Assembly: GCA_017525025.1 (NCBI GenBank)
Contig: JAFXUJ010000009.1
Location: 115,948 to 161,322 of the forward strand
Source: Elusimicrobiaceae bacterium
GTDB lineage: Bacteria; Elusimicrobiota; Elusimicrobia; Elusimicrobiales; Elusimicrobiaceae
DNA length: 45,375 nt
Direction: 5' to 3'
This document shows positions 1-45,375 of this stretch, in pieces (within the stretch, counting starts at the first letter, position 1; each line of letters opens with the position of its first letter). The notes under the pieces are model-generated. The model was not told where the DNA came from. It saw only the letters and a list, made by a program, of their open reading frames with translations, and made no database searches. The position numbers and the translations under genes are program-made.

Positions 1-729
1 CGTTTGCGCCCCATATCGGCTGTTATGTACTTGCAAGACACATTTGCGCGTTACTGTGCTACCAAGCGCATGGCCGCTTACGATTTGTTAGAGAAAGACC
101 AAATTTGGGTGATTAGCGAAATCCACATGGATTTTGTGGACAATCTACCCTTTTGGTCCGAAGAGCTCAAAGTGGAACTGTGGTTTTCGGAAATATCCAA
201 ACTTAAAGTATATGCGGATTTTAACCTTTACTACAACGATAAGTTAGTGGCCAAAGGCAACTCGCTGTGGATTATCTTAAACGCCACCACCAAACGCCCT
301 GTGAAAGCAGACGAAATGGCCGCTAAATTTGAAGTGTGTACAGACCTAGCCCTTGGCCCCCATGCCAAAATGGTGCTGCCCGAGTTTACAGAGCCCTATA
401 CCAAGATTACGCATACCAATAATCTCTCGGATATTGACTTTAACAAGCACGTAAACAACAAAAGTTATATCAACTTAGCAGAAATGACTGCACCCACCGA
501 GTTCATACAAAATCACACGCTTAAATCTTTGCACGTGCGGTTTAACCGGGAAACATTCCTGGGTGATACGCTACAATGCACCACCTACAAAACCGCTGAG
601 CCAAAGACCTACGCGCATATCATAGAAAAAGACGGCACTTCGGTATGTGATATCGTTACCGTGTGGCAAGAGCAAAAAGAAAACGTGCGCATTGTAGATT
701 ACGACTTGCCGATTAAAAACGAACGCTAG
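1..729 (+). CDS. Acyl-ACP thioesterase (5' end cut by window)
   Basis: Hydrolyses acyl-ACP to release free fatty acids in the cytoplasm, as in the FatA/FatB-like double-hotdog family. The second hotdog shows the typical run DIDFNKHVNNKSY, carrying the conserved Asn and His residues of the family, followed by a Phe-rich strand around HVRFNRETFLGD. The reading frame is open to the first base, and the visible 241 residues lack the usual first dozen or so, so the true start lies upstream of the window; an internal ATG at base 25 is too far into the first hotdog. The gene ends before a hairpin shared with the convergent DUF2807 gene. The assignment is from motif recognition; chain-length specificity cannot be read from the sequence. 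Confidence 0.85.
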   Translation, partial: RLRPISAVMYLQDTFARYCATKRMAAYDLLEKDQIWVISEIHMDFVDNLPFWSEELKVELWFSEISKLKVYADFNLYYNDKLVAKGNSLWIILNATTKRPVKADEMAAKFEVCTDLALGPHAKMVLPEFTEPYTKITHTNNLSDIDFNKHVNNKSYINLAEMTAPTEFIQNHTLKSLHVRFNRETFLGDTLQCTTYKTAEPKTYAHIIEKDGTSVCDIVTVWQEQKENVRIVDYDLPIKNER

Positions 730-747
730 CCATTAAATAGATACAAA

Positions 748-769
748 AAGCCCCGCAAACGCGGGGCTT
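748..769 (-). terminator. Rho-independent terminator of the DUF2807 gene
   Basis: Perfect 9-bp stem AAGCCCCGC / GCGGGGCTT with loop AAAC. On the minus strand the stem is followed by a T-run (CTTTTTG), so it mainly serves the minus-strand gene. On the plus strand only a weak ggaatttt follows. The stem is nearly identical to the one at 4591-4613. Confidence 0.85.
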
Positions 770-798
770 GGAATTTTAAATTTAACTAACAAGAAGTG

Positions 799-1482
799 TT
801 AAAAATTAAACTCTACACTTCCGTCTGCCTTGGTAACTTGCCCGGCAACATCGTTTTCGCCGGCACCGGTCTGTTTAGCAACAAGTTTCTTTGTATCGAT
901 TTCTGCAAACGTACCTTTCTTGGTTACTTTGAGTAAATCGGTAGTACCGGACAGTTCCACTTCGGCACGGTCTAATGAAGAAACACTAATTTGCTTTGCA
1001 TTAATATAGTCAATATCAATGGATGAGCTCCCTTTTGCATCAAGGTTTAGTTGAGAAACGGAAACGTTTTTCATAGATACTTCGCCGTTTTGGCGTGTTT
1101 TGATAAGTAATTCCTGACCTTGGAAAGGAGTTTTACATTCAAAATCCGCTTCCCCGGCAACACGCACCCGAACTAATTGTGGGGCCGTTACACGGATAGT
1201 TACATCATTATCGTCCCCTGTAAAAAAGGGTTCGTTGTACTCAATAACAAGGGTATTATCTTTTACTTTTATTTTGGTGGTTTTTACCAGTTTGGCAGGG
1301 CCGTTGATAGCAAAAGCATGACTTTCCCCTTGTGAAAAATATACATTCACATCCCCTCCGCTTACTTCAATGGCGGAAAAAGCGGGCGCGTTTGGCACTT
1401 CGCGCGTTTTATACTCTTGTGCCCCGACGGAAACATAACCCCCTAACAGGGCAATTATCGCTACTAATTTCGTTATTTTCAT
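799..1482 (-). CDS. Secreted DUF2807 (GIN-domain) protein
   Basis: A 227-residue exported protein. A cleavable signal peptide (MKITKL, then a hydrophobic stretch to SVGA, about residues 1-21) precedes a domain made of short repeated beta-strands rich in Val, Ser and Asp. This is typical of the putative auto-transporter adhesin head GIN domain (DUF2807), a right-handed beta-helix of unknown function found mostly in Bacteroidota and some other Gram-negatives. The phrase AIEVSGGDVNVYFSQG near residue 37 is the usual domain opening. A good AAGGAG site precedes the ATG. The gene is monocistronic and ends at the 748-769 terminator. Surface or periplasmic location is inferred from the signal; the biochemical role is unknown. 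Confidence 0.8.
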   Translation of the reverse strand: MKITKLVAIIALLGGYVSVGAQEYKTREVPNAPAFSAIEVSGGDVNVYFSQGESHAFAINGPAKLVKTTKIKVKDNTLVIEYNEPFFTGDDNDVTIRVTAPQLVRVRVAGEADFECKTPFQGQELLIKTRQNGEVSMKNVSVSQLNLDAKGSSSIDIDYINAKQISVSSLDRAEVELSGTTDLLKVTKKGTFAEIDTKKLVAKQTGAGENDVAGQVTKADGSVEFNF

Positions 1483-1966
1483 AATTTATCTCCTTAAACT
1501 ATATTATAACACAACACTAGCAATTGTTATAAGTATGCCTGATAAAATGATTTCGCTCCGCCAAACACAGCTGTAACTACAACGGTTGCAGTCCGTAATC
1601 CTTCCGATAATTTTCATACAAAAACTACTGAAAATGCTTAAAATTTAATGATTTTTCTGTTATTTAGACATTGCAAAAGATATAGTTTCATTGCCAACAG
1701 CACGCGAACTACCGACGATATAGTGTCCAAAACTCTGTCCTTGCTCCTTATACAATATCTTGTTCTTTTTGTTTATCATTAACTGGGATTTTATCGTTTG
1801 AATTGCATGTGGGCAACGAAATAACGGTTGTCGGAAATCCTGCTCCACGTGTTAAGTAGGTGCCCACGCACGGAAACCCAGGCACTTAAACGGGTTTGTG
1901 AATCAAATTTTGGGCTTTTATCTTGTACGTTCTCTCAAAGTGCTAAAATAATAGTAAGGAAAACTT
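1483..1966. other. Intergenic stretch between divergent DUF2807 and TolC genes
   Basis: This 484-base AT-rich gap should hold promoters for both divergent genes, but I cannot place them firmly. It has an 8-bp inverted repeat TTATAACA / TGTTATAA near 1504-1540. Around 1699-1740 it has a segment resembling one at 5798-5830: read on the minus strand both contain TCGTCGGTAGT followed by CG and TGCT. A 62-codon open frame at 1660-1848 on the minus strand has no ribosome site and no recognisable protein, so I treat it as non-coding. Confidence 0.5.
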
Positions 1967-3310
1967 ATGAAAAAACTATTCGGGTTACTGGTATTATTTA
2001 CTACAACAACCGTACTTTATGGGTTGGATATTTCTTCTTTGTCCTTGGCTGATTGTGAACGGGATGCGCTTAAATCTTCCGCACAACTGCAAGGGTTAGA
2101 AGCCCAAGTCCGTTCTGCGCGGGCACAAGAAAAAAGTGTGTCATCTTCGCTCTATCCGTCTTTATCGTTGGATGCAAAGGCGTCTTGGGTGTCGGAAGTT
2201 CCGACCCTAAAATTAGGTGGACAGAAATTGAAATTCGGCGATACGTGGGGATACTCCGTAGGGCCCACCGCCAGTTATGTGCTGTTTGATAACGGCGGGC
2301 GCGGTGCACTTAAAAAGAGTGCTTCTAAAGCCGTCAGTGCCCAAGAACAATCGTATGAATTTGCACGCAAACAAATTTTACTGCAAGTGCAACAATCCTA
2401 TTTTTCCGTGCAACAACTCTTGCAGCGCCTGGTGTTGTTAAACGGACAGTTGGAAGTAGCCCAAAAACAGCTTTCCGACGTGCAATCGGCCTATAAAGCG
2501 GGTGCAAAAAGCAAGTTGGATGTTTCCATAGCCCGTAAGCAAGTATTAAAAACACAAACCGCTATGAGCGGAGCCCGCAGCCGGTTGGCCGGGCAGTTGC
2601 GCACGTTATTTAAATTAACCGGTACCGATTATGGCATTGATCCCTCTTATCCGACGGATAAACGTCTTGCCAAAGCCAAAGAAGAAAGTAAAACTACTAC
2701 CGTGTTAAATACAGATTCGCTGGAAAGCACGCTCCAAATTTTCCGTCCGTATGACCAAAGCGTGTTTGATGAAAATTCGCCCAAATTGGCGGCATTGGAT
2801 GAAATGGCCCAGTACTACGAGTATTTGGCGAATAGTTATCAATCTTCTCTCTATCCGCGTATTGTGTTGCAAGGCGGCGCGTATTTTGAATACCCCAACG
2901 GAGCCATCCGCGAACACGTATTTTTAGGGCGTGCGGGAGCGGCTGTTTCTGTTCCGTTTTTTGAAGGAGGCAAAGACCGCCAACAAGCCAAGGCACAAAA
3001 GGAACTCGCCCGTGCAAAAACCTATGAAAAACAAGATGCACAGCAAACGTTAGAAGCCTTGTTTTCGACCGCTAAAGATCGTTTGTATGGCCTGCAAGTA
3101 CAAGAGAATTTGCTGAAAGATACAATTAAACAAGCTGATGAAACTGCCCGCCTTACCTATCAGGCCTATAAAGCCGGGGCGGTTACTTTCTTTGAAGTAG
3201 ACCGCGCCAATTTGGATTTGTTAGAGAGCCAACTTTCGTTGGCAGATGTGCAGGTGGAGGAACTAAATCAATTAGCCATTTTGAATAGTTTAGCCAAGGA
3301 GACTTTATGA
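1967..3310 (+). CDS. TolC-family outer-membrane efflux protein
   Basis: Outer-membrane channel subunit of a tripartite efflux or type I secretion pump. The 447-residue product has an N-terminal signal (MKKLFGLLVLF to about residue 20) and two tandem OEP repeats, each a long alpha-helical hairpin rich in Ala, Gln, Lys and Leu with strands near YSVGPTASYVLFDNG and AAVSVPFFEGGK. Repeat two ends with the typical AYKAGAVTFFEVDRANLDLLESQ. Length is normal for the family. The start has an AAGGAAAA ribosome site. It overlaps the next gene by four bases (ATGA), so the two are translationally coupled. The partner normally encoded next is the membrane-fusion protein, which here is abnormal. No inner-membrane transporter gene lies in the window. 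Confidence 0.9.
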   Translation: MKKLFGLLVLFTTTTVLYGLDISSLSLADCERDALKSSAQLQGLEAQVRSARAQEKSVSSSLYPSLSLDAKASWVSEVPTLKLGGQKLKFGDTWGYSVGPTASYVLFDNGGRGALKKSASKAVSAQEQSYEFARKQILLQVQQSYFSVQQLLQRLVLLNGQLEVAQKQLSDVQSAYKAGAKSKLDVSIARKQVLKTQTAMSGARSRLAGQLRTLFKLTGTDYGIDPSYPTDKRLAKAKEESKTTTVLNTDSLESTLQIFRPYDQSVFDENSPKLAALDEMAQYYEYLANSYQSSLYPRIVLQGGAYFEYPNGAIREHVFLGRAGAAVSVPFFEGGKDRQQAKAQKELARAKTYEKQDAQQTLEALFSTAKDRLYGLQVQENLLKDTIKQADETARLTYQAYKAGAVTFFEVDRANLDLLESQLSLADVQVEELNQLAILNSLAKETL

Positions 3311-4587
3311 AAAAAAGAATTATTATCGCCGTAGTAGTGCTTTTAATTTTAGTAATTGTGGCGTTGACCTTTTTCCGCAGTACGCCGTTTCATTACAGCG
3401 GGGTAGCGGAGGCAGTGTCTGTGGATATTTCAGCCCGTTTGAGCGATACGATTCAAGAAATTTTGGTAGAAGAAGGATCCCCGGTGACGCAAGGCCAAGT
3501 AGTAGCACGCCTAACCTGTGATGCGGCAAATCTCAAAAAAGAAATTACGCAAACGGAGTTTAACCGCGCCGCCCAACTTTTAAAAACAACAGCAGGCTCA
3601 AGAGAAAATTATGATCTTAAAAAACATCAGTATGATGAGGCTGCCCTACAGCAAAGCTGGTGTACTCTTACCAGTCCGTTAACCGGGCAAGTACTTTATA
3701 AATACTACGAGCCGAATGAATTTATCAGTGCCGGTAAAAAAATACTTACCGTCGCTAATTTAAAAGAACTGGACGTGTGGGTTTATGTGCCCTATGAAGA
3801 GCTAGCCCATCTGTCTATCGGGCAAGAAGTCAGCGGCTATTTGCCGGAAGCCGCCCAACTGACAGACGAATTGGCGTTCTTTGGACTTATTCGTACTACT
3901 ATGATGAAAAAAGTGAATCCAAACCCAAAACTTAAGGATTGGAAAACATTATTGGATACGCTCGTTTCTCAAGCCGTAATTACCGCTAAGCCGATTGATA
4001 TTTTTGCAGCTGCCGGGATGGAAAAGCCGAATTTGTCTCTTGTAGATGAGCAATTTTTAGACAAAATCAAACAAATGCCGCAAAAGAACTTGGCGGCAGA
4101 ACTGCTTAAACGATTATTGGACGGAAAGATTAAGAGCCAGTTTAAGTTAAACTTGCCGCAACTAAGAAAATTCTCGGAAAAACTAAAAGAAACCGTCAAT
4201 AAATACAATAACGGTTCCCTGCAGACTAGCCAAGTAATTGAAGAATTACTTAAACTAGCTAAAGAAATGAATGCGGCAGTAAAACAAGGCGAAGATTTGG
4301 GACTTTCCGAGAAAGAATTGGCATTTTATAACGCACTAGAAGAAAATGAATCGGCTGTGCGTGAATTGGGGGATGACATACTAAAACAAATCGCCCAAGA
4401 ATTGACCGATTACTTGCGCAAATCCGTAAAGGTAGACTGGAGCAAGCGCGAGAGTGTGAGAGCCCAAATTATGCTCCACGTGAAGCGTATTTTGCGTAAG
4501 TATAACTATCCGCCTGATCAACAACAAGCCGCCACAGAGCGCGTTTTAGAGCAAGCAGAACTCATTAGCGATGAGTTGGTGAAATGA
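3307..4587 (+). CDS. Chimera: HlyD-type membrane-fusion protein joined to HsdR C-terminal domain
   Basis: Residues 1-25 are an N-terminal membrane anchor. Residues 30-180 look like an HlyD/EmrA-type periplasmic adaptor: lipoyl half-motif near ISARLSDTIQEILVEEG, short helical hairpin, second lipoyl half near TSPLTGQVLYKY, and barrel strand ELDVWVYVPYEE. From about residue 185 (LTDELAFFGLIR) to the end the sequence instead matches the C-terminal domain of type I restriction HsdR subunits (DUF3387): VDIFAAAG-like, MPQKNLAAELLKRLL, VIEELLKLAKEM, LGLSEKELAFYNALEENES, VDWSKRESVRAQ and YPPDQQQAATERVLEQAE. The adaptor therefore lacks its distal beta-barrel, and the HsdR part lacks helicase and nuclease. 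No frame break is seen at the junction near 3850-3865. It may be a real deletion fusion or an assembly join; a working adaptor is unlikely. Confidence 0.8.
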   Translation: MKKRIIIAVVVLLILVIVALTFFRSTPFHYSGVAEAVSVDISARLSDTIQEILVEEGSPVTQGQVVARLTCDAANLKKEITQTEFNRAAQLLKTTAGSRENYDLKKHQYDEAALQQSWCTLTSPLTGQVLYKYYEPNEFISAGKKILTVANLKELDVWVYVPYEELAHLSIGQEVSGYLPEAAQLTDELAFFGLIRTTMMKKVNPNPKLKDWKTLLDTLVSQAVITAKPIDIFAAAGMEKPNLSLVDEQFLDKIKQMPQKNLAAELLKRLLDGKIKSQFKLNLPQLRKFSEKLKETVNKYNNGSLQTSQVIEELLKLAKEMNAAVKQGEDLGLSEKELAFYNALEENESAVRELGDDILKQIAQELTDYLRKSVKVDWSKRESVRAQIMLHVKRILRKYNYPPDQQQAATERVLEQAELISDELVK

Positions 4588-4590
4588 TTT

Positions 4591-4616
4591 AAGCCCCGCA
4601 AAACGCGGGGCTTTTT
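4591..4616 (+). terminator. Rho-independent terminator after the efflux operon
   Basis: Stem AAGCCCCGC / GCGGGGCTT with loop AAAAC, followed by a T-run (CTTTTTA), three bases after the stop codon of the chimeric gene. Its T-run overlaps the stop codon of the convergent gene at 4615. The stem is identical to the 748-769 terminator. Confidence 0.9.
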
Positions 4617-5472
4617 ACTGTGGTTCACTTGTAATCAGTTTGCTTACAGTGGGACCATCTATTCCGCGTAATTCCAAGACATATGTATGTTTGAATTTAG
4701 AAGTAAAGCAATGTGCAGAAACCGTCTCTGGCTCAATTAAACAATTCCCTGTGCTATACAAAGGTGGGACAATTAAAAGAGAACAGGTTTCGCAATTCCT
4801 AATATAAGCGGCATATTTTTGATTTTTTTTATCTATTTCATTTTGAAGCGCCTGTATCGGATCGTTCCAACAAGTGCTTGTGTTATTTACGAAAAACTCA
4901 GGGTAATTTCTCCATGAACAGCAGAAGGATAGTTTAAAATGCTGAGAATTAACATCCACCCATTTTTCCTCGAAACGTTCGGTCAAGTTCGGTGTATTTA
5001 GAACAACTTCTAGAAACTGTTTTTTTATCTTGACCTTATTTCCGTGCAAGTGTTTTACTCCGGGGTGATAAGCATGTCTTAAAAAATCTTCGCGAGTTCT
5101 TATTTCCCATTGATTGGGATCGTAAATATCAATAGTTAAACTTAAATTTATATTGCGTTCTTTTTTTACTATTTGGCAAATATCTCTCGCAATATCAGAT
5201 AGAATTTGTGTAGTACGACATTCCCTAGTTTGATTTACCCAATCTACAATCTCTAAACCGATTTTAGTATTAGTAGGAGTAGCAAACAGGAAATCGGGTT
5301 CTTCTTGAGCTTCATCAACGCAAAGGATGTTTTTGCTCTTCCATTCTTTTCCTTCTGGAGTGTCCACAAATTGGGATAAATAAAAGGTCTCTAACGCTTT
5401 TTGCCGCGCATGGTGCGTAGGCTCCATTTGGGCCATAAAGTATTGTTTCATTACTGGGGAAAAAAAATTCAT
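4615..5472 (-). CDS. Hypothetical protein with PDF...GLEIV signature
   Basis: A 285-residue soluble protein I cannot name. Near residues 57-78 it reads EEPDFLF, then KIGLEIVDW. That spacing (Pro-Asp, then Glu in a beta-strand) resembles a set of PD-(D/E)XK-like proteins with the pattern PDF...IGIEI, but the lysine expected after the Glu is absent, so activity is doubtful. The C-terminal half has several Cys residues (around RNCETCSL and TGNCLIEPETVSAHC) and no membrane segment. An AGGA site lies 11 bases before the ATG. It sits between the efflux operon and the integrase, so it could be host or phage cargo. Function unknown. Confidence 0.5.
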   Translation of the reverse strand: MNFFSPVMKQYFMAQMEPTHHARQKALETFYLSQFVDTPEGKEWKSKNILCVDEAQEEPDFLFATPTNTKIGLEIVDWVNQTRECRTTQILSDIARDICQIVKKERNINLSLTIDIYDPNQWEIRTREDFLRHAYHPGVKHLHGNKVKIKKQFLEVVLNTPNLTERFEEKWVDVNSQHFKLSFCCSWRNYPEFFVNNTSTCWNDPIQALQNEIDKKNQKYAAYIRNCETCSLLIVPPLYSTGNCLIEPETVSAHCFTSKFKHTYVLELRGIDGPTVSKLITSEPQ

Positions 5473-5533
5473 AAACTTATTATCCTATGTATTTATTTTA
5501 ATAATTTCTATTCTGCCATAAAGTATGTAGAAT

Positions 5534-5597
5534 GGACACTATAAAACTGATTAATGCGCATGGGGAGCATTAAAAAGACTTATAGTTTATAGTGTCC
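5534..5597. repeat. Long imperfect inverted repeat
   Basis: The arms GGACACTATAAAACT (5534-5548) and AGTTTATAGTGTCC (5584-5597) are inverted copies differing by one T. A smaller hairpin, AATGC / GCATT, lies between them (5553-5571). The box TATAGTGTCCAAA also occurs near 1720. It could be a regulatory hairpin, a small-element terminus or part of the attachment region; nothing decides between these. Confidence 0.6.
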
Positions 5598-5748
5598 AAA
5601 TTGTGCCCATTATATTCATAGTTTTTTTATTATTTTGCGTTCCGAAAATATAGTTTCTCGACGAAGAAGTATAAGAATAAATCACTCGAGTAAAGCACGC
5701 GATTTTTTGGCCAAATTCAGCCCCGTTTCTAAGTAGTTTCTCGACGAC

Positions 5749-5780
5749 AAAAAAATAAGAACCACTATGAAAGTGGCTCT
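5749..5780 (-). terminator. Probable terminator of the integrase transcript
   Basis: On the minus strand a 9-bp stem with one mismatch (AGAGCCACT / AGTGGTTCT, loop TTCAT) is followed by TTA and then seven T residues. It lies about 150 bases after the integrase stop codon and fits a rho-independent terminator for leftward transcription. Confidence 0.65.
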
Positions 5781-5925
5781 TTAAAAGTGCGCCCAACAAG
5801 CAACGCACTACCGACGAGAGCAGGTCCATTATAGGGTACCATAATTTTTATACTCTTTTTGGCACTTTTTAGACCCATTCTCTCTTCTAAGAAGTTCGGA
5901 TTTTGTGGGCGCATACACTTTACTA

Positions 5926-6978
5926 TCATTTTGTGGCTCCATTTGCGACATTAAACAAGCTATTCGTATCCGGCATCTTTCTAGGAGTCATGCACATAGC
6001 CGCCTGTTGTAAGTTGGCAGGGACTAGGTGTGCGTAGATTTCTGTCATTTGGATACTGCTATGGCCTAGAAGTTTGGATACCTCATAAAGACCAATCCCT
6101 TTCTGCACCAACTGTGAGGCGTAAGTGTGGCGCAGTTTATGTAAATAACTCTTAACTCCGGCGGCCTTGGCTATTCTTGGGTAGTAAGATGTAAGAAAAT
6201 CTTTACTGTTGCGGCTAGATGCCCAGCCTACATCCACCACGTACTCGCTTTTCGCGCCATTTTTGGCCTTTGTGAGGGCTTCACGCAAGGTGGGGGTCAT
6301 TGGCACAAAGCGGTGGTTTTCCGTTTTGTCAGGGGCAACGTAGAGCTGATTGTGCTCAAAGTCCACATCCTGCCACTGTAAATGCGCTATTTCCCCTCTC
6401 CTAAGCCCTGCATCGGCCCCAAGTAGCACTACAAGCCGCCAACCTAGGGAAGGGCATGCCGCTAATAGCTTATCAATCTCTTCATCCGTATGGAAAACTA
6501 CACGTCCTTTTGGGGTTTTTAGCTTACCAACGGATTTCCATTTCTGCTCAACTGCTAAATCCCATTTTTCTGCCAGTCGCATAATGGCTTTGAGGGCTTG
6601 CATACAGCGGTTAATGTTATGCTTACCGAACCCCTCGTTAATCATAAACTCCTTCGTTCCTTGCAGAAGATTAGGGGTTACGTCTCTTAACATACGTGGG
6701 GCGTTAAAATCTTCCATATGCTTAATAGCCAGTTTAGTCCATTCAATCGTGTTTGCGGATCGCTCTGCGGACATAAAGCGAAACAATCGGTCTTTAAATG
6801 CATCCCACTCCATATCCACCACTAGGTTTTCCTTGGCTTTCTTGCGTCTGCTTACTATCTCCGCATACTTGTCTTTTGCTACTCTTAGGTTTGTGGTCTG
6901 AAGAGAAGTTCTCGAGCGTTTTCCGTTCGGTACTCTGAAATCGGCATAATATACGCCGTATCTTTTAATTAATGCCAT
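5926..6978 (-). CDS. int: Tyrosine integrase (phage site-specific recombinase)
   Basis: Catalyses integration and excision of the prophage between attP and attB. The 350-residue protein has a short Arg/Lys-rich arm-binding N-terminus (YADFRVPNGKRSRTS), a helical core-binding SAM-like domain (about 55-150) and a catalytic domain. Catalytic residues are visible: Arg in GLRRGEIAHLQW (about 193), His280-x-x-Arg283 in LHKLRHTYAS, His306 in LLGHSS and the nucleophile Tyr315 in TEIYAHL. I start it at the ATG at 6978, which has AAGGAG upstream, rather than a TTG at 7002. It is the leftmost phage gene and points out of the phage genome, as is usual beside attL. Confidence 0.92.
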   Translation of the reverse strand: MALIKRYGVYYADFRVPNGKRSRTSLQTTNLRVAKDKYAEIVSRRKKAKENLVVDMEWDAFKDRLFRFMSAERSANTIEWTKLAIKHMEDFNAPRMLRDVTPNLLQGTKEFMINEGFGKHNINRCMQALKAIMRLAEKWDLAVEQKWKSVGKLKTPKGRVVFHTDEEIDKLLAACPSLGWRLVVLLGADAGLRRGEIAHLQWQDVDFEHNQLYVAPDKTENHRFVPMTPTLREALTKAKNGAKSEYVVDVGWASSRNSKDFLTSYYPRIAKAAGVKSYLHKLRHTYASQLVQKGIGLYEVSKLLGHSSIQMTEIYAHLVPANLQQAAMCMTPRKMPDTNSLFNVANGATK

Positions 6979-7106
6979 CTGTCTGTTCTCCTTACTAAGC
7001 AAAGTCGAACTCTGCGTCGTAGGAACATAGTAACTCTTCTTTAAAAGAAAAGCATGAAATTACGTCCAGTATATTATGAAATTCAGAAACTCTCGTCGGT
7101 GGGGTT

Positions 7107-7526
7107 TTAGAAAAGGGTTTCCAAATCAGTAAGGTTTTCTATGTCTATTTGAGTGCCATCCGTAAAGATAAGTAAATGGCGGTAGAGGTCTATTTTCTTT
7201 ACTTGTCCCGTCTTAGTTTGGTATTCGCCACCTTCTTTTAACTCATCTTCCACGAAGTATTTGACAGTTACTTCCGGTGGAAACTCCGATACAGTCAGCT
7301 CTTGGGCCAGTTGGGACAACTTATCATTTATGATATTCTTTTCGCTTTCGTCCAATTCTTTCCTGCGTGTGGTCTTGCGTGCGGTTTCTTGTATCCCCTC
7401 TTCAAACCCACTCAAAGCGGCAAAAGGCGCAAATTGGGCAGCTCGGTCAAGCAGAGACATAGGTGCGTGCCGTTTAGATACCGGACGTGACAGGTTGATA
7501 ATATCTTTGTATTGTGAATCGCTCAT
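7107..7526 (-). CDS. YolD-like protein
   Basis: A 139-residue YolD-family protein. The conserved core is clear: DIINLSRPVSKRHAPMSLLD, then RAAQFAPFAALSGFEEGI, then an ETAR...ELDE segment. In Firmicutes, YolD-like proteins are encoded beside UvrX/UmuC-type Y-family polymerases on mobile elements, and are thought to act as a partner or substitute for UmuD. The gene overlaps the polymerase stop codon by four bases (ATGA), so the two are coupled. The C-terminal part (VTVKYFVEDELKEGG, QIDIENLTDL) looks like a small beta-domain. The precise role is unknown even in the family. Confidence 0.85.
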   Translation of the reverse strand: MSDSQYKDIINLSRPVSKRHAPMSLLDRAAQFAPFAALSGFEEGIQETARKTTRRKELDESEKNIINDKLSQLAQELTVSEFPPEVTVKYFVEDELKEGGEYQTKTGQVKKIDLYRHLLIFTDGTQIDIENLTDLETLF

Positions 7527-9049
7527 GCTTTGTGTCCACCTATTTGCTTATTACGCTCTATGGCTTTTGCACCTTTTTGTAGATTCATTCCACGTACAAT
7601 GGCATTCTTACCAAACTGTTCTTTAATGTCTAAAATCGTTTCTTGTAAATCATGCTCTCTTTGGAGTTCTTCTTTCTCTTCGGCCTTTTGCTTTGCTAAT
7701 GCTTCGTAGTCCGTAAATAAATCCAACTGCTCCGCCGTAGGCATTACCTCTGCTTGGCTGGCCGGAACTACTCTACCTGCAGTAACATAAATCTTCCGAA
7801 CGGTTAGATGCTCGTCTACGATTTTTACATACAGTTGGCTCATAGCTTCCATGATAATCTTGGTAGACGAGGTAAAGTTATCAAGGGTTACACTCCCATG
7901 GGCAGGTTTTGGCATCTTGCGACCATATCTATCCATTACTATCGGTCCTTTATAACCACGTGCGATAGAGGGATTAGTAAGGTTTTCCGTATCATAGTCC
8001 ACCGTAAGAACAAGTTGATCTGTTACCAGTCCTTTTTCTACTAGGTCTAGCACGAGCGAATCCGTCATTTCCCGAGTGATTAAACGCCCTTCTTCATACT
8101 TATATGGTCTATCTAATACCTGACCGGAACCTAAACTATGGCCGGATGGACGATAGGCTTTTATTTCTTTCATGGTGCAGGGCTCAATACCCCAAGCATG
8201 GTCTATCAGCAACTCGGCGTTTATCCCAAAGGTTTTATAGAGTAATTCTTCGTTGTAATATTCGTCGTCTTTGCCCATGGAACATCTTGCCACGTCTCCC
8301 ATGGTATAGAGGCCTATCTTCTCCAATCTTTCGGCTATCCCATGTCCTACTCGCCAAAAATCTGTAATCGGGGTATGAGACCATAGTTGCTCTTTATAGG
8401 CCTGTTCCGTTAGCTCCGCAATACGCACTCCGTCTTTATCCGCAGGTATATGTTTGGCCACAATATCCATAGCCACTTTCGCTAGATATAGGTTCGTCCC
8501 TATTCCGGCAGTAGCGGTTATCCCCGTAGCTTGTAAAACCTCTCGTATTAACTTAATGGCAAACTCGTGTGCGGTTAATTTGTAGTGCTTTAGGTAATCC
8601 GTAGCATCTATAAATACCTCATCTACCGAGTAGTTGTGGATATCTTCCGGTGCGACATACTTGAGGTAAATATCATAAATCTGATTACTAATCTCCATGT
8701 ACTTTGCCATTTGGGGTGGTGCGGCTATGTAATCCACCGCAAGGCTGGGGTTGGCTACCAGTTCCTCAAAGTTATGGGATTTGCCTGTTAGACGGCGATT
8801 TGGCGCATTTAATTGGCGTTTACGGTTAACTTCCTTGACCTTTTGCACAACCTTAAATAACCTCGCTCTTCCGCCAATACCAAAGGTTTTTAGAGACGGA
8901 GACACAGCAAGGCAGATAGTTTTTTCCGTACGGCTTGTATCCGCCACTATCAAGTTCGTAGTAAGTGGGTTTAGCTTACGCTGGACACACTCCACAGATG
9001 CGTAAAATGACTTGAGGTCTATTGCGATGTAGGATTTTTGCTTTGCCAT
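7523..9049 (-). CDS. Y-family translesion DNA polymerase (UvrX/UmuC type)
   Basis: Error-prone lesion-bypass polymerase. The palm motif AIDLKSFYASVE (catalytic Asp11) and the second metal motif YSVDEVFIDAT (Asp143-Glu144) are intact. The thumb helix-hairpin-helix region follows (VGHGIAERLEKIGLYTMGDV), then the little-finger domain with SHNF-like and GHSLGSGQVLD segments. About 508 residues, long for DinB but normal for UvrX-like enzymes of mobile elements. Start choice is uncertain: I use the ATG at 9049 (MAKQKSYIAIDL), since family members begin within a few residues of IAIDLKSF; an ATG at 9058 and a TTG at 9106 are alternatives and none has a clear ribosome site. With YolD it forms a mutagenesis pair likely to be damage-induced, though no LexA box was identified. 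Confidence 0.9.
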   Translation of the reverse strand: MAKQKSYIAIDLKSFYASVECVQRKLNPLTTNLIVADTSRTEKTICLAVSPSLKTFGIGGRARLFKVVQKVKEVNRKRQLNAPNRRLTGKSHNFEELVANPSLAVDYIAAPPQMAKYMEISNQIYDIYLKYVAPEDIHNYSVDEVFIDATDYLKHYKLTAHEFAIKLIREVLQATGITATAGIGTNLYLAKVAMDIVAKHIPADKDGVRIAELTEQAYKEQLWSHTPITDFWRVGHGIAERLEKIGLYTMGDVARCSMGKDDEYYNEELLYKTFGINAELLIDHAWGIEPCTMKEIKAYRPSGHSLGSGQVLDRPYKYEEGRLITREMTDSLVLDLVEKGLVTDQLVLTVDYDTENLTNPSIARGYKGPIVMDRYGRKMPKPAHGSVTLDNFTSSTKIIMEAMSQLYVKIVDEHLTVRKIYVTAGRVVPASQAEVMPTAEQLDLFTDYEALAKQKAEEKEELQREHDLQETILDIKEQFGKNAIVRGMNLQKGAKAIERNKQIGGHKA

Positions 9050-9284
9050 TACTACCATTTTAGCATTAACTAAAACGCTTTTCTCAATAAAGCCAATAGA
9101 ATACAACTTTTCTAAATCATGTAACAGTCAAAAAATTTTATCAATTTCGATATTCTCTAAATACAAAAAATGTAGAAAAATATAGAAAAGTTATATACAA
9201 AAATTTGACGAAGGGCCTCTTAATTGGTACACTCTAATGAGAAAAAGTGTAGCAATCTACAAAAAAATCAGTTATAAGGATAAT

Positions 9285-10592
9285 ATGATTGAAAGAGCCA
9301 AGTATTTAAATTTATTAATTAAAAGCAGAGATAATGGGTTTCCCAAAGTCATAACAGGTATCAGAAGATGTGGTAAATCCTATTTGCTAAAAGACATTTT
9401 CCGCAACTATCTGATTAACTCCGGCGTTGATGAAAAAGAGATTCTTTTGATAGAACTTGACGATGAAAAAAACAGTAGATTAAGAGACCCACTTGAGCTC
9501 GGCGAATATGTTCGAAAGTATTGTTCTGCCTTCAAGAAGTGCTATGTGTTTCTTGATGAGATACAAAGGGTATATACAATAGTAAACCCTAATTTAACAG
9601 CTGGCAACCATGTCTTGGCCACCAAGGGAGATACCGAGGTTATTTCATTCGTGGATGTAATACTTGGATTATCACATGAGAAGAATATTGACCTCTATGT
9701 GACGGGTTCCAATTCCAAAATGCTGTCTTCCGACATAATTACCGAATTTAGAGATAAGGCAACTAATATCAGTCTTAATCCTCTTTCTTTTGAAGAATTT
9801 TATGGCTACAGGGGTGGTTCTAAAAACGATGCTGTCTTTGAATATATGCAATACGGTGGAATGCCACTTGCAGTTGTAAAAGAGGAAACGGAAAAGAGGA
9901 AATATTTAAAAGATTTATTTGAGACGACTTACTTTAAGGATATTATTGAACATAACAAACTTAGACGATCTGAATCGTTGGAAGAACTTTGTAATATTTT
10001 AAGCGGTTCAGTTGGAAACTTGATAAATTCAGAAAAAATCGCCAATACTTATCAAAGTATCAAGAAGGAAAAAATCGAAAAAAACCTAGTCGACAAATAT
10101 ATATCGCATTTTGTAGATGCCTTTATTATACGGGAAGCAAGAAGATTTGACCTGAAGGGCAGAAAGGAAATAGGTGCGCTCCGCAAATACTATTTTACAG
10201 ATACTGGCCTCAGAAACGCAAGACTTAACTTTGTTTTTCCTGATGAAGGACATTTACTTGAAAATATGGTTTATAACGAGCTCATATACAACGATTATGT
10301 GGTAAATGTCGGTTCGTTTGATTCAATAGAAAGAAATGCGGATGGGGTGTCTGTCAGAAAAACAAATGAAATTGATTTTTACGCGACAAGAAACACAAAA
10401 AAATATTATATCCAGGTTTCTGACAATATATCTAATGCTAAAGTAAAGGCTAGAGAAGAAAGGCCATTTAAATTATTGAGAGACGGTATACAACGAATTA
10501 TTGTTATCAATAGACCCATTAATGAAACGGTTGATGAAAATGGCGTTGTGATAATTGGGATTGCTGATTTCTTGCTGAGGTATATTAAATAA
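9285..10592 (+). CDS. AAA-type ATPase with DUF4143-like C-terminus
   Basis: A 435-residue member of the widespread ATP-binding protein family with an N-terminal AAA domain and C-terminal DUF4143. Walker A is GIRRCGKSY near residue 27 and Walker B is YVFLDEIQR. The sensor region is LYVTGSNSKML, followed by the family hallmark LNPLSFEEFYGYRG. The C-terminal part carries NEIDFYA and YYIQVSD, resembling the nuclease-like fold of DUF4143, though the usual second catalytic lysine is not evident. The start at 9285 has AAGGATA upstream; a start at 9237 would have none. The gene is visibly more AT-rich than its neighbours, stands alone and points away from the polymerase pair. It is probably acquired cargo. 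Family function is unknown; anti-phage or toxin roles are only speculation. Confidence 0.8.
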   Translation: MIERAKYLNLLIKSRDNGFPKVITGIRRCGKSYLLKDIFRNYLINSGVDEKEILLIELDDEKNSRLRDPLELGEYVRKYCSAFKKCYVFLDEIQRVYTIVNPNLTAGNHVLATKGDTEVISFVDVILGLSHEKNIDLYVTGSNSKMLSSDIITEFRDKATNISLNPLSFEEFYGYRGGSKNDAVFEYMQYGGMPLAVVKEETEKRKYLKDLFETTYFKDIIEHNKLRRSESLEELCNILSGSVGNLINSEKIANTYQSIKKEKIEKNLVDKYISHFVDAFIIREARRFDLKGRKEIGALRKYYFTDTGLRNARLNFVFPDEGHLLENMVYNELIYNDYVVNVGSFDSIERNADGVSVRKTNEIDFYATRNTKKYYIQVSDNISNAKVKAREERPFKLLRDGIQRIIVINRPINETVDENGVVIIGIADFLLRYIK

Positions 10593-10709
10593 AAACCCTC
10601 TAATGATGTTGTGCTGAAGTGCCCTCCGCCTCTTTGTTCAGACGGTTTTCAATATATGTTATTTTGAGTACCCTTTTCAAGAAAGGAACTGTATATTCTA
10701 TGCCTGGAA

Positions 10710-11168
10710 TTATTTTTGTGTGGGCTTATTACCACACCAGTTGTATTTGAGTTTCTTTTGACCTTCATAGGGGACGGCAAGATTGGCATTGAGTAGGGCG
10801 GTGGCTAAACTGCTTTCCGCTTTTGTCTCCGTATTTACCACGAAGACTGAGCATAAAAGCCGGAAATACTTGTCTTTACCACAATTGCGTAGGGTAACAG
10901 ACCCTTTTTTTAGGAACTCACGCGTGAAAAGTTTGGCTTGTTTGGCCTTTTTCTTCTCGCAATCGTCTTTTGTTCTAAACTCCGGAGCATCTACTCCACG
11001 CACTCGAACGGAGATATAGTTGCATACGACAGGCAGGGTGCATGGAAGCATTACTTTGAAAGTATCGCCATCATAAACGGAAGTAACCGTAACATCGGTT
11101 ATATCGTCGTTCTTGGCGAAAGACGGCAGACAAATAAAAAGTAGTAAAATAGGAAGAATGTAGCGCAC
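10710..11168 (-). CDS. Secreted thermonuclease (SNase) family protein
   Basis: Staphylococcal-nuclease-like phosphodiesterase. After a signal peptide (RYILPILLLFICLPSFA) comes the OB-fold core with VTSVYDGDTFKV (metal Asp), SVRVRGVDAPEFR (catalytic Arg and Glu) and YFRLLCSVFV (second Arg). Four Cys residues could form disulfides after export. I choose the GTG at 11168, which has AAAGGA seven bases upstream and leaves a normal signal peptide; the upstream ATG at 11204 has no ribosome site. The mature protein would act in the periplasm or outside the cell. It stands alone on the minus strand. A role in excluding incoming DNA or in nutrient release is possible but inferred only. Confidence 0.82.
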   Translation of the reverse strand: MRYILPILLLFICLPSFAKNDDITDVTVTSVYDGDTFKVMLPCTLPVVCNYISVRVRGVDAPEFRTKDDCEKKKAKQAKLFTREFLKKGSVTLRNCGKDKYFRLLCSVFVVNTETKAESSLATALLNANLAVPYEGQKKLKYNWCGNKPTQK

Positions 11169-11526
11169 GGCGGTATCCTTTGTAATAAGCGATGCCGTGT
11201 GCATATAAAAACGGCTCTCTGCTTATGGATATCATAACACATAAACAAACAGCCGTAACCCATCGTATAGACGATGAGTGTTCAGCACAGCAAAGAATGG
11301 GTAGCTTTCCCAATCCATACTGCGCTTAATACGACTATCTTTCGGTTATGATATCGCTTACTGTTGTAAACTGTATCCGTCTAAACTTCAACGGAAGACC
11401 AAAAAACAGTTTAAATCCTTCAATTGTAACACAGCCACTTTTAAGACTGTGGGCAAAAAATTATCTCCTAAAATATTCTCTCTTTTTATTATAAAATATT
11501 TCGTTGGTACTATGTCAAAAATACCT
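11169..11526. other. Gene-free stretch with long inverted repeats
   Basis: About 350 bases between the nuclease and the Thg1-like gene, both on the minus strand. It contains a perfect 11-bp inverted repeat GATATCATAAC (11228-11238) / GTTATGATATC (11345-11355). Directly outside, taagcgat (near 11187) pairs with atcgctta (near 11353), so the two structures are mutually exclusive. The nuclease promoter must lie here. No tRNA or open frame with a ribosome site was recognised. Confidence 0.5.
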
Positions 11527-12282
11527 TTATTTAACTAATTTGACAATCCAATTCCTGTACTCTTCCCCAACAGGCAAATCATAATTTTCCACTAATTTTC
11601 TGCGAGTGCAGGATTGCAGGGTATTAGTAACGTGGTTTAAGCCCTCTTTAGTGGTCTCGTCCCAATACAAAGCACTTCCGTATAACTGCCATTTGGGTAT
11701 GCTATTTATGTCCATGTTGAAGTGGGCTAACAACTCGGTTTTATTTCTAAAGGGCATATTGGTCAGCTCTTTGGCGGCATCCTGTGGGGTTTTACCGGAT
11801 GCCACAAGTTTATAATAGCAATGGGCCAATACGGAGTTCCGCGCAGAATCAGACTGTCTCCATGCAAAATAATCCTGCAAGGCATCTACATCCGGCAAAG
11901 GTATCATTCGGCAGTCAAAGATGGCATCTCTGCCGATTTCCTTGGAAAAATTGACACTCGTTTCTGCGGCGAGAATAGAGTTGTATTTGCGGACCTTACG
12001 GTTAAACTTATCAGCGTTGGGTTTGAACAGCAAGGAAATCTCGTCACTTTCGTTATATGCATAGGCAATTTGGAAGTAGGAGTTCATAAGAAAAGTCATG
12101 GTATTGATAATAGCTTGTCTAAACCGAATATCAAACGGTTTTTCCAAGTCCATATCTTCCTTGGTAAGTTTAGTGAAACCTTTGCCATCCAAACGGGCTA
12201 CCATAAAGCAGTCATCAGGAATTACTTGGTCCAAGGACTCCTCAAACTTCCGCATTTTTGTGTCAAACTCGTCAAACTTCAT
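11527..12282 (-). CDS. Thg1-like 3'-5' RNA polymerase (TLP)
   Basis: Member of the tRNA-His guanylyltransferase superfamily, which adds nucleotides to RNA 5' ends in the 3'-to-5' direction after activating the 5' phosphate. The 251-residue protein has the palm-like metal sites ARLDGKGFTKL (Asp32) and YNESDEISLLF (Asp80-Glu81). Where eukaryotic Thg1 has HINNLYN, this protein has ARNSVLAHCYYKL (about 147-159), which places it with bacterial TLPs that repair 5'-truncated tRNA rather than classical tRNA-His enzymes. I start at the ATG at 12282 because it overlaps the upstream kinase stop codon (ATGA); the longer start at 12297 adds only MGRNS. Translational coupling to the kinase indicates a shared task on RNA 5' ends. 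Substrate is unproven. Confidence 0.88.
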   Translation of the reverse strand: MKFDEFDTKMRKFEESLDQVIPDDCFMVARLDGKGFTKLTKEDMDLEKPFDIRFRQAIINTMTFLMNSYFQIAYAYNESDEISLLFKPNADKFNRKVRKYNSILAAETSVNFSKEIGRDAIFDCRMIPLPDVDALQDYFAWRQSDSARNSVLAHCYYKLVASGKTPQDAAKELTNMPFRNKTELLAHFNMDINSIPKWQLYGSALYWDETTKEGLNHVTNTLQSCTRRKLVENYDLPVGEEYRNWIVKLVK

Positions 12283-12755
12283 ACTGTTTCGTCCCATTTA
12301 CTAACTATAAAGTCGTTATTCTCTATTTTAACATAGTACAACTCGTCAAAATCTTCCGCATAGCTTGGCTGTTCTAACCGTTTTGCGGTGGCTAAAATGG
12401 CTTTTAGAGGTACTTGGACCTTTCCGGTGCGTTGCTTATTACGTTGCGAGCATTCTTCTATGGCAGACCGAAAATACAGTCCTACCGCCTTGTAGCCCTT
12501 GGCTTTGGCTAAATCTAAATATTTCTTGCGTTCAACCTTGGTAGGGTTGGTATTGTCCACCACGAAGGATAGCCCCTTTTTTAGGGCATTTTCAAGAGCT
12601 TTCTCCTCGTTACTGCGTGTATGTAATTGGTCCAAACTTATGTATTCATATTCAGGAAAAAACCTATGGGCAAAGGTGGTCTTGCCACTTGCCTGAATAC
12701 CTATAAGAATGAAACATGTGCGTAGATTTTTCCCAAATGTGAAATTAGCTTCCAT
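12279..12755 (-). CDS. Polynucleotide 5'-kinase (PNKP/T4 Pnkp kinase-domain type)
   Basis: P-loop kinase of 158 residues. Walker A is GIQASGKTT (19-27), followed by YISLDQL with a candidate catalytic Asp42. The segment VVDNTNPTKVERKKYLDLA closely resembles the DNTNP region of the kinase domain of animal PNKP, which phosphorylates 5'-OH ends of nucleic acids. The lid region RSAIEECSQRNKQR and the family ending (VPLKAILATAKRLEQPSYAEDFDE) also fit. There is no phosphatase domain. The start at 12755 leaves a normal N-terminus; no clear ribosome site exists for it or for a GTG at 12779. It is the first gene of a two-gene unit with the Thg1-like enzyme. A kinase that makes a 5' phosphate followed by an enzyme that activates and extends it is a coherent RNA-repair pair. 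Confidence 0.85.
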   Translation of the reverse strand: MEANFTFGKNLRTCFILIGIQASGKTTFAHRFFPEYEYISLDQLHTRSNEEKALENALKKGLSFVVDNTNPTKVERKKYLDLAKAKGYKAVGLYFRSAIEECSQRNKQRTGKVQVPLKAILATAKRLEQPSYAEDFDELYYVKIENNDFIVSKWDETV

Positions 12756-12778
12756 AATAAAATGATAGCAAATACACA

Positions 12779-12794
12779 CGACAACACGTTGTCG
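12779..12794. promoter_or_regulatory. Dyad between the divergent kinase-TLP and macro-domain genes
   Basis: Arms CGACAAC / GTTGTCG separated by AC, in the 93-base gap between the divergent genes. It lies just upstream of the kinase ATG and could be the operator through which both transcripts are controlled. Promoter hexamers are weak: TATCAT before the kinase and TACAAT before the macro gene, each only a few bases from its ATG. No regulator was matched to the site. Confidence 0.5.
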
Positions 12795-12848
12795 CTTTTA
12801 TCGCCATAGAAAAAGACTATTATTGCATTTATTTTCTACAATATACCT

Positions 12849-13349
12849 ATGCTAAAAGTCATTCAAGGGGATATAACCACACTTAAAGTGGATGCCATCG
12901 TAAATGCCGCAAACCATACTCTTTTGGGTGGCGGTGGCGTAGATGGTGCAATACATAAAGCCGCAGGGCCGGAATTGCTCAAAGAATGCCGCACCTTGGG
13001 TGGTTGCCCGACCGGACAAGCCAAAATAACCTCTGCCTACAACCTTCCCTGTAAATATATCATCCATACCGTTGGTCCTGTTTGGTATGGTGGAAATCAT
13101 AACGAGCTAAAAGACCTATTTAATTGCTACACAAACTCCATGCGATTGGCAGAAGTGTATGGTTGTGAAAGTATAGCTTTTCCCTGTATTTCCACCGGAG
13201 TTTATCGTTTTCCAAAAGAACAAGCCGCACAAATCGCTATAACCGCTATAAAACAAATATCTCCCTCATCAAAAACCATAAAGGAAGTGACTTTTGTGTG
13301 TTTTGAAGCAGAGGATAAGAATATATATGATAATCTGATAAAAAATTAA
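12849..13349 (+). CDS. Macro-domain ADP-ribose hydrolase (MacroD/YmdB type)
   Basis: A 166-residue single macro domain. Hallmarks are VDAIVNAANHTLLGGGGVDG (20-39), with the ligand-binding Asn and Gly loop, IHKAAGPELLKEC, TGQAKITSAYNLP, IIHTVGP and the second loop AFPCISTGVYRFP. Such proteins remove ADP-ribose from proteins or nucleic acid ends, or deacetylate O-acetyl-ADP-ribose; some yeast relatives act on ADP-ribose 1''-phosphate from tRNA splicing. The gene is divergent from the kinase-TLP pair across a short gap with a dyad, suggesting shared control. No ribosome site is visible before its ATG, unlike the structural genes. It ends at a strong bidirectional terminator. Link to RNA repair or to reversal of ADP-ribosylating toxins is inferred from chemistry and position. 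Confidence 0.88.
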   Translation: MLKVIQGDITTLKVDAIVNAANHTLLGGGGVDGAIHKAAGPELLKECRTLGGCPTGQAKITSAYNLPCKYIIHTVGPVWYGGNHNELKDLFNCYTNSMRLAEVYGCESIAFPCISTGVYRFPKEQAAQIAITAIKQISPSSKTIKEVTFVCFEAEDKNIYDNLIKN

Positions 13350-13379
13350 GTTGGCTACAAATTGTAACCACCTTAAACT

Positions 13380-13415
13380 AAAAGACCACCGCTCCAAATA
13401 GTGTGGTGGTCTTTT
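13380..13415. terminator. Bidirectional terminator between macro-domain and repressor genes
   Basis: Stem AAAAGACCACC (13380-13390) / GGTGGTCTTTT (13405-13415), followed by further T residues on the plus strand and preceded by an A-run. It can end both the rightward macro-domain transcript and the leftward repressor transcript, whose stop codon lies at 13419. Confidence 0.88.
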
Positions 13416-13418
13416 TTA

Positions 13419-14093
13419 TTAAGCAATTATACGTTTGCGCTTCTTCTTTGGCGGTTTGTAGATGTTTATAATCTTTCCAACGATTTCAACATCTTCTATC
13501 TTTTTAGTAATTGTGCGGTATTTCGGATTGTCAGGTATCAGCTCTACCTTCCCATCGCAAATAAACATTCTTTTTATGGTGCTATACTCCTCCGAAATTC
13601 TAGCGAGCACAACATCTCCGTTGGTGGGTGTGACTTCCGGATCAATGATTACATAATCGCCATTATAGATAGAGGAACGCGGGTCCTTGGGATCTTCCAT
13701 ACAGTTTCCTTCTACTTTGATTGCGAATTGCTTTTCTCCGGATTTATTAAAGGGTATATAGCTTTCCACTTCTTCAAGAATAAATTTCTCGTTGGTGGCA
13801 GAGGAAATGCCCATCACAGGGATTAATTTAATATCTGTCGCCACCTTAACTCTGTGGATGTATTCTTTAGTAGTTTCCTTTTTTGTGGCAAGGAAATAGT
13901 CAAGGGGTTTATCCAAGATAGTAGCAATCTTTTGCAGGTTTTCAATACTGGGATTACGGTGTCCCATTACCCAGTAATTAACTTGGGCTTGGGTTATTCC
14001 CATTTCTCTGCCTAGACTAGCTTGCGACATCTCTGCATCACGCAAGGCGGCTTTTATTCGTTCGCCAATCTGATTTTTTTCTTTTTCAGGCAT
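13419..14093 (-). CDS. CI/LexA-like prophage repressor with altered peptidase site
   Basis: Maintains lysogeny by binding the operators at 14168-14224. The 224-residue protein has an N-terminal XRE helix-turn-helix (SQASLGREMGITQAQVNYW, about 23-41) and a C-terminal S24-like domain (about 90-210). In that domain the nucleophile motif, normally G-D/N-S-M, reads EGNCMEDP, so Cys131 replaces Ser; the general-base lysine is present in STIKRMF (Lys174). The usual Ala-Gly cleavage dipeptide after the PVMG segment appears replaced by SSAT. RecA-stimulated autocleavage may thus be changed or lost. The start has AGGAGA seven bases upstream. It ends in a basic tail (PPKKKRKR). It is transcribed divergently from the early operon. 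Confidence 0.88.
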   Translation of the reverse strand: MPEKEKNQIGERIKAALRDAEMSQASLGREMGITQAQVNYWVMGHRNPSIENLQKIATILDKPLDYFLATKKETTKEYIHRVKVATDIKLIPVMGISSATNEKFILEEVESYIPFNKSGEKQFAIKVEGNCMEDPKDPRSSIYNGDYVIIDPEVTPTNGDVVLARISEEYSTIKRMFICDGKVELIPDNPKYRTITKKIEDVEIVGKIINIYKPPKKKRKRIIA

Positions 14094-14132
14094 ATTTCTG
14101 TTCTCCTAACCTTTATTATCGTCGGTAGAAAC

Positions 14133-14162
14133 ATTCTAAAATAACCCCTTGACAAAATGCAA
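14133..14162 (-). promoter_or_regulatory. Probable repressor maintenance promoter
   Basis: On the minus strand TTGCAT (14162-14157) and TAGAAT (14138-14133) are separated by 18 bases, upstream of the repressor start. The first operator lies a few bases upstream of the -35 box, in the position from which a bound repressor could activate its own promoter. Predicted from consensus only. Confidence 0.55.
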
Positions 14163-14175
14163 GTTATGTTATAAA
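14149..14175 (+). promoter_or_regulatory. Probable early rightward promoter
   Basis: TTGACA (14149-14154) with TATAAA at 14170-14175 (15-base spacer) or TAAACT two bases later (17-base spacer). The -10 region lies inside the first operator, so repressor binding would block it. The -35 box nearly abuts that of the leftward repressor promoter. This is a classic overlapping divergent switch. Confidence 0.65.
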
Positions 14176-14182
14176 CTATAAC
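14168..14182. promoter_or_regulatory. Operator 1: GTTATA-AAC-TATAAC
   Basis: Perfect 6-bp inverted repeat with a three-base centre, overlapping the -10 region of the early promoter. It is the first of three copies whose centres are exactly 21 bp apart, that is two helical turns. It is the probable binding site of the repressor encoded at 13419-14093. Confidence 0.8.
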
Positions 14183-14188
14183 TAAACC

Positions 14189-14203
14189 GTTATACTTTAT
14201 AAC
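14189..14203. promoter_or_regulatory. Operator 2: GTTATA-CTT-TATAAC
   Basis: Second perfect 15-bp palindrome, 21 bp centre to centre from operators 1 and 3, with the linker taaacc before it. The spacing would put repressor dimers on the same DNA face and allow cooperative contact. Confidence 0.8.
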
Positions 14204-14209
14204 TAAAAG

Positions 14210-14224
14210 GTTATACTTTATAAC
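14210..14224. promoter_or_regulatory. Operator 3: GTTATA-CTT-TATAAC
   Basis: Third copy, identical to operator 2 over all 15 bases, with the linker taaaag before it. It lies downstream of the predicted early transcription start, so it could act as a roadblock. Confidence 0.8.
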
Positions 14225-14241
14225 AACGCAGTAAAGAGCGC

Positions 14242-14390
14242 ATCGTTACAGATTGTATGGCGCAAACGATATTTGAAAATTTAAATCGGGAGTCAGATTT
14301 TGTTAGGGGTGACACCCTTTCAAATAAAGTTGTATTCACCATGTACCGATAGTCAAAAGGGCCACCAAGCACATTTAATTATCGGTACAT
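14242..14390 (+). ncRNA. Hairpin-rich untranslated leader of the early operon
   Basis: No open frame with a ribosome site occurs between the operators and the first early gene. Three successive inverted repeats are present: ATCGTT / AACGAT (14242-14270); ATTTGAAA / TTTCAAAT (14271-14325), which encloses an AGGGGTGACACCCT hairpin; and a perfect 11-bp ATGTACCGATA / TATCGGTACAT (14341-14390). It could be a structured 5' leader controlling antitermination or translation, a small RNA, or a set of DNA binding sites. No known RNA family was recognised. Confidence 0.5.
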
Positions 14391-14406
14391 ACATTTTAGC
14401 ACATTT

Positions 14407-14421
14407 GTTATAAAAAATAAC
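14407..14421. promoter_or_regulatory. Degenerate fourth operator-like site
   Basis: GTTATA-AAA-AATAAC differs from the operator consensus by one base in the right half. It lies just before the ribosome site of the first early gene. It could be a low-affinity repressor site or chance in AT-rich DNA. Confidence 0.4.
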
Positions 14422-14432
14422 GGAGAAGTTAT

Positions 14433-14642
14433 ATGAACGTTGAAAAAAAAGAAGATTTAAGCGAGGACTTGTACACCTGCCAAGAGGTAGCCGAGCGATT
14501 ACGGATTACAGCCCAGACCGTTAGATACTGGATTATGGGTGGCCGGATAGACCAAAGCAAGTGTTTCCAAATTGGAAAAAAAGGCCATTGGCGGATACAC
14601 AAAAGCGCAGTTGAAAAGATGTGTAGGCACATGGGGTTTTAA
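14433..14642 (+). CDS. Excisionase/MerR-like helix-turn-helix protein
   Basis: A 69-residue DNA-binding protein, first gene of the early operon. The segment LYTCQEVAERLRITAQTVRYW is the helix-turn-helix of the excisionase (Xis/BldC-like) winged-helix family. It is followed by a wing with GRIDQSKCFQIGKKGHWRIHKSAVEKM, where the family normally has a lysine-rich hairpin ending W+i..s.l. By position, it could be the excisionase or a Cro-like counter-repressor. A GGAGAAG ribosome site precedes the ATG. The next gene begins one base after its stop codon. Confidence 0.78.
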   Translation: MNVEKKEDLSEDLYTCQEVAERLRITAQTVRYWIMGGRIDQSKCFQIGKKGHWRIHKSAVEKMCRHMGF

Positions 14643-14643
14643 T

Positions 14644-14754
14644 ATGAACGAACGGATTACTTTAAAAGATGTTTTAGCAGGTTTAGCAATAATGGGTTTT
14701 TTCTATATGTACATATGGATGATTTACCTAGTCGTACCGGAGAGTTGGCTGTGA
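14644..14754 (+). CDS. 36-residue single-pass membrane protein
   Basis: A tiny early protein beginning MNERITLKDV, followed by one hydrophobic segment (about residues 11-32, VLAGLAIMGFFYMYIWMIYL) and ending PESWL. The ATG follows the preceding stop codon by one base and the gene shares GTGA with the next start, so it sits in a tight translational chain. Its size and single membrane helix are consistent with early phage membrane modulators, but no family is recognised. A role in superinfection exclusion or host membrane takeover is only a possibility. Confidence 0.6.
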   Translation: MNERITLKDVLAGLAIMGFFYMYIWMIYLVVPESWL

Positions 14755-14873
14755 GACCGAGTTTTTGGAAGTGCATATACAGGGACGGAAACAAATGCGC
14801 TTTAAAAGATGTAGACGCCGGAAAGTGCAAGTGTACGAACTGTGTGGATTTTGACCACAATGGCATCGATTAG
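14751..14873 (+). CDS. 40-residue Cys-rich mini-protein (early)
   Basis: GTG start at 14751 overlaps the preceding stop codon (GTGA), and GGAGAG lies seven bases upstream. The product begins RPSFWKCIYRDGNKC and continues with KCKCTNC, giving five Cys residues and a likely small zinc-binding or knuckle fold. The FW-x-C-I...K-x-C core recurs in the 37-residue protein at 44193-44306 at the other end of the phage. No family was recognised and no function is proposed. The start codon and overlap are strong enough to call it a gene. Confidence 0.6.
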   Translation: MRPSFWKCIYRDGNKCALKDVDAGKCKCTNCVDFDHNGID

Positions 14874-15016
14874 ATTTGAGAGTGGAGTTAAGAATAACTT
14901 CCTTAAACAAAAAACCTTAGTGCTTGGAGATAAAGCGCAACCGCGTGTAACGGTTTAGAGGCCTTACACATTGATCTTTAGAGACGTGACTTATGGCTAT
15001 TGTTTAGCTTGACCGC
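14874..15016 (+). other. Untranslated segment with small hairpins
   Basis: About 140 bases without a supported gene. AACCG / CGGTT (14939-14955) can pair, or alternatively GTGTAA / TTACAC (14945-14968), so two exclusive folds are possible. It continues into the uncertain small frame that follows. It may be an untranslated leader for the recombination genes. Confidence 0.4.
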
Positions 15017-15163
15017 ATGGACGTAAAGGCACATCGGGAAAAAGTGAGCGGCAATAGACCCACGCTGACGGAGAGGCGAAAGGCAATCCTACAAGCGGCG
15101 TTGAGAAAGATAAACACTTATAGGGCGGTTAGCCCACCTAGCCGCCCTTACACAGAGGGATAA
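15017..15163 (+). CDS. Possible 48-residue basic protein
   Basis: An ATG at 15017 opens 48 codons: a basic start (MDVKAHREKV), a predicted helix TLTERRKAILQAALRKI and a Pro/Arg end. No ribosome site precedes it. Its last third is overlapped by a strong 10-bp hairpin, GGGCGGTTAG / CTAGCCGCCC (15123-15147). The segment may therefore be untranslated structured RNA instead. The amino-acid pattern is plausible but matches nothing I know. Confidence 0.3.
   Translation: MDVKAHREKVSGNRPTLTERRKAILQAALRKINTYRAVSPPSRPYTEG
15123..15147 (+). other. Strong hairpin upstream of gene at 15168
   Basis: Stem GGGCGGTTAG / CTAGCCGCCC with one G-U pair and loop CCCAC. No T-run follows, so it is not a typical terminator. 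It ends 20 bases before the next start codon and may be a processing site, mRNA stabiliser or attenuator. A similar GC stem occurs at 28090-28111. Confidence 0.6.
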
Positions 15164-15167
15164 TTAT

Positions 15168-15542
15168 ATGAGCACTCGATGCCAAATTAAAGTGACCTAC
15201 CTTAAACAAGAAGTATTGCTGTACCACCATTGGGATGGGTATCCGGAAGGTGTCGGATTTGACCTGATCCAACGTCAAAAACAACTCAAAACCTGGGATG
15301 GGAACATACTGGTTAACGAGCTTGTTAAAAATACTAAAAAGGATGACAGTTATGAGATTGCCTTCCAAGTACATACTGACTTGGATTACTGGTACGAAAT
15401 TGACTGTAATCGCAAGACAATCCGCTGTTGGAAAGTCAAAGGATACTTACTCTCGGACCATGCCGAAGTCGAAAAAGGCGAAGAAATAACCTTTATTCCA
15501 GTGGTTGATTTAAAAAAGAAAGAAAACAAAAAGGATAAATGA
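15168..15542 (+). CDS. Conserved phage protein with HWDGYPE motif
   Basis: A 124-residue protein of unknown function. Its start MSTRCQIKV and the segment YHHWDGYPEGVGFDL are seen in a family of small proteins common in phages and mobile elements of several phyla. The middle contains IAFQVHTDLDYWYEID and IRCWKV, suggesting a small alpha/beta fold. The C-terminus is lysine-rich. Its stop codon overlaps the RecT start (ATGA), so it is translated with the recombination genes. The family has no established role; being first in the recombination operon suggests early DNA metabolism or host interaction. Confidence 0.6.
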   Translation: MSTRCQIKVTYLKQEVLLYHHWDGYPEGVGFDLIQRQKQLKTWDGNILVNELVKNTKKDDSYEIAFQVHTDLDYWYEIDCNRKTIRCWKVKGYLLSDHAEVEKGEEITFIPVVDLKKKENKKDK

Positions 15543-16351
15543 CTATGGAAAATAGACAACAAGTAACTGTTGCGGATAACAAAGCATTTCCGCAGTTAGT
15601 GCCGCCCACCAAGGAAAAGTTGCTCTTATACCTTGAAATTATAGGAGTGGCAAAATTAATGACACAGCATGAGAAAGACTATTTTATAGAAACTGCTCAA
15701 GCCTACTGCCTTAACCCCTTTAAACGGGAGATCCATTGTGTACCACGTTGGGTAGGCAATAAACAAATCTTCTCGGTAATAACTGGGTACGACGTCTATA
15801 TTAAGCGGGCCGAACGTACAGGCAAATTAGATGGTTATACATCCATAACTGAAGGTACAGCTCCGACATTAAAAGGCGTAATTAAAATTTACCGTAAGGA
15901 CTGGAGTCACCCATTTGAACATGAGGTTGACTTCAATGAAATCGTCCAACGAAAAAAAGACGGCACGATTAACTCGACATGGAATAAAATGCCGAAATTT
16001 ATGACTAAAAAAGTAGCCATCGCACAAGGATTTCGGTTATGCTTCCCCGATGAGTTAGGTGGTATGCCCTATACAGCGGACGAATTACCACAGGAAGAAA
16101 AGGAGGAAGAAGTAGTTGCTACGGTGGTTGAGGAACCTGCCAAAGAACAACCCAAAGAACTAGGTAAGGAATTAACCGATAGACAAAGGGCACTTATTGC
16201 GAATGCCAAAACCCCTGCAGAACTTCGCAAGCAGTGCCGCAGGTTATTCACTTCGTTCCCGACAGCTAAAAAGGAATTAACGAATCTTTATAACAAACGG
16301 CTTGAGGAACTGCAAAAAGAGAAAGAAAACACAGAGGTAACCAATGATTAA
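15539..16351 (+). CDS. recT: RecT/Bet-type single-strand annealing recombinase
   Basis: Phage single-strand annealing protein that pairs complementary strands after exonuclease resection. The core reads LNPFKREIHCVPRW, then ITGYDVYIKRAERTG, a segment shared by Bet and RecT proteins. Further strands match TLKGVIKIYRKDW and the C-terminal helix region near KFMTKKVAIAQGFRLCFP. The 270-residue length is normal. The C-terminal third is acidic and low in complexity (EEKEEEVVATVVEE), a typical linker, ending in a helical KELTNLYNKRLEELQKE segment. It overlaps the upstream gene by four bases and the exonuclease gene by eight, so the pair is coupled. Confidence 0.85.
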   Translation: MTMENRQQVTVADNKAFPQLVPPTKEKLLLYLEIIGVAKLMTQHEKDYFIETAQAYCLNPFKREIHCVPRWVGNKQIFSVITGYDVYIKRAERTGKLDGYTSITEGTAPTLKGVIKIYRKDWSHPFEHEVDFNEIVQRKKDGTINSTWNKMPKFMTKKVAIAQGFRLCFPDELGGMPYTADELPQEEKEEEVVATVVEEPAKEQPKELGKELTDRQRALIANAKTPAELRKQCRRLFTSFPTAKKELTNLYNKRLEELQKEKENTEVTND

Positions 16352-17225
16352 ATTTGACGAAGAAAATCATCTGTACTTTAATGAAAAAGGTTTTATTGTC
16401 CCAAGCGTGACAGAAATTATTGGCGCAGTATATGGGACAGGACTTGAAAATGCTCCGGCAGAATTCGTAGCTCGGGCGGCAGCTAAAGGTACGGCTATCC
16501 ATAAAGAAATAGAACAGTTCATAAAAACAGGCCGACGCTCCATTGTAAAAACTCCTGAGGCAGCCCATTTCGTGGAGTACGCACAAAAACACACTCTAGA
16601 TCTGAAAAATGCGGATACAGAGCAAATCTTGTACGCCGAAACACCATATGGCGAAGTGTGCGGTACAGCTGACTTAATTATAGCCGAAGATTTAGATGAC
16701 TATAAAACGAGTAAGACCGCTACAAACGCACAAATTAAAAAGTGGCAAATGCAACTTTCTATGTACAAGTACATGGCAGAGAAAATGGGCCGGACGATTA
16801 AAACATTGAAAGTTTTGCACTTAACTGAAGATGGTTGTGATGAGATAATGCTTGAGTATCTTGGCGATGACTTCGTGTTAGAAACAATGCGAATGTATAG
16901 CGCAGGTGAAAAGGCAGAGCAACCAGCCCCACAAACGCAACTGCAAACAGTTCCGCAAAACGAACTGGACTATGTAGAATATGCACTTAAACAAATTGAC
17001 GCATTTGAAAAGCAATTAGAGCCGTTGCGTACCAAAATCAAGGCCGAAATGGAACAGCGTGGCATTTTAAGTGTAACGATTGGTGATGTCAATATCTCGT
17101 ATGTAGCGGCACACAAGAGCAAGAAATTTGATAGCACAAAGTTCAAAGCCGAACACGCTAAAATGTTCGCACTCTATCAAAAGGAAAGCGAAGTAAAATC
17201 TTCAATTCGTATCACAGTAAAATAG
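16344..17225 (+). CDS. PD-(D/E)XK exonuclease partner of RecT
   Basis: A 293-residue RecB/YqaJ-like nuclease. VPSVTEIIGAVYG opens the domain as in RecB-like phage exonucleases. KGTAIHKEIE gives the conserved His, GTADLIIAEDLDDYKTSK carries the catalytic Asp and the Asp-x-Lys pair, and QMQLSMYKYMAEKMG is the family's Q-x3-Y helix. The protein would resect double-strand ends to give the 3' tails that the annealing protein uses. The C-terminal section (about 200-290) is helical with a small domain near VTIGDVNISYVAAH. It overlaps the recombinase gene by eight bases, as expected of a paired system. Confidence 0.85.
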   Translation: MIKFDEENHLYFNEKGFIVPSVTEIIGAVYGTGLENAPAEFVARAAAKGTAIHKEIEQFIKTGRRSIVKTPEAAHFVEYAQKHTLDLKNADTEQILYAETPYGEVCGTADLIIAEDLDDYKTSKTATNAQIKKWQMQLSMYKYMAEKMGRTIKTLKVLHLTEDGCDEIMLEYLGDDFVLETMRMYSAGEKAEQPAPQTQLQTVPQNELDYVEYALKQIDAFEKQLEPLRTKIKAEMEQRGILSVTIGDVNISYVAAHKSKKFDSTKFKAEHAKMFALYQKESEVKSSIRITVK

Positions 17226-17234
17226 GAGAATAAT

Positions 17235-17519
17235 ATGGCAGAAAATAATAGACCAGTATATAAATACCAACTTGGGAGTGTGGAATGTGCAGTATGGGCT
17301 AAACAGGCCACTGATGGCAAACCCTACTTCCAGTTTACATTCCAAAAGACTTACAAAAGCAAAGACGGCAAGTATCTTCACTCAACGTCTTTTAACAAGG
17401 CGGACTTACCGTTACTAGCAACCTTGTGCGAACGAGCGTGTTTAGCGGAAATCTCCAAACAAGCGGTAGAGTTACGCTCTGCACCGGAACCCCAAGCTGA
17501 GGAAGATTTGCCCTTTTAA
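17235..17519 (+). CDS. SSB-like small protein with acidic DLPF tail
   Basis: A 94-residue protein. The body VECAVWAKQATDGKPYF, then QFTFQKTYKSKDGKYLHS and SFNKADLPLLATLCERA matches a family of small phage proteins of unknown fold that are often found with recombination genes. The last residues, AEEDLPF, copy the acidic DDDIPF tip with which bacterial single-strand binding proteins recruit partners. I infer a single-strand DNA-binding or partner-recruiting role beside RecT, exonuclease and NinB. No canonical OB-fold motif is proven. An AGGAGAA ribosome site precedes the start. Confidence 0.6.
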   Translation: MAENNRPVYKYQLGSVECAVWAKQATDGKPYFQFTFQKTYKSKDGKYLHSTSFNKADLPLLATLCERACLAEISKQAVELRSAPEPQAEEDLPF

Positions 17520-17521
17520 CT

Positions 17522-18052
17522 ATGCAAGCCAAGCTTCTCAAAGCCGAAAAACTCGGTGGGCAACTCAAAGTTAACATGCTCTTATCTGCGGCTCCGGCTA
17601 TCCTTAACAGGGTAGTCCGGCTCCTGCACAAGGATTTGAGTGTGGAGATTAAAGAAACCCGAGAGAGACGTTCCTTGGAACAAAATGCCAAGGCCTGGGC
17701 TTTGATGGGCGAAATGGCTCATATATTGGGCGCAAACAAAGATGACATTTACTTGGAAATGCTCCGGCGTTACGGACAGTCCGTTATCGTTACCACTAAA
17801 AAAGATATCCCATTAGACAGGGTTTTTAAATACTACGAAAAGTTAAAAGACGGTCTATCTAATGGGCGCGAATTTACCGCATGGCGCGTATTTATTGGCT
17901 CTAGTCAATACTCCGATGTGGAGATGCAACACTTTATCAGTAATATCGAGTGCGAGGCAAAAGAGCTCGGGATAGATGTAGATAAGTACGCGGACGAGCT
18001 TAACACCCATGGGGCAGGAACCTTATCCCACTCCTGCCTCTCCCCGAGATAG
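17522..18052 (+). CDS. NinB-like recombination protein
   Basis: A 176-residue protein. The segment RERRSLEQNAKAWALMGEMA is the diagnostic helix of the NinB (lambda Orf) family, preceded by a strand with IKETRE. It is followed by DDIYLEMLRRYGQSVIV and GREFTAWRVFIGSSQYSDVE, then an IDVDKYADEL helix. NinB-type proteins help load recombinases on single-stranded DNA or process branched DNA. The gene starts two bases after the preceding stop. The C-terminal tail (GAGTLSHSCLSPR) is unlike the family and may be unstructured. The assignment rests on motif and neighbourhood. Confidence 0.65.
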   Translation: MQAKLLKAEKLGGQLKVNMLLSAAPAILNRVVRLLHKDLSVEIKETRERRSLEQNAKAWALMGEMAHILGANKDDIYLEMLRRYGQSVIVTTKKDIPLDRVFKYYEKLKDGLSNGREFTAWRVFIGSSQYSDVEMQHFISNIECEAKELGIDVDKYADELNTHGAGTLSHSCLSPR

Positions 18053-18060
18053 GAGAGAGT

Positions 18061-18477
18061 ATGAAAGCCGGATCGGAGCACTCTTTCCAATATTCTGTAG
18101 TTCGAATGTTACGGGCTAATGGGTTTTTAGTTATTGATACGGATGTAATGGACGCATTAAAATACCTCGGCAGTCACAATGACCGCCGCCGTTTTTCTTT
18201 CATAAGCCACCATAAGAACATGGGGTACACTAACGGGCAGTCCGACCTTATTGTGGGCAACAATGGGCATTTTTGGGCATTGGAGTTAAAGACCGCAACG
18301 GGTAAGCAGAGCCAAGACCAAAAGCTATTCCAAGTAATGTGCGAAAGACGTGGGTTATCATACCGGATAATCCGTTCTTTTCAAGATGTGGATGAGTTTA
18401 TCAAAGAAGTCGATAAACTAGGTGGGCCAAATGAAAATACCATACATAAAGATTTACACAGCGGATCTGCTTGCTAA
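18061..18477 (+). CDS. VRR-NUC family nuclease
   Basis: A 138-residue protein with the VRR-NUC (PD-(D/E)XK) fold, common in phages as a stand-alone junction or flap nuclease. It opens EHSFQYSVVRMLRANGFLVI, then shows GQSDLIVGNNGHFWALELKT, which holds the catalytic Asp and Glu-x-Lys, and KQSQDQKLFQVMCERRGL, the conserved Gln-containing helix. The sequence RRRFSFISHHKNMGYTNG fits the family's substrate loop. A GAGAGAG ribosome site precedes the start. The C-terminus overlaps the start of the replication gene in another frame. Confidence 0.82.
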   Translation: MKAGSEHSFQYSVVRMLRANGFLVIDTDVMDALKYLGSHNDRRRFSFISHHKNMGYTNGQSDLIVGNNGHFWALELKTATGKQSQDQKLFQVMCERRGLSYRIIRSFQDVDEFIKEVDKLGGPNENTIHKDLHSGSAC

Positions 18478-19087
18478 AAGCCGACACTTATCTGCCGAAC
18501 AAATAGGCAATGCAATGATAGGCATCTGTGAGCAAGCATTTGAAAATGAAACGCTGTATGAGCCGAAAAATGAAGCTGAAAGGTCATTTTATAACATGCT
18601 TTTTTCTTGGAAAAATGAAAGCATCTCGGCTTTAAAACAAAAGAAACTTGCAGGCAAAAAAGGCGGTTTAGTAACGCAAGCAAGACACAAACTTTCAGAC
18701 GAGAGCACCGCTTGTTTAAGTGCTTCAAGCACCTCTAACAAGCAAACAGAAACAGATACAGAATCAGAAACAGAGACAGAAATTGAAAAAGTTAAAGAAA
18801 AAATAGTTAAAAAAGAATCTTCCGTTAAGCGTTTTGTTAAACCCACTTTATCGGAAGTCAAAGAATACTGCGAAAGCAGACACAACGGGTTAGATGCCGA
18901 AGCTTTTATCGCTTACTATGAGAGCGTTGGTTGGAAGGTAAATACCAAGCCGATGCGCGACTGGAAGGCCGCTGTGATTACTTGGGAGAAAAGAAGACAA
19001 CAATCGGGAGGAAAGGTGTATGGAAAGGACTACAACAAACGGGATGCAGACTTTTCAAAGTATGAAGGACTTGGGCGAACAATTTGA
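18431..19087 (+). CDS. Phage replication organiser-like protein
   Basis: A 218-residue protein with three parts. The N-terminus (about 1-60, KIPYIKIYTADLLAKSRHLS, then EQIGNAMIGICEQAF) resembles the DUF6291-type N-terminal domain of phage replisome organisers. A Thr/Glu/Ser-rich acidic linker follows (around TETDTESETETE). The C-terminus (TLSEVKEYCESRHNGLDAEA, then YYESVGWKVNTKPMRDWKAA) is the helical tail found in phage DnaD-like helicase-loading proteins. It probably binds the phage origin and hands over to the DnaC-like loader encoded next, whose gene it overlaps. I start at the ATG at 18431; a GTG at 18422 is possible. The origin itself was not found. Confidence 0.7.
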   Translation: MKIPYIKIYTADLLAKSRHLSAEQIGNAMIGICEQAFENETLYEPKNEAERSFYNMLFSWKNESISALKQKKLAGKKGGLVTQARHKLSDESTACLSASSTSNKQTETDTESETETEIEKVKEKIVKKESSVKRFVKPTLSEVKEYCESRHNGLDAEAFIAYYESVGWKVNTKPMRDWKAAVITWEKRRQQSGGKVYGKDYNKRDADFSKYEGLGRTI

Positions 19088-19733
19088 GCATAAGTTAAAA
19101 AATACTTGCCCTAAATGTGGATATAGTCCCTGTCGTTGCGCCGAAATCGCCGCACGTGAGGCCGAATACAGGCGCATGGAGGCACAATGGGCCAAAGAGG
19201 AAGAAGCGCGTAAGAAGGCCACTTTAGCCAAACGTTTGGGTGGACTTCGGGCATTAGAGGACTTTACTGCGGAAAAGTACACGAATAAAGAGATATTAAA
19301 AGCCATGGCCGGATACCCTCATGGCAATTACTTCTTGTGGGGTAATGCCGGAATTGGCAAAACGCATGCGGCGGTAGCGGTGCTTCGTAATGTGCCTAAT
19401 GCGTATGTGTTCCGGTTATCAGAAATAAGTCGCCGTTTCCGTGCTTCGTTGGAAGTGCCGGATGAAAGAGAGCAGGTCCGCTTTTTTTCTTCCTGCTATA
19501 TGCTTTTGGACGACCTAGGGAGTGAGAAGATAACGGACTATTTGCAGAGCATACTGTTTGAGATCATCGATAACCGTTGGCAAAACCGACAGGACGGACT
19601 TATTATCACATCTAACGTGGACATTGCCTCTTTGGGCCAAATGGTAGGCGATAAGGTGGTAAGCCGGATAGTGGGGTTATGTGGCAAGAAAAACCTCATT
19701 CATCTCACAGGAACAGACAGACGCATTGGGTAG
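19020..19733 (+). CDS. DnaC-like helicase loader ATPase
   Basis: A 237-residue AAA+ protein that would load the host replicative helicase. A Cys cluster, CPKCGYSPCRC (30-40), likely binds zinc. A charged helix follows. Walker A is GNAGIGKTH (108-116), Walker B is MLLDDLGSE (161-169), and sensor I is IITSNVD. It ends with the DnaC/IstB-type segment VVSRIVGLCGKK. The start has GGAGGAAAGG upstream and lies within the preceding gene. Cys clusters before the ATPase domain are common in phage DnaC-like loaders. Confidence 0.85.
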   Translation: MERTTTNGMQTFQSMKDLGEQFEHKLKNTCPKCGYSPCRCAEIAAREAEYRRMEAQWAKEEEARKKATLAKRLGGLRALEDFTAEKYTNKEILKAMAGYPHGNYFLWGNAGIGKTHAAVAVLRNVPNAYVFRLSEISRRFRASLEVPDEREQVRFFSSCYMLLDDLGSEKITDYLQSILFEIIDNRWQNRQDGLIITSNVDIASLGQMVGDKVVSRIVGLCGKKNLIHLTGTDRRIG

Positions 19734-19740
19734 GTGGATT

Positions 19741-20205
19741 ATGTACAACAAAGATTATTATTTAGCGCACAGGGAAGAAATTTTAGCTCGGGCCAAAAAG
19801 TGGCGTGAAGAGCATCCGGAAAAATACAAAAAAGCACTAAAACGGTGCGTAAAACGTAACGGGCTCAAATACAAGATACAGCAAAAGTTATACCGCTGTA
19901 TGAACTGGTTAAAGATTTCTGACAAACAACGCGAGTATATTAAAAACAACCGCGAAAAACTTGAGAACTATCGCAAGAAATATCGCGAAGAAAATATACG
20001 TCGGCTCCGGTCATATGATAAGAAATATAAGACAAAAAAACGGTACGCAAACATAAACAATTGGGCGGTATATTATGAAATTCAGAATGCGCGTTTTTAT
20101 TGGACTGCAATCAAGGATAAATTCAAAATTACCGACGAGAAAGAAAATGGTTTCCCCTCTTTGCACTCTGCGTACAAAAACGCAAAACGTGTACTCGGCG
20201 AGTGA
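19741..20205 (+). CDS. Basic helical protein, HNH-family-like N-terminus
   Basis: A 154-residue Lys/Arg/Tyr-rich protein. It begins MYNKDYYLAHREEILARAKK and then WREEHPEKYKKALKR; a second, looser repeat is YIKNNREKLENYRKKYREEN. This YY..HREEIL..... pattern occurs N-terminal to HNH nucleases in phages, but no HNH motif follows here. It probably binds nucleic acid. The ATG at 19741 has GGTGG upstream, eight bases after the loader gene's stop. No function is assigned. Confidence 0.55.
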   Translation: MYNKDYYLAHREEILARAKKWREEHPEKYKKALKRCVKRNGLKYKIQQKLYRCMNWLKISDKQREYIKNNREKLENYRKKYREENIRRLRSYDKKYKTKKRYANINNWAVYYEIQNARFYWTAIKDKFKITDEKENGFPSLHSAYKNAKRVLGE

Positions 20206-20301
20206 TTTTTCTAAAAGTGCAGTAAAAAAGACTTATACTAGTTATGGTGAATAAAACTTATGTTTGAAAGGACGATGTAACCCCCGAAATGGGAGTTATA
20301 A
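20206..20301 (+). promoter_or_regulatory. Leader of the methyltransferase-SAM synthetase operon
   Basis: A 96-base gap, the longest in this part of the genome. It contains a -10-like TATACT at 20234-20239 without a convincing -35 box. A small hairpin, AACCCCC / GGGAGTT with one mismatch (20279-20297), includes the GGGAG ribosome site of the methyltransferase. Translation may therefore be restrained by this fold. Confidence 0.4.
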
Positions 20302-21498
20302 ATGTCGTCTGATGGAATTACTTTTGACCATAATAATTATCGCAAGCATAGCGATAAAAACAAATCCTTAATTCGTAAATCCTTAAAAGAGTGCGGAGCC
20401 GGACGTTCTATCATTACCGATAAGAACGGTGAGATTATTGCCGGAAACGGTGTATATGAACAGGCCAAAGCACTCAACATTCCTGTCAGAATCGTGGAGA
20501 CCGATGGGAGCGAACTGGTTGTAGTAAAGCGCACAGACCTTGCAACCGAGGACGAAAAGCGCAAAAAGCTCGCTCTTATGGACAATTCCACCTCTGACCA
20601 AGTGGAATGGGATTTAGAAAACATCTCTTCGGACTTTGCCCTTGAACAACTGCCGGAGTTTGGTATCGACACTTTACCACAAGCCGCACCGGAAGGTGAG
20701 CTTGTAGACCAAGAAGTGCCGGATGCCGAACAAGTGGAAACTCGCTGTAAACCTGGGGACATTTGGCAGTTGGGTAGACATAGACTCCTCTGTGGTGATG
20801 CCACCGTAGTTACGGACATGGAAAAGTTAATGGATGGTAAAAAAGCCGACATGGTTTTTACCGATCCGCCCTACAACGTCAACTACGGGGCCACCATGAA
20901 AGATACGCTTCGCAAAAAAGATGGCCAAAAATCTGCAGGACGGACCATCATGAATGACAATCTCGGCGATAACTTCAAGCAATTCCTTACGGATGCTTGT
21001 GCCAACATCGTAAATTTCTGCAAAGGGGCAATATACATCTGCATGAGCTCCTCCGAGTTACACACGCTATATAACTCCTTTGTGGAATCAGGTGGTAAAT
21101 GGTCCACGTTTATCATATGGGCCAAGAACACCTTTACACTCGGTCGTTCCGATTACCAGAGACAATACGAGCCGATTCTTTACGGCTGGCCGCAGGGTGC
21201 TAAACACTACTGGTGCGGCGATCGAGACCAAGCGGACGTTTGGGAATACAACAAACCCCAAGTAAACGACCTTCATCCCACGATGAAACCTCTCGAGTTA
21301 GTGGCTAGGGCCATCAAAAACAGCTCCCAAGCAAATGATATTGTGGCTGATTTCTTTGGCGGCTCCGGTAGCACACTAATCGCATGCGAGCAGTTGAACA
21401 GGGTTTGTTATATGTCCGAGTTGGATCCGAAATTCTGCGATGTTATTTTGACTCGTTGGGAAAACTTAACTGGGAAAGAGGCAACATTATGCAAATAA
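20302..21498 (+). CDS. ParB-like domain / DNA methyltransferase fusion
   Basis: A 398-residue protein. The N-terminus (1-110) is a ParB/sulfiredoxin-like domain (NNYRKHSDKNKSLIRKSLKE, then IIAGNGVYEQAKALNI) often fused to phage modification enzymes. The C-terminus is an amino-methyltransferase of the beta order: catalytic TDPPYN (188-191 DPPY) comes first, and the SAM-binding ADFFGGSGSTL (about 349-359) last, with HPTMKPLELV between. It would methylate adenine N6 or cytosine N4 in a specific site not readable here. No restriction enzyme gene accompanies it, so it probably protects phage DNA or alters host expression. It overlaps the SAM synthetase gene by ten bases. Confidence 0.88.
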   Translation: MSSDGITFDHNNYRKHSDKNKSLIRKSLKECGAGRSIITDKNGEIIAGNGVYEQAKALNIPVRIVETDGSELVVVKRTDLATEDEKRKKLALMDNSTSDQVEWDLENISSDFALEQLPEFGIDTLPQAAPEGELVDQEVPDAEQVETRCKPGDIWQLGRHRLLCGDATVVTDMEKLMDGKKADMVFTDPPYNVNYGATMKDTLRKKDGQKSAGRTIMNDNLGDNFKQFLTDACANIVNFCKGAIYICMSSSELHTLYNSFVESGGKWSTFIIWAKNTFTLGRSDYQRQYEPILYGWPQGAKHYWCGDRDQADVWEYNKPQVNDLHPTMKPLELVARAIKNSSQANDIVADFFGGSGSTLIACEQLNRVCYMSELDPKFCDVILTRWENLTGKEATLCK

Positions 21499-22508
21499 GC
21501 GAATACGTTTCGTTGGGACATCCGGATAAGGTGGCAGATTATATTTCTTCCTTCTTACTGGATAAATACATCCGTAAGGATAAGAACACCCGCTTTGCGG
21601 TGGAGTGTCAGATTAAAGGCAACGTGGTAAACTTAGCCGGAGAGATTTCTTCCAAGGCAAAATTTACCCCGAAGCAAATCAAGCACTTCGTCAAAATGGC
21701 GGTAGACCAAATCGGCTATACCAAGCACTATCAACGCTTTTGGGGCAAAGAAAACACCATCTGTGGTGCGGACTTAAAGGTAAATACGAACATTACCGAA
21801 CAAAGCCCTGATATCGCGCAAGGTTTGGACGGTTGGGGCGATCAAGGCATTTTCTTTGGCTGTGCCTATCCGCGCAAAGACTATGACTATTTGGAAGGTA
21901 CAAAATATCTCTCAACGATTATCGGCGAAGAACTCTACAAAGAGGGCATTGTCGGTAAAGATATCAAAGTCCTTGTGGTTAAAAAAGAAGGTCGGCTTGC
22001 CAAAGTAGTAATTGCCGCTCCGATATTAACCGGAAAGCAACTCGGCAAAAGCAAAGTATTAAACGATGTACGCAAAATCTGCGAGGATGCCGATTGTCCT
22101 CTTATTATCAATGGCACGGGGTTGTTCCGCAAGCACGGCCCGTTAGCGGATAGTGGTATTACCGGACGCAAACTCGTGGTGGATTTCTACGGTGGCTCTT
22201 GCCAAATTGGTGGTGGCTCCCCTTGGACCAAAGATGGGACAAAAGCGGACCTTACACTCAACCTTTACGCAAGATACCTCGCATTAAAGTTCTTAAAAGA
22301 CAACAACTTAAATGAGCCCGTATTTTGCGATATTGCGTGCTCTATTGGCAGACGAGAAATTGACATCTGCTTGCATGACGCGCATGGGGTGCTCTTCAAA
22401 CAATACAAAGAAGTTAAAAGCCCCAAAGAACTCATTAAATTCTTCAAACTGGACACTCCTATCTATGCGGAGCTGTGCCGGAATGGATTGTTTTCGAGGA
22501 TTAAATAA
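21489..22508 (+). CDS. metK: Phage S-adenosylmethionine synthetase
   Basis: Makes SAM from methionine and ATP in the cytoplasm. Family motifs are clear: SLGHPDKVADYIS (His11, Asp13), NITEQSPDIAQGLDGWGDQG (about 101-120), DSGITGRKLVVDFYGG (Arg227, Lys228) and GGGSPWTKDGTKADLT (Lys248, Asp254). These correspond to the catalytic residues known in E. coli MetK. At 339 residues it is shorter than the usual 380-400, and the PDxKSQVT segment is divergent (VKKEGRLAKVVI). The ATG at 21489 has AAAGAGG upstream and lies inside the methyltransferase gene, so the two are coupled. It likely raises the SAM supply for the adjacent methyltransferase or compensates for host SAM depletion. Confidence 0.88.
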   Translation: MQISEYVSLGHPDKVADYISSFLLDKYIRKDKNTRFAVECQIKGNVVNLAGEISSKAKFTPKQIKHFVKMAVDQIGYTKHYQRFWGKENTICGADLKVNTNITEQSPDIAQGLDGWGDQGIFFGCAYPRKDYDYLEGTKYLSTIIGEELYKEGIVGKDIKVLVVKKEGRLAKVVIAAPILTGKQLGKSKVLNDVRKICEDADCPLIINGTGLFRKHGPLADSGITGRKLVVDFYGGSCQIGGGSPWTKDGTKADLTLNLYARYLALKFLKDNNLNEPVFCDIACSIGRREIDICLHDAHGVLFKQYKEVKSPKELIKFFKLDTPIYAELCRNGLFSRIK

Positions 22509-22509
22509 T

Positions 22510-22911
22510 ATGCCCACAAAAAAGCAACTTGCCAACCTAGCAAAAGGGACTGCCACACGCTTTCAAGCAGGGAAGAAACAGGCGAGAATAGCGCGTAAAG
22601 GCGGCATTGCTAGTGGCGAGTCTAAACGCAGACAAAAAACTATGAAAGAGATGCTCGACTATCTCTTGGAAAAAGAAGTGGTCAACAAATCTACTGGCGA
22701 AAAGGTCACTAGTTTGGAGGCCATGATGTCGGCTGTTGTCCGCAAAGCCATAAGTGGGCATGTAGAGAGTTGCAAGTTTGTGCGCTCTACTATTGGGCAG
22801 GACCCTGTAACCAAAATACAGGAAATCGATCCTGTGGAGATTCTTGATGATACAGGAGACGAGTTATCAGTAGAGGTTACGGTTGAGAGCCGCCATAGTA
22901 CAAAAAAATAG
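22510..22911 (+). CDS. terS: Terminase small subunit-like protein
   Basis: A 133-residue basic protein placed directly before the large terminase. Its N-terminus (KKQLANLAKGTATRF, then KQARIARKGGIASGESKRRQ) is a lysine/arginine-rich stretch seen in phage proteins annotated as small terminase or DNA-packaging factors. A helical core follows (EMLDYLLEKEVV, SLEAMMSAVVRKAISGH), then a short acidic tail. Small terminase subunits recognise the packaging site and regulate the large subunit. The family is divergent, so position carries much of the evidence. The ATG comes one base after the SAM synthetase stop codon. Confidence 0.65.
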   Translation: MPTKKQLANLAKGTATRFQAGKKQARIARKGGIASGESKRRQKTMKEMLDYLLEKEVVNKSTGEKVTSLEAMMSAVVRKAISGHVESCKFVRSTIGQDPVTKIQEIDPVEILDDTGDELSVEVTVESRHSTKK

Positions 22912-22922
22912 GCAGGTTTGTT

Positions 22923-24161
22923 ATGCCTATCCGGATAAGGAACATTATAGCCCCTATATTTTACGGGGTATGGAGACAGATTAAAAGCAAAACCCACCGT
23001 TATACGCATTACTGGTTTAGCGGTGGGCGTAATAGCACGAAGAGCAGTTTTATCAGTATCGCTATTGTGCTTTTGATTCTACTGGATAGGGATGCAAACG
23101 CCATCATATTCCGCAAGGTTAAGGACACGCTCAAAACCTCGGTATATGAGCAGATATTATGGGCGTGCAACATACTCGGAGTTAGTAGTTATTTCCGGAC
23201 CACATTATCTCCTTTGGAAATAACCTATCTCCCAACCGGACAACGGATATTATTCCGCGGTATGGATGATCCAGCCAAGACCAAGTCCATCAAGTTACAC
23301 AAGGGCGCATTTAAGGTCATATGGTTTGAGGAAGCCGACGAGTTTTCCGGTATGAAAGAAATCCGCAAGGCACTCCAAAGTGTCATGAGGGCAAGCGAGA
23401 AGTTTTGGATTTTCTACTCGTACAACCCTCCGGCTTCTGTGAAGCATTGGATTAACAAAGAGGCCAAACATAAACGTGCGGATAAGTTGCAGATACATAG
23501 CACCTATTTGGACGTGCCGAAAGAGTGGCTACCCAAGCAGGTATATGTAGAAGCCGAAGAGTTGCGGTTAACGGATGAGAGTGCGTATCGCAATGAATAT
23601 TTGGGCGAAGTGACAGGTGTGAGCGGTTTAGTATTTCCCAATTGGGAAACTTTTACCGACGAGGAACGACCGGATCATTTCGATGATGTGATTTTAGGGT
23701 TGGACTTTGGGTTTAACCACCCGAGTGCGCTTATCAAGTGTCAGTTCAAAGAGAAAACCGTTTATTTAGAGGAAATCTTTTATGAGCGGCACAAAACAAA
23801 TGGCGAGTTGGTGGAGCTGATGAACGCACTAGGGGTTAGCAAGACGGTGGACATTATCGCCGATAGCGCAGAGCCCGACCGAATACGCGAGATGTGGAAT
23901 GCGGATTACAACATTCGCGGTGCAGTAAAGACGGATGTGGTAACGAGCATAAATGTGCTGAAGGGCTACAAAATCTATATCCACGCGGACAGCAAAAACC
24001 TGCAGAGCGAGTTTAGTGAGTACCAATGGAAGCAGGATTCTATGGGCGAGCCAATGGACAAGATAGAGCCCAACAAACAGCATGATGATGCCATAGCCGC
24101 AGTTAGGTATGCGGTGCAGTATTACGATAAACACGCAGGGACAAGTTTTATAACAGTATGA
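22923..24161 (+). CDS. terL: Terminase large subunit
   Basis: DNA-packaging motor of 412 residues, PBSX/phage SPP1-like type. The ATPase half has Walker A FSGGRNSTKSS (32-42), a glycine-rich variant usual in this family, Walker B VIWFEEADEF and coupling motif FWIFYSYNPP. The nuclease half has GLDFGFNHPSAL, VDIIADSAEP and KQHDDAIAAVRYAV, giving the RNase H-like metal-binding acidic residues. Length is normal. It overlaps the portal gene by four bases (ATGA). This strongly supports a headful or cos-packaging tailed phage, but the type of ends cannot be decided. Confidence 0.93.
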   Translation: MPIRIRNIIAPIFYGVWRQIKSKTHRYTHYWFSGGRNSTKSSFISIAIVLLILLDRDANAIIFRKVKDTLKTSVYEQILWACNILGVSSYFRTTLSPLEITYLPTGQRILFRGMDDPAKTKSIKLHKGAFKVIWFEEADEFSGMKEIRKALQSVMRASEKFWIFYSYNPPASVKHWINKEAKHKRADKLQIHSTYLDVPKEWLPKQVYVEAEELRLTDESAYRNEYLGEVTGVSGLVFPNWETFTDEERPDHFDDVILGLDFGFNHPSALIKCQFKEKTVYLEEIFYERHKTNGELVELMNALGVSKTVDIIADSAEPDRIREMWNADYNIRGAVKTDVVTSINVLKGYKIYIHADSKNLQSEFSEYQWKQDSMGEPMDKIEPNKQHDDAIAAVRYAVQYYDKHAGTSFITV

Positions 24162-26203
24162 ACATTTTTACGACGATAAAAAAGAAACTCTTTAGTGGCA
24201 ATAACGAGGACAGACCACTCCTTTGGAATGTCTTATCGGGTAGTGCGGAGTTCAAGGGCAAGAATAACTTCCTTGTGGCCAACATCCGCGCTATTGCTAC
24301 TGCGGCCTGTAACGGCCAGTTAAAGTTAAAGAACGCAGACGGTACAGAAATTCCCTACACTAAAAAAGGTGAAAACATCCTCCTTGACTTGTTATTCCAA
24401 CCGTCTCCGTTTTTTAACGAAACCGTTTTCAAGCAGATACTTATTGCCCATATGCTGATCCATGGGGACGCATACATATTAAAGACCGCTCGTGACTTAC
24501 AAGGGCGGCCTAGTATGCTCATCCCTATTCCGGCCCCTTCTGTCTCTACGGACTATGATGGCAGAGGTTATCCGGCAGGGTATCATATCCAAACCGTCAA
24601 TGGTAAAGTGCCCTTTGGCCTAGAAGATATTATCCACATCTACGAGGGTAACGCAGAGCACTTGTTTAAGGGCATAAGTCGCGTAAAACTGTGTGGCTTG
24701 GATGCGGATGTTATGAACAGCGCAAAGGTCTTTAACTTGGCCTATTTTAAGAACGGTGCAAGCGTGGGTGGCATTATTTCCTTTCCGGAAGCAGTGCGTC
24801 TTAAACCCGAGGAACAACAAACGATTCTGCGTGCTTTTAATGACCTGCATAGCGGCTCTGTAAAGGCACACCGGACGGCCATTTTAGCCCAAGGTGGCAA
24901 GTATGAGAGCTTTAAGACCTCTCATAAGGACATGGAGTTCTCTGAGGGCCAACGGTTCGCACAGCAACAAATCTACTCCACCATGGGTGTTCCTCCGGCT
25001 TTGGTAGGGCTGTTTGAGTATGCTCCACAGTTTAACACGAAGGAACAGCAGAAGATTTTCTATGAGACGAACATTATCCCCATGATGTCCCTCGTGTCGG
25101 ATGCACTCAACGAACATTTAGTGGGTGATTTCTATAAAGACGAAAGTGTGTACTTGGAATACGATTTTTCAAAGGTTAAGGCCCTAGAGCAGGATTGGCT
25201 TGCTAAAGCACAGGCCATGCAGATACTCGCGCAACGGTTCCCTATAAACGAGGTCAAAAGAGCCCTAGACCTGCCCTTTAGTGATGTACTGGGTGGTGAT
25301 GAAGCTCCGGATCCGGTGATGACCGCTTTTTCAAACCTACAGGCCCCTGTTAAAGATACCAAAAAGGTGCGCTTGGTAAGGCCCACTCCAGCCCAAATGC
25401 GTAAGCATAAAAGGGACAAAGAAGCCCTGTTTGGAGTGCTTGGAAAGGGTGTCGCAAATGTCATGAAAACCCACTTTGAGTTCCAACATCAAGCCCTTAA
25501 AAAATGGGTCCGAGACAACCCTGGCAAAGTGGTGGATTTTAAGGGTGCTTTGGGTAGCCAAAACGAGCAAGCAAAAAAACTGCTGATTTTGAAAATGCCT
25601 ATTATTTCAAGCATTTTTAACAAATATTTGACCTTTGAGCAGGGTTATATCCAAAGTTTACTGCCCCAAAAAGACTTCCTTTTTATGGCCCAAAAAGACC
25701 TAAATTCTAGGGTCCAACAATGGGTGGAAGAGTATGCTTTTCGCTGGGCCGAAACCATAGAAGCGACCACCTTTAATCAGCTAGATGACCTGCTCCGGAC
25801 ACTTACCATGCATGGGGTTAGTACGGATGAAATTAATGATGCGGTCTTGGCCTTTTTTACGGAACAGGGTTACCTGCCTGGGGACAGTACAAACAATGCC
25901 GAAACGGTCTACAGCAGGGTTAAAACCATAGTCCAAACGGAAACCTTGGCCACTATGAGTGAAGCCGCCAAAGAGAGCTATAAAAGCACCCCGTTCGTAG
26001 GCAAGAAAGGGTGGATAGCCACCATGGGAGTGAGCGACCACCATAAAGGGCACGAGGAAATGGACGGACAGGAAGTAGGGATTAATGAACGATTTTACAA
26101 CGCAGAGGCCAATTGCTATGCGGATGCGCCTGGGCAGTTTGGACGGGCAGATCAGGATATCAATTGTCTGTGCGACATGTACCCAATTGTGGAGGACTAT
26201 TAA
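24158..26203 (+). CDS. Portal protein fused to MuF-like head morphogenesis domain
   Basis: A 681-residue fusion. Residues about 1-400 are an HK97/SPP1-type portal: VANIRAIATAACNGQLKLKN, LIAHMLIHGDAYI, PIPAPSVSTDYDGRGYPAGY, FLIxGNAEHLFKG-like loop, and GVPPALVGLFEYAPQFNTKE. Residues about 430-600 are helical linker. Residues about 610-681 carry the SPP1 gp7/MuF signature: KKGWIATMGVSDHHKGHEEM, GQEVGINERF and NCLCDMYPIVE. The separate portal and MuF genes of most phages are thus joined here. The portal forms the dodecameric DNA channel; MuF proteins sit inside the capsid and may be ejected with DNA. No stop or frameshift occurs between the parts. Confidence 0.85.
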   Translation: MNIFTTIKKKLFSGNNEDRPLLWNVLSGSAEFKGKNNFLVANIRAIATAACNGQLKLKNADGTEIPYTKKGENILLDLLFQPSPFFNETVFKQILIAHMLIHGDAYILKTARDLQGRPSMLIPIPAPSVSTDYDGRGYPAGYHIQTVNGKVPFGLEDIIHIYEGNAEHLFKGISRVKLCGLDADVMNSAKVFNLAYFKNGASVGGIISFPEAVRLKPEEQQTILRAFNDLHSGSVKAHRTAILAQGGKYESFKTSHKDMEFSEGQRFAQQQIYSTMGVPPALVGLFEYAPQFNTKEQQKIFYETNIIPMMSLVSDALNEHLVGDFYKDESVYLEYDFSKVKALEQDWLAKAQAMQILAQRFPINEVKRALDLPFSDVLGGDEAPDPVMTAFSNLQAPVKDTKKVRLVRPTPAQMRKHKRDKEALFGVLGKGVANVMKTHFEFQHQALKKWVRDNPGKVVDFKGALGSQNEQAKKLLILKMPIISSIFNKYLTFEQGYIQSLLPQKDFLFMAQKDLNSRVQQWVEEYAFRWAETIEATTFNQLDDLLRTLTMHGVSTDEINDAVLAFFTEQGYLPGDSTNNAETVYSRVKTIVQTETLATMSEAAKESYKSTPFVGKKGWIATMGVSDHHKGHEEMDGQEVGINERFYNAEANCYADAPGQFGRADQDINCLCDMYPIVEDY

Positions 26204-26844
26204 TGGAAAAAGTATTCAAAGGCAGTAAAAACTTTGAGCTTACAGAAGTCAAAGCTGTCGAAAACGATGGTGTAGTCCGTATTAGCGGATACGCCAACAA
26301 TAAATATATTTCCGACAGATATGGAGATGTGCCCACTCCGTTTAATCGGGAGTATGTTTACGAGCTAACGGAGTTCAAAAAGAACCCGATTCTCTTATTA
26401 AACCATAACTCCAACATCGGCTCTATTGCCGGAAAGGTTACGGAAATCCGCGAAGATGTCAAAGGGCTGTACTTTGAGGCCGAGTTTACTAAGAGCGAGC
26501 ATATTGCGGAAATCTTACATGCCAAACAACTGGTGCAAGAGGGCATCTTAAAAACCGTCAGCATTGGTGGTATTTGGCACTACGAAGATGAGCATAACCG
26601 TGATCACTTAACCTTGGCAGAGATTATGGAAATTTCGCTCGTAGCAGTACCTGCGGACCCCAACGCTCTTGTAGAAGAAATCAAGCAACCCAATCCGGAC
26701 AAACCAAAAGATATCCGAGATAAAGGCGGCATGATTACCTCGCTCTATAACAAGATTACCGCGTGGGGTATGAACGAGAAGTTAAAAGAATTTGAAGTTA
26801 AACAAAATCAAGCCCATAAAGAAGGGCAAAAGGAGCAGAAATAA
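26203..26844 (+). CDS. Capsid maturation (prohead) protease
   Basis: HK97-type prohead protease of 213 residues. Catalytic His is in ILLLNHNSNIG (His68), the nucleophile in GILKTVSIGG (Ser120) and the acidic partner region in EIMEISLVAVPADPNA. The N-terminal strand VVRISGYANNKYISDRYGD is typical. It cleaves scaffold segments and itself during capsid assembly. It begins at the ATG sharing TAATG with the portal-MuF stop codon, and ends in the same overlap with the capsid gene, so the three are coupled. A short basic helical tail (residues 175-213) could be a scaffold-like tether. Confidence 0.9.
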   Translation: MEKVFKGSKNFELTEVKAVENDGVVRISGYANNKYISDRYGDVPTPFNREYVYELTEFKKNPILLLNHNSNIGSIAGKVTEIREDVKGLYFEAEFTKSEHIAEILHAKQLVQEGILKTVSIGGIWHYEDEHNRDHLTLAEIMEISLVAVPADPNALVEEIKQPNPDKPKDIRDKGGMITSLYNKITAWGMNEKLKEFEVKQNQAHKEGQKEQK

Positions 26845-28043
26845 TGAATCAAGCAGTAACCAAACAAGAAGCTCAGGTTCCTGAAATGGGGCTTGAGAAA
26901 TTAAACGAAAAAATGGATGGCGTATTAAATGCGGCATCCGAAGCCAAAACCGTAGCGGACGAACTCAAAGCGGTAGCCGAAGAAGCCAAGAACATGGCCG
27001 AATCTGCCAAAGCTATGGCTGAAGAAGCCAAAAAGAGTGCGGACGAAGCCAAACACGACGCGCAAGAGGCCACGAAAAAGGCCAACACCGCCGATGTTTC
27101 CTTTAATCCGGCTATTCCTGCCCGTAAGAACAAATCTGCCGAAATCAAGGCGTTCCTTGCCAAAGTGAAATCGGCTAAATATACGGGCAATAAGGACGCT
27201 TTACAAGCGGGTTCGGCAAGCGGTTCGTATATTGTACCTGGCGAGTTCGTTCCTGAACTGTTAAACCTTCTAGCCAAGTATCCCTCGTACATCAACGAAT
27301 GTCGCTACTTACCGTGGGGTGCTTCCGGCATTTCTCGTAAGATTCCTAACTTAGGTGCTTACCCGACTGCCGCTGTGGTGGGTGAAGGTGCGGCAAAAGG
27401 TGTGTCCAACCCGACGTTTACCGAAGTCACGCAGACCTTGGTAAAAGCCGCCGCTATCGTACTTTTGACGCAAGAGTTAGCAGAAGATAATGCGATTGAT
27501 TTGGAAAAATTGCTTCCGGAAATTGTCGCTCCGTCTTTTGTCAATTTCTATAACTCATGGCTGTTCCAAGGTATCACTGGTCACGCAGGTATTTTCAATG
27601 CGTCCGGTATTTTGACTCCGACTGTCTCCGGCATCGGCGATTTGTTAGAGCTCAAACTGGCCGTACCGTACCAATACCGTGCCACTGGTAAGTTCTACTT
27701 GGAAACCTCTGTGTATGGAACGGTGGCCAAACTCGCTAAATCTAGCGCATACTCTTGGCTCTACTATGAAGATGGCAAGATGAAAATTGACGGCTCTGAA
27801 GTCGTACCGCTGGATTCTTCCATCATCGGTGGAACGGGCAGATGCGTATTTGGCGACCTCGGCTCTGTAATCTTCTCTCCTAAAAAAGAGTTTGAAGTGC
27901 GCTTTAGTGACCAAGCCACTATTGTGGACGGTAATGATACGCATAACTTGTTCCAACAAAACAAAGAAGCGTTCCTGTTCGAATCTCGTGCGGAAATCTC
28001 TGTAACGGGTTCTGTCTGGGCCAAGTGCACTATTAGTGCCTAA
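26844..28043 (+). CDS. Major capsid protein, HK97 fold
   Basis: A 399-residue capsid precursor. Residues about 15-85 form a long Ala/Glu/Lys coiled coil (repeats such as AEEAKNMAESAKAMAEEAKK), the delta-domain that acts as an internal scaffold and is removed by the protease. The mature HK97-fold part starts near residue 95, with GSASGSYIVPGEFVPEL, IPNLGAYPTAAVVGEGAAKG, LVKAAAIVLLTQELAEDN and the C-terminal VRFSDQATIVDGNDTHNLFQ, then NKEAFLFESRAEI. The order protease-capsid and the length match the family. It overlaps the protease gene by the TAATG junction and is followed by a strong hairpin. Confidence 0.9.
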   Translation: MNQAVTKQEAQVPEMGLEKLNEKMDGVLNAASEAKTVADELKAVAEEAKNMAESAKAMAEEAKKSADEAKHDAQEATKKANTADVSFNPAIPARKNKSAEIKAFLAKVKSAKYTGNKDALQAGSASGSYIVPGEFVPELLNLLAKYPSYINECRYLPWGASGISRKIPNLGAYPTAAVVGEGAAKGVSNPTFTEVTQTLVKAAAIVLLTQELAEDNAIDLEKLLPEIVAPSFVNFYNSWLFQGITGHAGIFNASGILTPTVSGIGDLLELKLAVPYQYRATGKFYLETSVYGTVAKLAKSSAYSWLYYEDGKMKIDGSEVVPLDSSIIGGTGRCVFGDLGSVIFSPKKEFEVRFSDQATIVDGNDTHNLFQQNKEAFLFESRAEISVTGSVWAKCTISA

Positions 28044-28089
28044 CGCCGAACATTAAGGAGTTAGCACACTAATAGTTTCTGTGTCTGTA

Positions 28090-28111
28090 GGGGCGGCTTA
28101 AAAACCGCCCC
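28090..28111 (+). other. GC hairpin downstream of capsid gene
   Basis: Stem GGGGCGG / CCGCCCC with an eight-base A-rich loop, directly before an AAGGAG ribosome site. There is no T-run, so it is unlikely to terminate efficiently. It could be an RNA 3'-end stabiliser or attenuator that leaves capsid mRNA in excess over downstream genes. Confidence 0.6.
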
Positions 28112-28126
28112 ACAAGGAGATAAACA

Positions 28127-28315
28127 ATGGCTGATTTTGAATTAAAGAAATATGAAATCGTAAAACCTTTCGGCTCCTACCGCAAAGGACAATTCGTAGC
28201 GTTCAATGGTGCTCATGCAAAGCAGTTTGCGGAGTTCATCAAAGAGTGCGTGGAAGAAGTAAAGAAACCTGCAACGGATAATACGCAAGAAAAAACCAAG
28301 CAGGGCAAAAAATAA
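28127..28315 (+). CDS. Small head-associated protein
   Basis: A 62-residue protein just after the capsid gene. The first half, LKKYEIVKPFGSYRKGQFVA, then FNGAHAKQFAEFI, resembles small phage proteins with an F-x-x-GsyrkGe-x-v pattern located between capsid and connector genes. The second half is a basic, probably disordered tail (KKPATDNTQEKTKQGKK). A strong AAGGAG site precedes it. A role as decoration or accessory head protein is inferred from position. Confidence 0.6.
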   Translation: MADFELKKYEIVKPFGSYRKGQFVAFNGAHAKQFAEFIKECVEEVKKPATDNTQEKTKQGKK

Positions 28316-28335
28316 ACATTTAAGGGCGGACAACT

Positions 28336-28890
28336 ATGGCAGTACAACTCTATTTGATACCACTAGGCAAAGTAAAAGAGATGACCGGAGCGAAAACCGA
28401 TGAACAAGCGGCGGTGCAGTCACGTGCTATCGAGCATATGATAGAAGCGTATACTGGCCTAACGCTATTCAAGAAAGACATCGCTAACGAGCGCATTACT
28501 CTGCCTTACGGTCTGCAAAAGGTGATCCGCCCTGAGTGTTTGCCTGTGAACTCGGTCGAGGAAATCCGCTACGGTGACGGGCAGGTGTACAGCGGTTCGG
28601 TCAAATGTGGCACATATGGGGTAGAACTGGGCAGAATGGAGGGCATTAAACCTCAGATTTCTGCGCTAGAAATCTCGTATAACGCCGGACTCTATGATGA
28701 TTTTGCCGATACTCCTGCCATACTACAATTCGCCGCAGAGAAGCTCTTATACTGGTTTTTCGTGGCTAGTGAGGGCATAACGGGCTTTCAAAGCGAACAT
28801 TTGGGCGAATACTCCTATGCAAAAGGCAACCTCGTGCGCGGAATTCCCCAAGAAATCGCCAGTATCTTGGATAGTGTGAGGTTAGTATGA
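28336..28890 (+). CDS. Head-tail connector (gp6-like)
   Basis: A 184-residue protein of the HK97 gp6/phage connector type. A helical N-terminus (AIEHMIEAYTGLTLFKKDIA) is followed by strands LPVNSVEEIRYGDGQVY and ISALEISYNAGLYDDFAD, then ILQFAAEKLLYWFFVASE and the usual C-terminal IPQEIASILDSVRLV, which in this family lines the portal interface. It forms a ring below the portal. It overlaps the next gene by four bases. Placement directly after head genes supports the call. Confidence 0.75.
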   Translation: MAVQLYLIPLGKVKEMTGAKTDEQAAVQSRAIEHMIEAYTGLTLFKKDIANERITLPYGLQKVIRPECLPVNSVEEIRYGDGQVYSGSVKCGTYGVELGRMEGIKPQISALEISYNAGLYDDFADTPAILQFAAEKLLYWFFVASEGITGFQSEHLGEYSYAKGNLVRGIPQEIASILDSVRLV

Positions 28891-29228
28891 GCTTTTTATC
28901 CCTACTTAACGATACCTGCACCATATACGAGAGAGTATTGGGACAGAATGAGGCAAACGGTGAGCAGACCGAGCAGTTAGTGGCGGTAGCGACCGATGTA
29001 AAGTGCGCCTTCCAAAATGGTGGCGGTAATGTGGCCCGAGAGAGCCGATTAGTGGTCGGAAATAATAGCGACAAGGTGTTTTTATTGCCACTTTCTTTTG
29101 ACATCCGCAAACACACCCACATAGTGGAGGTGCGTGGGGTGACTTATGAGGTGAGCGAAGTTCACGATTTAGGTGGCCGGAAAAGATACCTACGACTGGA
29201 CTTGGAACGGGTGGCTTTGGATGATTAG
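28887..29228 (+). CDS. Head closure / head-tail adaptor protein
   Basis: A 113-residue small beta-barrel protein: LNDTCTIYERVLGQNEANGE, then ATDVKCAFQNGGG, and a core GVTYEVSEVHDLGGRKRYLR. The opening (a short segment L-x-D-T-C-T-I-Y) and order match head closure (SPP1 gp16-like) proteins that plug the connector after packaging. The start overlaps the connector gene by four bases (ATGA), and the end overlaps the neck gene by eight. Assignment rests on order, size and secondary-structure pattern. Confidence 0.65.
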   Translation: MSFLSLLNDTCTIYERVLGQNEANGEQTEQLVAVATDVKCAFQNGGGNVARESRLVVGNNSDKVFLLPLSFDIRKHTHIVEVRGVTYEVSEVHDLGGRKRYLRLDLERVALDD

Positions 29229-29670
29229 CATAACCACTAAGAACTTTGACAAGTTAATGAGCCAATTAGATAGCGAAACACAAAACGTATTCGCCACATT
29301 GGTACGGGCACACTCGGCAATTGCCGCCAATGCAAGTAAAACACTCAAGGAAGGTTTATCGCACCGTGCAGGGCGTAATAAAGATGATGCCGATTATCGG
29401 ACCAGTCCAAAGGGCGAAATGCCATACGCACACTCTATGCGTCTTCGTAACTCTATAGGGTTTAAGGTCATGCTAACCGGAAATACAGTATCAAGCGAGG
29501 TCGGCAGTGGTGCTATGGCCAATACTGTAGAATACGCGCCTTTTTTGGAAGGAGACGGGCATGGGATTAGACCGTTCCTTTGGTACATCGATAACCTCTA
29601 CAACGTTAATCAGTTGTTAGAGAAATTTAACGAGTTACATAAATCAATTTTAGGGAAGAAACATGATTGA
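29221..29670 (+). CDS. HK97 gp10-like neck protein
   Basis: A 149-residue protein. It starts with a helix (ITTKNFDKLMSQLDSETQNV) and then ASKTLKEGLSHRAGRNKDD, a proline/glycine turn PKGEMPYAHSMRLRNSIGF, a strand VSSEVGSGAMANTVEYAPFL and the characteristic GIRPFLWYIDN. That pattern, with the EYA-x-FLE...G...PF segment, is diagnostic of HK97 gp10/SPP1 gp16.1-type proteins at the head-tail joint. The ATG lies eight bases inside the preceding gene, whose frame differs. Confidence 0.82.
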   Translation: MISITTKNFDKLMSQLDSETQNVFATLVRAHSAIAANASKTLKEGLSHRAGRNKDDADYRTSPKGEMPYAHSMRLRNSIGFKVMLTGNTVSSEVGSGAMANTVEYAPFLEGDGHGIRPFLWYIDNLYNVNQLLEKFNELHKSILGKKHD

Positions 29671-30085
29671 AGAAATTATTTATAGCACAGTTAAATCCGA
29701 TCGGGCATTGCAGAAAATCTTGGGTGGCTCGTCCAGGGATAGTCGCATTTATCCCAACGTGGCCCAAGTGAAATCTATACCCTGCGTGATTTACTATGCG
29801 AGTGCACCTACTAACCCGATTACGGAACGGTGGGCATACCAACAAACTATCTCGTTTGAGATTTATGCAAAAACCCTGTCACAATCGTTAGCGATTCAGA
29901 ACAGGTTATATGAGATTTTTAATAAGTACGACGATTACTTTAACTCGGCGGCTTTGTTTTCGGGGATTATTATTACCGAGTGCCATGCAGTAAACGCACA
30001 AGTGAGTAATAACTTTCCGCTTGAAAATGAGCAAGCCATCAACAGTATAGTCGCTTTTGATTTTAAATTCACTAAACGCACATAA
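29663..30085 (+). CDS. Tail terminator / completion protein
   Basis: A 140-residue protein. It opens with a helix (EEIIYSTVKSDRALQKILGG), then a beta-strand SIPCVIYYASAP, the segment TISFEIYAKTLSQSLAIQNR and a C-terminal strand INSIVAFDFKF. This alpha/beta plan and position (after gp10-like, before the tube) is that of tail terminator proteins such as lambda gpU and the DUF3168-type family, which cap the tail and join it to the head. It overlaps the neck gene by eight bases. Confidence 0.65.
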   Translation: MIEEIIYSTVKSDRALQKILGGSSRDSRIYPNVAQVKSIPCVIYYASAPTNPITERWAYQQTISFEIYAKTLSQSLAIQNRLYEIFNKYDDYFNSAALFSGIIITECHAVNAQVSNNFPLENEQAINSIVAFDFKFTKRT

Positions 30086-30094
30086 GGAGAACAT

Positions 30095-30619
30095 ATGACC
30101 GTAGAATGCAAGAACACAATTATCAGCGGAGTTACCGACGTTTTAGTTGGTGACTTATCCGCAACCGAACAAACCGCTACCTCGTTAGGCGCAACCAACG
30201 GTGGAGTTACCTTAACCGCCGCTGTGGAAAAAACCGATGTGGTGGTGGACCAGTCCTTACTGCCTATCCGCAAGATTGCCACCTCTGCCGGATATACACT
30301 TGCTATCCCGTTAGCGGAGATTACCAAAGATAACCTTGCGAAAGTATTAGGACTGACCATTGATAGTAACAATATCGTAACGCTCGTGCCGGAAGAATAC
30401 CATCAGATTTGGATTAAAACCAAAGGTGTAGTGAACGCAAGCGGTAAGCAACAAGTCCGCACGTTTCACTTCCCCAAGGTGGCCTTTATCCCGAATGGCG
30501 AGCTAAATATGAGCCGTACGGACCAACAAACCATCACGTTGGAAGCGTCTGTGGTGAATTGCCCCACCAATGGGTCCAACGTGGAGTTTATGAGCGTAAC
30601 GGATGAGGATCCGCAATAG
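30095..30619 (+). CDS. Major tail (tube) protein
   Basis: A 174-residue beta-rich protein with segments LVGDLSATEQTATSLGATNG, VVVDQSLLPIRKIATSAGYT, HQIWIKTKGV, QVRTFHFPKVAFIPNGEL and DQQTITLEASVVN. A single beta-sandwich rich in Thr and Ser at this position, directly before the tail chaperone frameshift pair, fits the tube-forming tail protein. An AAGGAGA ribosome site precedes it. Long-tailed (siphovirus) morphology follows from the tape measure length downstream. Confidence 0.72.
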   Translation: MTVECKNTIISGVTDVLVGDLSATEQTATSLGATNGGVTLTAAVEKTDVVVDQSLLPIRKIATSAGYTLAIPLAEITKDNLAKVLGLTIDSNNIVTLVPEEYHQIWIKTKGVVNASGKQQVRTFHFPKVAFIPNGELNMSRTDQQTITLEASVVNCPTNGSNVEFMSVTDEDPQ

Positions 30620-30620
30620 T

Positions 30621-31031
30621 ATGGGCTTTTTGTTCACGAAATCCAAAAAGAACTTGGATATTACCGATGCCCTTAAACGCAAAGAGGCAACTCTAACCAT
30701 ACAGGGCAAACAGGTAACTATCAAAGCATTTAAATTGGCAGAAGCATTGGAGTTATTTGCGGCACTAGGCAACATGCAAGAACTCCTGCGCTTGATTGGT
30801 ACGGACATCACGCTTTTTAACCGCGTACTTCTCGCCAAATTGCCCGTTGTGTTGCGCTTTTGTGTACCGGACGGGCAGATAGACCCCGACAAGATTACAC
30901 TCGCGGAATTCGCCGATTTAGTGCTTGCGGTTTATTGTGTTAACGACCTAGAGCGCATACTGGCAAATTTTACTCAGGCAATGTCGTCAATGCCCAAAAC
31001 AACGCAAGTTTTGGCGTCATTGCCAAAATAA
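30621..31031 (+). CDS. Tail assembly chaperone, upstream frame (gpG-like)
   Basis: A 136-residue mainly helical protein located between tube and tape measure, the standard place of the gpG chaperone that coats the tape measure during tail assembly. It includes DALKRKEATLTIQGKQ, VTIKAFKLAEALELFAALGN and LAEFADLVLAVYCVNDLERI. The frame ends at TAA (31029-31031) directly after the sequence CCAAAA. A 68-codon frame shifted by -1 continues without a start codon of its own, so a fraction of ribosomes probably shifts here to give the longer chaperone. Confidence 0.7.
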   Translation: MGFLFTKSKKNLDITDALKRKEATLTIQGKQVTIKAFKLAEALELFAALGNMQELLRLIGTDITLFNRVLLAKLPVVLRFCVPDGQIDPDKITLAEFADLVLAVYCVNDLERILANFTQAMSSMPKTTQVLASLPK

Positions 31032-31231
31032 TCCTCGAAAACTTTGGGCAGAGGATAGAGGATTTAACACTTACGCAGATAAATGCCTACGTCTTGGAGT
31101 ATGTTCGGGCTAAGCAAGCAGAACGGGCAAGGTCCAAAGGCAGTACGCAAGTATTAACAGGCAAGGAAAGTTTAGACACCCTAAAACACCTAGGGTTCAA
31201 GATTAAAAGGAAAGCACATGGCAGACGATAA
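31025..31231 (+). CDS. Tail chaperone frameshift extension (gpT-like)
   Basis: Open in the -1 frame relative to the gpG-like gene. At the end of that gene the codons are CCA AAA TAA; a Lys tRNA on AAA with the stop codon waiting in the A site can slip back one base onto AAA and then read ATA ATC CTC. The extension reads IILENFGQRIEDLTLTQINA, then YVLEYVRAKQAERARSKGS, and ends at TAA (31229-31231), 14 bases inside the tape measure gene. It has no start codon or ribosome site. Such -1 shifts at this gene are conserved in long-tailed phages. Slippage efficiency is not provable here. Confidence 0.65.
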   Translation, partial: KIILENFGQRIEDLTLTQINAYVLEYVRAKQAERARSKGSTQVLTGKESLDTLKHLGFKIKRKAHGRR

Positions 31232-33308
31232 AGCAACCATAAAATTGGGCTCCGAGTTTGACAATAAGGGCATTGTACAGGCCAAGAAAGAACTCGGCGA
31301 AGTCCAGGATGCTACCGCTAAAACCGGAGAGGCCAATACCTCTATGGCAGATAAGTTCGTCCTTAAATGGGCGGCTATTGCCGGAGGTATTAAGGCAGGT
31401 CTTACTCTCTTAAAAAATGCGTGGGAGTTTGCCAAATCCTCAGTTACGGCCTATGCCCAAAATGCACGTGCGGTAAATACACTGTCTGCTAGTTTAAAAG
31501 CGGTCGGTATAACCTCGCAGGAAGCCATTAAACAAGCCCAGCGGTTTGCGACCGAAATGCAGTCTGCTACCGGAATAGCCGATGAAGCGTTCCTTAATGC
31601 ACAGCGGCTTATGGCCAACTACGGAATCGTAGGTAAGGAGGCAGAAAAGGCAATTAAATCCGCATATGCTTTATCGCAGGGTGTGAATATGGATTTCGAG
31701 AGTGCGCTCCTGCAGATCGCTAAGGCGGCGGCAGGTTCTACGGCATCTCTGAGCAGATACGGAATAGTTCTCGACGACGGTGTAAAAAAGGGTGATAAGT
31801 TCAACGAAGTTCTGCGGCAGATAAATGAGAAGTTCGGGGCGGTAGCTCAGGCGTCTATGAACGATACTATCACTAAAACCGAGGCATTAAAGCAAGAATG
31901 GGGCGATTTCAAGGAACTGCTTGGCAAAGAACTGGCTCCGCTCATGTTAAAACTAGTCCAGTATGCACGCGAGTTTGTGCAGGGGTTAAGCGATTTGTTT
32001 GGGCGCACTGATAGCCAAAAACAATATCAAAAGAACATGGAGCAGATAGCCAAACTGCAAAAAGAAATCAACAAGGAGAATGATCGGGCCACCGTATTTG
32101 CCATTGAACATAATAAGAAACTGGGTGAAACCAACTGGAAGATTATTAATGAGGCCAACGCAGAACGCCAAAAGAAGATAGATGCTCTCAAAGAAGAGAA
32201 TAAGAAAATTGAAGAGCAATGGTACCTAGAGGCCAAGAAAGCCAAAGAGGACCGGATACAGTTGGAGGTCCAGCAAGAAAAAGTAAAGCAAGCCTACCAA
32301 CAAAAGGTAAGTGCTGAAAACCACCTTAAAACCGAAAAGCAAATAACGGATGAGGTCAAAAAGCAGGTAGAAACCTACCGCCAAAATGCTCTGCAATCCT
32401 CGCAGGAACGTAGCGTTAGGTTCCAAGCAAATATCAGTTCCATGGACTTGCAAGGGCTCGCTTCTGCCGATGACCAGTTGGAAAAAGAACGTACTTTACA
32501 AGAACAATTAACCGAGATTAAACGACAAGCTCTCGAACAGCAGTTAGAAGATGCCCGTAATGCACAAGACCTTCAAACGGAGGCAGGGCAGGAAGCATAT
32601 GAAAACGCACTCGCACAGTTAGAAGAATTTAATGTTGAGAAACAAATTTTAGACGAGGAGTATTTAACCAATCGCCTTGCTTTGGATCAGCGCATCCAAG
32701 AAAGCAATCAAGCGTTGTATGAGGTCGAAAAGTTTTTACAAAGCCAAAAGGTACAGGACTTTCAAAAGGGCTTAAATGCTATGGCCCAACTGCAAAACTC
32801 CAAGAGTAAAGAGTTAGTAGCAGTGGGTAAAGCGGCAGGTATCGCACAAGCCACCATTGATACAGCCCAGGGTGCTATCGCCGCTTATCAAGCCATGGCC
32901 CATATTCCTTACATCGGTCCTGCGTTGGGTATAGCGGCGGCGGCAGCTATTACGGCCTATGGTGCAGAGAGAATAGCGGAAATTGGTGGCATAAAGATGG
33001 CGGAAGGTGGACTTGTAAAAGCCACCACAGGTGGTGTTCCGGCCATTATCGGTGAGGGAGGTTCGGACGAAGCAGTATTACCGCTCAACGATACCAAAAC
33101 ACTATCTCGCATTGGCGACGCTATCGGCAATACTACACAGGGTGCGGATACTAACGTGACCATAACTTTGAACGTAAACGCTACGGGCGGATTACCTGCC
33201 TTTTTAACGGAGCTGACGGAAGCTACCCGTAATGGCATGACGGAAGCCCTACAGTATGCCAATATTGCCGTTAAAACAGGGACCAAACAGGGAGGATATT
33301 CCATATGA
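31218..33308 (+). CDS. Tape measure protein
   Basis: A 696-residue protein that sets tail length. The N-terminal third has the family's helix set: ATIKLGSEFDNKGIVQAKKE, hydrophobic VLKWAAIAGGIKAGLTLLKN, then SAYALSQGVNMDFESALLQI and LSRYGIVLDDGV. The middle (about 265-500) is a long coiled coil. Near residue 560 lies a hydrophobic Ala/Gly segment (AMAHIPYIGPALGIAAAAAI) that could insert in the host membrane at DNA entry, followed by GGLVKATTGGVPAIIGEGGS and DEAVLPLNDTKTLS, a common C-terminal signature. It overlaps the next gene by four bases. Confidence 0.88.
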   Translation: MADDKATIKLGSEFDNKGIVQAKKELGEVQDATAKTGEANTSMADKFVLKWAAIAGGIKAGLTLLKNAWEFAKSSVTAYAQNARAVNTLSASLKAVGITSQEAIKQAQRFATEMQSATGIADEAFLNAQRLMANYGIVGKEAEKAIKSAYALSQGVNMDFESALLQIAKAAAGSTASLSRYGIVLDDGVKKGDKFNEVLRQINEKFGAVAQASMNDTITKTEALKQEWGDFKELLGKELAPLMLKLVQYAREFVQGLSDLFGRTDSQKQYQKNMEQIAKLQKEINKENDRATVFAIEHNKKLGETNWKIINEANAERQKKIDALKEENKKIEEQWYLEAKKAKEDRIQLEVQQEKVKQAYQQKVSAENHLKTEKQITDEVKKQVETYRQNALQSSQERSVRFQANISSMDLQGLASADDQLEKERTLQEQLTEIKRQALEQQLEDARNAQDLQTEAGQEAYENALAQLEEFNVEKQILDEEYLTNRLALDQRIQESNQALYEVEKFLQSQKVQDFQKGLNAMAQLQNSKSKELVAVGKAAGIAQATIDTAQGAIAAYQAMAHIPYIGPALGIAAAAAITAYGAERIAEIGGIKMAEGGLVKATTGGVPAIIGEGGSDEAVLPLNDTKTLSRIGDAIGNTTQGADTNVTITLNVNATGGLPAFLTELTEATRNGMTEALQYANIAVKTGTKQGGYSI

Positions 33309-34009
33309 TTCGGGAACCTTACATCTTTTTATCGCAGAATTACGCAAAGTATGCCCTAGATGAGCAGATAAACGAGGTATCTTTTAAAGATTTAGAGCTA
33401 TCAAGTCTACCTTGGGTACTGACTTTTTACCTTACGGACAAATACGGTAATTATATCAACCGTAGTATCGATACTCTCTTGCTTGAAGATACTAATATCG
33501 TTAATGCGACCCTAGAGTATGAGAAAGAGGGGCAGTATTACCCATGGTTCACACTATCAGGCAATACCGATACTACTATTCTCATAAAGGACCCCGTACC
33601 TGTTTCTGCATGCTCTATTCGGCTTACTATTCCTGCCGAACAAAACCCGAGCGTGGTTACCATTGGCAGATTAGGGCTTTATAAGTATTTGTGCGACCTG
33701 TGTGCGGAAACGGACAGCTCTTTTAAAGTGGATGCTAACTCCGGCAGTTACCGCACTTTATCAGGCGATATTGTGTATTACGGAGATTATGGAAAGTGGC
33801 AAAGCAAAATAAAGATTTCTAATTTACCCAAAGAACAATTTGACACCTTAACCAAAGAAATCCGTGAAACCAATGAGCTTACGATTATCCCATTTAAAGA
33901 CTTTGATTTTACAGCGGTGTACGAGTGCTATTTGGAGCCGAAGGTTGAGTACGAGGTCAACCGCAAGACGGAGTTATATGCTTTGGAACTAGAGGCGCAG
34001 GAACTATGA
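33305..34009 (+). CDS. Distal tail-type baseplate protein
   Basis: A 234-residue protein positioned between the tape measure and the hub, where distal tail (Dit) proteins lie. It begins with IFLSQNYAKYALDEQINEVS, has beta-strands LPWVLTFYLTDKYGNYIN and TGNTDTTI-like turns, a Cys pair near LYKYLCDLCAETDSSF, and ends with strands FTAVYECYLEPKVEYEV. The overall beta content and gene order support a Dit-like hub adaptor, but similarity is too low for a named family. It overlaps both neighbours by four bases. Confidence 0.55.
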   Translation: MIREPYIFLSQNYAKYALDEQINEVSFKDLELSSLPWVLTFYLTDKYGNYINRSIDTLLLEDTNIVNATLEYEKEGQYYPWFTLSGNTDTTILIKDPVPVSACSIRLTIPAEQNPSVVTIGRLGLYKYLCDLCAETDSSFKVDANSGSYRTLSGDIVYYGDYGKWQSKIKISNLPKEQFDTLTKEIRETNELTIIPFKDFDFTAVYECYLEPKVEYEVNRKTELYALELEAQEL

Positions 34010-36378
34010 TAAATTTACCAAGCGAATTATTAAAACTGCAACAGGGACACGATTTGAGACCACTTAAACCGTTCGTCCTGCTTTACCGTAATAAATGGGA
34101 TGAGCAGACAAACAAATATGTGGTGGAAGATACGCCCATTGATGTTACGCTCATGGTTATCAAACCGAACACATTATCGATGACTTTGGACGTCAACGAA
34201 GTGGCTCAGTACAATGCCAACAATATCACACTCACTTTATCGGATAAAAACAACCGCTTTGTAGAAGGTACTCCACAGAGTTACTTTCCGGAAGGATATC
34301 AACTCTATGGCTCTCGCATGGTGCTTTACTATGGCATTAGTACAAACAATCGGACGGAACTTTTTACGGGTGCAATTAAGGATTTACCGACATACAAACC
34401 GGAACTGCATCAGGTAGATATTAAACTCGTTAGTCCTTTGGAACTCTTAAAAGATATGGAAGCAAAAGGGTTTTCTAACAGCATAATTGGCGAGAGTTTA
34501 ATTTACAGCCACAGAGATTCAGAGAATCATCCTGTTTATCGGACGAATGGCTTAGGAGTGGGCGGTGTCGTAGCCGTATACATGGATGGAACAAGGATAG
34601 CAGAAGGGGCAGATTATATGGTTAGTCAATTAAATACACTAGGATTCCCTGCCTTGGTAACCATTATTAATAATGCTATCAGTCTAAACAATTTGACGGT
34701 GGACTATTATACATGGCACACAGGGCTCACTGTAGAACAAGTTGTAGCTGGCCTTGCGAGAATTGCCGGATATGAAAATGAGACCGCTCAAATACGCAAT
34801 GTAGTATGGCATACTGCCGTTCGCAACTACATCTCAAACATCCAAGCAGTCATGGGAATTGGCTACTACAAAGACGGAGATAAGTATGCCTTTAATTGGC
34901 TAAACACGCGAGATGGTGTTTGGCATAATACAACCGCCACAGGTGAAAGTCGTATCGCTCGTAGACATATTTTGCCTGAGAATTTTGAGACAGAATTTAA
35001 TATCCGATTAGATTTCAATGGCGGATCATGGGGTGGTACACATGCGTTCTATGAAGTTGGAACTTCTTATAACGGGAGTATATTGAGTGATGGACTTCGT
35101 GCTTACTTATACCGCAACTCGAACGGCTCATATCATCTCGGATTTGATATCGCAACAGGTGGCAGATTGAGCAATGATATTTGGAGTAGAGAGTTTAGTG
35201 GAGTAAGTTATATTGTTACACAAAGAATAAAGATACGAAAACTCGGAGCACAATGGTACCTGTACATAAATGGCGAACAGGTTAGCACATTTACTAAAGC
35301 AATAAATGCTGATTATGATTTCTTATTCTCGTCAGTTCGATTGACTTGGAGTAATTTGGACCAAGTATGGCGTGCTCTTGATGCTAATGGCAACCCTATC
35401 GGACCGGACATGTACAATCCAGGGATTTTGACTGCCACTTTAGACAAAACTGATAGTCCAACTTCTACTTGGGGTGCTATCGGCATACAAACTGAGGGAA
35501 GTGCTAACAGTAGACTAACGGCTTATTTCTCAAATGATGGTACAACTTTTGATGGAGGAACCCCTTACGAAAGTGGTGCTATTATCGGGAGAAGTGAACG
35601 GTATTTACGATACCTGTTGGAAATCGGTTCGGCCCCAGCCGCAAGTTTTACTATCGTTTTTCAAAGTGTATATTACTTAAACAATACGCTACTCCTACAA
35701 CTTGTAAATCTAACGGGGCTTACTGTATTAGAAGCTTTACAAAACTTCGCACTTATTAGTGGTTATGAGTTTGGGGTTAGCCGTAACGGTATATTCTTTT
35801 TTCGACCACGGGTGCAAACCGCTCAGCCAATTTACGATTTGGATCATGCCGAAGTGGTGCATGTAGACAGTATTAAAAAAGATTTATCGGACTTTTTTAC
35901 AAAGCTGACACTCATCTTTGCGGAAACCCCACTCGAATTTTATGCAAACGAAGGCGAACGTCCTACACCAATAGATAGATATGGGATTGTGAACAAGGAA
36001 ATTGATAAACCGGAAATCCTCAATTTCGACAACCCCGAATTGGCGCAAGCTATCGGGCCACAGTTGTTAGAAATATATTCTGACTTGCGAAATCAACTGC
36101 AAGTAACCGCAAAGTTAAACCTATCGTTGGAACTCGGTGACATCGTGAATCTTAAACGCTCTTATCCGCAAACAGCTGATAAGAACGCAAGCGATTTGAA
36201 TAAGTACGAACGACAACAGACTTATTACCGAGCCTGCAAAATCGTCGGCATTAACTACAACTTTGCGAAAAAACAAATGTCCTACACTCTGCGAGATGTG
36301 AGCGATAACAACAACAAGCCACAAGCAGAATTTTATGAGTTTGTTTATGATTTACCGATTCAACTTGGAGTGAAATAA
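34006..36378 (+). CDS. Tail hub protein with inserted lectin-like domain
   Basis: A 790-residue baseplate protein. The N-terminus (about 1-150, PFVLLYRNKWDEQTNKYVVE, then DVTLMVIKPNTLSMTLDVNE and ELFTGAIKDL) and the C-terminus (about 590-790, QNFALISGYEFGVSRNGIF, ITAKLNLSLELGDIVNLKR-like strands, YYRACKIVGINYNFAKKQMS) resemble tail hub/Tal proteins. Between them, residues about 310-530 look like a concanavalin/LamG jelly roll: RRHILPENFETEFNIRLDFN, GTSYNGSILSDGLRAYLYRN, then IKIRKLGAQWYLYINGEQVS. This inserted domain probably binds a surface glycan. The hub anchors the fibres encoded downstream. Confidence 0.65.
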   Translation: MINLPSELLKLQQGHDLRPLKPFVLLYRNKWDEQTNKYVVEDTPIDVTLMVIKPNTLSMTLDVNEVAQYNANNITLTLSDKNNRFVEGTPQSYFPEGYQLYGSRMVLYYGISTNNRTELFTGAIKDLPTYKPELHQVDIKLVSPLELLKDMEAKGFSNSIIGESLIYSHRDSENHPVYRTNGLGVGGVVAVYMDGTRIAEGADYMVSQLNTLGFPALVTIINNAISLNNLTVDYYTWHTGLTVEQVVAGLARIAGYENETAQIRNVVWHTAVRNYISNIQAVMGIGYYKDGDKYAFNWLNTRDGVWHNTTATGESRIARRHILPENFETEFNIRLDFNGGSWGGTHAFYEVGTSYNGSILSDGLRAYLYRNSNGSYHLGFDIATGGRLSNDIWSREFSGVSYIVTQRIKIRKLGAQWYLYINGEQVSTFTKAINADYDFLFSSVRLTWSNLDQVWRALDANGNPIGPDMYNPGILTATLDKTDSPTSTWGAIGIQTEGSANSRLTAYFSNDGTTFDGGTPYESGAIIGRSERYLRYLLEIGSAPAASFTIVFQSVYYLNNTLLLQLVNLTGLTVLEALQNFALISGYEFGVSRNGIFFFRPRVQTAQPIYDLDHAEVVHVDSIKKDLSDFFTKLTLIFAETPLEFYANEGERPTPIDRYGIVNKEIDKPEILNFDNPELAQAIGPQLLEIYSDLRNQLQVTAKLNLSLELGDIVNLKRSYPQTADKNASDLNKYERQQTYYRACKIVGINYNFAKKQMSYTLRDVSDNNNKPQAEFYEFVYDLPIQLGVK

Positions 36379-36379
36379 T

Positions 36380-36970
36380 ATGGATTTAACCCCAAATAAA
36401 ATAGACGGACACGATTTGCCAGTAACAGCCAAACGGATTTCCTCAAGCGAGTGGAATCAACTGGTCGCATCATGCATGGCATTCATATATGCCGCAGGAT
36501 TAACACCGGATGGTTCGGACCCTGAGCAATTTCTAAATGCATTCAAAATGATAGCGGCAAATTTGGAGCTTATCGGGGCCAATACCAACCTTGCCAACCT
36601 AACGGAGACAGGTGAGGCGCACTTTGCCCATCCGGACTTAAGCAACATTACACCTTCTGCTAAGCTAACAGCCGCAAGTTGGATATTTCCTAACTACACG
36701 AATGGAGTATCGGTTGACATTCCCACAGCAGGTAGCGTTTGGACGGCCCCTTCCAATGGGTGGTTAACGGTGGCTGTTAGTGGCCCTTATCGAAATGGTT
36801 ATCGTCTTTATGCTAGTGGAAATGTGGTATGGCAAGCAGGAGATGATATCAACGGAAACACAAAATGGGCCGCCACAATTATCCCTGTAGCCGCAGGGAC
36901 GCAACTGTACTATGACACGTGTGGGCAGGATGCGTTTGAAACAAAATCAACAATATTTTATGCCGCATAG
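36380..36970 (+). CDS. Tail fibre/baseplate adaptor, copy 1
   Basis: A 196-residue protein. Its first 90 residues (LTPNKIDGHDLPVTAKRISS, then EWNQLVASCMAFIYAAGLTP) are paralogous to those of the next gene, a docking domain. The C-terminal half differs from copy 2: a beta-rich domain with WIFPNYTNGVSVDIPTAGSV and VWTAPSNGWLTVAVSGPYRN, reminiscent of small receptor-binding beta-sandwich tips. The pattern of one attachment domain with different tips suggests swapping of host-recognition modules. The start follows the hub gene by one base. Function is inferred from position and paralogy. Confidence 0.6.
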   Translation: MDLTPNKIDGHDLPVTAKRISSSEWNQLVASCMAFIYAAGLTPDGSDPEQFLNAFKMIAANLELIGANTNLANLTETGEAHFAHPDLSNITPSAKLTAASWIFPNYTNGVSVDIPTAGSVWTAPSNGWLTVAVSGPYRNGYRLYASGNVVWQAGDDINGNTKWAATIIPVAAGTQLYYDTCGQDAFETKSTIFYAA

Positions 36971-36979
36971 AGGAATGAT

Positions 36980-37579
36980 ATGAATCTATCAAGTGACAAA
37001 ATGGACGGACGAGATTTACCTATTACGCATACTAGGATTTCAGCTAGTGAATGGAATCAGCTAGTGGCCTCCTGTATGGCAATTATCCATGCGGCAGAAC
37101 TTACACCGGATAGTGCAGATGCGGAACAGTTACTTAACGCTATTAAAATCATAGTGGCAAATTTGGAATTGGTAGGCGCAAATACAGCTCTTTCTAACCT
37201 GTCTGAGCAGGGCGAAGCGCATTTTATTAAGCCGGACTTGAGCAATATCAACCAAACTGGACGAGATAATATTGTCTCGATGGTCAATACTAACAATCCT
37301 TTTGCACCGGATTATTCTCGCGCAGTTGGCAGAACTTGGGGACAGACCTACACAGCAGATATGCATGGCTATGTGTTGCTTTCTATCCGGACTTATAACA
37401 CGCAAGGACATTTTACGATTTGTGGCCATTCGTTTATGATGGGTGGTTATGACGATAACGACGGTGGCGGTGACTCTATAGTCGTACCTGTAGCCATTGG
37501 GGATACCTATGCGGCAACAGGCGGAGCGCAATCCATCAATCAGTATCTATTTATTCCGATTAAAGGAGCAACAGTATGA
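36980..37579 (+). CDS. Tail fibre/baseplate adaptor, copy 2
   Basis: A 199-residue paralogue of the preceding gene. The N-terminus (LSSDKMDGRDLPITHTRISA, then EWNQLVASCMAIIHAAELTP) aligns with copy 1 to about residue 92, including the GEAHF and PDLSNI signatures. The C-terminal domain is unrelated to copy 1: TWGQTYTADMHGYVLLSIRT, GHFTICGHSFMMGGYDDN and DSIVVPVAIGDTYAATGG. A GAGGAATGAT ribosome site precedes it. It overlaps the next gene by four bases. It is likely a second, alternative tip. Confidence 0.6.
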   Translation: MNLSSDKMDGRDLPITHTRISASEWNQLVASCMAIIHAAELTPDSADAEQLLNAIKIIVANLELVGANTALSNLSEQGEAHFIKPDLSNINQTGRDNIVSMVNTNNPFAPDYSRAVGRTWGQTYTADMHGYVLLSIRTYNTQGHFTICGHSFMMGGYDDNDGGGDSIVVPVAIGDTYAATGGAQSINQYLFIPIKGATV

Positions 37580-37908
37580 CAAAAAAGTACGCAATTATCA
37601 CAAATCAAGAAACAAAAACCGTAGATGTCGGCCTTGGTACGGATACGGAGTTTTATAAATCCCTCGGCATGACGGAAATGGATGTGGAACAAGCATATAA
37701 CGGGGCTTGGTATATACAGGGTTATGCCCCACAAAAGCCCGAGCCAACGCCACAAGAACAAATCCAGTCTTTAGAAGCGCAGATAACCGCTCGAAATATT
37801 CGGGGCGCACTTTTAGGAGACCAATACGCTATCGATAAGATAACGGAAATAGAAAATTTAATCGCTAATTTACGCGAGAAAATCCCTGTACAGGGTGGAG
37901 AAGAGTAA
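37576..37908 (+). CDS. Small tail-fibre accessory protein
   Basis: A 110-residue protein. A beta N-terminus (KKYAIITNQETKTVDVGLGT) is followed by GAWYIQGYAPQKPEPTPQEQ, a Pro-rich link, and a helix with IQSLEAQITARNIRGALLGD, then DKITEIENLIANLREKI. The linker-plus-helix plan (PTPQEQ...LEA...R-x-x-R-G) recurs in the late protein at 43416-43739 and in phage proteins lying behind tail fibres. It may be a fibre chaperone or spacer. No firm family name. Confidence 0.55.
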   Translation: MTKKYAIITNQETKTVDVGLGTDTEFYKSLGMTEMDVEQAYNGAWYIQGYAPQKPEPTPQEQIQSLEAQITARNIRGALLGDQYAIDKITEIENLIANLREKIPVQGGEE

Positions 37909-38120
37909 TGAACGAACTAGACATCAACATCATATGGAAAATTCTCGGTATTGTGTTCGGCTGTGGAGTTTTTTATGGCGAACTCAAAGCCATCCGCAAG
38001 GACATAGCACGGTTAGAAAGTAAGCAAGACAAGTATAACCACCTGCAAGAGCGCATGACTCGGGTTGAAGAAAGTACGAAATCCGCTCATCGCCGACTCG
38101 ATACGTTGGAGGGCAAATAA
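37908..38120 (+). CDS. Membrane-anchored coiled-coil lysis accessory
   Basis: A 70-residue protein just upstream of the endolysin. One membrane segment (about residues 8-25, IIWKILGIVFGCGVFYGE) is followed by a charged coiled coil (IRKDIARLESKQDKYNHLQE, then RMTRVEESTKSAHRRLDTLE). Proteins with this plan, a TM helix then a K/E/R-rich coil with H/R-L-D at the end, accompany endolysins in many phages and may act as holin or lysis accessory factors. Its stop codon abuts the endolysin start. No proof of holin activity. Confidence 0.6.
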   Translation: MNELDINIIWKILGIVFGCGVFYGELKAIRKDIARLESKQDKYNHLQERMTRVEESTKSAHRRLDTLEGK

Positions 38121-38121
38121 T

Positions 38122-38562
38122 ATGGACAACACATTTATCACACCGCACTTCACTTTTGCGGAGTTAACCAAGACGAATTATTTGGAATATCGGTCTAGCG
38201 TGGAGTTATTAGCCAAAGAAAACCTCGAGAAATTGGACCAACTTGCATGGCATTTAGAAGCATTGCGCTCAATTATTGGGTCTCCTTTAGTCATTACCTC
38301 TGCAGTACGGAGCGAGGAATTAAATACGGCTCTTGGGGGCAGTAAAACCTCACAGCACTTAAAGATTGAGGCGGTGGACTTTGTACCCACGAAAAAAGGC
38401 GCAAAATCGGCCCTGAAAGCGATTGTAAAGAGTGGCTACCCATTTGGACAGCTTATCTTGGAAAAGCGCGGACTGGGCCAAATCGTGCACTTTGGGGTCG
38501 GAACAAAACGAGAGGTGCTGTATAGCCCTAAGCAAGGAGTATATGAAACATGGCAAGAATAA
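38122..38562 (+). CDS. Peptidase M15-type endolysin
   Basis: A 146-residue zinc D-Ala-D-Ala/L-Ala-D-Glu endopeptidase that cleaves peptidoglycan cross-links at lysis. Zinc ligands are His79 in TSQHLKIEAVDFVP, Asp86 in the same segment and His123 in IVHFGVG. The N-terminus (HFTFAELTKTNYLEYRSS) is standard for the M15A phage group; LVITSAVRSEELNTALGGSK is the active-site approach. The usual SQH-x-x-G-x-A-x-D glycine is Ile here (KIEAVDF), a small deviation. The end overlaps the next gene by 13 bases in another frame. No signal peptide is present, so a holin is required for exit. Confidence 0.85.
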   Translation: MDNTFITPHFTFAELTKTNYLEYRSSVELLAKENLEKLDQLAWHLEALRSIIGSPLVITSAVRSEELNTALGGSKTSQHLKIEAVDFVPTKKGAKSALKAIVKSGYPFGQLILEKRGLGQIVHFGVGTKREVLYSPKQGVYETWQE

Positions 38563-39197
38563 GGCTTTTTAAGGGTGATGACACCGACTTTAATGGAAAT
38601 AATTTCCTAACCATCTATTTGGACACGACAACCTCTCTTACAGGGTTTAAGGCCACATTCAGGTTGGGCAGTTTTGTGCAGGAGTTTGCGGATATTACAT
38701 CCAAAACTCTCAAAGTAGTTATTCCGCACGAAGTAACCAAGCAATTCCCTGTAGGAAATCTAAACGGGATGTTGCGATTGGAAGATAGCTCCGGTCGGTT
38801 ACAAACTGTAACCAACACAATCCCTTTTGCGATTACCAAAGAAGTATTCACGCAGGAAGCACAGGAAATAAACTTGCCAATGCCGGACAATTATCCGATC
38901 GCAATTACCTTACGCTTGTTATCTAACGATTATGAGGATTTTATAAACAAGCCCTCTATCAACGGGGTTATTCTGACAGGCAACAAAACAAGCGAAGAGT
39001 TAAAACTTGCATTTGTTTATGAACAGGGAGAAGCATCGGACACATGGGTAATTAACCATGATCTTGATAAATACCCGAGCGTAACGGTTGTAGATAGTGC
39101 CAATACGGTAGTGGTTGGACACATAACCTACATCGATAGAAATCAACTGATAGTCCGGTTTAACGGAACTTTCAAAGGAAAAGCATATCTAAACTAG
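38550..39197 (+). CDS. Baseplate/fibre protein with C-terminal tip domain
   Basis: A 215-residue beta-rich protein. The N-terminus (about 10-100, NNFLTIYLDTTTSLTGFKAT, then GRLQTVTNTIPFAITKEVFT) resembles BppU-like upper baseplate domains. Residues about 150-215 (SDTWVINHDLDKYPSVTVVD, then VVGHITYIDRNQLIVRFNGT) form a common phage domain found at fibre ends, which often precedes receptor-binding tips. The gene starts inside the endolysin gene and ends before a GGAGAA ribosome site for the fibre gene. It probably attaches fibres to the baseplate. Confidence 0.6.
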   Translation: MARIRLFKGDDTDFNGNNFLTIYLDTTTSLTGFKATFRLGSFVQEFADITSKTLKVVIPHEVTKQFPVGNLNGMLRLEDSSGRLQTVTNTIPFAITKEVFTQEAQEINLPMPDNYPIAITLRLLSNDYEDFINKPSINGVILTGNKTSEELKLAFVYEQGEASDTWVINHDLDKYPSVTVVDSANTVVVGHITYIDRNQLIVRFNGTFKGKAYLN

Positions 39198-39208
39198 GAG
39201 AAATTACC

Positions 39209-40285
39209 ATGGCTGAAAAGAACGTATTAATTGACTTAAACTTAAACAACAACGAAATTCAAAACGTCGTCTTGCAGAATTTAGCAGCAGAACCCACCGG
39301 AAAAGAAGGCAAAATCTACTATGACAGTGCATCCGGTGTAAAAGCACCCAAGTTTTATGATGGGACTGCTTGGAAACAACTTGCAAAAAAAGATGAATTG
39401 CCTGTTGTAAACAATGCCACATTAACCATCCAAAAGAATGGTGTAAATGTGCAGACTTTTACGGCGAACGCTAGTGCCAATAAAACTGCCAACATTACCG
39501 TACCTACCAAGACATCTGAGGTTACGAACGATAGCGGTTTTATTACCAAAGAAGTTGATAACCTAACCAACTATACAAAGACAAGTGATTTGCCTACCGC
39601 AGGCAAAACGGGTAAATTTGCAGACTTATTGGAAAAACCTACCACGATTGCCGGCTATGGTATTACAGATGCCTATACCAAAACGGAAATTGACAATAAA
39701 GTATCGAGTGTTTACAAATACAAAGGGAGTGTTGCTACCTATGCAAACTTGCCAACTACTGGGCAAGTAGTGGGTGAGGTTTATAACGTAGAGGAAAATG
39801 GGGCCAACTATGCATGGGACGGAACAACTTGGGACAAGTTGGGAGAGACTATTGACTTCACTCCGTACTTATTAAAAACGGATGCGGCGGCTACCTATGC
39901 CACCATTACCAACTTAAATAAGAAAGCTCCATTGGCAAGCCCTACTTTAACAGGGACCCCGAAAGCACCTACTGCGGCGGCAGGAACCAATACCACCCAA
40001 ATCGCAACCACGGCCTTTGTACAGAACGCCATTGCCTCTTACAGTATCACTTTGGCTTCTAACAATCCTGCTCTTACGCCGTCTAGTGGTATTTGCACTT
40101 GGACGATTAGTAACACCCATAATAACGCTGATGTTCTCTGCTCCGTGCGAGAAGTAGCAACTGGTGAGGAAGTTTTTGCATCTGTTACCTATTCTGCAAG
40201 CAATATCGTTATTAAGATCAACTCTACAGCCAATATTGCCGCGGGTACTTATCGTGCTGTGATTATTGGTCAGAAAGTGAGCTAA
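39209..40285 (+). CDS. Tail fibre protein
   Basis: A 358-residue fibre with typical modules: an N-terminal structural domain (LNNNEIQNVVLQNLAAEPTG, IYYDSASGVKAPKFYDGTAW), repeated TS-rich segments (VPTKTSEVTNDSGFITK), a trimeric stalk motif (LTNYTKTSDLPTAGKTG, then AYTKTEIDNKVSSVYKYKGS), DGTTWDKLGETI and a second stalk (LASPTLTGTPKAPTAAAGTN, then TQIATTAFVQNAI), and a C-terminal beta domain. These PTLTGTPKAPT and IATTAFV segments are hallmarks of long-fibre trimer stalks. The C-terminus (NNADVLCSVREVATGEEVFA) is a candidate tip. AGGAGAAATTACC precedes the ATG. Confidence 0.82.
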   Translation: MAEKNVLIDLNLNNNEIQNVVLQNLAAEPTGKEGKIYYDSASGVKAPKFYDGTAWKQLAKKDELPVVNNATLTIQKNGVNVQTFTANASANKTANITVPTKTSEVTNDSGFITKEVDNLTNYTKTSDLPTAGKTGKFADLLEKPTTIAGYGITDAYTKTEIDNKVSSVYKYKGSVATYANLPTTGQVVGEVYNVEENGANYAWDGTTWDKLGETIDFTPYLLKTDAAATYATITNLNKKAPLASPTLTGTPKAPTAAAGTNTTQIATTAFVQNAIASYSITLASNNPALTPSSGICTWTISNTHNNADVLCSVREVATGEEVFASVTYSASNIVIKINSTANIAAGTYRAVIIGQKVS

Positions 40286-40297
40286 TGAGGTGTAACA

Positions 40298-40555
40298 ATG
40301 GTTAGCAAATTTCTAAACATAGATACGGACGGAACATTATCAGGTAATAGTGACACAACTGTAGCAAGTCAAAAGGCCGTCAAGACCTATATCGATGGCA
40401 AAGTTAATGATGCCACTATTACCATTACGCAGGGCGGTGTGCCCAAAGGAATTTTTACGGTCAACCAAAGTACCAACCAAACTGTGGAGTTAAGTGCGCC
40501 TAGTAGCGCAGATGTGAGTTATGTGGCTGAAACCGAAACATTGGTCTTTAACTAG
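40298..40555 (+). CDS. Short fibre-associated protein
   Basis: An 85-residue protein. Its first half has the trimeric stalk signature DGTLSGNSDTTVASQKAVKT, then YIDGKVND, matching the SD-x-TVASQKAVKTYID phrase of fibre trimerisation segments, while the second half (TITITQGGVPKGIFTVNQST, then VELSAPSSADVSYV) is a small beta domain. It may be a trimeric connector or a separate short fibre. The start follows the fibre gene by 12 bases with GAGGTG upstream. Confidence 0.6.
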   Translation: MVSKFLNIDTDGTLSGNSDTTVASQKAVKTYIDGKVNDATITITQGGVPKGIFTVNQSTNQTVELSAPSSADVSYVAETETLVFN

Positions 40556-40563
40556 GAGGACGA

Positions 40564-42339
40564 ATGAGTAACAATATCCTATTTTACTGCCCCTGTAGCG
40601 GCACGAAGCATTACTATGATGCGAGTGTGCTAGGGACTGTGAGTGTATATGAACTGGGCCATGGTACAAGGAAAACCATGGCAAATGGAGTTAATGGCAG
40701 TTACTTAAGAATGCCGTCAAATGCCATTAATTTCCTGTTTGAAAACACAATGCCCACCACGCTAACGATTGAATGGTGGCAACGGAATGTCGGTTCATAT
40801 GGCTGTGTGATTATGCCATCCAACCTGCTAGATAGTCAAAAACTGCAAACCCAAGTTCGTGCTTCTGTTGCACAGATCCAATCTATCTATTTTGAGAATA
40901 GAAACGGAAATCTTGGCGATATTACGTTAAATAATATCTCAAACAAAGAATGGACACATATTGCATACACACAGGACTATATCAATGGTCGTGTTTACTG
41001 CCATATTAACGGGATTTATCACGGTAGTGCTCAAACCAATAACAATCAATACGCTTGGAAACTTCTCTGCATTGGGGCTAAATCGTCTAACCCTGAGTCT
41101 GCTAGTGAGTATTTTAGCGGTGACATTGATGAGGTTATTATAACCGCAGGAACAAAGTATCCGTATGATCAAGATTTTACACCTAGTACCAAACTTCCAT
41201 CTGTAACTGATCTAGCGGAAGGTGGCGAGGAAGAAACCCCTGAAGAGCATGAATACATTTCCAATATTACGATCGAAGGGCAAAACTATCTTCTAAAGGC
41301 AAAAGCTATAGATGAGGACGTTCTTAGAACTATTCAAGCTTCTTTGCCCTTATTCCATCATACTTGGTCTGACCATCTATGCAACAATACAAGCTGGTTA
41401 AGAGCTGATACTTTTAGTTGGCAAAGCGGCGCAGTATATACGAGTGCCTACATGCATTTGGTAGCAGATATAAACGGTGTTTCGGCGCAAACGGAAACAA
41501 TCTCTGGTACGACCATTACCTTCTATCGCGCTACCGACGGACACAAGATTGTGTTAGCAGACCAAGCAAGTAATGTTGAAGCAATTTATGCCGCCACAGG
41601 CGTTGCTTGGTATTATATCTTGGATACGGTAAATCGACAATTTAAACTTCCAAGAACAAGTTGGCTTATTCAAGGCATAGGTAATGGCTCTGCCGGAGAT
41701 TATGTTGAAGCAGGATTGCCGGACCATACTCACTCCCCATTATATGTAGGTGGATCCAACAGGGACGTTGGGGATCCTGGGGCATATGTACTAACTGCGG
41801 GTAGCGAATATAATGGTGTTTCGCAAAATGCCAACAGTTATACAGGTGGTGTTGCCGATAAAACAGTTTATAGTAAATCTTCAACAGTACAACCTAGAAC
41901 AACACGAATGTACCTTTATTTCTATGTTGCCAATACAGTCCAAAATCAAACTGCTGTTGATATAGGCAGAGTAACAGAAGTTTTAAATGGAAAGGTTGAT
42001 GTCGCTGATTTGAGAGCCTGTTACACAGTGATTGATACATATGTCAATGGTGCTTCAGGATATCGTGTATGGTCGGATGGTTATTGTGAACAGTGGGGCA
42101 GATATACACCTACTTCAAATCCCTCGTATATTACTTTTGCCAAAACGTGGAACAGCACAAATTATAATCTACAGCTGTCAATGCAAGATACTTCTCCTAC
42201 GGATTTTGCTTTAACTGTTGCTTCTTGGAACGCATTAACAACCACAACGGCGCAGATATATCAAGGGTACAATGGCGGAAGTCAAACAATGCCAGTCATG
42301 TGGAGAGCATCAGGCTATATAAACTTAGGGTCAAATTGA
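40564..42339 (+). CDS. Receptor-binding protein with LamG-like and collar-like domains
   Basis: A 591-residue protein. The N-terminal 200 residues look like a LamG/concanavalin jelly roll: TTLTIEWWQRNVGSYGCVIM, EWTHIAYTQDYINGRVYCHI and FSGDIDEVIITAGTKYPY. The centre carries a tail-collar-like part with GVAWYYILDTVNRQFKLPRT, then GLPDHTHSPLYVGGSN, whose HTH signature recalls fibre tips. The last 100 residues (ASGYRVWSDGYCEQWGRYTP, then TLSMQD-like strands and PVMWRASGYINLG) match a C-terminal tip seen in phage fibres. An AGGAGGA site precedes it. It probably recognises a cell-surface polysaccharide. Confidence 0.72.
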   Translation: MSNNILFYCPCSGTKHYYDASVLGTVSVYELGHGTRKTMANGVNGSYLRMPSNAINFLFENTMPTTLTIEWWQRNVGSYGCVIMPSNLLDSQKLQTQVRASVAQIQSIYFENRNGNLGDITLNNISNKEWTHIAYTQDYINGRVYCHINGIYHGSAQTNNNQYAWKLLCIGAKSSNPESASEYFSGDIDEVIITAGTKYPYDQDFTPSTKLPSVTDLAEGGEEETPEEHEYISNITIEGQNYLLKAKAIDEDVLRTIQASLPLFHHTWSDHLCNNTSWLRADTFSWQSGAVYTSAYMHLVADINGVSAQTETISGTTITFYRATDGHKIVLADQASNVEAIYAATGVAWYYILDTVNRQFKLPRTSWLIQGIGNGSAGDYVEAGLPDHTHSPLYVGGSNRDVGDPGAYVLTAGSEYNGVSQNANSYTGGVADKTVYSKSSTVQPRTTRMYLYFYVANTVQNQTAVDIGRVTEVLNGKVDVADLRACYTVIDTYVNGASGYRVWSDGYCEQWGRYTPTSNPSYITFAKTWNSTNYNLQLSMQDTSPTDFALTVASWNALTTTTAQIYQGYNGGSQTMPVMWRASGYINLGSN

Positions 42340-42341
42340 TT

Positions 42342-43361
42342 ATGGTTACAAAACTGTTATACGACAGTAGGAATAATATTTACAAATCCCCACGAAACGG
42401 GAAGGCCGCATGGAGTTATAAGGACACAGAACCGTGGGGCGGATATGGTACTGGTGCTGATGGTGCTGTGACTATTTCAGAAAATACCGTCTATAGCAAT
42501 GAAATAAATGCTACTGATTTTGTATTGGATGCCGCAATAACATTAACTACAACTCGTTTACACCCCATAGTTATCAGAGCAACACGCAGTATAACAATTA
42601 ATGGAACAATCAATGCTGACGGCAAGGGGTTTACATATCAGGAAGGATGGAACTATTTCAATCTAGCAGTTTACAATCAAAACATAGCCGGTTCTGTCGG
42701 TATTTCGGGTGGCGGTTGTAGTGCTAACGCAGGCAGAATTTATAATGGCGGACAAGCTGTAGAAGTTAATGATTTTTTAGCATTTTTACGAAACTCCTAT
42801 GACTTCTTTTTAACAAAAGATATCAATATGTTCCCGAAGTATGGAGGTGGTGGCGGCGGTGATTTATCAAACCTTTCCGTTTACTGCACTGGTGGGGGTG
42901 GTATTATCCTCGTAGCCCCTACAATTATCCACAATGGACATTTAACCTCTCGCGGGTTGCCTGGTTCTGGTGGTAGCTGGAATGGAAATGGCGGAGGTGG
43001 TGGCGGTTTGATTGCGTTATTTAGTCGTACATTATCCGGTCAAGGAACCTATGAGGCATGTGGTGGCGGTGGCGGAGGTGGTGCTTGGAACGGTGTAGGA
43101 AATGCAGGGAGTTGGCAAAATGGTGGAGCATCTACAGGAAAAGGATACACAAGAGGCGGAGCTGGAGGCGGTTCTACGGCATTAAATGCCGATGGTGGAA
43201 CAGCGGGAGTTGGTGGAGGCGGAACGCAATACACAGGCATGTCAGGTTCAACTACTGGACAAGGTGGTGGCGGTGGCAATGAAACAGGTTCAGATCGTGG
43301 GGGACGCGGTGGTTCGGGAGGTGGGGCTGGCAAAATAGCTTGGATACAACTCAATAGATAG
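42342..43361 (+). CDS. Glycine-rich tail-fibre adhesin
   Basis: A 339-residue protein. The N-terminus (VTKLLYDSRNNIYKSPRNGK) and a beta middle (DFVLDAAITLTTTRLHPIVI) lead to a C-terminal half with at least eight runs of four to seven glycines separated by short variable loops (GGGGGG around 168 and 277, GNGGGGGG near 216, GGRGGSGGGAG at the end). Glycine runs of this kind form polyglycine type II helix bundles in the gp38 adhesins that cap T-even-like fibres, with host range set by the intervening loops. I infer the same here. The start is three bases after the preceding stop. GC content rises in the tract. Confidence 0.7.
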   Translation: MVTKLLYDSRNNIYKSPRNGKAAWSYKDTEPWGGYGTGADGAVTISENTVYSNEINATDFVLDAAITLTTTRLHPIVIRATRSITINGTINADGKGFTYQEGWNYFNLAVYNQNIAGSVGISGGGCSANAGRIYNGGQAVEVNDFLAFLRNSYDFFLTKDINMFPKYGGGGGGDLSNLSVYCTGGGGIILVAPTIIHNGHLTSRGLPGSGGSWNGNGGGGGGLIALFSRTLSGQGTYEACGGGGGGGAWNGVGNAGSWQNGGASTGKGYTRGGAGGGSTALNADGGTAGVGGGGTQYTGMSGSTTGQGGGGGNETGSDRGGRGGSGGGAGKIAWIQLNR

Positions 43362-43415
43362 GTACCGATACTAACTGAATGATTACTGAAAGTCAAAATA
43401 ATTTAGGAGACAATT

Positions 43416-43739
43416 ATGCATAAACATGAATTACTTAAACCTTACACAGACAAGCAACGCGCAGACTTTATCGTGGAGTATAATCATCGGCAAGGGTTGA
43501 TTATAAAAGAAGATGAAATTGGGCTTTATACGGAGGAGCCACCTATAATCGAGCCCACTTTGGAAGAGCAGGTAATAGCTCTTGAAAGAAAATACGAAAT
43601 GAATAGGTGGCAAAGAGAAGGCATTTTGGCAGAGGGCAGTTTATTTTCGGACTATACAAAAGCCAAGGCGCAAGAAATTGAAACTTTAGCAGAGGAATTG
43701 AGACATAACGATGTGGAAACTGATCAAAACACTATTTAA
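43416..43739 (+). CDS. Small late tail protein, fibre accessory-like
   Basis: A 107-residue protein right after the adhesin. It begins HKHELLKPYTDKQRADFIVE and contains TEEPPIIEPTLEEQVIALER, then KYEMNRWQREGILAEGSLFS, YTKAKAQEIETLAEELRHND. The Pro-rich linker followed by a Glu/Arg helix with R-E/G-x-x parallels the accessory protein at 37576-37908. Both lie behind tail tip genes, which suggests a fibre-assembly function. AGGAGACAATT lies before the ATG. Confidence 0.5.
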   Translation: MHKHELLKPYTDKQRADFIVEYNHRQGLIIKEDEIGLYTEEPPIIEPTLEEQVIALERKYEMNRWQREGILAEGSLFSDYTKAKAQEIETLAEELRHNDVETDQNTI

Positions 43740-43839
43740 AAGGAAATTACAACAGGGCATCTACTTTTCCGTAGATTTCCCAATATTTAAAAATAAGGAG
43801 AATAAACATGGTAAGAGTAAACACAGAAGTATTAAATGA
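43711..43839 (+). CDS. Possible 42-residue overlapping frame
   Basis: An ATG at 43711 opens 42 codons: MWKLIKTLFKRKLQQGIYFS, then VDFPIFKNKENKHGKSKHRS. The first half is basic and amphipathic, which is compatible with a lysis peptide, and it overlaps both neighbours in another frame. The ribosome site is weak (GAGGAATTGAGACATAACG) and a hairpin (ATCTAC / GTAGAT, 43759-43776) lies in it. Equally likely to be spurious. Confidence 0.25.
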   Translation: MWKLIKTLFKRKLQQGIYFSVDFPIFKNKENKHGKSKHRSIK

Positions 43840-44191
43840 AGTAAAAGAATTAATCAACACGGACGAGTTACGCACAAAACTTAAACGAGTTGTAGTTGCA
43901 GGTTCGGAGACTACTTGGCTAGACTTAACCGGAGAGGTATTGCCCTTAGTGGTATCTGCTGTGGAAAATGGCAAGGTGGAACTGACCTCGGCCCAAAAAT
44001 CCACTCTCGCATCCGATATCATCTTGCCTTTGATTAAGGACAAGTTGCCTTGGTACATTAAGCCGTTTGCCAGTTCGCTTGTAAAGTGGCTTATTTCGGT
44101 GGCTGTTTCAACCTTAAACAAACTGCTCACAAAGGACTGGAACGCCCAAATTAAGGCCCTTTTCGGCCCGAAGAAAGTCCAAGAGGACTAG
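43808..44191 (+). CDS. Hypothetical late membrane-associated protein
   Basis: A 127-residue protein. The N-terminal two thirds is helical and soluble (RVNTEVLNEVKELINTDELR, then TKLKRVVVAGSETTWLDLTG). Residues 80-110 (LPWYIKPFASSLVKWLISVA) are weakly hydrophobic and could lie on the membrane. It lies behind the fibres and before the Cys-rich mini-protein, with AAGGAG upstream. A holin role cannot be supported, since a clear transmembrane segment is missing. Unknown family. Confidence 0.5.
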   Translation: MVRVNTEVLNEVKELINTDELRTKLKRVVVAGSETTWLDLTGEVLPLVVSAVENGKVELTSAQKSTLASDIILPLIKDKLPWYIKPFASSLVKWLISVAVSTLNKLLTKDWNAQIKALFGPKKVQED

Positions 44192-44192
44192 T

Positions 44193-44306
44193 ATGCAACA
44201 TTGCCCCTACAAAGAGTACGACCATTACTTTTGGGAGTGTATCTGCCACAAGACAGGTAAGCCCTGCCATATCCGCTATTGTGGGGGCAAAAATAAAATG
44301 GAATAA
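44193..44306 (+). CDS. 37-residue Cys-rich mini-protein (late)
   Basis: ATG at 44193, one base after the preceding stop codon, with AGAGGA upstream. The product reads QHCPYKEYDHYFWECICHKT, then GKPCHIRYCGGKNKME, with five Cys and three His residues, a likely small zinc site. The FW-x-C-I...K-x-C core matches that of the early 40-residue protein at 14751-14873. The two probably share a fold and possibly a partner. No known family. Confidence 0.6.
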   Translation: MQHCPYKEYDHYFWECICHKTGKPCHIRYCGGKNKME

Positions 44307-44363
44307 TTCCTAAAAAAAATGTTATATTAACCCTAGTTTGCGTTAACAGGAGGAAAATATAGT

Positions 44364-44576
44364 ATGACAGCGCAAGAAAGACAAGTTATTGAGAACAAGA
44401 TTTCCGATATTAAAAAAGAGCTGCAAGAAGTACATGGCACTAAATGCGAAGTGTATAGCCGCGTGGTGGGCTATTTGCGGCCCGTACAGGGTTGGAATAA
44501 GGGCAAGAAAGAGGAATACACTCTTCGGCGCACCTACAACGTAGAAAACGCTAAACGGCCCTGTGAGGTTTGCTAG
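44364..44576 (+). CDS. Stand-alone class III RNR glycyl-radical-like domain
   Basis: A 70-residue protein. After a helical start (QERQVIENKISDIKKELQEV) comes KCEVYSRVVGYLRPVQGWNK, then GKKEEYTLRRTYNVEN, a segment characteristic of the C-terminus of anaerobic ribonucleotide reductase (NrdD), in which the glycine of RVVGYLRP would be the radical site. It ends with CEVC. The catalytic barrel is absent. As GrcA/YfiD does for pyruvate formate-lyase, it might supply a replaceable glycyl-radical domain to a cleaved host NrdD, or compete with it. Strong AGGAGG site upstream. A possible -10 TATATT lies at 44323-44328. The motif is from memory of NrdD C-termini. Confidence 0.6.
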   Translation: MTAQERQVIENKISDIKKELQEVHGTKCEVYSRVVGYLRPVQGWNKGKKEEYTLRRTYNVENAKRPCEVC

Positions 44577-44605
44577 TACATCTGCTTTCTTTAGGCAGTA
44601 GTACA

Positions 44606-44638
44606 AGGGGTTAGATTAATTTCTAACCCCTGTTTTTA
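44606..44638. terminator. Strong bidirectional terminator
   Basis: Perfect 10-bp stem AGGGGTTAGA / TCTAACCCCT with loop TTAATT, followed by GTTTTTA on the plus strand. It ends the late rightward genes and overlaps the stop codon of the leftward zinc-ribbon gene (44623-44625). Confidence 0.9.
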
Positions 44639-44766
44639 TAGGCATCTAGTGCTTCCAGTAATCCGCAGGTACTGCAGATTTCCGTTTTATTATCCTTTCG
44701 GCTTATAGCAGGGTAACCTACCATGTATCGGCCACAGTTTGGGCATTTTCGGCGTGTCTTGGGCAT
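44623..44766 (-). CDS. Small zinc-ribbon protein
   Basis: A 47-residue protein whose four cysteines fall in CPNCGRYMVGYPAISR and EICSTCGLLEALDAY, giving two CxxC knuckles that bind one zinc ion. The phrase MVGYPAISRKDN...EICSTCG is shared by a family of tiny phage and plasmid proteins. GAGGTTAAAT precedes the ATG at 44766; the longer frame to 44835 has no ribosome site. Its stop codon lies in the terminator stem. It probably binds nucleic acid or an RNA polymerase subunit, but this is unproven. Confidence 0.72.
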   Translation of the reverse strand: MPKTRRKCPNCGRYMVGYPAISRKDNKTEICSTCGLLEALDAYKNRG

Positions 44767-44768
44767 AT

Positions 44769-44987
44769 TTAACCTCGATTGGTATGTAGATAGGTCATTA
44801 CCGCGTAAACATTTTTTATGCGCTCTGCGGTGCAATCCAACCCATACAAGCTCCCCATTATCAGGTTTTGGTCCGATGTGGCAATACCGTCCTTGGCGTC
44901 CTTTACTCTTTCCGTAAGGTCTTTCACGAGACCCTGCAATACTTCATAGGAATGTTTAATTACTTCTAATTTCTCTTTTTCGGTCAT
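44769..44987 (-). CDS. Small helical protein
   Basis: A 72-residue protein, all helix by composition: TEKEKLEVIKHSYEVLQGLV, then KDLTERVKDAKDGIATSDQN and MGSLYGLDCTAERIKNVYAV. It stops two bases before the zinc-ribbon start, so it is co-transcribed with it. The start at 44987 has GGAG 11 bases upstream; an in-frame ATG at 45029 would overlap the next gene. No family was recognised. Confidence 0.6.
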   Translation of the reverse strand: MTEKEKLEVIKHSYEVLQGLVKDLTERVKDAKDGIATSDQNLIMGSLYGLDCTAERIKNVYAVMTYLHTNRG

Positions 44988-44988
44988 A

Positions 44989-45306
44989 TTACGCTGTTCT
45001 CCGTTTATTTTTTTTATTACCAAACACATTTAATAATTGTTCTCGTGCTGTGGTATTTGGCTCGCAGGTTTCAAAGTTGCTAAAGAACTCCCAATGACCA
45101 CCATTTTCCCGTATGTAGGTGCTTGCCTTAGTGGGAGTATCAAAACGGCCTATATGTCTGAGGTCTAGGCTATTCCCAATCTTATCTTCTGCGTGTACGG
45201 TATATGTCCAACTAACGCATTTCAATCCGTTTATTTTTACTGATGTGCGATAAAGAAGTAATAGAAGTGTAAAAAATTTTGCCGTTCCTATCCGGCACTT
45301 GCGCAT
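44989..45306 (-). CDS. Hypothetical protein at right end
   Basis: A 105-residue frame. The core SWTYTVHAEDKIGNSLDLRH, then IGRFDTPTKASTYIRENGGH, WEFFSNFETCEPNTTAREQL and the basic tail NKKNKRRTA look like a real protein. The first 25 residues (MRKCRIGTAKFFTLLLLLYR) are hydrophobic but lie over a short GCCG/CGGC hairpin plus T-run (about 45276-45297), and no ribosome site precedes the ATG, so the true start may be further downstream at a non-ATG codon. It leads the leftward three-gene unit. Function unknown. Confidence 0.45.
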   Translation of the reverse strand: MRKCRIGTAKFFTLLLLLYRTSVKINGLKCVSWTYTVHAEDKIGNSLDLRHIGRFDTPTKASTYIRENGGHWEFFSNFETCEPNTTAREQLLNVFGNKKNKRRTA

Positions 45307-45375
45307 TGTGTCGGATAGGTCGGGCGGTTATTCGGGCAAGTCCACCTTGCCAACAAAAGAATAATAAATCTCAAT

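What the first reader, a model, noticed from the sequence alone, without database searches (positions are those of the whole stretch)
20302..22508. DNA methyltransferase translationally coupled to a phage SAM synthetase
The beta-order methyltransferase and MetK overlap by ten bases, so cofactor maker and user are produced together. MetK retains most catalytic residues but is trimmed and diverged in one loop. It may guarantee SAM for phage DNA modification, or counter host SAM-depleting defences. SAM synthetases are rare in phages.
Basis: partly seen in the sequence, partly recalled or inferred. Interest (0 to 1): 0.75.

Follow-up and report, generated by a model that had tools for sequence, protein, structure and literature searches.

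The report
Prophage SAM synthetase beside DNA methyltransferase
This bacterial virus carries its own enzyme for making the methyl donor SAM right next to an enzyme that should use SAM to mark DNA; the pairing recurs across many viruses and was suggested in print in 2014, but this version of the SAM-making enzyme belongs to a very divergent lineage found here only in viruses.

Summary
An orphan ParB-fused beta-order DNA methyltransferase (20302-21498) overlaps by 10 nt a 339-aa S-adenosylmethionine synthetase (MetK, 21489-22508), inside an apparent temperate prophage just upstream of the terminase. MetK is very probably active: all active-site positions checked are kept, the AlphaFold model matches solved MATs, and dN/dS is about 0.05 or less, like the terminase. 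Its short gating loop is no defect: the host's own MetK has a short one too.

In 62 dereplicated phage loci, 41 have a methyltransferase within 1.2 kb (31 within 100 nt), on either side and of several types, against 0 of 80 chromosomal metK loci. The overlap itself is ordinary (11 of 25 junctions in this phage overlap), so translational coupling is plausible, not shown. The host already has its own metK. The best reading is a private SAM supply for phage DNA modification.

A SAM synthetase feeding a nearby methylase was proposed for prophage Phi1207.3 in 2014 (PMC4260502). New here: this MetK belongs to a deeply divergent clade seen only in viral contigs and this prophage, with repeated partner and order changes, one lineage paired with a putative amino acid:DNA transferase cassette.

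The parts
20302..21498 (+). Orphan DNA methyltransferase, beta order, with ParB-like N-terminal part (about residues 8-109) and PF01555 catalytic part (183-382); DPPY near residue 188, FGGSGS near residue 352
   Evidence: the only PF01555 match found in the host genome
21489..22508 (+). Phage-type S-adenosylmethionine synthetase (MetK/MAT), 339 aa, phrog_1569
   Evidence: purifying selection
21489..21498 (+). 10-nt overlap of methyltransferase end and MetK start
   Evidence: conserved in L001-L003 and L146
21472..21481 (+). Shine-Dalgarno-like GGGAAAGAGG before the MetK ATG, inside the methyltransferase reading frame
   Evidence: sequence
22510..22911 (+). DUF5681 / phrog_2412 small protein next to the terminase (terminase small subunit is a guess from position)
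22923..24161 (+). Terminase large subunit (PF04466), showing that the pair lies in a phage genome
19020..19733 (+). DnaC-like helicase loader, upstream replication module
5926..7002 (-). Tyrosine integrase (PF00589), indicates a temperate prophage
13419..14093 (-). CI-like repressor with HTH and S24 peptidase domains

Best explanation
The prophage encodes a functional methionine adenosyltransferase whose job is to make S-adenosylmethionine from methionine and ATP during phage replication, so that the adjacent orphan DNA methyltransferase can methylate newly made phage DNA when demand for SAM is highest. Methylation probably shields phage DNA from restriction or marks it for phage-specific steps (inferred). 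Shown here: the two genes, their overlap, the intact active-site positions and fold of MetK, strong purifying selection, and the recurrent association with DNA-modification genes. Inferred: catalytic activity, co-expression, the SAM-supply role and the biological purpose of the methylation.
For: Active-site positions H14, D16, K17, E42, E55, Q98, D118, K165, F230, D238, R244, K245, K265, K269, D271 (E. coli numbering, from established knowledge of the family) are all identical in the window; all but F230 (Tyr in 20 of 23) are invariant in 23 phage-clade sequences. AlphaFold model mean pLDDT 93.6; Foldseek TM (query) up to 0.86 to solved MATs, E about 1e-28. dN/dS of MetK 0.045 (window-L003) and 0.005 (window-L001), like MTase 0.034 and terminase 0.041. 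Of 62 dereplicated phage loci 41 have an MTase within 1.2 kb, 31 within 100 nt, on either side and of several MTase types; 0 of 80 chromosomal metK loci do with the same queries. Independent test with Pfam PF01555 over whole contigs: combined P 5e-8. A second set of phage MetKs, placed with cellular-type MetKs in the tree, is also near MTases: PMF329 -8 nt, Javan630 -11, NatCom_35866 -11, and within about 0.6-1.6 kb Javan55, Javan159, Javan181, Javan320, Javan369, phi1605. Precedent for phage-encoded cofactor supply: CmoA making Cx-SAM for CmoX (PMC12783734).
Against: The host has its own metK with an open reading frame, so need for a second one is not shown. Homologous MTases are found in far more phage records than MetK (559 against 136), so MTases usually manage on host SAM. 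Nine of 62 clusters have no MTase nearby and seven pair with an ADDT-like gene instead. No activity, methylome or expression data.
Confidence: 0.75

Rival explanations
1. The prophage MetK keeps SAM available when the host enzyme is disabled or SAM is destroyed, for example by a superinfecting phage with a T3-type SAMase that degrades SAM and traps host MAT in filaments; the divergent phage MetK would escape trapping.
For: T3 SAMase degrades SAM and inhibits E. coli MAT by heteropolymer formation (PMC8406200). Phage-type MetK is only 31-34% identical to E. coli and host MetK and lies on a branch of 2.6 changes per site, so such an interface could be lost.
Against: Does not explain why MetK sits beside DNA-modification genes in most loci. 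No SAMase was looked for or tested in this system.
Confidence: 0.1
2. MetK feeds general host or phage metabolism (ordinary auxiliary metabolic gene) and lies beside the methyltransferase only because both occupy the variable region before the terminase.
For: A terminase-proximal position is shared by several phages here; the 10-nt overlap is ordinary (11 of 25 junctions).
Against: The association holds with the MTase upstream or downstream and of different types, re-formed several times on the tree; clustering is significant over whole contigs.
Confidence: 0.08
3. The phage-type MetK makes or prefers a SAM analogue, or serves a chemistry other than methyl transfer, used for unusual DNA modification.
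For: Clade-specific motif GGGSPWTKDGSKADLTLN replaces a near-universal phosphate-loop motif; one lineage pairs with ParB-like, ADDT-like (PF18724, E down to 1e-6 in single-record searches) and P-loop kinase-like genes.
Against: The checked active-site positions, which contact methionine, ATP and metal ions in E. coli MetK, are unchanged; in the window the partner is an ordinary methyltransferase. ADDT matches are below Pfam's curated cut-off.
Confidence: 0.06

Closest known systems
Streptococcus pyogenes prophage Phi1207.3 orf29 (SAM synthetase) with orf32/orf33 (ParB-fused DNA methylase and C5 methylase), PMC4260502
   Same: Phage SAM synthetase close to a ParB-fused DNA methylase upstream of the terminase; the authors suggest it supplies the methyl donor to Orf33
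   Different: Streptococcal phage MetKs sampled here fall with cellular-type MetKs in the tree; other genes lie between synthetase and methylases; also a C5 methylase
PHROG 1569 (unknown function)
   Same: Window MetK matches over its whole length, E 2.8e-69
   Different: The PHROG has no function assigned; here identified as MetK by active-site positions, fold and Pfam domains
CmoA-CmoX(-CmoY) of Synechococcus phage S-B43 (PMC12783734)
   Same: Phage encodes maker and user of a SAM-type cofactor for DNA modification; shown experimentally there
   Different: Makes carboxy-SAM from SAM by CmoA, a different enzyme from MetK, for a C5 carboxymethyltransferase
Campylobacter jejuni 'unusual' SAM synthetase (PDB 4le5)
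   Same: Best sequence match among solved structures
   Different: Cellular enzyme, 430-residue chain

Membership tests
Methionine adenosyltransferase (MetK/MAT) | Canonical active-site residues (E. coli H14, D16, K17, E42, E55, Q98, D118, K165, F230, D238, R244, K245, K265, K269, D271) | tested here: met
   All identical in the window; F230 is Tyr in most other phage-clade members
Methionine adenosyltransferase (MetK/MAT) | MAT fold with N, central and C domains | tested here: met
   Foldseek TM (query) up to 0.86, E 8.8e-29; Pfam N and C domains hit, central domain PF02772 not recognised by sequence
Methionine adenosyltransferase (MetK/MAT) | Makes SAM from methionine and ATP | not testable with these tools
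   needs an enzyme assay
Beta-class N6/N4 DNA methyltransferase | Motif IV (DPPY) before motif I (FxGxG), PF01555 | tested here: met
   DPPY near residue 188, FGGSGS near residue 352; PF01555 1.8e-24
Restriction-modification system | Cognate restriction endonuclease next to the methyltransferase | tested here: not met
   None recognised among the scanned neighbours; treated as an orphan methyltransferase
Phage SAM synthetase-methyltransferase pair (as in Phi1207.3) | Both genes close together in a phage genome, before the terminase genes | tested here: met

The most novel reading that the evidence does not exclude
Phage-type MetKs form an ancient, virus-only branch of SAM synthetases specialised for DNA modification, moving as a module between methyltransferases and, in one lineage, thymine-hypermodification cassettes in which SAM feeds a step other than simple methylation.
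Probability: 0.3. Interest if true: 0.65.

Novelty: new variant of a known kind. Interest (0 to 1): 0.42.

Why it matters
If confirmed, it would show that SAM supply limits phage DNA modification strongly enough for many phages to carry their own synthetase. It would give a function to a phage protein family filed as unknown (PHROG 1569), and make MetK a marker for finding DNA-modification genes in uncharacterised phages.

Tried and rejected
The genome-contig scan was swamped by chromosomal metK because one conserved pattern is universal; the loci were kept only as a negative control. Phage records of Acinetobacter phage MD-2021a and Staphylococcus phage UPMK_1 carry metK among bacterial genes and were rejected as bacterial DNA; the Salmonella houtenae record (691 kb) was set aside for its size and label without opening it. 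The idea that the short loop means loss of function was rejected after comparison with the host MetK. The 10-nt overlap as special evidence of coupling was rejected. A crude gene-caller permutation test (23 observed, 6.2 expected) was superseded by nucleotide distances and the Pfam-only test, because its gene calls were unreliable and its query methyltransferases came partly from the same neighbourhoods. H. pylori prophage papers that mention metK concern an integration site beside the bacterial metK, not a phage gene.

Full report
What is there. The window is apparently a temperate prophage: tyrosine integrase at 5926-7002, CI-like S24 repressor at 13419-14093, RecT, exonuclease, NinB-like and DnaC-like genes, then the pair in question, then a DUF5681 protein and the terminase large subunit at 22923. 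The methyltransferase runs 20302-21498 and MetK 21489-22508. The longest MetK ORF starts earlier, at 21384, but its homologues start at the position equivalent to 21489 or within a few residues of it.

MetK looks functional. Aligned to E. coli K-12 MetK (fetched), every canonical active-site position examined is identical in the window protein, and all but one (F230, Tyr in most) are invariant across 23 phage-type sequences. The AlphaFold model is confident (mean pLDDT 93.6), and all of the 50 PDB matches listed are SAM synthetases. The best sequence match among solved structures is the C. jejuni enzyme 4le5. The gating loop is short, but so is that of the host's own chromosomal MetK. Between the window and its close relatives dN/dS is 0.005 to 0.045, the same range as for the methyltransferase (0.034) and the terminase (0.041). 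Synonymous sites are near saturation in the 84-88% pairs, so those ratios are approximate; the closest pair (window-L001, dS 0.26) is not saturated.

The methyltransferase is a ParB-fused beta-order enzyme with no restriction enzyme recognised among the scanned neighbours, and it is the only PF01555 member found in the host genome. The host (1.55 Mb, 17 contigs) has one chromosomal metK. Neither an HsdM-type methylase nor a Csm1-type Cas10 was detected; other Cas10 families and other restriction systems were not searched. Of 61 genomes of the genus, including this one, only this one showed a match scoring clearly above the chromosomal copies.

Neighbourhood survey. Two scans of viral contigs gave 86 loci with phage-type MetK, 62 clusters at 90% identity. 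By nucleotide distance: 21 have a methyltransferase ending within 100 nt of the MetK start, 9 have one starting within 100 nt downstream, and 11 have one within 1.2 kb (one of these, L030, is really at -4 nt). Seven have a ParB-like gene and an ADDT-like gene downstream, 3 have a ParB-like gene and then the contig ends, 2 end too soon to tell, and 9 have none nearby. With the same queries, none of 80 chromosomal metK loci has a methyltransferase within the fetched flanks. Because the query methyltransferases came partly from these neighbourhoods, I repeated the test with the Pfam model alone on whole contigs: 14 records, Fisher combined P 5e-8 under uniform placement. It covers only records that hold a match, and records are not fully independent, so this is approximate.

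Evolution. In a tree of 80 MetKs the 51 phage-type sequences form one group, separated from host, other chromosomal and INPHARED phage MetKs by a branch of 2.6 changes per site with 100% support. Within it, gene order and partner change at least six times by parsimony; for example L020 (methyltransferase upstream) is sister to L006 (a different, motif I-first methyltransferase downstream), and L030 (upstream) to L040 (downstream). L004, 84% identical to the window MetK, keeps a 175-aa remnant matching the window methyltransferase, but beside MetK it has a short protein weakly matching another methyltransferase family (phrog_799, E 1.6e-6). Streptococcal, Erysipelothrix, Mycoplasmopsis and gut phage MetKs in INPHARED fall outside the phage-type clade, with or near cellular-type MetKs, and several also lie beside or near methyltransferases. 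The position of the Mycoplasmopsis sequence is unsure because of its long branch.

Overlap. Among 25 junctions read in the window's rightward gene chain, 11 overlap. The MetK start has its own SD-like sequence. Coupling is therefore plausible but not indicated by the overlap alone.

Interpretation. The most economical reading is private SAM supply for phage DNA modification. MTases of this type occur in many more phage records than MetK does (559 against 136), so MetK looks like an optional booster rather than a requirement. [quoted passage not shown] What I did not find described, within the open-access papers I could search, is the divergent virus-only MetK clade, its repeated partner changes and its link to ADDT-like genes.

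Noticed in passing
L014, L016, L018, L019, L027, L031, L034-L037, L169 downstream of MetK: Phage-type MetK followed by a stand-alone ParB-like protein, a ~226-aa protein weakly matching PF18724 (amino acid:DNA transferase) and a P-loop kinase-like protein: a possible thymine-hypermodification cassette (PF18724 not matched in L169 by the Pfam search).
   Followed up: partly
L015:7060-9069 and L033:2441-4459: A ~670-aa protein beside MetK; in L015 a methyltransferase domain is fused to a GNAT acetyltransferase domain (PF01555 and PF13673), and L033 has a close relative of the same length.
   Followed up: no
window 11527-12297 and 12849-13349: A Thg1-like tRNA-His guanylyltransferase and a macro-domain protein close together in the prophage's left part.
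   Followed up: no
window 9237-10592: AAA_14/DUF4143 ATPase matching PADLOC candidate defence family PDC-S01 (E 3.6e-102).
   Followed up: no
window 7523-9106: Y-family polymerase (IMS domains, UmuC/ImpB-like) near the integrase gene.
   Followed up: no
INPHARED records CAKLQH020000039 and MG543995: Bacterial chromosomal metK inside records labelled as phages; contaminates counts of phage MetK.
   Followed up: yes
PHROG 1569: PHROG family of unknown function that the window MetK matches over its full length; it can be annotated as SAM synthetase.
   Followed up: yes
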